A program made the position numbers and the translations under genes. From Pseudomonadota bacterium (lineage in GTDB: Bacteria > Myxococcota_A > UBA796 > GCA-2862545), in assembly GCA_023954855.1 (NCBI GenBank), contig JAGSGY010000056.1, forward strand, positions 1 to 37,714: 37,714 nt of DNA, read 5' to 3'. Positions 1 to 37,714 of the stretch are shown one piece after another (the stretch's first letter is position 1; each line of letters opens with the position of its first letter). The notes under the pieces were generated by a model. That model saw nothing but the letters and a program-made list of their open reading frames with translations. It was not told where the DNA came from and searched no databases.

Positions 1-1
1 C

Positions 2-3000
2 GACAAGGACAACGACGGCTACCTCTGTGACTCGAGCGTTGCCGGCACCTGCTCCGGCAACGACTGCGACGACGATGTCGCGGCGGTCAACATCGGTGCG
101 ACCGAAGTCTGCGGCGACGACGTCGACAACGACTGCAGTGGTGAAGGCAACGGCGACAACGTCGACGAAGATGGCGACGGCATCACCTCGCGCAACGAGC
201 GCATCGCGAACACGGACGAGTGTGACGCCGACACCGACGACGACGGCCTACACGACGGTGAAGAGACCACGACCGACCCTCTGCGCTGCAGCTCGGACGG
301 CGACTCCCTTCCCGATGGCCTCGAGCTCGGCGACACCGACGCGGTGCCCGCCGGCGCCACCTACGCGGGTACAGACACCGGCGCCGGTTGCTTCATTGCC
401 GACAGCCAGCCGAGCTCAATGACGAACCCGAACAGTGCCGACACCGACAACGACGGCCTGGACGATGACGAGGAAGACAGCAACAGCAACGGCGTCCAGA
501 ATGCAGGTCAGGGCGAGCCAGACCCGAACGACGCCGACACCGACGACGACGGACGTCTCGACGGCGAAGAAGATGACGGTGACCTCTCGGTCGAGGCCGG
601 TGAGACCAACTTGCTGGTGTGCGACACCGACAACGACGGCCTACCCGATGGCCTCGAGGTCGGCGTGGCTGTGCGTCCCGGCGACACGGACCTCTCCGCC
701 AACTGCTACACACCCGATACCGATGGCAACACGACCGACCCGGCCGATGATGACACCGACAACGACGGCATCCTCGACGGTAACGAAGACTCCGATACGG
801 ACGGCGCGGTCGACAACGACGAGACCGACCCGAACAGCGATGACTCCGACAGCGACCTGGTTCAGGACGGCACCGAGATGGGCCTCACCAGTGCGCAGGG
901 TAGCGACACGAGCAATAACTTCGTCGCGGACGCCGACAGCAGCACGACCACTGACCCGCTCAACGCCGACTCCGACAACGACGGTGTCGACGATGGCTAC
1001 GAGGACCTGAACCGCAACGGCCGCGTCAACGCTAGCGAGATGGACCCGAACGACCAGGACTCCGACGAAGACGGCCTGATGGACGGCACCGAGGACACGA
1101 ACGGCAACGGTCAGCTCGACAATGGCGAGACCAGCGGCATCTCGGTCGACACCGACAACGACCTGGTTCAGGACGGCACCGAGTCCGGCCTCACCGGCAG
1201 TGAGTCGGGCAACAGCGGCGCCGCGACGGGCACCGACAACTCCATCTTCCGCCCCGACCAGGACAGCGCGTCCACCACCGACCCCACCAACAACGACACC
1301 GACGGTGACGGCGTGACGGACGGTAAGGAAGACATCAACATCGACGGCGCCGTGGGCGCGACCGAGATCGACCCCAATGACCAGGACTCCGACGAGGACG
1401 GCCTGCTCGACGGCACCGAAGATGCCGACGGCAGCGGTGCCGTGAACGGCAGCGAGACCGACCCGCGCACCGTCGACAGTGACGGCGACGGCATCCAGGA
1501 CGGCACCGAGTTGGGCCTCACCACCAGTGAGTCTTCGAACTCCGGCGCCGCAACGGGCACCGACACCGGCGTCTTCCAGCCCGACCAGAGCTCCTCGAGC
1601 ACCACCGACCCCCTCGACGCCGACAGCGACGAGGACGGTCTGTCCGATGGCGCCGAGGATACCAACGCCGATGGCTCCGACAACGGAGGGTCCGAGACCC
1701 GCGCCGACCGCGCCGACTCCGACAACGACGGTGTGCAGGACGGTACCGAGCAGGGACTGACCACCGGCACCGCCGATACGACGAGCGCGTTCCAGCCCGA
1801 CCTCGACACCAGCACGACCACCGACCCGCTCGACGCCGACACCGACAACGACCTTGTCGAGGACGGCGACGAGGACCGCAACGGTAACGGTCGCGTCGAC
1901 ACCGGCTCGCCGGACGAGATGGACCCGAACGACCAGGACTCCGACGACGACGGCATCACCGATGGCGCCGAAGACTCCGACCAGAGCGGTGTCTTCGACG
2001 GCAGCGACCTCTCCGACCCTGTGACCTTCGACACCGATGGCGATGGCCTCTCTGACGGCCTCGAGATTGGTCTCGCCGCGGCACAGGGAACCGGAACCGG
2101 CTCCGCGTTTGTCGCCGACACCGATACCAGCACCACCACCGACCCCCGCGACGCAGACAGCGACGACGACGGCCTCTCCGACGGCGCCGAAGATGCGGAC
2201 ACGAACGGCGCTGTGGGCTCCACCGAGACGGACCCGAACGACGCCGACACCGACAACGACCTCCTCAACGACGGCCTCGAGCGCGGCCTCACGAGTGGCA
2301 CGGCAGACTCTGCCGGCTTCGTCGCAGACGCGGACCCGGGCTCGACCACCGACCCGCTCAACGACGACAGCGACGGCGATGACATCCTCGACGGTACCGA
2401 AGACCAGAACCGGAACGGCGACCAGGATGGCAACGAGTGGGACCCGAACGACAACGACTCGGACGATGACCTCGTGCACGACGGCGAAGAGGACAAGAAC
2501 CACAACGGTGTCTACGACACCGCCTTCAACTCGGGCTCGCCCGCAAGCTACGAGACCGACCCGCTCGACCACGACAGTGACAACGACGGCCTGTCCGACG
2601 GCGAAGAGGACCGCAACCGCGACGGCGTGTACGACGCCGACGAGCCCCACGCCCGGATGCTCGACTCCGACGGTGACAGCGTCAACGACAACGACGAGGT
2701 TCCGGACACGACCGTGGCCTACCTCGACACCGACACCGACGGCACCATCGATGCCCGCGACACCGATGATGACGGCGATGGCCGCCTGACCATTACCGAG
2801 GACTGGGACATGGTGGCGCGTCAGTGCACGACCATCGGCGCCGGTAACGGACCGCTGTCCACCGACCGCGACAACGACACCGTCCCTGACTACCTCGACA
2901 ACGACGATGACAACGATGACGTGCCCACGCTGTACGAGCTTGCGGCCGGCACGGACTCGCTCTGCGTCGACTCCGACCTCGACAACGTCACCGATGGCGA

Positions 3001-4555
3001 CGAGTGGTGCGACCACCCCTGTGTGCATCCTCTGAGCGCCGCGGCCTACCTCGACCCGCGTGACACCGACAACGACACCGTCATCGACGCACTCGACGAA
3101 GACGACGACGACGACGGCATCATCACCTTCGACGAAGGCGATGACGACATCGATGGCGTGGCCATCGGCGCCGGCGGCGTCGAGCTCTCCGTCGGCTGTT
3201 CCATCGACGAGATTGTGCGCTGTGAGTTCCGCCCGGATGGCATTCCGAACTACATCGACACCAACTCGGACGGCGACTGCTACCTCGACGGCGCGTCGGG
3301 CATCGACACGATCCCAGACCCCGATCACACCATCTCGGAGTCCCCGTTCAACGACCAGGACAACGACGGTGTGCCGGACATCTTCGACTGTCTCGACAAC
3401 GATGGCTGTGGCGGTGACGCCGACGGCGACGGACTCGAGAACTGCGATGAGCGCGACGTCTACTTCTCAAGCCCGTACCGGGACGACACCGACAGCGACG
3501 GCATTCCCGACTCTGTCGAGGCCGGACCGCTGAGCGGGCCCACGAACACTGACGGCACGCAGTGCTTGTACACAGACCTGCTCGGCAACACGTCGACGCA
3601 GCCCTGCTACGACATCCGGGACCCTGACGACGACAACGACGGTGTGCTCACCTCCATCGAGTTGTGCATGGTGGTGCCTCCGGTCGGCGGCGACTGTGCC
3701 GACGAGGACCGCTACGTTTGGAACGTGACGGCAGGCGATCCGCCGAACAGCGACGAGTTCGAGCCGGTGGCCTCCGACGTGGTCATCACGACCGACACCC
3801 TGCCCGACTACCTCGACCCCGATGATGACGGCGACGGCGTGTCGACCCTCAACGAGGACATCGACGGAAACGGAGACCCCGGCAACGACGACACCGATGG
3901 CGACGGAATCCCCAACTACCTCGACGTTCGCAACGACGGACCTTGTGGAGACACCGACAACGACGGCCTCGCGAACTCGATCGAGACCTACCTCGGCATG
4001 AACCCCGACCCGGCAACGGGCGGCGGTGACTCCGATGGTGACGGCGTGCCCGACGCCGCCGAGATCGGCTCCGACATCCTCACCTTCCTCAACGCAGCAG
4101 GTGACACCTACTGCGATGACCCGAGCACGGATGACCTCCCGCTCGGCGCACCGGACGGTGTTGCGGATCTCGAAGGCCTGCTGCTCGACAGCGACGGCGA
4201 CGGTACGCCGGATGTCCTCGACCTCGACGACGACGGTGACGGCATCGACACCGCCGATGAGGGCGCCTACGACGTGGATGGCGACGGGGTTCCGAACTAC
4301 CTCGACGACGACTCCGACGAAGACGGCGTGAGCGACCAGGACGAGGGCTTGGCGGACGAAGACGGCGACGGTGTCCCCGACTTCCTCGACAACGTCTTCG
4401 ACCAGATTGGCGACGGCCCCACCGACACCGGCACGGGCGGCACCGACGATGGCGGAGAGGGCTGTGGTGGCTGTTCCAACACCGCCGGCGGCCCCTCGAT
4501 GCTGTGGCTTGGCCTCTTCGGTCTCGTCGGACTGCGGCGGCGTCGGGCAAGCTAG
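2..4555 (+). CDS. Giant secreted TSP3/MopE-type Ca-binding repeat protein, MYXO-CTERM-like tail (5' partial)
   Basis: The frame is open from the window's left edge, so the start and signal peptide lie outside; 1517 residues are visible. The first ~45 visible residues match the MopE-type metal-binding motif (DCDDD...EVCGDDVDNDC). The rest is almost entirely Asp-rich DxDxDGxxDGxED loops of thrombospondin-type-3 type, which bind calcium in known families. The C-terminus is GCGGC, a Ser/Gly linker, a hydrophobic helix (LWLGLFGLVGL) and RRRR, the layout of MYXO-CTERM sorting signals, so surface anchoring after Cys-dependent processing is likely. Scattered Cys residues in the second half may form disulfides. 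A role as stalk, adhesin or S-layer-like surface protein is inference. The stop is followed at once by a terminator. Confidence 0.9.
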   Translation, partial: DKDNDGYLCDSSVAGTCSGNDCDDDVAAVNIGATEVCGDDVDNDCSGEGNGDNVDEDGDGITSRNERIANTDECDADTDDDGLHDGEETTTDPLRCSSDGDSLPDGLELGDTDAVPAGATYAGTDTGAGCFIADSQPSSMTNPNSADTDNDGLDDDEEDSNSNGVQNAGQGEPDPNDADTDDDGRLDGEEDDGDLSVEAGETNLLVCDTDNDGLPDGLEVGVAVRPGDTDLSANCYTPDTDGNTTDPADDDTDNDGILDGNEDSDTDGAVDNDETDPNSDDSDSDLVQDGTEMGLTSAQGSDTSNNFVADADSSTTTDPLNADSDNDGVDDGYEDLNRNGRVNASEMDPNDQDSDEDGLMDGTEDTNGNGQLDNGETSGISVDTDNDLVQDGTESGLTGSESGNSGAATGTDNSIFRPDQDSASTTDPTNNDTDGDGVTDGKEDINIDGAVGATEIDPNDQDSDEDGLLDGTEDADGSGAVNGSETDPRTVDSDGDGIQDGTELGLTTSESSNSGAATGTDTGVFQPDQSSSSTTDPLDADSDEDGLSDGAEDTNADGSDNGGSETRADRADSDNDGVQDGTEQGLTTGTADTTSAFQPDLDTSTTTDPLDADTDNDLVEDGDEDRNGNGRVDTGSPDEMDPNDQDSDDDGITDGAEDSDQSGVFDGSDLSDPVTFDTDGDGLSDGLEIGLAAAQGTGTGSAFVADTDTSTTTDPRDADSDDDGLSDGAEDADTNGAVGSTETDPNDADTDNDLLNDGLERGLTSGTADSAGFVADADPGSTTDPLNDDSDGDDILDGTEDQNRNGDQDGNEWDPNDNDSDDDLVHDGEEDKNHNGVYDTAFNSGSPASYETDPLDHDSDNDGLSDGEEDRNRDGVYDADEPHARMLDSDGDSVNDNDEVPDTTVAYLDTDTDGTIDARDTDDDGDGRLTITEDWDMVARQCTTIGAGNGPLSTDRDNDTVPDYLDNDDDNDDVPTLYELAAGTDSLCVDSDLDNVTDGDEWCDHPCVHPLSAAAYLDPRDTDNDTVIDALDEDDDDDGIITFDEGDDDIDGVAIGAGGVELSVGCSIDEIVRCEFRPDGIPNYIDTNSDGDCYLDGASGIDTIPDPDHTISESPFNDQDNDGVPDIFDCLDNDGCGGDADGDGLENCDERDVYFSSPYRDDTDSDGIPDSVEAGPLSGPTNTDGTQCLYTDLLGNTSTQPCYDIRDPDDDNDGVLTSIELCMVVPPVGGDCADEDRYVWNVTAGDPPNSDEFEPVASDVVITTDTLPDYLDPDDDGDGVSTLNEDIDGNGDPGNDDTDGDGIPNYLDVRNDGPCGDTDNDGLANSIETYLGMNPDPATGGGDSDGDGVPDAAEIGSDILTFLNAAGDTYCDDPSTDDLPLGAPDGVADLEGLLLDSDGDGTPDVLDLDDDGDGIDTADEGAYDVDGDGVPNYLDDDSDEDGVSDQDEGLADEDGDGVPDFLDNVFDQIGDGPTDTGTGGTDDGGEGCGGCSNTAGGPSMLWLGLFGLVGLRRRRAS
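731..2560 (+). repeat. Higher-order tandem repeat with 36-residue periodicity inside the Ca-binding protein
   Basis: The phrase [TE]TDP followed by xxDxD recurs at 731, 947, 1274, 1601, 1817, 2135, 2345 and 2552. Spacings are 216, 327, 327, 216, 318, 210 and 207 nt, that is about 72 or about 109 residues, close to two or three times 36. Each unit carries DxDxDGxxDGxED loops; most also hold a GLT..FxxD spacer. This suggests growth by duplication of a ~36-residue module. Confidence 0.8.
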
Positions 4556-4573
4556 CCCCTCACCTCGCTGATT

Positions 4574-4611
4574 CGGCCCCCCTACTGCTGCTGCGGTAGG
4601 GGGGCCGCTTT
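4574..4611 (+). terminator. Intrinsic terminator after the Ca-binding protein gene
   Basis: A perfect 11-bp stem (CGGCCCCCCTA at 4574-4584, TAGGGGGGCCG at 4597-4607) with a 12-nt loop lies 19 nt after the stop codon. It is followed by CTTTG, a short T-tract. It insulates the imuAB promoter from upstream transcription. Confidence 0.8.
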
Positions 4612-4618
4612 GCTCAGG

Positions 4619-4635
4619 CGGACAGATTCTGTCCG
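4619..4635. repeat. Perfect 17-nt dyad upstream of the imuA promoter
   Basis: CGGACAGA-T-TCTGTCCG has 8-bp arms around a single base. It ends 15 nt before the -35 hexamer of the imuA promoter and is distinct from the LexA-like dyad. It could be a second operator or the 3' stem-loop of the upstream transcript; nothing in the sequence decides between these. Confidence 0.5.
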
Positions 4636-4650
4636 GCCCTCATGGGATCG

Positions 4651-4679
4651 TTGCCTTCGTCGAGTACCTGAACTAATGT
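4651..4679 (+). promoter_or_regulatory. Sigma-70-like promoter of imuAB
   Basis: TTGCCT (4651-4656), a 17-bp spacer and TAATGT (4674-4679) form a good housekeeping-type promoter. The predicted transcription start near 4686 gives a leader of about 20 nt that still contains the AGGGGG ribosome-binding site. The -10 lies in the centre of the LexA-like palindrome, so repressor binding would block polymerase. Confidence 0.65.
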
Positions 4680-4685
4680 TCAGGT
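4666..4685. promoter_or_regulatory. LexA-type SOS operator
   Basis: ACCTGAACTAATGTTCAGGT is an inverted repeat with perfect 8-bp arms around TAAT. Its core CTGAAC-N4-GTTCAG fits the GAACN4GTTC class of LexA sites; the right half GTTCAG is the conserved half of the Myxococcus LexA box as I recall it. It overlaps the -10 and precedes a classic SOS mutagenesis cassette, which strongly supports the call. Confidence 0.8.
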
Positions 4686-4706
4686 GGGGACAAAAAGGGG
4701 GACGCG

Positions 4707-5321
4707 ATGGCACGACAGGGGGTCGTGTCTCTGGACGCTCTGCGCGAGCGTATCCGGGCACTTGAAGGCGTACAGGTACGAACTCAGCGCGCCCAGACGG
4801 GCGTGGCCGAGGTCGATGAGCTGGTCGGGGGTCTTCCCTCCCCCGGCATTGTCGAGATCTGCGGTGCACTTGGAAGTGGCCGCACCCGGCTCGCACTCGA
4901 GCTGGCACGCACGGCCTTGTCTCGCGGAGAGGCCGTGGCCTGGGTCGATTTCGAGCGGCAGCTGTACGCGCCTGGAGTCGCGGCACTCGGTGTTCCCCTG
5001 CATCGCATGCTCGTGCTGCGTCCGCCGGCAGACCGTGCCATGTGGGGTGCCGAGCAGCTGATCCGGTCGGGCTGCTTTCCATGGGTCATCGCTGCCGACC
5101 CCCCTCCTCTTCGCCGTGCGGGGCAGCGCTGGCAGCGCGCTTCCGAGAACGGACGCTGCACGGTCGTTGTGCTCCGCCAGCGCCCCCATCGCGATCTGCC
5201 CTGCTCGGTGCGTCTCGCGGTGGCCGAAGACCGCCTGCTCGTCGTTCGCGACAGCAACCACCGCACGGGCCAGGGTGGCGCCCTGCCCGACTGGCCCTCC
5301 GGAACCAACCCATGGCTCTAG
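4707..5321 (+). CDS. imuA: ImuA, RecA-like accessory protein of the SOS mutasome
   Basis: A 204-residue protein with a RecA/SulA-like fold. ImuA proteins work with ImuB and DnaE2 in damage-induced mutagenesis in bacteria lacking UmuDC. Residues 29-60 hold the typical AQTGVAEVDELVGG and GIVEICGALGSGRT segments. The P-loop (residues 53-60) has Arg59 where Walker A motifs have Lys, so ATP hydrolysis may be absent or weak. The start is fixed by AGGGGG at 4696-4701 and the LexA-controlled promoter just upstream. Its last 10 bases overlap the start of imuB, giving translational coupling. Product name by family resemblance and gene context. Confidence 0.85.
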   Translation: MARQGVVSLDALRERIRALEGVQVRTQRAQTGVAEVDELVGGLPSPGIVEICGALGSGRTRLALELARTALSRGEAVAWVDFERQLYAPGVAALGVPLHRMLVLRPPADRAMWGAEQLIRSGCFPWVIAADPPPLRRAGQRWQRASENGRCTVVVLRQRPHRDLPCSVRLAVAEDRLLVVRDSNHRTGQGGALPDWPSGTNPWL

Positions 5322-6829
5322 TTGGCGAGCGCTTCTGTGCCGTCTACCTTCCGGCCTTTCGCATCGAGCGGCTCGGCTACGCTCCCGAAGAGCTGGTGGC
5401 CGTCATCGCCGAGCAGAAGAACGCGACCCGCCTGGTCGCCGCATCTCCGGCCGCCCTCGACGAGGGGCTCTCGGCCGGCATGACCATCACTGCTGCGCGC
5501 GCCATCGTTCCCGAGCTGTTGAGCGAGCCGGTCGACGAAGCGGGCGAGGCCGTCGACCGCGCCACACTCGTCGAGCAGTTTCGTCGCCTGAGCGATCGCG
5601 TCGGTGCATGGGGTGAGAGCGGCGTCGTCCTCGAGATCAGCGGCTCGGCACATCTGTTTGGCGAAGAAGAGGGCGTACTCGACGCAGCCGCCCACCTCAC
5701 CAGTCGACTGGGTCACCTCGGCCGCATCGCGATTGCCGACGATCCCGTCGCCGCCATGGCGCTGGCGATGTGGTCCTCACAGCCCCTGCTGATCGTCCCT
5801 CCTGGTCGAGCAGCCTCGGCCCTCTCCGAGCTTCCGCTGTGTGCGCTGCAGCCACCAGATCGCATCGCAGAGGCCTTGCGCACGGTGGGCATCGAGCTTG
5901 TCGGCGACTTCGCATGTCTCGACGCGGCGTCCGTGGCCGGCCGCTATGGCGACGAGGGCGTTCGGCTGCACCGCATCGCCCGTGGCCATGGCCTCAACCT
6001 GGGCGGGTGGGAGCAACTCGACCAGACCGAGATCTCGGACATTGTTCCACTCGGTGGTCCGACCTCCACTGTCGAGCCCATCCTGTTTCTGCTTCCCGGT
6101 CTGCTCGGCGCGATGGTCGAGCGCGCGGCACAACGCGACGAGGTGGTCGTACGCGTCGCTCTGCGCTTCGTGCTCGAGTCGGGTCCTGCCCGCCTCCTGC
6201 GCGTCCGGGTCGGCCGTCCTACCCGCGACGTCGAGCTTCTCATGCGCTTGCTCCGCGCCAGGCTCGAGGGGCTGCGTGTCGAGTCGCCGGTCGTCGAGCT
6301 CGGCGTGATCTTCGAAGAGACCTCCGATGACCCGGGCTGGCAACCCGGCCTTCTCGACCGCGCCACCGAGGCCGAGCCCATGCCCGATCTTCTCGCCAGG
6401 CTCACCGACGCGCTCGGCGATCAAGCGCTCGTGGGCTTGGTCGTTCGCGACCAGTGGCGCCCCGAGTACGCCTCGGTCGAGGAAGCGCCGTTTGCACGTG
6501 CTCCACGCGCCACCAAGCCGGCAAAGGTCGATCCGGTGGAGGTGCAGGACCGCGCCGAACGCGATCTCGTCTGTCCACGTCCCACGCTGTTGCTGCCACG
6601 GCCGCGCCCCATCGACGTGCGCGAGGATGCGCTGGTGCCCAGCCACGTTCGACTGCAAGACGGCTGGCAGCGCGTGATGCGGGTCGAGGGACCGGAGCGC
6701 CTAGCGGGCGACTGGTGGACGGATTCGCCCTTCGAGCGCGACTACTGGATCGTCGAGACACGCAGCGGTTCCGTCGCGTGGATCTTCCGCGAAGACGCGC
6801 GCTGGTACTGCCAGGGATGGTTCGACTAG
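5312..6829 (+). CDS. imuB: ImuB, catalytically inactive Y-family polymerase homologue
   Basis: A 505-residue Y-family polymerase-like protein. In characterised mutasomes ImuB is a scaffold that bridges the beta clamp, ImuA and DnaE2. The N-terminal strand reads CAVYLPAFRIERL, lacking the catalytic Asp of active Y-family enzymes, and the second site reads EISGSAHLFG instead of S-x-DE, so no polymerase activity is expected. The last ~65 residues, from HVRLQDGWQRV to WYCQGWFD, are the ImuB C-terminal domain (DUF6504 type). ATG 5312 was chosen because it aligns with family N-termini and overlaps the imuA stop; the frame stays open upstream to 5042 but only inside imuA. No dnaE2 follows: a convergent gene begins 12 nt later. 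Confidence 0.9.
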   Translation: MALVGERFCAVYLPAFRIERLGYAPEELVAVIAEQKNATRLVAASPAALDEGLSAGMTITAARAIVPELLSEPVDEAGEAVDRATLVEQFRRLSDRVGAWGESGVVLEISGSAHLFGEEEGVLDAAAHLTSRLGHLGRIAIADDPVAAMALAMWSSQPLLIVPPGRAASALSELPLCALQPPDRIAEALRTVGIELVGDFACLDAASVAGRYGDEGVRLHRIARGHGLNLGGWEQLDQTEISDIVPLGGPTSTVEPILFLLPGLLGAMVERAAQRDEVVVRVALRFVLESGPARLLRVRVGRPTRDVELLMRLLRARLEGLRVESPVVELGVIFEETSDDPGWQPGLLDRATEAEPMPDLLARLTDALGDQALVGLVVRDQWRPEYASVEEAPFARAPRATKPAKVDPVEVQDRAERDLVCPRPTLLLPRPRPIDVREDALVPSHVRLQDGWQRVMRVEGPERLAGDWWTDSPFERDYWIVETRSGSVAWIFREDARWYCQGWFD

Positions 6830-6834
6830 TCGAA
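6821..6834. repeat. 14-nt palindrome across the imuB stop codon
   Basis: TTCGACTAGTCGAA is perfectly self-complementary and contains the imuB stop. CTAGTCGA recurs at 6841-6848 over the stop of the convergent gene. It may fold at both 3' ends, but there is no T-tract, so terminator function is doubtful. Confidence 0.4.
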
Positions 6835-6840
6835 CAGGCT

Positions 6841-7041
6841 CTAGTCGAGCGTCAGGTACACCGTCTCGGGAAGCCCGGCGGCATCGCCAGACACATCGAA
6901 GTGCTCGATCTCGACCGTGTCGATCTCTTCGCGGCACTCGGAGCTATCACGCTCGCCACGCTTTTCGTCGCTGGCGAGTGCAGTCGGTCCCAGAAGCCCA
7001 AGGGCAACAGCGACGACGAGTGGATGGGCGACGACCTTCAC
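6841..7041 (-). CDS. Small exported hypothetical protein
   Basis: A 66-residue protein not recognised as a family. Residues 1-23 are a clear Sec signal peptide: MK, a hydrophobic core, and a cut after TALA. The mature part of ~43 residues is acidic (many Glu/Asp) with one Cys. The start is GTG, supported by GGAG 5 nt upstream and by a TTGTCT-16-TAATCT promoter. It is convergent with imuB, the stops being 12 nt apart. A periplasmic location is likely; the function is unknown. Confidence 0.7.
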   Translation of the reverse strand: MKVVAHPLVVAVALGLLGPTALASDEKRGERDSSECREEIDTVEIEHFDVSGDAAGLPETVYLTLD

Positions 7042-7063
7042 AGGATCTCCAAGCAGAGTCGGA

Positions 7064-7091
7064 AGATTAATCGTTCCAGCGCGACAGACAA
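7064..7091 (-). promoter_or_regulatory. Promoter of the small exported protein gene
   Basis: On the minus strand, TTGTCT (7091-7086), 16 bp and TAATCT (7069-7064) precede a short leader with GGAG and the GTG start at 7041. Predicted by eye. Confidence 0.55.
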
Positions 7092-7107
7092 GTTGCGAGA
7101 TGTCTCA

Positions 7108-7608
7108 TTAGTGCGGTGCAGCATCCGCAACAGCCATCCAGAAGGCGTAGAGCTCGTATTCGAGCCCCACCGCAGGCTGGCGCGCCATCGAGACACCAAG
7201 GTCCGCGACCTGCGCGAAGGGTTCGGGAACCTGGCGAATCAGTCGCTCGACCTCGGCAGCCACACCCGCGACGGCATCGCGACGACCACACCACACGGCC
7301 GAAGCAATCAGCTCGTCGACCTCGTAGAGCGCCTCTTCGACGACTTCTTCCTCGGCGTCGGGCCGCAGAACCGCCTCGAGCGCTTCGATGATGTCGGTCA
7401 CCTCGAGGCGATCGAATCCATCGCTGATCAGCTCCTGGCCGGGTCCATCCCGCCACGCGACGGCCTGCTCGAGCACCTCGTGGTCGGTCCCAATGCGCGC
7501 CACGAGACCGGCGACCGCGGCGACCTCGAGGGCGTCATCCGAGTCGAAGGCGCCTTCGCCAAGTAGTTCTTCGAGTTGTTCGATGAGGACGTCGAGCTCG
7601 GCGACCAT
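7108..7608 (-). CDS. Acidic hypothetical protein, 166 residues
   Basis: No family recognised. The protein is soluble-looking, very acidic and probably mostly helical (LDVLIEQLEELLGE; EEEVVEEALYEVDELI). There is no signal peptide or membrane segment, so it is probably cytoplasmic. The start ATG at 7608 has a near-ideal AGGAGG ribosome-binding site, and a consensus-like promoter lies just upstream (7633-7660), so it can be expressed separately from the MBOAT/SGNH genes it follows. A single Cys lies mid-protein (AVWCGRR). Function unknown. Confidence 0.7.
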   Translation of the reverse strand: MVAELDVLIEQLEELLGEGAFDSDDALEVAAVAGLVARIGTDHEVLEQAVAWRDGPGQELISDGFDRLEVTDIIEALEAVLRPDAEEEVVEEALYEVDELIASAVWCGRRDAVAGVAAEVERLIRQVPEPFAQVADLGVSMARQPAVGLEYELYAFWMAVADAAPH

Positions 7609-7632
7609 GGTGCCTCCTGCGAAAGCCGGTGG

Positions 7633-7660
7633 AGTCTATCCCCCAACCGACAACGGTCAA
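7633..7660 (-). promoter_or_regulatory. Promoter of the acidic hypothetical protein gene
   Basis: Minus strand: TTGACC (7660-7655), 16-bp spacer, TAGACT (7638-7633), then AGGAGG and ATG at 7608. The -35 overlaps the stop codon of the preceding SGNH-hydrolase gene, so an internal promoter separates the two. Confidence 0.6.
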
Positions 7661-9411
7661 CGATCCGAGGTCGTTTTCAGCTGGGCGGCCTGCCACGCAA
7701 GCTGCGCATCGAGCTCCGCCAGCCAGAGGGACCAACTGTGCCCCTCACCCTCGACCCAACGCACATCACCGCGCTCACCGAGCACTGACGCGAGCGCTTG
7801 GTTGCTTGGATACCAGATGTCTTCGGTGCCGCAGACCAGCTGCACAGGCGGGAACTCCCCTTCGAGCGAGCGAAGGCGATGCAGTGCCGAGCGAGACTCC
7901 CAGGCCTCGCGATTCGCGTCGAGCGGTCCGAGCAGCTCCTGCAGCTGCTTGCGACTCTCGGCGAAGGTCAGGTCGACCGCACCGGAGAGGACCGAGACCG
8001 CGCCATAGGCAGCCGGATCGTCGAGCGCGAAGTTGAGCGCGCCGTGCCCGCCCATCGAGATGCCAAGCAGACCGATCTGCCCAGAGTGCGGCACCGCGTC
8101 TTCGATGGCCGGCCGCTGCTCATCGACAAACCAGGTGGCCACCTGATTGCTGGGGTCGTTCGGCGAGTCCAGGTACCAGCCAAACGGCCGCCCATCGGGC
8201 ATGGCGAGGATCAGCCCATGCTTGGTGGCCAGACCCTGAAGATCGCGATGCGCCTTCTCGGAGAGCATGGTCCAGTTGTCCCAGGCACCGTGCAGCAAGT
8301 ACACGAGTGGAAGCCCACCCGCCGGCACATGCCTCGGCACCATCACCAGCGAGGGTGTCGACTCTCGACGCGCCGTGGACTGCAGGTCCAGACGGGAGGC
8401 CACGGCCAGTGTCTCGTCCGCCGGCATCAGCGCCCCCGCACGCTCAAGCCGCGGGAGCAGGCGCTGCACCACCGACTTGGCGCCCAAGCGCGTGAGATGC
8501 ACCCCGTCGGACATGTGCATCAGGCCGGCACTTCCGTCGTGAGACACGTCGACCTTGTAGCTGCCATCGGTCTCAGCGGTGAGGTCGGACTGCTCGACGT
8601 AGACACCGCCGGCGTCGACCACCGCGCTCTCGAGAATGCGGTCGAGCCGACGCAAGCGCTCCGAGAAGCCCTCGTCCTTGACCACGCCCATGCCCACCCA
8701 GACAACCTCGGCGCCGGCGGCCTCGGTGGCGGTGACCATCGCGCTCACCCGGGAGGCGTACTCCCCGTCCCAGCCTTCCTTGCCGAATGCGACGCGCTTG
8801 CCATCGACCTGAATGGGCTGACAGTCATTGCCGCCAAAGTTCGCGATCACGAGGTCGGGCTCGTGTTCCTCGACCAGCTTCTCGAGGTGGGCCGGCCAGT
8901 CGAACACATCCGAGCGCACCAGCCCGGTGCCGAGGCGACCATCGCGAATCGCCACCACGCCGTAGGTCTCCTCGAGCACCCGCCGAAGCTCCGACCCAAG
9001 GTAGGAGTTGATCGTGGATGCGCCGACGACCAGCACGCGCTTGGCCGGCGGCGTCAGCCCGGTCCAGGCGACCGGCTCGTCCGGACCGACTGGAACGACC
9101 GGAGCAGGCGGCTCTGGGGGCGGCGGTGGTGGCGGTGCCGCGAAAGTCCCAAGCGCGGCGGACTGGGTTGCAGCCTCTTCGAGCGCCGAGCGCAGCGTGG
9201 GAACCCCGAGAGTCTCGCCGACCCGTACGGCCAGCGCAGCCACTGGCTCCAGCGCCGACTCCTTCTGCGCGAGTGAGGTGTGCAGATCGGGCGCCGCCCA
9301 CACGGCGAGCACCACAGCGAGTCCCCACAGCGATGCAAACAACGGCATCGGCGAGGTCTCGGAGGTGAAGGCCGGCCGAAGCGGGCGGTATTTGTCGACG
9401 ACGTGCGGCAT
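7657..9411 (-). CDS. Two-enzyme fusion: SGNH (DUF459-like) plus EstA/EsteraseD-type alpha/beta hydrolase, membrane-anchored
   Basis: 584 residues. A hydrophobic segment at ~22-40 should anchor it, with the rest outside the cytoplasm. A Pro-rich hinge (92-107) follows. The first enzyme domain (~124-325) has SGNH blocks: GAST with Ser132, GGND (Asn195), and DGVHLT (Asp302, His305). The second (~352-578) is an alpha/beta hydrolase: LLHGAW oxyanion loop (373-378), GISMGGHG nucleophile Ser452, Asp531 in CGTED, His558 in GEGHSW. Both catalytic sets look intact. The start overlaps the MBOAT stop by one base (TAATG). By analogy with AlgI/AlgJ and PatA/PatB pairs, the SGNH part probably moves acyl groups onto or off an envelope glycan; the esterase could remove them. 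Substrate unknown. Confidence 0.85.
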   Translation of the reverse strand: MPHVVDKYRPLRPAFTSETSPMPLFASLWGLAVVLAVWAAPDLHTSLAQKESALEPVAALAVRVGETLGVPTLRSALEEAATQSAALGTFAAPPPPPPPEPPAPVVPVGPDEPVAWTGLTPPAKRVLVVGASTINSYLGSELRRVLEETYGVVAIRDGRLGTGLVRSDVFDWPAHLEKLVEEHEPDLVIANFGGNDCQPIQVDGKRVAFGKEGWDGEYASRVSAMVTATEAAGAEVVWVGMGVVKDEGFSERLRRLDRILESAVVDAGGVYVEQSDLTAETDGSYKVDVSHDGSAGLMHMSDGVHLTRLGAKSVVQRLLPRLERAGALMPADETLAVASRLDLQSTARRESTPSLVMVPRHVPAGGLPLVYLLHGAWDNWTMLSEKAHRDLQGLATKHGLILAMPDGRPFGWYLDSPNDPSNQVATWFVDEQRPAIEDAVPHSGQIGLLGISMGGHGALNFALDDPAAYGAVSVLSGAVDLTFAESRKQLQELLGPLDANREAWESRSALHRLRSLEGEFPPVQLVCGTEDIWYPSNQALASVLGERGDVRWVEGEGHSWSLWLAELDAQLAWQAAQLKTTSDR

Positions 9412-10859
9412 TAGAAGGCGAAGTAGACGTGAGGGTTGATGTCAGAGGGCTGAAGCACCATGACGAGAGCAAAGGCGCCGGCCCAGAGGACAGGGCGCGC
9501 CGGGACGGGAAGAGCGGTCTGCCAGGCGATGGCCTTCTCGCGCCAGGCGTTGCCCCAGAAGTTCATCGCAAACACCAGGGCGATGGTCGGGATCACGAGG
9601 AGGTCCATGCCCTTGCCGACGGTCGACAATGTCAGCAGCTGGGACACGAAGGACATCGCAGTCTCGACATCGGGTGTGTAGAAGAAGAAGCGCGACACCA
9701 CGATCAAATGCAGGGTGTACACCCACGCGAGAGCCGTGTACCAGCCCGAGAAGGTGAGCGTCTTCGGGTCGATACCCCGCGAGCGACGCCAGTCTTGGAG
9801 CATCTTGTAGAGCACGAGGCCGACGCCGTGCATCGCGCCCCAGATCACGAAGCCCCATGCCGCCCCATGCCAGAGCCCAGCCACGAGAAGGGTCAGGAAG
9901 AGGTTCGTGTAGACCCGCGGGTAGCTGGCCCTCGAGCCGCCCATCGGCAGGAAGATGTAGTCGCGCATGCAGTGGGCGAACGTGATGTGCCAGCGGCGCC
10001 AGAACTCGGCGATATTGCTCGCACCATGCGGCTGGTTGAAGTTTCGCGGAAGCTCGAAGCCGAGCAGCAGCGCGAAGCCTCTCGCGAGGTCGGTGTACCC
10101 AGAGAAGTCGCAGTACACCTGCATCGACTTGCCATAGGTGGCGACGAGCAGCTCGAGCGTCGAGTACTCATCGGGAGCCTGGTAGCAGCCGTTCAGCTTG
10201 GACGCGAGGTAGCTCGACAGCACCACGGTCTTGAACGCGCCGCTCATCAGTAAGGTCGTCGAGCGAGGCACATCCGGCACGCCGGCGGGCCCCTCCCCGG
10301 TCAGCTGTGGCAGCAGGTCTCTCGAGCGCGTGATCGGACCGATCAACAGCTGTGGAAAGAAGGTGATGTACAGCACGTAGTCGCGCAGGTTCTGAGCCCG
10401 CTCACCGTAGCCTCGGTACAAGTCAACCAGGTAGGTGCACGACTGAAACGTGTAGAAGCTGATGCCGACCGGAAGCACGATCTCGAGAATCGGCAGCAGC
10501 GGATCTGCCCCGGCCCAACCCGCGACGCGATTGAGCTCCGTCGAGAAGAAGCCGTAGTACTTGAAGCTGCCGAGAAACGCCAGATTCAGCACCATCGCGA
10601 GCCAGAACACCGGCCTGGCGCGGTCCCCGGCCTCTCCGTTCTCTTTCCTCGGCACCGCGGCGAGGGCTTCACCGAGCCCAAAGTTCACAACCGCAGAGCC
10701 CAAGAGCAGAGCGAGGCGCCACCAGCCGAGAGGGGCGTAGAACAGCACACTTGACGCAAGCAAGAGCCACTTCTGCGCAGACCGACGGCCGCGAAGGAGC
10801 CAAAACGCCGTGCCTGTGACCAGGAACAGCACCGCGAACTGGGAGGTAGCAAACTGCAA
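9411..10859 (-). CDS. MBOAT family O-acyltransferase (AlgI/DltB/PatA-like)
   Basis: 482 residues with many membrane helices. Family hallmarks are visible: GISFYTFQS (132-140), FPQLLIGPI (168-176), YCDFSGYTDLARG (249-261), EFWRRWHIT (285-293) and the catalytic His331 in GLWHGAAW. MBOAT proteins carry acyl groups, usually acetyl, across the membrane to a partner SGNH protein that modifies a polysaccharide or peptidoglycan; the partner is the next gene. The only available start is TTG at 10859, since an in-frame TAA lies 14 codons upstream and no ATG or GTG is in between; it lacks a Shine-Dalgarno. The glycan modified cannot be told from the window. Confidence 0.88.
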   Translation of the reverse strand: MQFATSQFAVLFLVTGTAFWLLRGRRSAQKWLLLASSVLFYAPLGWWRLALLLGSAVVNFGLGEALAAVPRKENGEAGDRARPVFWLAMVLNLAFLGSFKYYGFFSTELNRVAGWAGADPLLPILEIVLPVGISFYTFQSCTYLVDLYRGYGERAQNLRDYVLYITFFPQLLIGPITRSRDLLPQLTGEGPAGVPDVPRSTTLLMSGAFKTVVLSSYLASKLNGCYQAPDEYSTLELLVATYGKSMQVYCDFSGYTDLARGFALLLGFELPRNFNQPHGASNIAEFWRRWHITFAHCMRDYIFLPMGGSRASYPRVYTNLFLTLLVAGLWHGAAWGFVIWGAMHGVGLVLYKMLQDWRRSRGIDPKTLTFSGWYTALAWVYTLHLIVVSRFFFYTPDVETAMSFVSQLLTLSTVGKGMDLLVIPTIALVFAMNFWGNAWREKAIAWQTALPVPARPVLWAGAFALVMVLQPSDINPHVYFAF

Positions 10860-10862
10860 GGC

Positions 10863-10894
10863 GGGAGGGGGCGGGAGGAACGAGGCGGGACGGG
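10863..10894 (+). other. G-tract cluster (potential G-quadruplex) at the MBOAT start
   Basis: The plus strand has five runs of three or more G within 32 nt (10863-65, 10867-71, 10873-75, 10887-89, 10892-94), directly before the MBOAT TTG codon. The mRNA strand here is C-rich, which explains the missing ribosome-binding site. Structure formation is only a possibility. Confidence 0.35.
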
Positions 10895-10907
10895 CACCTT
10901 ACCGCGT

Positions 10908-13900
10908 TCAGGGGGTCCGCAGCACCCCATTCGGTAGGACCACCGCGGAGGTGGTCTGCTCGAGGCGCTCACGAATCAGCGTAGAGCCCTGCGGTGGATG
11001 GGTTGGCCAGAGGTGAACGACGCCCGCATCTCCCGCCGCGGCGACGCGCATCGCGTCTGGCGAGACCGCGACCGCCCGCAGCGGAACGTCGACGCCGAGG
11101 TAGGCGAGGCTCCAATCCCCCCTCCAGAGGCGAAGGGAGCCGTCCTCGCTCACCGAGACGACCGTGTCCTCGGCCCAGTCCACCGCAGTCACCGCGCCGG
11201 TGTGTCCCTCGAGTCGCCGAATCGCATCGCCTTCGATGACGACGACCTCGAAGCCCTCGGCGGCCACCGCAATGGCGCCTGCCTTGGACCAGCTCAGGTC
11301 CGCGATCACGCCGTCTCCGACCGTCCACTCACGCTCTTCGGTCCAGACCGCGCCCTCGAAGCTTCCCGCCGCAATCCGGCCATCCGAAGACCAAGCGAGC
11401 GCGCCAACCTCGGCGTCGAGCTCAGCCACGATCTCGAAAGTGCCGGCCTCGACGTCCCAGATACGCACGGTGCCGTCCTTACCCGCCGTCGCGAGTCGCC
11501 CATCCTCAGCAAAGGTCACCGCGTGAATCCGGCTGCGATGCCCCTCGAGTTCGCGAAGCTCACCGGAGGCAATCTCCCAGACCGACAAGCCTCGCCCGCG
11601 CATGGCACCCGCCGCCCAGCGACCATCTGGAGAGACCGCCAGGTCGTCGATGCGCTCGCGGCCTTGAAGCACGCGGCCGTCGATGCGCACCGTGCGGTCC
11701 CGGCTCGCGGAGACCAGCCGACCCTCCGACCAACCAAGGGCCTCGACCTCATCGTCGTGCTCGGACCCGATGCTCGACCGCCCCGTCGACACATCCCAGA
11801 GCCGTGCCGTGTAGTCCGAGGAGCCGCTCGCGAGCGTCTGGCCATCCGGGGAGAACGAGAGGTCCATGACGCGCCGCGTATGCCCCGAGAACCGACTGGG
11901 CGCTTCAGCGCGCACCCGCCAGATCCGAGCACTTCCATCAGAAGACGAGCTCGCCAACCACTCTCCGTCCGAAGAGAAGGTCACGTGACGCACCGCATCG
12001 CTGTGGCCGACGAGGTGCCGCACTCCGCCGGTGGCCAAGTCGAAGAGCCATGCCGAGCCATCCTCGACACCGACCCCGACCACCTCGAGGTCCGGCGAGA
12101 CGTCGAGATGCCGCACCACACCGCCGACCACGCCAAGAAGCTCGCCTTCTCCGGTCTCGAGATCCCAGATGCGCAGCTCGCCGTCCCGCGCGCCCGTCAC
12201 CACACGTCCATCCGCGACAAAGCCGCTTCGCCGTACCTCATGCTGATGGCCGCGAAGCAGTCGGACGTCCTCGACACCGTCGGCGCCCATGCGCAATGCG
12301 GCCGCCGTTCCATCGCGCGAGGTGCTCACCAACCAGCTCACGTCGGCGTTGAAGTGAAGCGAGCGCACATCGCCCTCGTGCACGTCGACAAAGCGCCCCT
12401 CTCCGCCATCGAGTGGCCAGATGCCGATGCGGCCACCCACCCCGGCCGTGGCCAGCCAGGCACCATCGGGCGAGAAAGCCACGCTGTCGACGCTGCCCTC
12501 GTGTCCGCCGAAGTTGCGCACCGCCTCGCCCTCGCTGTTCCACAGCCAGGCCGTGCCATCCCCGCTACCGGTGATCATCCACGGCTTGAGCGGATGGAGC
12601 GCCGCCGCCTCGATCTTCGCGCCGTGCCCCTCGAGTGCGGTGTACTCCCCCGTTGACACGTCCCAGATCCGCGCCGTGCGGTCGCGACTCGAGGACCACA
12701 GCCGACCATCCGCGGTGAAGGCCACCGTCTTCACATCGTCGTCGTGCCGGCCAAGAATGCGGCTCTCGCCGGTCTCGAGGTTCCAGACGCGCACCGTCTC
12801 GTCGTAGCCGGCGGTCGCGAGCCACTGACCACCCGCAGAGAACGCGCTGCCGCGCACCTCGTCGAGGTGACCGCGCAGTACATGACGGGCCACCCCGAGC
12901 GTCTCGGCTTCGAGCAGCACCGCAAAGGCGCGGTTCCACTCGGCATCCGGTCCGAGCCGTCGCAACCAGGCCACCGAGCGCGTGGGGTCGTGCACGAGCT
13001 CGTTGCTCGCCTGCTGAAGCAGCAGCATGTCCGCCTGCGTCTGCAGCTCGTGCCGCGCGGCGTCCGACGTCCTGGCCGCCGATTCCGCCTGCTGCCACAG
13101 CGCCGTCGCAAGCACTGCGGAGACCACGAGCACCACCGCCAGACCGACAAGAGTCGCCGTCAGGGTTCGGTTTCGCCGGGCGAACTTGGTGAGCTGGTAG
13201 GTCGTGGTCGCCGGACGCGCGAGAATCGGCTCGTCGCGCAGGTAGCGCCGAAGGTCCTCGGCCACGTCCCAGGCCGACTGGTAGCGCTGGGCGGCGTCCT
13301 TCTCGAGGCACTTCGCGACGATGACCGTGATGTCACCTGCGAGCGCCCGGTCCAGGCGTCCGAGCGGCGGGGCCTCGACCTCGGTGATGATGCGCACCAT
13401 CTCGGGAAGCGGCTTGTTGCGCAGCGTGTACGGCGGTCGCCCGGCGAGCAGCTCGTAGGCAATGACCCCGAGCGCGTACACATCCGAGCGACCGTCGAGG
13501 TCTCCACCGCCGATCGTGGCCTGCTCAGGACTCATGTACTGCGGGGTGCCGATGATCTGCCCCACCCGCGTGTGTCCGGGCTGGTCGTCATCGTCCATCG
13601 CTCGGGCGATGCCAAAGTCGAGCACCTTTGGCTGCCCCTCATCGGTGACCAGGATGTTTCCGGGCTTCAGGTCGCGATGCACCACGCCCTTGAGGTGCGC
13701 GTGGTGGACCGCGTCGGCGATATCGGCGAGCAGCGTGAGCAACTCGGCCGTCTCGAGGCCTTCCGCCGCTTCATCGAGGGTCGCGCCGTCGATATGCTCC
13801 ATCGCAAACCACGACTGGTCCGGGTCCGCGTGCGCTTCGAGAATCCGGGCGATTCCCGGGTGATCGAGACGTGCGAGCACCTCGGCTTCCCACTCGAAGC

Positions 13901-14384
13901 GGCGACGCTGGTGGGCCGCCGTCGCGCGAATCACCTTGATGGCGACCTTACGTCGGGGACGGTCCTGCTCGGCCAAGTAGACCACGCCCATGCCACCCTC
14001 ACCGAGCTTGCTGAGAATGCGGTAGCGCCCGAGTCGTTGGCCTGAGTCCTCGCGGGCCGAGGTGGGTGCTGGTGGTGGCGTAGCCGTCGGCGAGAGCGTG
14101 GGTCCGTCGGCACCCGGGAAGTACGTCTCGCTGGCATCGCTTGGCGCGAGTGTAGGCTCGTCCACACCGGGAAAGAACGTCGCCCCATCGTCGGGGGCCG
14201 GACTCAGCGTCGGCCCGTCTGCCGCCGAGACCCCATCGTCTTCAGGCCCGGGGAAGAAGGTGTCGCCAGCCGAAGCCACATCCGGACGCTCGCGCAATAG
14301 GCGGGCCAAGCCGGGATCCACAGCCTCGACCTCTGCAAAGAGCTTCTCGCGCTCAGCAGGCTCAAGGGCCGCGACGTCGGCCAT
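10908..14384 (-). CDS. Transmembrane Ser/Thr protein kinase with C-terminal WD40 repeats
   Basis: 1158 residues. Residues 40-100 are a low-complexity region with three T[FY]FPG and three PTL[SA]P motifs. The kinase domain (~120-385) has GEGGMGVVY, Lys150 in VAIK, HRDLKPGN (Asp238), DFG (Asp256) and GTPQYMSPEQ, so it looks active. One membrane helix (~408-428) follows. After a helical linker come about 14-16 WD40 units ending in RIWD/RLWD-type strands, enough for two beta-propellers, predicted outside the membrane. A sensor that couples extracytoplasmic binding to phosphorylation is inference. ATG 14384 has no Shine-Dalgarno, whereas AGGAG sits 5 nt before an in-frame CTG at 14411, so a nine-residue longer form is possible. 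Confidence 0.9.
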   Translation of the reverse strand: MADVAALEPAEREKLFAEVEAVDPGLARLLRERPDVASAGDTFFPGPEDDGVSAADGPTLSPAPDDGATFFPGVDEPTLAPSDASETYFPGADGPTLSPTATPPPAPTSAREDSGQRLGRYRILSKLGEGGMGVVYLAEQDRPRRKVAIKVIRATAAHQRRRFEWEAEVLARLDHPGIARILEAHADPDQSWFAMEHIDGATLDEAAEGLETAELLTLLADIADAVHHAHLKGVVHRDLKPGNILVTDEGQPKVLDFGIARAMDDDDQPGHTRVGQIIGTPQYMSPEQATIGGGDLDGRSDVYALGVIAYELLAGRPPYTLRNKPLPEMVRIITEVEAPPLGRLDRALAGDITVIVAKCLEKDAAQRYQSAWDVAEDLRRYLRDEPILARPATTTYQLTKFARRNRTLTATLVGLAVVLVVSAVLATALWQQAESAARTSDAARHELQTQADMLLLQQASNELVHDPTRSVAWLRRLGPDAEWNRAFAVLLEAETLGVARHVLRGHLDEVRGSAFSAGGQWLATAGYDETVRVWNLETGESRILGRHDDDVKTVAFTADGRLWSSSRDRTARIWDVSTGEYTALEGHGAKIEAAALHPLKPWMITGSGDGTAWLWNSEGEAVRNFGGHEGSVDSVAFSPDGAWLATAGVGGRIGIWPLDGGEGRFVDVHEGDVRSLHFNADVSWLVSTSRDGTAAALRMGADGVEDVRLLRGHQHEVRRSGFVADGRVVTGARDGELRIWDLETGEGELLGVVGGVVRHLDVSPDLEVVGVGVEDGSAWLFDLATGGVRHLVGHSDAVRHVTFSSDGEWLASSSSDGSARIWRVRAEAPSRFSGHTRRVMDLSFSPDGQTLASGSSDYTARLWDVSTGRSSIGSEHDDEVEALGWSEGRLVSASRDRTVRIDGRVLQGRERIDDLAVSPDGRWAAGAMRGRGLSVWEIASGELRELEGHRSRIHAVTFAEDGRLATAGKDGTVRIWDVEAGTFEIVAELDAEVGALAWSSDGRIAAGSFEGAVWTEEREWTVGDGVIADLSWSKAGAIAVAAEGFEVVVIEGDAIRRLEGHTGAVTAVDWAEDTVVSVSEDGSLRLWRGDWSLAYLGVDVPLRAVAVSPDAMRVAAAGDAGVVHLWPTHPPQGSTLIRERLEQTTSAVVLPNGVLRTP

Positions 14385-14452
14385 CCACTGTTTCAGGGCG
14401 TTCTCTTGCAGCGGAACTCCTGATGCATGCTACCGAATGCGACGGCCGCCGT

Positions 14453-15481
14453 TCACTCCAAGGCTGCCGGCAGCGTCCAGTCGGCCCAGATTGGATAGTG
14501 GTCCGAGAAGGGCTCGCAGTCCTCACGACAGATGCGCGGGTCGGCGAAGCTCCCCGCATCCGCGAAGATCAGGTCGATGACAAACGGCAGCTCGTCGAGC
14601 GTGATGCGGTCGGCCGGGTCGAGCTCGGCATGGCTGTCGGTGTAGCCCTGAGTCAGGAAAGCCTGGGACACGCCGTCGTTCTCGTCGCCATTCTGCAGAT
14701 CGAAGACGTAGGTGCCCGCGTTCAGGTCGCCCCCTCCCATCCGCGTGAACGGCCGCTCGGCGAGCTTGGCCACCGTCTCGGTCGCCTGGGCAGCCCGCAC
14801 ATCCGCGTCGGTCGCCCCACTCGCGAGATGAAGACTCGACACATGCACGATCTGATCGCCGACGACGATGTCCGCGACGATGCCGACTCGCCCGCCGAGG
14901 CGCGTGGACCAGCTCGAGCCGCGGTCTTCGGGGGCCGTGTACCAGCTCACGTTGTCGGCGTGCCGAAACACGTCGACATTGGCCATCGGGTAGCGCGAGA
15001 GCAGCGCGTTTCCGTGCTCACAGACCTCGGTCACCTCGCTCCCCTGCCCGCGAACCTCCATGAACTCGGTCGCGTAGACGAAGTCCATCTGCAGCGCTTC
15101 GGCCAGCTCGAAGGTGGTGTGTCGGGAGCCGGTCCGACTGCAGCCGCGGTCGGTCTCCGAGAGCAGGAAGACGTCGGGAGACGGGGCCGAGGACGACGCG
15201 AGCCACTCGAGCACGCCGTCGAGAGAGTGACCCCGCTCGATGTTGTAGGAAAGCACGGTGAGGGTGTCGGTCGCAGCAGGCGCGGTCTCGACCAGGCGTC
15301 CCGTCTCGGGCGCGCAGTCGATGAAAATGACGTCCTCGGCCGCATCCGGGTCACCGGCCTCTGCACAGAGGCGCTCGCTCAGATCGGGGGCCTCGGACCC
15401 TCCTTGCATCCAGTCCAGCTCGTACTCGATCGGGGCTTGTGCGGAGCCACACCCCACCAGCATAAGGGCGGCCCACCTCAT
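14453..15481 (-). CDS. Endonuclease/exonuclease/phosphatase-fold lipoprotein
   Basis: 342 residues. A short signal with lipobox LMLVGC makes Cys11 the lipidated residue. The EEP fold is recognised by LSYNIERG (Asn80), LLSETD (Glu109), GNALLSRYP, SSLHLASG (His218), GGDLNAG (Asp252, Asn254) and FSDHYPIW (Asp327, His328), the usual metal and catalytic residues. Such enzymes cleave phosphodiesters (DNA, phosphoinositides, sphingomyelin); the substrate here is unknown, and Cys pairs suggest disulfides in the envelope. The start overlaps the preceding gene's stop in ATGA, so it is the fifth gene of the pntA operon and is translationally coupled. Confidence 0.82.
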   Translation of the reverse strand: MRWAALMLVGCGSAQAPIEYELDWMQGGSEAPDLSERLCAEAGDPDAAEDVIFIDCAPETGRLVETAPAATDTLTVLSYNIERGHSLDGVLEWLASSSAPSPDVFLLSETDRGCSRTGSRHTTFELAEALQMDFVYATEFMEVRGQGSEVTEVCEHGNALLSRYPMANVDVFRHADNVSWYTAPEDRGSSWSTRLGGRVGIVADIVVGDQIVHVSSLHLASGATDADVRAAQATETVAKLAERPFTRMGGGDLNAGTYVFDLQNGDENDGVSQAFLTQGYTDSHAELDPADRITLDELPFVIDLIFADAGSFADPRICREDCEPFSDHYPIWADWTLPAALE

Positions 15482-15957
15482 CGCGAAGCCTCGCTCTCAG
15501 CACGCTCACGAAGCGCCTGAGTCTCGGCCTCGAGCCCCCCTTCGAGCGCCGCGCCGTAGCTCTTCTCGACCGTCTTCGACGCCATGCCCTTCACGGCGAG
15601 CTCGACCCGAAAGCGCGTTCCTCCGTCGGAGGTCGCCTCGAGGGTTCGGCACCGGGAGCCCTTTGCGAACAGCGTGAACCAGCCGAGATCGTGCCAGCAG
15701 AATCGGTCGTAGGGCGTGACTTCATCGACGCGGTGCCCGGCACGTCGCTGCTTGTCGCCGAGCACCACCTGCGCGACAACCCGTCCGCCGACAGCCATCT
15801 CACCCTCGGCCTCGACCAGCCACGGATTCCACTCCGAGTAGGCATCGACGTCGGTGAGCACGGCCCAGACCACCTCGGGGGGTGCTGCGATCTCGACCTC
15901 GGCCACACGGGTCTCGAAGCCGCCAGCCAGTGCGCTGCCGAGTAGCAAAGCGATCAC
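15478..15957 (-). CDS. SRPBCC (START-like/polyketide-cyclase-type) protein, probably exported
   Basis: 159 residues. After a short hydrophobic N-terminus (IALLLGSALAGG, a plausible signal peptide) comes a START-like opening: VEIAAPPEVVWAVLTDVDAYSEWNPWL, the signature of SRPBCC proteins that hold hydrophobic ligands in a deep cavity. Later strands (VLGDKQRRAGHRVDEVTPYDRFCW; GTRFRVELAVKG) fit the family. The start is GTG, overlapping the previous stop as GTGA. An exported START-like protein coupled to transhydrogenase genes is unusual; a lipid-binding role is inference. Confidence 0.72.
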   Translation of the reverse strand: MIALLLGSALAGGFETRVAEVEIAAPPEVVWAVLTDVDAYSEWNPWLVEAEGEMAVGGRVVAQVVLGDKQRRAGHRVDEVTPYDRFCWHDLGWFTLFAKGSRCRTLEATSDGGTRFRVELAVKGMASKTVEKSYGAALEGGLEAETQALRERAESEASR

Positions 15958-16514
15958 TCAGTCACCCCTCGCAACCTGTGTAGTTCGCTCGGGACCGTCC
16001 CGGTACGCGTCTCCCGGGCGGCGTGGGCGAGCTGGTCCAGATCTGCGGCGAGACGGAGACGCTGCCTGAGTGGCGTGCGGTTCGCGAGAATGTCGTGGCG
16101 TGTCAGGCCCACGAGCAGCGTCACGGTGTCGCCGGAGCAGGTGACGTCGGTGAGTTCCCAGGTCGGGATCTCGACGTCGTCCACGTGGATGCGGATGGCG
16201 TTGGCCTCGATGATCGTGCGGCGCTTCGGGCGAAGCCTATCGAGGCCAAAGACCAGCCCCGGAGTCGCGAGCGCTGCGAACACAGCTGCCAACCCGCCGG
16301 CCCCGCCCGCGAGCCCGGCCGTCGAAATCGCGAGCACCAAGGTCACGAACATCGCCACAGGGGGCTGAAGGAGTCCGCCATACACCGCGTTCAGCGTCCG
16401 GACGTAGGCCTCGACCACCGAGTCGGCCTCGAGCCATGGCTGCTCTTGATGAACGAGCACCGCACGGAGCCCACCCAATGACTGGCCGGGGGGACCCTCG
16501 ACGGGCTCGGACAT
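15954..16514 (-). CDS. Membrane hypothetical protein in the pntAB operon
   Basis: 186 residues, family not recognised. Two closely spaced membrane helices (~47-90, rich in Gly/Ala: LVLAISTAGLAGGAGGLAAVF) are followed by a basic turn (RLRPKRRT) and a compact beta-rich soluble domain (IIEANAIRIHVDDVEIPTWE), resembling small membrane proteins with a PH-like domain, though I cannot assign it. ATG 16514 begins 3 nt after the pntB stop; AGAAGG inside the pntB end may serve as ribosome-binding site. It overlaps the next gene by GTGA. Confidence 0.65.
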   Translation of the reverse strand: MSEPVEGPPGQSLGGLRAVLVHQEQPWLEADSVVEAYVRTLNAVYGGLLQPPVAMFVTLVLAISTAGLAGGAGGLAAVFAALATPGLVFGLDRLRPKRRTIIEANAIRIHVDDVEIPTWELTDVTCSGDTVTLLVGLTRHDILANRTPLRQRLRLAADLDQLAHAARETRTGTVPSELHRLRGVTE

Positions 16515-16517
16515 CGG

Positions 16518-17930
16518 CTAGGCCGCCTTCTTGCCCCGCAGCGCCGTGACGAGGGCTTCCATCGTGGCCCGCGCGTCGCCGAAGTACATGCGATTGTTGT
16601 CGTGGAAGAACAGCGGGTTCTGCACACCGGCGTATCCGGAGCCCATGCCGCGCTTGAGCACCACGGTCGTGGTCGCTTCCCAGACCTTGAGCACGGGCAT
16701 GCCGTAGATGGCCGACGAGGTATCGGTCTCGGCGCCCGGGTTGCAGATGTCGTTCGCGCCGATGACGAGCACGATGTCGGTGTCGCTGAAGTCGTCGTTG
16801 ATCTCGTCCATCTCGAGCACGCACTCGTAGGACACACCCGCTTCGGCGAGGAGCACGTTCATGTGCCCTGGCAAGCGGCCGGCCACCGGATGAATCGCAA
16901 AGCGCACGGTCTTGCCCTGTTCCTGGCAGAGCCGCGTGAAGTCCTGCACGGCATTCTGGGCGCGGGCCACGGCCATGCCGTATCCGGGCACAATCACGAT
17001 GCTCTCTGCATCTTCGAGGGCCTCGGCAAGCTCGTCGACCTCGATGGGCGAGACCTCACCCTGTGGAGCTGCAGGCTCACCCGAAGGCGCCTTGGCAGGT
17101 GTCGCGCCGAAGCCGCCGAAGACGACATTCCAGATCGAGCGGTTCATCGCCTTGCACATGATGTACGAGAGGATGGCGCCACTGGAGCCGACGAGCGCAC
17201 CGGTGATGATCAGCAGGTCGTTGCCGAGCATGAAGCCCGCCGCCGCAGCTGCCCAGCCGGAGTAGCTGTTGAGCAGGGACACCACGACCGGCATGTCGGC
17301 GCCACCAATGGCCATGACCAGGTGCACGCCGAGCAGACAGGCCAAGACCGTCATGGTCAGCAGGTAGGCCATGCCGTGCGGCGCGTGCAGCGGCGCAAAA
17401 GGAACGGCGAGCGCGAAGATCGCGAGCACGACGCCGAGGTTCAGCAGATGTCGGCCGGGCAGCAGCAGTGGCTTGCCGGAGAGCGAGCCGCGAAGCTTGG
17501 CCCACGCGATGATCGAGCCGGTGAACGTCACCGCACCAATCGCAACGTCGAGCCAGATCTCGAGCTGGTGCACGATGTGCTCAGCGCCGACGAGGTCCTT
17601 GCCGGGCTCGAGGTAGGTCGAGATGCCGACGAGCACCGCGGCGAGGCCGACGAAACTATGCAGCATTGCGACGAGCTGCGGCATGGCGGTCATGGCCACG
17701 CGGGCGGCCAGTGCCGCACCAATCACAGAGCCGAGTACCACCGCCCCGCCCGTCAGCGCAAAGGCCTCGACGCGGGGGTGAAACAGGGTCGCTCCGATCG
17801 CGATGATCATGCCGATCACGCCAAAGGCGTTGCCACGGCGGGCGGTCTGCTGGGTCGCGAGACCGCCGAGCGAGAGGATGAAGAGAATGCCGGCCGCGAG
17901 ATAGGCGACGGTGAGTACGCTGGACTCCAC
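16518..17930 (-). CDS. pntB: NAD(P) transhydrogenase subunit beta
   Basis: 470 residues, close to the family length of about 462. PntB and PntA form the proton-driven inner-membrane transhydrogenase that makes NADPH from NADH. About eight membrane helices fill residues 1-270, with His91 (AMLHSFVGLAAVLVG) at the position of the E. coli proton-channel histidine, then Asp212 and Asn221. The C-terminal NADP domain has GYGMAVARAQ (316-325), HPVAGRLPGHMNVLLAEA, GANDICNPGA and the YAGVQNPLFF loop. The start is GTG, one base after the pntA stop, with GGAGG inside the pntA end. Confidence 0.95.
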   Translation of the reverse strand: MESSVLTVAYLAAGILFILSLGGLATQQTARRGNAFGVIGMIIAIGATLFHPRVEAFALTGGAVVLGSVIGAALAARVAMTAMPQLVAMLHSFVGLAAVLVGISTYLEPGKDLVGAEHIVHQLEIWLDVAIGAVTFTGSIIAWAKLRGSLSGKPLLLPGRHLLNLGVVLAIFALAVPFAPLHAPHGMAYLLTMTVLACLLGVHLVMAIGGADMPVVVSLLNSYSGWAAAAAGFMLGNDLLIITGALVGSSGAILSYIMCKAMNRSIWNVVFGGFGATPAKAPSGEPAAPQGEVSPIEVDELAEALEDAESIVIVPGYGMAVARAQNAVQDFTRLCQEQGKTVRFAIHPVAGRLPGHMNVLLAEAGVSYECVLEMDEINDDFSDTDIVLVIGANDICNPGAETDTSSAIYGMPVLKVWEATTTVVLKRGMGSGYAGVQNPLFFHDNNRMYFGDARATMEALVTALRGKKAA

Positions 17931-17931
17931 G

Positions 17932-19470
17932 CTACCTCCGGAACATCGCCAGCATGCGCTGGGTCACGAGGAAGCCGCCGGCGATATTGATCGTGGCGAC
18001 GAGGATGGCGATGGCGCCGAGAATGGCGGCGGTGTTGGTCTCGCCGCTCGAGGCCTGCAAGATGCCGCCGACGATGATGATGCCGCTGATGGCGTTGGTG
18101 ACGGACATGAGCGGAGTGTGCAGGGCATGAGCGACGTTCCAGACGACCTGCCAGCCAATGAAGCACGCGAGCATGAACACGGTGAAGTGCTGCACGAACT
18201 CGCGAGGGGCGTAGGCGCCGACCAGACCAAAGAGCACGGCGGCGACGAGCATCGCGCCGATGGTTCCAGCACCGCTGTCCTCCTTCGGCTCGGCCACTGC
18301 GGCGGCCTCGGCCACGACCACGGGCTCGGGCTCTTCGACCTTGGGGGGCGGCGGAGGTGGCTCTCGCTTCGGTGGCGGCCAGAGCAGCTCGCCCTCGTTG
18401 AGCACGATGGCTCCGCGCACGACCTCGTCTTCGAGATCGACGCGCCAGTTCATGGCGCCACCCATGTCGTCGAGCAAGTGCACCAAGTTCTGCGAGAAGA
18501 ACTTGCTCGCCACCGTAGGCAAGCGGCTGGTCATGTCGGTGTGGCCAATCAGCGTCACACCGTGCGCCTTGACCACCTCTCCGGGTTCGGTGAGCTCGCA
18601 GTTGCCGCCGTTCCGCGCAGCGAGGTCCACCACAACACCGCCGGGCTTCATGGTCTCGACCATGTCGGCGGTCCAGAGAATCGGCGCCTTGCGGCCGGGG
18701 ATCAGCGCGGTGGTGACCACGATGTCGATCTCTTTGGCCTGCTCGCGGAACAGCGCCATCTCCGCGTCGATGAACTCCTTGGACATCACCTTCGCGTAGC
18801 CGCCGCCACCGTCACCGGACTCTTCGAACTCGAGCTCGAGGAACTTGCCGCCGAGGCTCTTGACCTGGTCCTTCACCGCGGGACGGGTGTCGAAGGCGCG
18901 CACGTCCGCACCCATGCTTCGAGCCGCCGCAATCGCGGCGAGACCGGCCACACCAGCGCCGATCACGAGCACGCGAGCTGGAGGCGTCTTGCCGGCAGCG
19001 GTCATCTGCATGCCGAAGAACCCGCCGTAGTTCTGGGCGGCCTCCACGATGGCCCGATAGCCCGCGATATTCGCCATCGACGACAGCACATCCATCTTCT
19101 GCGCGCGGCTGATTCGCGGGATCTGGTCGAGCGCGATGAGCGTGACCTTGCGCGCGGCGAGTGCTTCGATCAGCTCGGTGTTCTCTGCCGGCGACACCAA
19201 CGAGATGAGCACCTGGCCCGCATCGAGCTTCTCGATCTCGTCGCCCTGGACGGGATTGACCTTGAGCACGATGTCCGCACCCCAGACATCGTCCACGACC
19301 TCGGCACCCACGGCCTCGTAGGCAGCATCGGGGAAAGCGGCACTCTCACCAGCTCCCTTCTCGATCATGACCTCGAAGCCGAGCTTCTTCTGTAGCTTCG
19401 TTACCGACTCTGGCGTCGCCGCGACCCTGCGCTCACCGGCTGCGCATTCGCGGGGAATTCCGACCTTCAT
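17932..19470 (-). CDS. pntA: NAD(P) transhydrogenase subunit alpha
   Basis: 512 residues, undivided E. coli-type alpha subunit. The N-terminal NAD(H) domain shows [15 protein letters not shown] (119-133), GAGVAGLAA (171-179) and the lower loop [14 protein letters not shown] Pro/Glu-rich linker (~366-400, [16 protein letters not shown]) joins it to four C-terminal helices. First gene of a five-gene operon (pntA, pntB, membrane protein, SRPBCC protein, EEP lipoprotein). ATG 19470 has GAGAGGA just upstream. A TAGACT -10-like element at 19511-19506 lacks a clear -35. Supplies NADPH; the link to the three downstream genes is unclear. Confidence 0.95.
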
Positions 19471-19526
19471 GACGTCCTCTCGCTTTCCACCATTTTGAGT
19501 CGGCGAGTCTACCGCAATCGGGCGTC

Positions 19527-19546
19527 AAAACGGGGCCTCAGAGGCC
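19527..19546 (-). terminator. Short terminator-like hairpin after the 19553-20134 gene
   Basis: On the minus strand GGCCTC-T-GAGGCC (19546-19534) is followed three bases later by TTTT (19530-19527). It starts 6 nt after the stop codon. The tight centre means only about 4 stem pairs may form, so efficiency is uncertain. It separates the lipoprotein gene from pntA. Confidence 0.45.
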
Positions 19547-19552
19547 TGCCTC

Positions 19553-20134
19553 TCACTGCGAGGTGACCGCCGGACAGTAGATGGGAAGCGGCCCGTTGAT
19601 GGTGACGGCATCGGTCACCACAGTCCCGTCGACTTGGCCGTGCAGATGGGTGGCCTGAAACTCGCCCCACGCGATGTCCGAGATGTGGTCGATGGTCATC
19701 GTCGCGCTGTCACCCTGACCGGTGTCGGCGCTGAACGAGAAGTTGTAGGTCGTGCTCGAAGAGTCGCTCTGCAGCAGCACACGCAGGTTGTGGTCCGTCG
19801 TGTTGTACGTCCCCGCACCCGCGAAGTTCCCAATCACGTCGGCGATCAGCACGGCGTTGTGGCTGCTCCCGCGCCAGAACTGCCGAAAACTCACCAGCGA
19901 GCCCTGCGGGTAGTTCGTGCACGTGGGGGTATCGAACTCGATCGTGCCGGTGTACCCGCCGCCAAGCGTCACCGTGACGGGACGCGGATCGGTCGGGAGC
20001 TGCGGTCCCGTGTCGACGGGCGAATCGCTGCCGCCGCTGGTGTCTGCGGAGTCGGTGCCGTCGTCATCGTCGTCGGATGAACCGGTGCAGGCGACGAGCG
20101 GAAAAACCAGAGAGAGAGCGAAAAATCGAAGCAT
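19553..20134 (-). CDS. Hypothetical lipoprotein
   Basis: 193 residues, no family recognised. The signal ends in lipobox LVAC (Cys16) followed by an acidic, Ser/Thr-rich tether (residues 19-45) of the kind common on surface lipoproteins of this group. The folded part begins VTVTLGGGYTGTIEFDTPTC and looks all-beta; two Cys (one near DTPTC, one in YCPAVTSQ at the end) may form a disulfide. A good GGAGG lies before ATG 20134, with TAGGGT a few bases further up as a possible -10. Probably anchored in the envelope; function unknown. Confidence 0.72.
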   Translation of the reverse strand: MLRFFALSLVFPLVACTGSSDDDDDGTDSADTSGGSDSPVDTGPQLPTDPRPVTVTLGGGYTGTIEFDTPTCTNYPQGSLVSFRQFWRGSSHNAVLIADVIGNFAGAGTYNTTDHNLRVLLQSDSSSTTYNFSFSADTGQGDSATMTIDHISDIAWGEFQATHLHGQVDGTVVTDAVTINGPLPIYCPAVTSQ

Positions 20135-20201
20135 AGGGCCTCCGGGCGCACCCTACACAGAGCGGCGAGGACGCGTCGACTTTCGCTCGTCAGGAGCTTG
20201 C

Positions 20202-22121
20202 TCAGGCTTGGGGTCGGCTCTCTGCCACCGCTTCCCAGCTCGCTTCAGCTTGCTCTTGGGCCGTCGCTCGCTCGACGCGGATGCCCATGTGGGTGTCGTA
20301 GCGCACTCGACTGCCGCTGCGCTTCTTGCTCCAAGCGCCATAGGCCGGACCAGGTGGAACGATGGTGCCGGGACCGCGCCCGATGTACTCGCGGCGTCCC
20401 CAAGCGATCAGTGCTTCGCGCACGTGGGGCCACTCTTCCTTCTTCCAGTAGAAGAGCAACGCGCGCTGACGACTGCGCTCTTTCGGGTCCTTGGCGATGA
20501 CCACGGGCTTGCCGGTGAGCGGATCATGCTCGGAGTAGAAGGCCGCAGTCGCGATGGTCGCCGGAGTCGGCATGAACATCTGGGCCTGTCGCGGACGCAG
20601 TTGCTGCGACTTCATGTACAGCGCCAGCTCGATGCACTCGTCGGGCCCAATGCCGGGATGCGCACACTGGAAGTACGGCACGACGTAGAGCTTCTTTCCA
20701 GCCTCCTTCGCGGCGGCCTTGAACCGGTCGAAGAAGGTGGTGAAGAAGTTGATCGCCGGCTTCTTCATCTGCTTGAGGGCGTTCTCGGATGCGTGCTCGG
20801 GCGCGACCGAGAGCTGCCCGGGTGTGTGGTACTTCGCGAGCTCCTCGACGAACTCGTCATCGAGTGACGCCAGATCGTAGCGGATGCCGGAGTTGACGTA
20901 GACCTTCCGGATTCCCTCCATGGCACGCGCCTTGCGCAACAGGTCCAGGTACGGCTTGTGGTCGGTGCCGTAGTGCTTGCAGCGCACGGGATGAAGGCAG
21001 GACACGCGGCGACAGACCTTGTTGGCCTCTTCGCTGGTGCAGGCCATATGGAACATGTTGGCCGTGGGTCCACCGAGATCACTGACGATGCCGTTGAAAC
21101 CAGGACGCTTGCGCATCGTGCTGAGCTCGTTGAGCACCGACTCGGACGAGCGCGAGGTGACGTCCTTGCCCTGGTGAATCGTCAACGCGCAGAAGGCGCA
21201 GCCACCCGAGCAGCCGCGGTTCACGGTGATCGAGCCGGCGATGCTCTGAAGGGCGGGAATCGGCTGGCGGTAGCAGCTGTGCTGAGCAAAGGCGTAGGGC
21301 AGCTCGTGAAGCCGGTCCATCTCGGGGGTGGTGAGCGGACGCATCGGCGGGTTCTGCACGATCCAGCGGTTGCCATGCCCCTGCACCAGCGTCTTGCCGC
21401 AGTGGGGATTCGACTCGCGGTACATCACCCGCGTCACTTCATTGAACGCCAGCTTGTCGGCCCGGCAGTCCTCGAGCGAGGGCAGCGTCACCACGTCATC
21501 GCCCGTGGGCGGCTCACCCTTCGAGCCCAGCGCGTAGGCCACACCAGGGATGTCGCGACAGTCCGCCGTCGTCTTGCCCTCGGCGAGTCGCCGCGCAATT
21601 TCGACGATCTGCAGCTCGCCCATGCCGAAGACGCAGAGGTCGGCCTTGCTGTCCATGAGAATGGACCCGCGAAGCTTGTTGGACCAGAAGTCGAAGTGCA
21701 CAAGCCGACGAAGGCTGGCCTCGACCCCGCCGATCACGACGGGAACGCCTTTGTAGGCCTGCTTCACGCGTGCGGTGTAGCCAATGGTCGACCGGTCGGG
21801 ACGCTCTGGGAGCACGCCACCGGGCGAGTACGCATCCGCGCTCCTCAGCCGCTTGGAGGCGGTGTACTTGTTGACCATCGAGTCCATGTTGCCGGCCGTC
21901 ACACCAAAGAACAGGCGTGGACGCCCGAGAACCCGGTAGGCCTCGACATCGTCGTGGGTCGGCTGCGCGATGATCCCGACGGTGAACCCGTGCGTCTCGA
22001 GCCAGCGCCCGATCGCCGCGACACCCCACGATGGGTGGTCGACATAGGCATCCCCAGTGACGAGGATGATGTCGAGCGGTTCGCCCGATGGATTCGGGGT
22101 CATGGGAAGGAAGCGTGGCAT
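20202..22121 (-). CDS. ygiQ: YgiQ family radical SAM protein
   Basis: 639 residues, usual length for the UPF0313/YgiQ family. The N-terminal part (~15-200) is the family's B12-binding-like domain: DIILVTGDAYVDHPSWG, then VIGGVEASLRR and KADLCVFGMGE. The radical SAM core has NRGCSGGCAFCAL with the 4Fe-4S ligands Cys304, Cys308 and Cys311. Further family blocks are SDLGGPTANMF, LSVAPEHASE and YFQCAHPG. The reaction of YgiQ is not established. AGAGGG precedes ATG 22121. It is divergent from the tRNA_bind-like gene across 64 bp. Confidence 0.92.
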   Translation of the reverse strand: MPRFLPMTPNPSGEPLDIILVTGDAYVDHPSWGVAAIGRWLETHGFTVGIIAQPTHDDVEAYRVLGRPRLFFGVTAGNMDSMVNKYTASKRLRSADAYSPGGVLPERPDRSTIGYTARVKQAYKGVPVVIGGVEASLRRLVHFDFWSNKLRGSILMDSKADLCVFGMGELQIVEIARRLAEGKTTADCRDIPGVAYALGSKGEPPTGDDVVTLPSLEDCRADKLAFNEVTRVMYRESNPHCGKTLVQGHGNRWIVQNPPMRPLTTPEMDRLHELPYAFAQHSCYRQPIPALQSIAGSITVNRGCSGGCAFCALTIHQGKDVTSRSSESVLNELSTMRKRPGFNGIVSDLGGPTANMFHMACTSEEANKVCRRVSCLHPVRCKHYGTDHKPYLDLLRKARAMEGIRKVYVNSGIRYDLASLDDEFVEELAKYHTPGQLSVAPEHASENALKQMKKPAINFFTTFFDRFKAAAKEAGKKLYVVPYFQCAHPGIGPDECIELALYMKSQQLRPRQAQMFMPTPATIATAAFYSEHDPLTGKPVVIAKDPKERSRQRALLFYWKKEEWPHVREALIAWGRREYIGRGPGTIVPPGPAYGAWSKKRSGSRVRYDTHMGIRVERATAQEQAEASWEAVAESRPQA

Positions 22122-22185
22122 CTGGGCCCTCTAACCCCAGCCAGCACTCGCGACTCGCGTTATCCGGGCCCGCCCCGGAGGAACC

Positions 22186-22605
22186 ATGCCCGTCTACGCC
22201 ATGAAGGTCACGTCCAAGACTGCTCACGAGAAGACCGATCAGCTCTTCATCTACACCTTCGAGAGCCCCGAGCACGGCGAGCGCACCATCGTCGCCAACC
22301 TCACCAACACCTACGAAGTCGGCGACGTCGCCGGCATCGCCATCGAAGGCACCAAGCTGCCCGGCATGGAGATCAAGCCCCGCAAGGTGTTCGGCATTCC
22401 GAGCTCCGGCATGGCCATGGGTCCCGTCGACGCCGAGCTCGACACCGACCTCACCGCGCACTTCGATGCCGACCGCGAGCCGCGCACCTTCAAGGTGACC
22501 ATCGAGGTCGAGGTCGAGGCCGCCTACGCCGAAGATGCCCAGAAGCTCGGCGCAAAGGCGATCGGCAAGGGCAACGGCACCGTGCTCTCGAGCACCGAAG
22601 CCTAA
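22186..22605 (+). CDS. tRNA_bind-type OB-fold protein
   Basis: 139 residues, cytoplasmic. Residues ~12-75 resemble the EMAP-II/Trbp111/CsaA OB-fold: KTDQLFIYTFE, GERTIVANLTNTYEVGDVAGIAIEGTKLP, IKPRKVFGIPSSGMAMG, corresponding to the family's DKLY..V, IV.G..N and K.RGV.S.GM blocks. The C-terminal ~50 residues form a charged tail (VTIEVEVEAAYAEDAQK) not typical of CsaA. RNA binding is inferred from the fold. GGAGG sits 3 nt before ATG 22186, at the close end of the normal range. Codon use is strongly biased, suggesting good expression. Confidence 0.65.
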   Translation: MPVYAMKVTSKTAHEKTDQLFIYTFESPEHGERTIVANLTNTYEVGDVAGIAIEGTKLPGMEIKPRKVFGIPSSGMAMGPVDAELDTDLTAHFDADREPRTFKVTIEVEVEAAYAEDAQKLGAKAIGKGNGTVLSSTEA

Positions 22606-22642
22606 GCGGAAGCGAGGGCCCCGCGCGGGTGTTCGTGCCGTA

Positions 22643-22673
22643 GCTTCGCTCGAAGCAGGTCCGGCGGGCCTGC
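22643..22673 (+). terminator. Overlapping stem-loops downstream of the tRNA_bind-like gene
   Basis: GCTTCG-CT-CGAAGC (22643-22656) abuts GCAGGTCC-GGC-GGGCCTGC (22655-22673, one G.T pair). No T-tract follows, so these may act as a Rho-type or processing end rather than an intrinsic terminator. Confidence 0.35.
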
Positions 22674-22704
22674 GCTAAGCTGGTTCAACTCCCACGAGGT
22701 CTTC

Positions 22705-23235
22705 ATGAACCCCGCACTGCTCCTGATGGGACTTCTGAGCGGCTCTCCCGCCCAAGCATCCGAGACCGGACGACCCGAGCTCGGCCGACACGACGACGCC
22801 GGCGCGATGTTGGCGGTGCCCAAGACTTGGCTCATCGCCACTCAAGCCACGGAAGATGGCGGTGTGGCCGAGGTTCGCGAGAGTCAGAAGCGCCTGAGCC
22901 CGGTCGTGATGATGCAGTGGGGTGCGGCCGCGGGACGCTCCGTCGACCAGGTCGTCGATGAGCGGGTCACCAAGCTCGGTACCGAGATGGCGATCGGCAC
23001 TGCGACCGAGTCCAAGCGCGAGGACTTCGGCGAGGGCGGACGCAGAGCCACACTCGAAGCCGGAATGATGGGTGTGGCCGTGCCGATCATCGTCGCTGCA
23101 CGCATTGTCGACGACCGCTACCTCGTCGCCGTGTTCACCGGCCCGCCGTCCACGCACACCGCGCTCGACGCGCCTGCGATGGTCGAAGAGATGCTCAGCC
23201 GCTCGATCTGGTCGGGGGAGCTTCCCCCGCTGTAG
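22705..23235 (+). CDS. Exported hypothetical protein
   Basis: 176 residues. Residues 1-18 form a Sec signal (hydrophobic core, cut after PAQA). The mature part opens with ...AVPKTWLIATQ and alternates strands and helices (EVRESQKRLSPVVMMQWG; VDQVVDERVTKLGTEM; RYLVAVFTGPP), faintly recalling PsbP/Mog1-like periplasmic proteins, but I do not assign a family. GAGG lies 6 nt before ATG 22705. Its last 41 bp overlap the end of the convergent sensor kinase gene, so the two transcripts are complementary at their 3' ends. Confidence 0.68.
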   Translation: MNPALLLMGLLSGSPAQASETGRPELGRHDDAGAMLAVPKTWLIATQATEDGGVAEVRESQKRLSPVVMMQWGAAAGRSVDQVVDERVTKLGTEMAIGTATESKREDFGEGGRRATLEAGMMGVAVPIIVAARIVDDRYLVAVFTGPPSTHTALDAPAMVEEMLSRSIWSGELPPL

Positions 23236-24463
23236 GCCAGATGAGAGCAATCTCAAGTCCGCCGCCTGGCCGATTCGCGGCCTCGACGCGTGCCTGGTGC
23301 AGCTCGGCCACCTGCTTGACCAGCATGAGCCCAAGACCCAGTCCACCGGTGCTCCGGGCTCGGCTGCCTTCGGCCCGCCAGAAGGCATCGAACAAGTGCG
23401 GTAGCTCGGCTTCATCCACGCCTGGGCCGGCATCGCGGACGGTGAGTCTGTCGGGACGCACGAGCACCTCGATCGGTGCCTCCCCGTAGCGCTTGGCATT
23501 CGAGAGCAAGTTCGCCACCGCACGCAGCATCAGCTCTGGGTCGACCTCGCGGGTCGCCACGCCCTGAATCGACACGTCAGCGACTTGCGCAGTCTGCGCC
23601 GCGCGCTCGACCAGGTCCCGAACATCGGTGGTCGCGAGCTGAAGCGGAGTGTCGCCCACCTGCATGCGCGACAAGGCGAGAAGCTGCGCAATCAGTCCGT
23701 CGAGCTCGAGCAGGTCCCCTTCCATGGCATCGAGTCGGGAGGCTTTGGCGCCACTGTCTCGCAGCAGCTCCAGCTCCAGCCTGAGCCGTGCCAGCGGGGT
23801 GCGCAGCTCATGAGAGACGCCCGCAAGAAGCTGACGCTCGGTGCTCACGAGCTGATCAATACGGTCCGCCATCTGGTTGAAGGCGTGCGCCATCCGGGCG
23901 AGCTCAGGCGGTCCACCGACGGGAAGCCGATGCTCGAGGTCTCCGGCAGCGATGCGCTCCATGCCCTGCTGAGCGGTCAACAGCGGCCGGGTCGCAAACC
24001 GCCCCAGCGCCACCGCCGAGAGCACCATCAGCAGCAAGCCCGCCAGCACCGCGAAGCGGATCTGACGGCCTGGTCGCTCGAGATCGAGGTCGCGACGCAC
24101 GCCGATCCAGCCCACATCCGTCTCGACAATCACGACGTTCCGCGGACCCTTGTGAAACAGCATCTTCCGGCCGTCATGCTCGACCTCGACCGGGGGGCCA
24201 TGCCTCTGACCACGTGGCCGCAAGTGCGCGCGCGGGCCTCCGCGAAGCCTCCACACCTCCAGCCCGAGCTCCTCGCCGAGCTGCCGGGGCGATTCACCCG
24301 CCTCGACCCGGTCGGCGACAAAGCTCACCTCGTCCTGAAACGCGTGAAACACGGATCGGGCGAGCGGATGCAGCACGCCGTGCATGGTCGCGGCCCACAT
24401 CAACGCGGACGCCAGTGCGACGAGCAGCACAATGCCCGCGGCAACGCGTGTCGACAGTCTCAC
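23195..24463 (-). CDS. Sensor histidine kinase, CpxA/EnvZ type
   Basis: 422 residues. Helix 1 (~8-25) and helix 2 (~137-155) flank a periplasmic domain of ~110 residues rich in His/Arg (GPRAHLRPRGQRHGPP). A HAMP domain (~156-208) leads to the H-box GVSHELRTPLARL with His218, then the N-box (LLSNAKRYG) and G-boxes (RDAGPGVDE, GGLGLGLMLVK). It phosphorylates the OmpR-family regulator encoded just upstream. The start is GTG, overlapping the regulator's stop as GTGA. With two Spy-like genes next door, the set resembles CpxPRA. The signal sensed (misfolded protein, metal) is inference. Confidence 0.9.
   Translation of the reverse strand: MRLSTRVAAGIVLLVALASALMWAATMHGVLHPLARSVFHAFQDEVSFVADRVEAGESPRQLGEELGLEVWRLRGGPRAHLRPRGQRHGPPVEVEHDGRKMLFHKGPRNVVIVETDVGWIGVRRDLDLERPGRQIRFAVLAGLLLMVLSAVALGRFATRPLLTAQQGMERIAAGDLEHRLPVGGPPELARMAHAFNQMADRIDQLVSTERQLLAGVSHELRTPLARLRLELELLRDSGAKASRLDAMEGDLLELDGLIAQLLALSRMQVGDTPLQLATTDVRDLVERAAQTAQVADVSIQGVATREVDPELMLRAVANLLSNAKRYGEAPIEVLVRPDRLTVRDAGPGVDEAELPHLFDAFWRAEGSRARSTGGLGLGLMLVKQVAELHQARVEAANRPGGGLEIALIWPTAGEAPPTRSSG
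23213..23229. other. Hairpin inside the convergent gene overlap
   Basis: CGGGGGA-GCT-TCCCCCG gives a 7-bp GC stem with a 3-nt loop inside the shared end of the exported hypothetical and sensor kinase genes. It could slow polymerase in both directions; no T-tract follows. Confidence 0.35.
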
Positions 24464-25146
24464 CGTGGTGCCCGAGGCACGGTGTAGCCCACACCGCGGA
24501 CCGTCTTCACGAAGGTCGGCTCGCGGGGATCATCGCCGAGCTTGCGGCGGATATGGGACACGTGGACGTCCACGGAGCGATCGAAGGACGCGTACTCCTG
24601 ACCTCGGGCCAGCTCCATCAGCCGGTCACGTGGAATCACTCGGCCGGCGTTGGCCACCAGCACTCGCAAGATCTCGAACTCGGTGGTGGTGAGCTCGACG
24701 GGCTCGCCATCGTTCTCGACCACACGCCGGTCCTCGTCGACCATCAGCGGGCCCGCGCGATGCACGACCTCGGAGGCCGCAGCCTGTCCCGACCGGCGCA
24801 ACACCGCCTCGATGCGCGCGACGAGCTCGCGAGGGTTGAAGGGCTTGCCCAGGTAGTCATCGGCCCCGAGCTCGAGGCCGACAATGCGGTCCATGTCGTC
24901 ACCCCGCGCGGTGAGCATGATCACGGGCAGGGTCGAGAACGCCCGAAGCTCACGCAGCACCGCCAGGCCATCCTTGCCCGGCATCATCACGTCGAGCACA
25001 GCCATGTCGAGGCCACCGCCACGCAGCACCTCGAGACCGGCATCGCCGTCCGCAGCGGTGACCACCTCGAAGCCCCGACCACCGAGGTACTCGGCCAGCA
25101 GTTCGCGAATGCGGTCGTCGTCGTCGATCACCAGGATACGGCGCAT
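24460..25146 (-). CDS. OmpR/CpxR-family response regulator
   Basis: 228 residues. Receiver domain 1-115 with acidic pocket DDDD (8-11), phospho-acceptor Asp52 (VLDVMMPGKDG), Thr79 and Lys101. The C-terminal winged helix (~130-224) has the family pattern LTTTEFEILRVLVANAGRV, DRSVDVHVSHIRRKLGDDP and VRGVGYTV. Members of this family bind direct repeats spaced by one helical turn; such repeats occur before both neighbouring Spy-like genes (25745-25762 and 26331-26348). AGGA lies just before ATG 25146. Coupled to the kinase by a 4-nt overlap. Confidence 0.92.
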   Translation of the reverse strand: MRRILVIDDDDRIRELLAEYLGGRGFEVVTAADGDAGLEVLRGGGLDMAVLDVMMPGKDGLAVLRELRAFSTLPVIMLTARGDDMDRIVGLELGADDYLGKPFNPRELVARIEAVLRRSGQAAASEVVHRAGPLMVDEDRRVVENDGEPVELTTTEFEILRVLVANAGRVIPRDRLMELARGQEYASFDRSVDVHVSHIRRKLGDDPREPTFVKTVRGVGYTVPRAPR

Positions 25147-25164
25147 AGTTCCTCAGCGAAGCGA

Positions 25165-25181
25165 CGCCCGAAGTTCGGGCG
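25165..25181 (-). other. Intercistronic hairpin between the Spy-like gene and the regulator
   Basis: CGCCCGAA-C-TTCGGGCG (minus strand) is a perfect 8-bp inverted repeat in the 46-nt gap. With no T-tract it is more likely a processing or attenuation element that lowers regulator expression relative to the Spy-like protein than a full terminator. Confidence 0.45.
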
Positions 25182-25192
25182 CCGCGTGCAGT

Positions 25193-25660
25193 CTAGCGGT
25201 GGTGGCGGCCGTGCGGCGGGCCCTTCTCGAGGTGACCTGCCACAAGCGCGCGCTGCTCAGGCGTCAGGGTCTCGGCGAAGTCGGCCATGCCCTGAATGGC
25301 GTCGAGGTGCCGTGCATGCCGCGCCTCGGCCTCGGCAGTCGCCAGCGACACGAGCTTCTCGAAGTCCGGGGCGTCGTTCGACAGCTCGGCTGCCAACGTC
25401 TCGCGCAGGGCCTTGTGCGCCTCGCGCGGATCCTCGTCGCCGAAGACCGAGTCACGCAGACCCTCGAGCTCGGCGACCTGACCTTCATCAAGGTCGAGAT
25501 GGCTCGCAATGCGCTCGATCGGAGGGCCGCGGTGGCCGCGGAAGTGACCGCCAGGGCCCCCGCGCTCGCAGCTTCCGTCCTGTCCATGGGAGCCGGCGAT
25601 GGCCACACCGGCCAAGGCGAGTGGGGCGAGAATCAGAGCGGGGAGAATGAAGCGTTTCAT
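25193..25660 (-). CDS. Spy/CpxP-like periplasmic protein 2
   Basis: 155 residues. Sec signal 1-22 (MKRFILPALILAPLALAGVAIA). The mature protein starts with a His/Gly-rich stretch (GSHGQDGSCERGGPGGHFRGHRG) and is otherwise helical, with LDEGQVAELEGL and a canonical LTxxQ motif (TLTPEQRALV) near the end, followed by a PPHGRHHR tail. LTxxQ proteins such as Spy and CpxP are periplasmic chaperones or stress modulators; the His-rich ends suggest metal binding. ATG 25660 was chosen over 25690 because AGGAGGT lies 6 nt before it and the signal peptide starts there. Preceded by its own Cpx-like box and followed by the regulator gene. Confidence 0.82.
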   Translation of the reverse strand: MKRFILPALILAPLALAGVAIAGSHGQDGSCERGGPGGHFRGHRGPPIERIASHLDLDEGQVAELEGLRDSVFGDEDPREAHKALRETLAAELSNDAPDFEKLVSLATAEAEARHARHLDAIQGMADFAETLTPEQRALVAGHLEKGPPHGRHHR

Positions 25661-25744
25661 GATGGGACCTCCTGTTCGGTACGACATCAATCTAGGGGCG
25701 CCATGCTACGGCATCGTTCGGTGCGGCCTAAGGGGTCCAAGCAA

Positions 25745-25762
25745 GTGTGAAGGACTGTAAAG
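25745..25762 (-). promoter_or_regulatory. Cpx-like response regulator box before Spy-like gene 2
   Basis: Minus strand CTTTACAGTCCTTCACAC; plus strand GTGAA-N5-GTAAA matches the E. coli CpxR consensus GTAAA-N5-GTAAA at 9 of 10 positions. It lies exactly 84 nt before the start codon, as does the sister box at 26331. Confidence 0.7.
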
Positions 25763-25787
25763 GGCGGGCGACATCGGCCACCCGCCC
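25758..25787 (-). terminator. Terminator between the two Spy-like genes
   Basis: Minus strand GGGCGGGTGGC-CGAT-GTCGCCCGCCC (25787-25762), 11 stem positions including two wobble pairs, then TTTA. It lies 9 nt after the stop of Spy-like gene 1. Its T-run is the beginning of the next gene's Cpx-like box. Confidence 0.65.
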
Positions 25788-25796
25788 AGTCTTGGC

Positions 25797-26246
25797 TCAC
25801 TGGTCAAAGCCGCCACGCGGGCCGCGTCCACGTCCCTGACCACCGCGCTCCGAGCGCCGCTCAGCGCGCTGCTCCTGAAGCTCGGCCAGCGTCTCGAGCT
25901 GGTCGTCGGTGAGCGTCTCGGACAGCGCGCTCATGCTCTCCACGGCGGTGTAGGCCGCTGCACGCTGCGCCTCGACCTTGGCATCCACGAGCTTCTTCAG
26001 CTTGCGCACGTCGGGGTCTCCGCTGCCGATTTCATCCTTCATGCCCTCGCGAAACGCCTTCTGGGCCTCCTTGGCCTCGGAGCGGGACTCAGCCATGTCG
26101 TCCTTAAACGACTCGACGAGGGCGGCCTGGTCCGAGTCGAGGTCGAGGGCCTCGATGAGGCGACCTGGGCCACCTTGACCGGCGACGGCGACACCCGCGA
26201 CGGCGGTGGAGAGAACAACGAGAGCGATAGTTGCGAAGCGGGTCAT
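25797..26246 (-). CDS. Spy/CpxP-like periplasmic protein 1
   Basis: 149 residues. Signal peptide 1-22 (MTRFATIALVVLSTAVAGVAVA). The mature part is helical and charged: LDLDSDQAALVESFKDDM, then SEAKEAQKAFREGMKDEI and a near-LTxxQ motif (TLTDDQLETLAEL), ending in an Arg/Gly-rich tail (RGGQGRGRGPRGG). It appears paralogous to the next gene, sharing signal peptide, helix layout, LTxxQ region and leader (AACAGGAGGTC). ATG 26246 is preferred over 26327 because AGGAGGT lies 5 nt upstream and the signal begins there. Probably a stress-induced periplasmic chaperone or regulator of the adjacent kinase. Confidence 0.8.
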   Translation of the reverse strand: MTRFATIALVVLSTAVAGVAVAGQGGPGRLIEALDLDSDQAALVESFKDDMAESRSEAKEAQKAFREGMKDEIGSGDPDVRKLKKLVDAKVEAQRAAAYTAVESMSALSETLTDDQLETLAELQEQRAERRSERGGQGRGRGPRGGFDQ

Positions 26247-26330
26247 GAGTGACCTCCTGTTGGGGTTGCACTCACGTAGACGGGCGCACTGTTGGGCAGC
26301 CGTTGGCGCCGTCCCAAAGAAACTCAACGC

Positions 26331-26348
26331 GTGTGAAGCTTTGTTAAG
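26331..26348 (-). promoter_or_regulatory. Cpx-like response regulator box before Spy-like gene 1
   Basis: Minus strand CTTAACAAAGCTTCACAC; plus strand GTGAA-N5-GTTAA, 8 of 10 against the CpxR consensus. It is identical to the sister box at 14 of 18 positions and sits the same 84 nt before its start codon. Confidence 0.7.
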
Positions 26349-26351
26349 GCG

Positions 26352-27062
26352 TCAGATCGCCAGCGGTAGAAGCGCATCGTAGGCAGGTCGAAGCGCGTCC
26401 ACGATGGGTTGGAGCGCAGCTGGGACCTTCACTTCCTCCACCCGGGCGGGTCCAAAGCCCGTGGAGGCCTCGACGCTTGCGTACCAGTGGGGAGCCCAGA
26501 CGCCATCGCTCGAGCGAGGCCCCGCCGGCCAGCTGAGCATATGGTCCGTGTAGGCGATGCCGAGCCCTTCGCAGAGCGCCTTGAGCACGCGGGACGGGTC
26601 TTCGAGCAGGCGGGCACTGTGCACGACGACCGGCGTCCGTCCTCGCTCCTGAAGCCGGCGCAGCACCCGGAGTTGCTGAAGAAAACCGAGGTCTTCGGGC
26701 CTAGGCTGCTCTCGCACGCGGGCGTAGGAGGCAGTCACCGCCGCCGGGTGGCGAATGAGCAGGCCGACTTCACAGTCATCCAGCCAGCGGAGGTCATCGC
26801 CCTCGGTGAGGTGCTGCGCCATGTGCTTCTCGTACTGAAGCGGCTGTCTCCCCTGCCCTTTGAGGCCAGCGAGCGCCTGCTCGTAGCCGTTAGGTTGGCT
26901 GGCAAGAATGGCGTCTCGCCCGGGGTGCTCCAGACCCGTCCGGGCCAGGTACGCGGCGTACAGCGGTTCATCGACGACCGTGCAGTCGCCGCGGCCTTCG
27001 AAGCTGCGCATCAAGGCCGTCGACAGGTTCCGAGGCCCGCTGATCATCGCAACGCGCTTCAT
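26352..27062 (-). CDS. Sulfotransferase-like P-loop protein
   Basis: 236 residues, cytoplasmic. The N-terminus KRVAMISGPRNLSTALMRSF is the PAPS-binding-like loop of a sulfotransferase-related family (GPRNxST), followed by VVDEPLYAAYL. Later LIRHPAAVTASYARV resembles the second PAPS-binding segment (RDP..V.SY), with His replacing Asp. Sulfo transfer is therefore plausible but unproven. ATG 27062 forms ATGA with the preceding stop; the in-frame ATG at 27122 lies inside the upstream gene and adds a non-conserved stretch. Coupled to the FAD oxidoreductase, suggesting one pathway, substrate unknown. Confidence 0.75.
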   Translation of the reverse strand: MKRVAMISGPRNLSTALMRSFEGRGDCTVVDEPLYAAYLARTGLEHPGRDAILASQPNGYEQALAGLKGQGRQPLQYEKHMAQHLTEGDDLRWLDDCEVGLLIRHPAAVTASYARVREQPRPEDLGFLQQLRVLRRLQERGRTPVVVHSARLLEDPSRVLKALCEGLGIAYTDHMLSWPAGPRSSDGVWAPHWYASVEASTGFGPARVEEVKVPAALQPIVDALRPAYDALLPLAI

Positions 27063-28225
27063 GTCTCCCCCACGCGCACCAGCTTGGAGCGGTGTAGATC
27101 CCCCATCGGACGAATCGACCACCGCCGCATCATGCGCCGGCCCGGACGCACCGCGTGGCGGTCAAGCCAAGGCACCTCGAGACCTCGCATCCAGCCGCTC
27201 ACCGCCTCGCCCACACCCAGACTGCAGGTCACACCAAAGCCCCCTAGGCCCGCTGCCCACCACAGTCCCGGCAATTCGGCATCCTCTCCAAGCATGGGCC
27301 GGCGGTCGGGCGCAAAGGTGCGCAGGCCGGTCCAACCTCCGCGAATATCGACCCCTGCGAGGCGCGGAAAGAAGCGCTCGATCTTGTCGAGTGCCAGCGC
27401 ACGCGGAAAGGCCTCGACCGGCCCCGTACTCGGCGCATCCGTCGGGTAGTCGATGGCCTCATCGCAACCCGAGAGCAACCAGCCTCCACTCTCGGGCCGA
27501 ACGTAGAGTCCGACATCGTCGAGCCAGGTCCAGGGATGGCCTTGGGCAAGCGGATCGCTGGCCGTCTGCAACAAGGTCCTTCGCAGCGGCACAAGCGGCC
27601 GGTCAAGGCCCATCCCAGCCGCGAGGCCTGAGCTCCAAGCACCGGCGGCGAGCACCACCGCATCGGCCGGATAGTGTCCGTTCGCAGTGCGCACCCCCAC
27701 GACACGACCCGCCTCGACGGCCACGGAGACCACAGCCTCACCGCGGTGAAGATGGGCCTCGTTCGCGTTCAGACCGGCCTCGAAACCCGACACCAACGCG
27801 TGGGCATCCGCGACCCGCTCGTCCGGGAGGTACCAAGCGTGTTGCAGGTCGACGCCCTCGAGTAACGGAGCCACTTCTGCCGGGCGGTCGAGCGCCTCTA
27901 CACGCACCCCCCGGGCGCGAAGGTGTGCCGCAGCGTCGTGCAGATGCAGGGGGTCGGTGACGAGGCCAAGCACGGCCCCTGTCACCGTAGACGGCTCGAA
28001 GGCCGCCAGGTCGTCTGGGAGGTCTGCCAGCCGTTCCGAGGTTCGCACCGCAAGAGCGCGCTCGTAGGGGTCCTCGCCCATACGGCGGATCATGCCCGCG
28101 TTCTGCGCCGAGGCCTCGGCCCCAAAGGCGCCACCACGCTCGAAGACCCGCACCGTGGCGTGCGGCGCGAGGTGCCACGCTGTGGAGAGGCCGGCGAGGC
28201 CTCCACCGATGACGACGACTTGCAT
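27059..28225 (-). CDS. FAD-dependent oxidoreductase (DAO/glycine oxidase-like)
   Basis: 388 residues. Begins with the dinucleotide-binding motif VVVIGGGLAGLSTAWHL, then ERGGAFGAEASAQNAGMIR as in D-amino-acid/sarcosine oxidase-type enzymes, VVLAAGAWSSGLA in the middle and the C-terminal TGLRTFAPDRRPMLGE..GLWWAAGLGGFGVT block that contacts FAD. These enzymes oxidise amines or amino acids; the substrate cannot be read here. ATG 28225 starts right at the FAD motif; the track extends to 28342 but that stretch looks non-coding. First gene of a pair with the sulfotransferase-like gene. Lies divergent to the hemerythrin-like gene across a 178-bp gap. Confidence 0.87.
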   Translation of the reverse strand: MQVVVIGGGLAGLSTAWHLAPHATVRVFERGGAFGAEASAQNAGMIRRMGEDPYERALAVRTSERLADLPDDLAAFEPSTVTGAVLGLVTDPLHLHDAAAHLRARGVRVEALDRPAEVAPLLEGVDLQHAWYLPDERVADAHALVSGFEAGLNANEAHLHRGEAVVSVAVEAGRVVGVRTANGHYPADAVVLAAGAWSSGLAAGMGLDRPLVPLRRTLLQTASDPLAQGHPWTWLDDVGLYVRPESGGWLLSGCDEAIDYPTDAPSTGPVEAFPRALALDKIERFFPRLAGVDIRGGWTGLRTFAPDRRPMLGEDAELPGLWWAAGLGGFGVTCSLGVGEAVSGWMRGLEVPWLDRHAVRPGRRMMRRWSIRPMGDLHRSKLVRVGET

Positions 28226-28390
28226 GCCGGCCCTGTATCCCGCCGCACCCGCAGAGCCGATCGCCCGTTGCGCGCCGCCGCAAGTTGGGATCGCGCAGGT
28301 AAGGCGAAGAACTTTCTTCAACGATCCGCGCACAGCGCACACCTCTCAGTCAACTCCTCGTCACGGCCCCAAAACCCGGTTCTGCGCCGT

Positions 28391-28396
28391 TACTTT
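28391..28396 (+). promoter_or_regulatory. -10 element of the hemerythrin-like gene (leaderless type)
   Basis: TACTTT lies 7 nt before ATG 28404, with no Shine-Dalgarno in between. Transcription would begin at or next to the start codon. No clear -35. The rest of the 28226-28403 gap shows no other convincing element. Confidence 0.5.
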
Positions 28397-28403
28397 GCGC
28401 CCC

Positions 28404-29015
28404 ATGAAACCCCATGATCTCGGCTCCGACCACGCTGCTCTTCGCGACGCCCTCGCACGCGCCGAGGGTGCGCTGCTCGCGATGGAGACCGGGGTCGCCG
28501 CATCGGATCGCTCGTCGCGCTACACGCCGCGCCATCTGCGTCCGATTCGCATGGCGTGGAATGCGTTCGCGGAACAGCTCGCTGACCATCTCGATGCCGA
28601 AGAGCGCATGGTTCATCCCGCCATTCGGCACCTCTTGGGTGGCCGCACCCAGATGGCAAGCGCGGTCTCGACCTGCGTCGCACAGATGTTTCAGGCGCAC
28701 GAGCAGCTCGATGAGCTCGCACATCAGCTTCGCCTCACGCTGAAGTACTGCCCACCGTTGGCTTCCCCGATCGAGCGCGTCATCGAGCGTTTTCAGGCCC
28801 ATGCCCAGCGCGAAGATACCGATCACTACGCCACGGCGCTGCAGCTGGCGGACCAAGGCTTCTGCCTGGACGACACGCCGATTCCGATGCGGCACCGCAC
28901 CATCGCCGACCTCGACCGCGCGCTGCGCACGCCGAAGCCGCACGTCGCGCGAGAGACGACGCCCACGAGCAAGCGTCCGTCCTGGATCAAGCAGCTGCTG
29001 AGTCGCCGCTCCTAG
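28404..29015 (+). CDS. Hemerythrin HHE-domain-like protein
   Basis: 203 residues, no signal. A four-helix HHE pattern is visible: His10, ADHLDAEERMVHPAI (His62, Glu66/67, His71), FQAHEQLDELAHQL (His99, Glu100, His107) and FQAHAQREDTDHYATAL (His133, Glu137, His141). These supply the His/Glu ligands for a di-iron centre that in relatives binds O2, NO or senses iron and oxidants. The last ~40 residues are basic (SKRPSWIKQLLSRRS) and may reach the membrane or a partner. ATG 28404 is chosen because a -10 element sits 7 nt before it. Convergent with the next gene, 3 nt between the stops. Confidence 0.75.
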   Translation: MKPHDLGSDHAALRDALARAEGALLAMETGVAASDRSSRYTPRHLRPIRMAWNAFAEQLADHLDAEERMVHPAIRHLLGGRTQMASAVSTCVAQMFQAHEQLDELAHQLRLTLKYCPPLASPIERVIERFQAHAQREDTDHYATALQLADQGFCLDDTPIPMRHRTIADLDRALRTPKPHVARETTPTSKRPSWIKQLLSRRS

Positions 29016-29018
29016 GCG

Positions 29019-29852
29019 CTACTCCAGGCCCTCGGGCGGCTCGAACAGGTGCGCATTGACGCCGTCGACTTCGATGGTCGCGCTCATGCGTGAACAGCGG
29101 CCGTCTTCCTCGCTGTCGAGATCGGCGTTGTTCTCGAACAGCACCGGAAGCGTCGAGAGCAAGGCCGCGTCAACATTCGCGTCCGCGACGCCATCGAGGA
29201 TGCGCTGGTAGTTGAGCGCGCCGCCGAGGTAGCCCTTGAAGTCCCCGCGCTCGTCGTACTCGAAGTGAAGCGAGACGTTCTCGATATCGAGCACCGGCGA
29301 GGCATCGAAGATCTCGATCGGGAACTCGACCGCCACACCGCTCGCCTCAAGAACGCCGTCGACCAGTGACGCCGAGTCCACGGTGACGGGCTCGGTGTCG
29401 GTGTCGCGCTCGAAGGTCTGGCCAGACACCAACAACCCATCGCTTCCGACGATCGGCGCACCGAAGCCGCGCACGAAGGTCACGGAGACCTCGTCGTCGT
29501 TGAGCGGATCATCGACCCCAGACAGGCCGAAGATCATCAGCACTTCGCCGAGGTTGATGTTCTGGTTGATCAGGGGCTCGAGGGCCGAAGCCTCAGTGGC
29601 GTCGAGGGCCGGCATGACCCGCGCCAACGCGTTGTCGACCCCAGTGGCGCCATCGGGACTTTCGTAGTCGCCGATGCCACAGCCGTCACTGCCGTCTTCC
29701 TCGGAGTCCAACCCATCGAGGTCATAGCCAAGGCTGATGCCATCGACCTCGCGCCCAAGCGTAAGAAAGGACACGGCGCCCCATTGGGTCTCTCCGGGAG
29801 AGGAGCAGGCCGAGAGAGCGAGACCGAGAACGATGCAGAGGGTGCGCTTCAT
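29019..29852 (-). CDS. Hypothetical lipoprotein with acidic calcium-like motifs
   Basis: 277 residues. Signal and lipobox LSAC (Cys16). The mature protein is acidic, with repeated DxDGLDSEEDG-type segments near both ends (DLDGLDSEEDGSDGCG; NADLDSEEDGRCSR) that could bind Ca2+, and a beta-rich middle. No family recognised. ATG 29852 was chosen over 29861 and 29960 because it starts the signal peptide and because the 29861 ATG is itself part of the -10 element TAAGAT. It follows the ZIP-like gene in the same direction, 50 nt apart. Confidence 0.7.
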   Translation of the reverse strand: MKRTLCIVLGLALSACSSPGETQWGAVSFLTLGREVDGISLGYDLDGLDSEEDGSDGCGIGDYESPDGATGVDNALARVMPALDATEASALEPLINQNINLGEVLMIFGLSGVDDPLNDDEVSVTFVRGFGAPIVGSDGLLVSGQTFERDTDTEPVTVDSASLVDGVLEASGVAVEFPIEIFDASPVLDIENVSLHFEYDERGDFKGYLGGALNYQRILDGVADANVDAALLSTLPVLFENNADLDSEEDGRCSRMSATIEVDGVNAHLFEPPEGLE

Positions 29853-29859
29853 GCGCGGC

Positions 29860-29865
29860 ATCTTA
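29860..29865 (-). promoter_or_regulatory. -10 element of the lipoprotein gene (leaderless type)
   Basis: Minus-strand TAAGAT, 7 nt before ATG 29852, no ribosome-binding site. Same geometry as at 28391 and 33052. Confidence 0.45.
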
Positions 29866-29902
29866 GCGGATTGAACACGCGTCAGTGGGCGGAGTTTTCG
29901 CC

Positions 29903-30532
29903 TTAGGCGTCGTGGTAGACGACATGCAGGAGCACGCCCGCCACAAAGCCTGCCAACCAAGGCTCGATGGGCTCGACAAGACCCTCGGGCGCAAGCCCTC
30001 CGAGCGCGATGCCCACCGCCGTGAGTGCCACGAGTGCGAGACCGGCCCGCAGCGCGATGACACGACCCGACACATTGCGGCAGGTCAGCACAAACGCGGC
30101 GACCAGAGGCGCGCCGTGAAATCCGATCACCACCGTAGCTTGCGGCCCGAGCGTGTCGTGCACGAATGCAATCTGTAGACCGTCGAAGATCTGGTGAAAG
30201 CCCAGCCCGACGAAGCCGAGCATGAGCGAGCCATGCCCCATTCCGTGGTCGTGATCGTGATGCAGGTGATGCGCCGATCCGTGGTGGTGCTCATCGCCGA
30301 GACCGCTCAAACGCTCGACTACCGATGGGCCGAGTAGCCCCACGCCAAAGGGAAGCACCGCGAGCCATCCCAGCTCGCCGTATGCGTCGGGCAAAAGCTC
30401 GAGTCCGGCGAGTGCGACCGCCAGAGTCAGTGCAATCCAGCGAGCAGGGCGAAGCCAGCGGGCGGCTCCGGGGAGCGCCAGCGCGGTTAGACCCAAGGCG
30501 ACTGGCAGCAGTCCTAGAACCCACTTGTCCAT
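29903..30532 (-). CDS. ZIP-like metal transporter with His-rich loop
   Basis: 209 residues, about seven membrane helices. Residues ~78-100 form a loop with eleven His (GDEHHHGSAHHLHHDHDHGMGHG) of the type seen in ZIP and other zinc/iron carriers. The next helices carry GFHQIFDGLQIA and GFHGAPLVAAFVL, resembling ZIP helices IV and V (HxxxEG / HExP) with Asp replacing Glu and GAP replacing EIP. It ends GVLLHVVYHD. Uptake or efflux of a divalent metal is likely; since the core motifs are altered it may be a divergent member. ATG 30532 has no clear Shine-Dalgarno. Divergent from the hybrid kinase. Confidence 0.7.
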   Translation of the reverse strand: MDKWVLGLLPVALGLTALALPGAARWLRPARWIALTLAVALAGLELLPDAYGELGWLAVLPFGVGLLGPSVVERLSGLGDEHHHGSAHHLHHDHDHGMGHGSLMLGFVGLGFHQIFDGLQIAFVHDTLGPQATVVIGFHGAPLVAAFVLTCRNVSGRVIALRAGLALVALTAVGIALGGLAPEGLVEPIEPWLAGFVAGVLLHVVYHDA

Positions 30533-30541
30533 GGCGGCCAG

Positions 30542-30569
30542 TTAACTCGCTCACCGAAGCGCGTAGAAT
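30542..30569 (+). promoter_or_regulatory. Promoter of the hybrid histidine kinase gene
   Basis: TTAACT (30542-30547), 16 bp, TAGAAT (30564-30569); the predicted start near 30576 leaves a short leader with GGAG before GTG 30588. It lies in the 55-bp gap to the divergent ZIP-like gene. Confidence 0.5.
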
Positions 30570-30587
30570 CCCACCCTGGAGTTCGTC

Positions 30588-32309
30588 GTGATCGTCGATG
30601 CCTGGCTGGGCTGGGTCCTGCCAAAGCAAGTACAGAACAACCCGCTCGAGCTGAAGCGCGCTCGAGTGATGGCGGCCCTGATCGGCGTCGAGATCCTGAC
30701 CACCGCAGTCTTCTCGGTCATCGGCGACGGCTGGTTCGCGCCGATCTCGGCCGTCGCTATGGGCGTCGGCATCGCAGCCGCCTACGCGCTGCGCAACCAC
30801 CGACTCAACCTCGCAGGCCACCTCATTCTGCTCGCCACCGCCTCGGCGGCCTTCTCTGGCGGCGTGTTCACTGGCGGCGTGGCCAATCCCGCGTTCGCGT
30901 GGATCTTCTTCGTTCCCCTGTTCGCAGGCCTGATGCTCGACACGAACGGCGCCACGTTGTGGGCCCTGGTCAGCGGAGGCGTGGCTCTCGGTGCGCTCTA
31001 CCTACACCAGAACGGCCTCCTTCCCGAGCGCGTCTACGAGGCCGGCAAGACGCGGCAGATGGTCATGGACATCAGCGGAATGACCGTCGTGTCCACCCTC
31101 GTGATGCGCCTGTACCTACAGTCCTCGTCGACCGCCAACGAGCGCCTGTCGGGAGCCGTTCAGGAACTTCGAGACGAGGTCAAGACCCGCCGGGATGCCG
31201 AGCGAAGCGCACACGAAGCCACCCTCGCGCAGCAAGCCTTCCTCGCCTCGGTCAGCCACGAGATCCGCACCCCCCTGAACGGCATCATCGGGGTCACCGA
31301 GCTGCTGACGCGCTCGACCTTGGACGAGGGACAGCGCACCCACGTGAGCGCGCTGACGCGCTCAGCCAGCACCCTGCGCCGACTGCTCTCCGACCTGCTC
31401 GACCTGTCGAAGCTGCAGAGCGGCGGATTCACAACGGTCTCCCAACCCATGGCCCCACGCACGGTCATTGGCCATGTGACCCACCTTCAGTCCGCCGCGA
31501 GCAACGAGCTCACCCTTCGCACCACCGTCGACGACGACGTGCCGGAGTGGGTCGCCGGCGACGCGATTCGGCTCGCGCAGATGGTCGGCAACCTCTGTGC
31601 AAACGCCGCCCGCTTCGCGCGCACGGACGTGGCGGTGCACGTCGCGTGGCGCGATGGCAACCTCATCGTCGACGTCGACGACGACGGCCCCGGCATTCCC
31701 GACCACGAGCGGTCCGGCATCTTTCAGCCGTTTCGCCAGCTCGAGGGCACCGTCGGCGGCACCGGCCTTGGGCTCGCGGTGGTACGCGGACTGTCCCAGG
31801 CCATGAAGGGCGCCGTCAGCTTCGATCAGGCGCCCCTCGGCGGAGCACGCGCTCGCCTGACACTCCCGATGCCCGCAACCGCCCCACCTGCTGGCGCACT
31901 CGACACCGTACCGGAGCAGACCACGGGGCCCCTGCGCGTACTGATTGTCGACGACGACGCGGTCAATCGCCTGGTCATCGGGGGCTTGCTCGCGAGTCTC
32001 GAGGTCGAATACGTCGAAGCGACGACCGGCGAAGAAGCACTCGAGACCCTCGAGACCAAGGCCTTCGACATCGTGCTCATGGACCTGCACATGCCCGGAA
32101 TGGGCGGTCTCGAGGCCACGCGGCAGGCTCGAAGTCTCGGCGTCGAGATTCCCATTGTTTGCCTGACCGCGTCGTCCGCAGCGCGCGTCGAGAACGACGT
32201 GGAAGCGGCCGGCATGAGCGGCCTGCTCGGCAAGCCCGTCACCCGCTCCGAGCTCGCGCGGGCCCTGCAGAACCACGCCCCCCGCCCGAGCGGCATCGCC
32301 GCGCCATAA
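30588..32309 (+). CDS. Hybrid sensor histidine kinase with receiver domain
   Basis: 573 residues. About five membrane helices occupy 28-175 without a large outside loop, so the signal is probably sensed in the membrane. A coiled linker (~182-215) leads to the H-box ASVSHEIRTPLNGI with His224, HATPase motifs (NLCANAARFA, DDGPGIPD, GGTGLGLAVV) and a C-terminal receiver (~449-565) with IVDDD, phospho-acceptor Asp499 (VLMDLHMPGMGG), Thr527 and Lys549. No output domain, so a separate phosphotransfer protein or regulator must act downstream. GTG 30588 has GGAG 6 nt upstream. Confidence 0.9.
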   Translation: MIVDAWLGWVLPKQVQNNPLELKRARVMAALIGVEILTTAVFSVIGDGWFAPISAVAMGVGIAAAYALRNHRLNLAGHLILLATASAAFSGGVFTGGVANPAFAWIFFVPLFAGLMLDTNGATLWALVSGGVALGALYLHQNGLLPERVYEAGKTRQMVMDISGMTVVSTLVMRLYLQSSSTANERLSGAVQELRDEVKTRRDAERSAHEATLAQQAFLASVSHEIRTPLNGIIGVTELLTRSTLDEGQRTHVSALTRSASTLRRLLSDLLDLSKLQSGGFTTVSQPMAPRTVIGHVTHLQSAASNELTLRTTVDDDVPEWVAGDAIRLAQMVGNLCANAARFARTDVAVHVAWRDGNLIVDVDDDGPGIPDHERSGIFQPFRQLEGTVGGTGLGLAVVRGLSQAMKGAVSFDQAPLGGARARLTLPMPATAPPAGALDTVPEQTTGPLRVLIVDDDAVNRLVIGGLLASLEVEYVEATTGEEALETLETKAFDIVLMDLHMPGMGGLEATRQARSLGVEIPIVCLTASSAARVENDVEAAGMSGLLGKPVTRSELARALQNHAPRPSGIAAP

Positions 32310-32398
32310 GCCGAAGCCACACAATACGGTGTCGCATTCCCCGACAGACGGCGGCTTCAGCCGACCATAGATTGAAAGGGCACGGACGAGGAGCCCCT

Positions 32399-33022
32399 TT
32401 GACTACGCCACGACACTGGTCGCGCCGCGAGATCGCTCGGCTGTCTCTACTCGGACTGACCGGACTTGCACTCGGCTGTAACGACGACGGAACCGACAGC
32501 GAACCCAGCCTCGACACCTCTGACAGTGCAGATCCACGCTCCTGCGCTTCGACCCCCACCGACATCGAAGGGCCCTTCTATGTAGAAGGTGTGCCGATTC
32601 GCAGCGACCTGGACACCTGGGGAGATCCGGGCATGAAGCTAACCCTGTCGGGCACCGTGGCCGACGCCGACTGCACCCCACTGGCCAACGCCGTCATTGA
32701 GATCTGGCAGGCCGACGACGAGGGTGCGTACGACAACGACTCTGCGGACATGCGCTACCGAGGCCAGCAGGCGACGGATGCAGAGGGGCGCTACGCGTTC
32801 ACGACCATCATCCCCGGTCGCTACCTCAACGGTCAGCAGTACCGCCCCGCACACATCCACGTGAAGATCTGGGTCGACGGCGTCGAACGGCTGACCACGC
32901 AGCTCTACTTCGACGACGACCCCTTCAACGAGGTCGACGCTTGGTACGACCCCGAGCGCTCGATGGCGATCAACGACCACGGCGACGGCAGCGGAGACTG
33001 CAGCTACGACTTCGCCGTCTAG
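32399..33022 (+). CDS. Tat-exported intradiol dioxygenase-like lipoprotein
   Basis: 207 residues. The start is TTG, with AGGAG 5 nt upstream; no ATG fits. The N-terminus SRREIARLSLLGLTGLALGC combines a twin-arginine motif (Arg9-Arg10) with a lipobox (Cys27). The enzyme part (~54-175) has the intradiol family pattern DIEGPFYVEG, VIEIWQADDEGAY, IIPGRYLNG and RPAHIHVKI; Tyr111, Tyr142, His152 and His154 match the 2-Tyr/2-His ligand set for Fe(III). Family members open catechol-type rings; Tat export fits folding with the metal in the cytoplasm. No cytosolic partner genes of aromatic degradation are nearby. Followed by three lipoprotein genes including cytochromes. Confidence 0.87.
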   Translation: MTTPRHWSRREIARLSLLGLTGLALGCNDDGTDSEPSLDTSDSADPRSCASTPTDIEGPFYVEGVPIRSDLDTWGDPGMKLTLSGTVADADCTPLANAVIEIWQADDEGAYDNDSADMRYRGQQATDAEGRYAFTTIIPGRYLNGQQYRPAHIHVKIWVDGVERLTTQLYFDDDPFNEVDAWYDPERSMAINDHGDGSGDCSYDFAV

Positions 33023-33051
33023 AAAGCCGCGAAACCCGGGCCCCAAGCCGG

Positions 33052-33057
33052 TACACT
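33052..33057 (+). promoter_or_regulatory. -10 element of the cytochrome-lipoprotein operon
   Basis: TACACT lies 7 nt before ATG 33065. AGGGG between them is only 2 nt from the ATG, too close for normal use. Same leaderless geometry as 28391 and 29860. Confidence 0.5.
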
Positions 33058-33064
33058 AGGGGTG

Positions 33065-33457
33065 ATGCGCACCCTTCCGTTCCTGCTGCTCGCCGCTTGC
33101 GGCCCAACGGTTCTCGAGCCGACCACGCCTGCGGTGCATGCGCTGATCCTCGAGCCCGTCTGCGCAACGAGCGGGTGCCACCTGCGCCCCGAACCCCAAC
33201 AGGGCCTCGACTACTACGACGAGGAGTCGACGCTCGCGACGATGGTCGATGTCGAGCCCACCGTGGGGGGAGCAGCCGACGTGTACGACGCCATCGTCGT
33301 CCCCGGTGACCCCGATGGGAGCTTTCTGATCGCAAAGGTCCTCGTTCCCGGTGTCGAGCAGGGTGTGGCCATGCCGCCGAGCGGCGAACAACTGACCGCT
33401 GAGGCCGTCGAGGTCCTGCGCGAATGGATCTTGGCGCTGCCCGAGGAGCTCGAATGA
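33065..33457 (+). CDS. Small cytochrome-c-like lipoprotein with CX4CH motif
   Basis: 130 residues. Lipobox LLLAAC (Cys12). Residues ~32-39 read VCATSGCH, a Cys-X4-Cys-His motif; CX4CH heme attachment is known in some deltaproteobacterial cytochromes. Near the C-terminus AMPPSGEQLTAEAVEVLREWI resembles the MPP-G-L..W[IV] end of cytochrome-c-like domains, offering Met as sixth ligand. It may carry one heme and pass electrons to the pentaheme neighbour. ATG 33065 is preferred to GTG 33062 because it starts the signal and fits the -10. Ends in an ATGA overlap with the next gene. Confidence 0.68.
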   Translation: MRTLPFLLLAACGPTVLEPTTPAVHALILEPVCATSGCHLRPEPQQGLDYYDEESTLATMVDVEPTVGGAADVYDAIVVPGDPDGSFLIAKVLVPGVEQGVAMPPSGEQLTAEAVEVLREWILALPEELE

Positions 33458-34806
33458 TGCTGCTTCTCTGGACCCTGCTCGCCTGCCAGACCGAGGGCCC
33501 CCAAGTCACCGAGCCGCGCACCACCGGCGAGCTCGTGTTTCGCGACCCCGAGACCTGTCGCGACTGCCATCCCGACCATGTCGCCGACTGGGAAGGGTCC
33601 ATGCACGCCTACGCCATGACGGACCCCGTGTTTCACGCACTGGCCGATGTGCAGGCCATGGACTTCACCGGAAAGGGCGGGCAGTTCTGCACCCAGTGCC
33701 ACAGTGTGCCCGGCTTTCTCTCTGGCGAGACCCCCGTGGCGTTCTCGGAAGAGCTCCAACGCTGGGATCAGCGCACCGAAGGCCTCTCAGCAGTCGCTCA
33801 GAAGGGCGTGTCCTGCGACGTGTGCCACTCGATCACCGAGATTCTCGAGCAACGCAACGCACGCATCGCACTCACGCCCGACGGCACGGTTCGCGGCCCC
33901 ATCGCCGACCCGGTCGAGACCGAGGCGCACGCCTCGACGCATAGTCCCCTGCACACCACCGGTGAGTTCTGCATTGGGTGCCACAATGTCGGCATCCCCT
34001 TCGCCGAGAGCCCGCTGCTCGTCGAGAAGACCGGGGTCGAGTGGCTCGAGTACAAGGCGCTCGGTGGTGACAAGGAATGCCAGGACTGCCACATGCCGGC
34101 CCGTCTGGGTCAGGCGGCGGTGGATGGGCCCGAGCGGACGATCCACGCGCACACCTTCGTCGGAGTCGACACCTCACTCGTCGACGGATTTCCAGACATG
34201 GAGCGGCAAGAAGCACTGGTCGACGCGATGCTCCAGTCCGCGGTCTTGATGCAGGTCACGGCCGACGCGACGAGCACCACCGTTCAACTGACCAACCAGG
34301 CCGGACACAGCGTCCCCAGCGGAAGCACCGCCGAGCGTCGCATGTGGGTCGACGTGCGTCTGGTTCGCGACCGGGACCAGGCCTTGATCTACAGCAGCGG
34401 CCAGCTCGACAAAGACGGCGTGCTTCGAGACGGAACCCCGGACGCCGCCGCAGACTTCTGCACTGGTGGCGCCACCACACTCGACCCCCTCGGCGACCCG
34501 GACCTGTGGTGGTTCGGCGCCCACATCATCGGCATGTGCGATGAGTACACGCTGTTCGCGCACCTGGCGAATGACGACCCAGAAGAGCACCTGCTTCGCC
34601 CGCTCGCCACCGAGAGCCGGACCTACACCTTCCCGTCCCTCGACGCCGAGGCCCACACGCTGACGGTGAAGCTGCAGTTCCGGGCGTTCTTGCCGCAGAC
34701 CGTCCGCGCGGTGCAGGCGCATCCACAGCTGAGCCTTCCCGAGGGTCTGCTCGACAAGGTGAAGGTGCGCACCATGGCCGAGTCCACCACCGCGATCACC
34801 CCGTGA
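33454..34806 (+). CDS. Pentaheme c-type cytochrome lipoprotein (cytochrome c554-like)
   Basis: 450 residues. Lipobox LLAC (Cys11). Five CxxCH sites: CRDCH (35-39), CTQCH (79-83), CDVCH (121-125), CIGCH (173-177), CQDCH (209-213). The spacing and phrases CHPDHVADWEGSMHAYAM and GVSCDVCHS are typical of the cytochrome c554/c' and related multiheme group. The second half (~235-450) is a heme-free beta-rich domain (TTVQLTNQAGHSVPSGSTAERRMWVDV), often present in this group. Likely an extracellular or outer-membrane electron carrier or reductase. AGGAG lies before ATG 33454; coupled to both neighbours (ATGA, GTGA). Confidence 0.88.
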   Translation: MMLLLWTLLACQTEGPQVTEPRTTGELVFRDPETCRDCHPDHVADWEGSMHAYAMTDPVFHALADVQAMDFTGKGGQFCTQCHSVPGFLSGETPVAFSEELQRWDQRTEGLSAVAQKGVSCDVCHSITEILEQRNARIALTPDGTVRGPIADPVETEAHASTHSPLHTTGEFCIGCHNVGIPFAESPLLVEKTGVEWLEYKALGGDKECQDCHMPARLGQAAVDGPERTIHAHTFVGVDTSLVDGFPDMERQEALVDAMLQSAVLMQVTADATSTTVQLTNQAGHSVPSGSTAERRMWVDVRLVRDRDQALIYSSGQLDKDGVLRDGTPDAAADFCTGGATTLDPLGDPDLWWFGAHIIGMCDEYTLFAHLANDDPEEHLLRPLATESRTYTFPSLDAEAHTLTVKLQFRAFLPQTVRAVQAHPQLSLPEGLLDKVKVRTMAESTTAITP

Positions 34807-36575
34807 GAACCCTGGCCTTCGCCCTATTGCTCGGCTGCCAAGGTGCCGACGATGACGGCGACAGCGCCACGCCAGAGCAGCTCGACTTCTTCGTGCCCGC
34901 CACCGAGGGAAGTGGCCTCGAAAGCATCACCCATCTGTCGCGAAACGCACTCGACGGCACCGCCATCGCGAGCGGCGATCTGGACCAGGACGGCTTCATG
35001 GACCTGGTCTTCGCGCCAGGCCTTCGCTCGATCGAGGTCGCCTGGGGATCCGCAGCCGGCTTCACGCGCGACGCCAAGGGCCTGCCCGCGCACGCCGCAA
35101 GTGCCTTGAGTCTGGTCGATCTCGATGGGGACGGCCTGCTCGAGCTGGTCACCGCCGAGACGACACTGCGCGTGTTCACCTTCGACGGCGGCTTCACCGA
35201 GCGCACGGACCTTGCCCTCGACGGACTCGATGTCACCGACGCCGTCGACATCCTGCCTCTCGACATCGACCTCGACGGAAGGCTTGACCTGCACATCGGC
35301 CGATGGGGTCCGGCCAACCTGTTGCTCGTGCAGAGCCCTTCGGGAAGCTTCGCCGCGTCATCACTCATCGACAGCCCGGTCGAAGAGAGCTGGACCGCCA
35401 CCTGGGCCGACCTGACGGGTGATGGCTCCCACGAGCTCTTCGTCGCCACCGACACCCGGGCCATCGACTACGGGATCGACCCGCCCCAACCCGACGGCCC
35501 CCTTCACGACCGGCTCTGGGTTCACAACGACGGCTCCTGGACCGATCAGGCCGCCGCCCTCGGACTCGACACCCCCCGCTCATCCATGGGGGGCTTGCCC
35601 ATCGACCTCGATCGCGACGGCACCCTCGACCTCTGGGTCCCGAACCTCGGCCGCTCCCACGCCATGCGCTTTGACGGACAAGCCTTCACCCACGGCGAAG
35701 ACGCGCTCGGCCTCGCGACGGCGGTGCGCACCGACGAGCAAGCCTGCAACGAAGGCGGAGACCTGCGGTCTTGCCTGCTCGTGTCGTGGGCGAGCCACTA
35801 CGACGACGTCGACGGCGACGGCATCGACGACCTGCTCGTGTTGAACGGTGGCCTGGAAGAAGACTGGCGTGGCCCCCAGCCGCCGACCCTGTTCTTTGGC
35901 GATGGCGAGTCGTACTCTGCCGCGTCCCTGACACCGACAGCCCCGGCGCGAAGCCTCGTCCCCGCAGACATCGACGGCGACGGTGCCCTCGACCTGGTCA
36001 TTGGAACCCACAACGCGGACGTCGAAGTCTGGCGCAACCCGACCCCCCTGGAATCGCTCCGCGCCCAACTCGTCAGCCACACGTCCGCGCCGCAAGGACG
36101 AGGTGCTGTCCTCACGCTGACCTGGCCCGATCGCCAGCGTGAACTTCCGATCGGTGCGGGTGGCGTGGCGATGACCAGCCTCGATCCAAGCATTGTCCTG
36201 CAGGGCGCCGTGCCGAGCACCGCCGAGGTTCGCTGGCCGACGGGTCTGGTGCAGACCGTCCAGCCCAGTCGAGACATGCAGATTGAAGAGCCCCCTCTCG
36301 TGAGCGTCTCAGCGAACGCGATCCTCGCAGATGGCGCAACGAAGGTGATCGTAGAGGTCGAGCCGCACGATGCCACCGGCGCGCTGGGCACCGGGCAGAC
36401 GGTCCAGATCGACGCCGACCTCGGCACATGGACCGCGCCCGTTCAGGACCTGGGCGACGGTCGTTATCGCCGCACGCTGACGAGTCCCAGCTCGCCGGGA
36501 GAGACCCGCATCCGCGTCTCTTGGAACGACTTTGAAGTGCGCGTGCAGCCCCGGGTCGAGTTCACGTCACCGTAA
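34803..36575 (+). CDS. FG-GAP/VCBS repeat lipoprotein with UnbV-type and Ig-like domains (CRTAC1-like)
   Basis: 590 residues. Lipobox LLLGC (Cys12). Seven calcium-binding FG-GAP loops are visible (for example DLDQDGFMDLVF, DLDGDGLLELV, DIDLDGRLDLH, DLTGDGSHELFV, DLDRDGTLDLWV, DVDGDGIDDLLV, DIDGDGALDLVI), giving an integrin-like beta-propeller. Residues ~430-500 contain GRGAVLTLTW and EVRWPTGLVQTV, the ASPIC/UnbV pattern. The last ~90 residues look like an invasin-type Ig domain. GTG 34803 overlaps the cytochrome stop (GTGA) and lacks its own Shine-Dalgarno, so it is translated only with the cytochrome. Probably a surface partner or binding module of the heme proteins. Confidence 0.85.
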   Translation: MRTLAFALLLGCQGADDDGDSATPEQLDFFVPATEGSGLESITHLSRNALDGTAIASGDLDQDGFMDLVFAPGLRSIEVAWGSAAGFTRDAKGLPAHAASALSLVDLDGDGLLELVTAETTLRVFTFDGGFTERTDLALDGLDVTDAVDILPLDIDLDGRLDLHIGRWGPANLLLVQSPSGSFAASSLIDSPVEESWTATWADLTGDGSHELFVATDTRAIDYGIDPPQPDGPLHDRLWVHNDGSWTDQAAALGLDTPRSSMGGLPIDLDRDGTLDLWVPNLGRSHAMRFDGQAFTHGEDALGLATAVRTDEQACNEGGDLRSCLLVSWASHYDDVDGDGIDDLLVLNGGLEEDWRGPQPPTLFFGDGESYSAASLTPTAPARSLVPADIDGDGALDLVIGTHNADVEVWRNPTPLESLRAQLVSHTSAPQGRGAVLTLTWPDRQRELPIGAGGVAMTSLDPSIVLQGAVPSTAEVRWPTGLVQTVQPSRDMQIEEPPLVSVSANAILADGATKVIVEVEPHDATGALGTGQTVQIDADLGTWTAPVQDLGDGRYRRTLTSPSSPGETRIRVSWNDFEVRVQPRVEFTSP

Positions 36576-36599
36576 GGGAACGAACGGTCAATGGCCTGG

Positions 36600-36605
36600 T
36601 AGAAT
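36600..36605 (+). promoter_or_regulatory. -10 element of the parvulin-like lipoprotein gene
   Basis: TAGAAT, 5 nt before ATG 36611, no Shine-Dalgarno and no clear -35. Suggests a leaderless transcript, independent of the operon ending at 36575. Confidence 0.45.
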
Positions 36606-36610
36606 CGGGC

Positions 36611-37714
36611 ATGCGCTACGCCACCGTCCTGCTCATCGCACTCCTCGGGTGCGGCACTCCTGAAAACCCCGCGGCATCGACTGCACCGACCGAAGCGGTC
36701 GAGGTCGAGGCACGCATCGCGTCCGAGATGTTGCTGCTGAACTGGGGGGACCTGAAGTACGTCGGCGACCGGGACGACGCGCCGGGTCGTACACACGAAG
36801 AAGCGCTCGCACTGGCCGAGAAGCTACGGGCCGAGGCTATCGCCAATCCGGACACCTGGTCCGAGATGATCCAGACCCACTCTGACGCACCCCTGCGAAG
36901 CACCGGCGGACGCGTCGAGTCGTGGCCGGCGGCGCAAGTGCCCCGGGACTTCCACGCCATCACCGAGGTCGAGGTCGGCGGATTCACCGAGGTTCTCGAC
37001 GCCCACGTCGGCGTCGTCATCCTGCGTCGGGTCGAGCCCTTCGGAGCCACAACTCTCTCCGCGCGCCGCTTGCTTGTGGCCCACAAGGACTCACGCCGGC
37101 TGCCCGCTGGCGTCACGCGCACCCAACTCGAGGCAAAGGCACGGGCGGATGAATTGCAGGCGAAGGCCGCAGCGGACCCCGATCAGTTCGAGGCGATGGT
37201 CGTCGCCGAGACGGATGGCTGGGACAGGGAACAGAGCGGCTTCATGGGCACGTGGACCGTCGAGACGCAGCGCTACTCCCTGCTCACCGAGCTGACCATT
37301 GAGACGACGCCCATTGGAGCGATCGCTGCGCCGATTCGCACCGAGTTCGGCTACGAGATCTACCAGCGCCTGGAGCCGAAGCCGGGGGCGCTGCAGCTCT
37401 CCGGCAGTCACATCCTGATCAGCCACAGCGCCGCCGCCTCCTCACGCAGTGACCGCACCCGCGCAGAAGCGCGGACCCTCGCTACCGAGATTGCGACAAA
37501 GGCCCAAGACAACGTGCGCGACTTCGGCACGCTGGCGACCGAGCACTCGGACGACGGAAGCGCGGAGCGCGGCGGTGACCTCGGAGCCTGGCACGTTGGC
37601 AAGCTGCCCGCGGAGATCGAGAAGGCGTTCACATCGATGCACTTCGACGAAGTTGGCGGCCCGGTGGAGACCAAGTACGGCTTCCACGTGCTTCATCGCC
37701 GCCCGTCTCCCGCA
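36611..37714 (+). CDS. Multi-domain parvulin-type peptidyl-prolyl isomerase lipoprotein (3' partial)
   Basis: Open to the window edge: 368 codons, no stop. Lipobox LLGC (Cys14). Three consecutive parvulin-like (rotamase) units follow. Unit 1 (~60-155) has WSEMIQTHSDAP...TGGRVESWP. Unit 2 (~165-265) has ARRLLVAHKDS, FEAMVVAETDGWD and GFMGTW. Unit 3 (~270-368) is the most typical: GSHILISHS, FGTLATEHSDDGSAERGGDLGAW, then VETKYGFHVLHR. Units 1 and 2 have drifted from the family pattern, so perhaps only unit 3 is active. Comparable proteins (SurA, PrsA) help fold exported proteins. An envelope chaperone role fits the lipoprotein-rich surroundings but is inference. Confidence 0.82.
   Translation, partial: MRYATVLLIALLGCGTPENPAASTAPTEAVEVEARIASEMLLLNWGDLKYVGDRDDAPGRTHEEALALAEKLRAEAIANPDTWSEMIQTHSDAPLRSTGGRVESWPAAQVPRDFHAITEVEVGGFTEVLDAHVGVVILRRVEPFGATTLSARRLLVAHKDSRRLPAGVTRTQLEAKARADELQAKAAADPDQFEAMVVAETDGWDREQSGFMGTWTVETQRYSLLTELTIETTPIGAIAAPIRTEFGYEIYQRLEPKPGALQLSGSHILISHSAAASSRSDRTRAEARTLATEIATKAQDNVRDFGTLATEHSDDGSAERGGDLGAWHVGKLPAEIEKAFTSMHFDEVGGPVETKYGFHVLHRRPSPA

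Follow-up and report, generated by a model that had tools for sequence, protein, structure and literature searches.

Cpx systems have been described in alpha-, beta- and gamma-Proteobacteria, where cpxP usually lies divergent from cpxRA; the CpxR motif is GTAAA-N5-GTAAA, and in E. coli about 100 promoters are CpxR targets (PMC12802237). The locus analyzed here belongs to a member of the Myxococcota and lies on a stretch of 37,714 nucleotides, which as a whole we call the window. It shares with CpxP-CpxRA an OmpR-family response regulator (RR), a HAMP/HisKA histidine kinase (HK), a periplasmic protein with a predicted Spy/CpxP fold, and a direct-repeat box of 10-bp period in front of a Spy/CpxP-type gene. 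The recognition helices of the two regulators are also similar (FDRSVDVHVSHIRRKL in the window's RR, FDRAIDMHISNLRRKL in CpxR). It differs from CpxP-CpxRA in its host phylum, in the co-directional order spy-RR-HK (as opposed to a divergent cpxP), in the box sequence (CTTcACA-N3-CTTCACA), in a near-exclusive set of targets and in a kinase that lacks the CpxA_peri domain.

Other described systems are alike in part. Spy, an ATP-independent chaperone of the periplasm under BaeSR and CpxRA control, has in common with the proteins of the window the LTXXQ family, two LTxxQ-type motifs and, in the structure model, the helical Spy fold; however, the spy genes of the window belong to the regulator's own operon and are duplicated in the genus. 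RstA/RstB and OmpR/EnvZ have a related recognition helix and account for the top NCBIfam scores (OmpR, 245 bits for the RR; RstB, 168 bits for the kinase), but these scores are below the cut-offs of 331 and 478, a grouping with OmpR is rejected (see below), and the E. coli rst and ompR loci that were read have no linked Spy gene. ZraP and CnrX have the same wider fold, and the product of spy2 matches Pfam Metal_resist; the regulators that partner with ZraP and CnrX are of NtrC type or ECF sigma factors. Among the papers searched, we found none that joins CpxR, Spy and the word stem Myxococc, and the papers naming both CpxP and this stem look unrelated, to judge from their titles and the beginnings of their abstracts.

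Genes and boxes of the locus

The genes and the two boxes are as follows.

25797..26246, minus strand: spy1, encoding a 149-aa exported Spy-like protein with a signal peptide, LDSDQ and LTDDQ motifs and a Pfam LTXXQ match (25.3 bits, cut-off 24.3)
25193..25660, minus strand: spy2, encoding a 155-aa exported Spy-like protein with LDEGQ and LTPEQ motifs, His-rich tails and Pfam Metal_resist and LTXXQ matches above cut-off
24460..25146, minus strand: OmpR-family RR with Response_reg and Trans_reg_C domains and recognition helix FDRSVDVHVSHIRRKL
23195..24463, minus strand: membrane HK with, in order, a TM segment, a periplasmic domain of ~100 aa, a TM segment, HAMP, HisKA and HATPase_c
26331..26348 (read 26348-26331), minus strand: box 1, CTTAACA-AAG-CTTCACAC, full sequence CTTAACAAAGCTTCACAC, a CTTnACA direct repeat with 10-bp period upstream of spy1
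25745..25762 (read 25762-25745), minus strand: box 2, CTTTACA-GTC-CTTCACAC, full sequence CTTTACAGTCCTTCACAC, with the same motif as box 1, upstream of spy2-RR-HK

In these respects the initial annotation was exact: it had given the coordinates of the boxes, their identity at 14 of 18 positions, the 84 nt between each box and its own ATG (at 26246 for box 1 and 25660 for box 2), and the position of the RR and kinase genes directly after them. The RR and HK genes are on the same strand as the boxes, and their reading frames overlap by 4 nt. On the coding strand, both boxes read CTTnACA-N3-CTTCACA, a direct repeat with a period of 10 bp. It had also been stated that the boxes are close to the CpxR consensus, and indeed both the half-site and the recognition helix resemble those of CpxR. 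The pattern GTGAAN5GTWAA matches the window at these two boxes only, even when one mismatch is allowed (mean of 0.44 in shuffled sequence), and the 178 contigs of the genome, 6.1 Mb in total, contain GTGAAN5GTWAAG at no other place. Directly upstream of box 1 is a gene with a sulfotransferase domain (26352-27062; Sulfotransfer_5, 184.5 bits), whose stop codon is separated from the box by 3 bp.

The description of both effectors as Spy/CpxP-like agrees with their membership in the LTXXQ family, as the gathering score of 24.3 bits is passed by both proteins (29.3 and 25.3 bits). The model of Spy2 (pLDDT 75) has a predicted all-helical Spy/CpxP fold. Its first 21 Foldseek matches are Spy, CpxP or a related VirG-like protein, with probabilities of 0.99-1.00 and E-values of 0.02-0.14, none of them under 0.001. 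A PDB search using a profile of Spy1, Spy2 and their relatives also found Spy and CpxP; since this profile also contains proteins encoded at Cpx-like loci in other bacteria, the result is not independent.

It is conceivable that the system responds to metal rather than to misfolded proteins, i.e., that the Spy-like proteins bind or sense metal in the periplasm, similarly to ZraP or CnrX, and pass the metal signal on to the kinase. The Metal_resist match and His-rich tails of Spy2 fit this idea, as do the positions of CnrX and ZraP next after Spy and CpxP in the Spy2 fold list and the Metal_resist match of the Spy-like protein in a paralogous operon on contig C96. However, it is Spy and CpxP that rank first in the fold matches, and Spy1 is not His-rich and has a Pfam match to LTXXQ only. 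Among the genes examined, there is no metal exporter gene beside the operon. Moreover, the RR of the window is OmpR-type, unlike ZraR, which is an NtrC-type sigma-54 activator. We therefore regard a metal-responsive system as unlikely, though well short of negligible.

Relation of the two-component pair to CpxRA

The initial annotation referred to the RR and kinase as a CpxRA-like pair. The resemblance to CpxR and CpxA is real, but membership in these families is doubtful. A stronger version of the claim would be that the locus is a true ortholog of CpxRA-CpxP that is present in Myxococcota by descent or transfer. When E. coli CpxR is compared to this genome, its best match is the window's RR (46% identity, 189 bits versus 154 for the next), and forcing these RRs and the CpxR clade together gives a tree that is not rejected (p-AU 0.41), while their grouping with E. 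coli OmpR is rejected (p-AU 0.013). In a fold search with the whole kinase, which is dominated by the catalytic core, CpxA cores at ~30% identity are the best matches after a WalK model.

However, in the opposite direction, the best E. coli match of the window's RR is OmpR, with 201 bits versus 175 for CpxR, and in the free RR tree, the CpxR clade (98/98) excludes the window's RR, although the tree lacks the resolution to place it. The NCBIfam scores are far from the equivalog cut-offs for both CpxR (206.8 bits, cut-off 341) and CpxA (153.5 bits, cut-off 486). The periplasmic sensor domain of the kinase has no Pfam or PDB sequence match; in particular, CpxA_peri (PF16527), for which E. coli CpxA scores 44 bits, is absent from it. 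The co-directional operon also differs from the divergent arrangement of cpxP. In view of these observations, we consider true orthology improbable. Most likely, the circuit works like Cpx, and its proteins resemble CpxR, CpxA and CpxP/Spy without orthology being implied.

Some beta- and gamma-proteobacterial RRs are ~50% identical to the window's RR (L093-L111, L131, L133) and have TTTAC-N5-TTTAC sites beside the RR gene. Several of these loci have a divergent LTXXQ-type gene, which is the classic cpxP/cpxRA layout.

Conservation and distribution of the boxes

Of the 57 other genomes searched, 18 have an ortholog of the RR (at least 64% identity), which makes 19 loci when the window is included. 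A sample of 284 genomes from the phylum yielded 16 orthologs, all of them from the same order. A Spy-like gene is just upstream of the RR gene in 18 of the 19 loci, and in 17 of those 18 it is preceded by a full box; the box of the other locus (L017) is decayed. The one locus that has no Spy-like gene (L005, in genome G013) has no box either. Thus, conservation of the boxes in relatives that keep the genes, on which the initial annotation had staked its proposal, is borne out.

Within the genus, spy1 and spy2 group as sisters (support 95/91), and each has its own box, while the other loci that were read have a single linked spy gene. The earlier claim of two paralogous effectors is therefore correct for this genome, but among the loci read, the tandem duplication is confined to this genus, and a genus-specific duplication is our best reading of the sequences. 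It could be supposed that the twin boxes are merely functionless debris of this recent duplication, as the sister relationship of the genes might suggest. However, the box has been kept across the order where only one spy gene is linked, even though the intergenic sequence around it has diverged. This conservation in relatives refutes the idea, to which we assign almost no probability.

The equal distance of 84 nt from box to ATG had been taken as a meaningful feature. This interpretation does not survive comparison: the distances are 84 and 101 nt in a congener (G001) and range from 82 to 145 nt in other relatives, which rules out the spacing as a constraint. In the aligned sequences, the geometry that is kept is instead the register from the box to CTTYGG and on to a -10-like element. 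The corresponding elements in the window, identified using a column profile over relatives, are as follows.

26314..26319, minus strand: CTTTGG, part of promoter 1, ~30 bp from the start of box 1, a single base off the register of the family
25727..25732, minus strand: CTTAGG (CTTYGG-type) element of promoter 2, exactly at +30 from the box start
25689..25694, minus strand: TAGATT, which occupies positions 69-74 counted from the start of box 2 and is the -10-like hexamer of promoter 2
26275..26280, minus strand: TCTACG of promoter 1, in the same register as the promoter 2 hexamer, a weak -10-like match

In the relatives, these elements are kept at fixed distances from the box start, with CTTYGG at +30, ACA at 57-59 and TAgatt at 69-74; promoter 1 matches the -10-like element only loosely. 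Downstream of the box, agreement in 14 or more of 18 rows is reached by 12 of 78 columns (mean of 0.02 and maximum of 2 in rotated controls), and upstream of it, by 1 of 60 columns. It is important to consider that the columns of the box itself are conserved by construction, because the box was located by its pattern, but the columns outside the box are free of this effect. A standard consensus scan revealed no full sigma-70 promoter.

The motif is nearly exclusive to these operons. In 58 genomes of the order, including this one, the exact pattern CTTnACA-N3-CTTCACA has 21 matches, compared to 1 in a reversed control. All but one of these (20 of 21) are located 565-1264 nt upstream of an RR gene of the same family, on the same strand, and the remaining one is inside a CDS. 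When one mismatch is allowed, 13 of 55 further matches are at RRs of the same family, and the rest are at about background level. Within the genome of the window, up to two mismatches give 31 matches, and the control also gives 31, so a wider regulon in this genome was rejected at this level. A composite of box and CTTYGG with up to one mismatch occurs at 13 places, 12 of which are these operons, and at up to three mismatches the composite yields mostly background. Because weaker sites are indistinguishable from background, the strict motif may underestimate the size of the regulon.

The boxes might be sites of some factor other than the adjacent RR, e.g., an alternative sigma factor or a global regulator, and it fits this possibility that the conserved CTTYGG, ACA and TAgatt elements form no standard sigma-70 promoter. 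Yet the association of the motif with operons that have a same-family RR extends across several RR lineages, the motif is absent where the Spy gene is absent, and tandem half-sites with a 10-bp period fit OmpR-family regulators. We consider the involvement of another factor very unlikely.

Several individual sites deserve mention. The extra composite site at up to one mismatch is in genome G028 (L185:1501-1536, G028:C111), where TTTCACACTCCTTAACA is followed by CTTCGG at +30 and the composite ends ~35 nt before an oxidoreductase-like ORF, a possible extra target. Another possible extra target is in G024 (L186:1501-1590, G024:C53), where CTTCACACTCTTTCACA and then a further TTTCA repeat precede a lipoprotein esterase-like ORF by ~70 nt. 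In G037 (L188:1501-2095, G037:C6), the box CTTCACACTTCTTTACA lies ~90 nt upstream of an unlinked Spy-like gene, which is on a contig other than that of the RR operon and is a candidate trans target. The third exact site in the genome of the window, CTTCACACTACTTCACA, belongs to the paralogous Spy-RR operon on C96 (L035 / L191, G000:C96). The RR of that operon is 52% identical to the window's RR, and its Spy-like protein has an N-terminal membrane-type segment and Metal_resist/LTXXQ matches. RR lineages with ~50% identity (L022-L030, L035, L066, L079) have near-identical half-sites and differing spacers (CAA in one; CTT, CTA or CGA in others), and such spacer differences could insulate paralogous circuits. 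Of the exact sites beyond the order, some are in front of LTxxQ-type ORFs with an RR-like ORF after them (e.g., L173, L174, L177, L178 and L180).

The proposed regulatory circuit

Given the conservation described above, the boxes are very probably operators of the adjacent RR, with a positively autoregulated spy2-RR-HK operon and an additional box-driven spy1 gene. Binding of the RR to the boxes is what we infer from their co-occurrence and from the recognition helix. In the proposed mechanism, the two tandem half-sites of each box, one helical turn apart, would serve as operators for the OmpR-family RR encoded just downstream. The kinase would sense envelope stress and cause phosphorylation of the RR, which would then bind each box as a head-to-tail dimer. 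The bound RR would activate transcription from a promoter with its -10-like hexamer beginning ~50 bp downstream of the box. Through box 2, this would lead to expression of spy2-RR-HK and thus to positive autoregulation, and through box 1, to expression of the additional gene spy1. The Spy-like proteins might act as periplasmic chaperones, as dampers of the kinase in the manner of CpxP, or as both. That the RR activates rather than represses, that the signal is stress, and that Spy exerts feedback are presumed by extension from this scheme. The strong targets in the genome would be the two promoters of the window and the one before the paralogous Spy-RR operon.

Our best reading of the sequences is that the spy-RR-kinase operon is a Cpx-type variant in Myxococcota whose regulon is nearly closed and includes far fewer targets than that of E. 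coli Cpx. A more specific proposal can be put forward only tentatively, and we think it less likely than not: that the operon represents a minimal closed envelope-stress loop across several Myxococcota RR lineages, in which the RR has no strong genomic targets beyond its own spy-RR-HK operon and additional spy genes, and which uses Cpx-type direct repeats independently of proteobacterial CpxRA.

Since the box is combined with a fixed promoter geometry, the specificity of regulator and operator is directly testable. If confirmed, a module with Cpx logic in Myxococcota would extend envelope-stress sensing of the Cpx kind to another phylum. It would also provide a simple natural circuit, with one operon and one type of box, so that regulator, DNA site and chaperone output could be traced together across many lineages.
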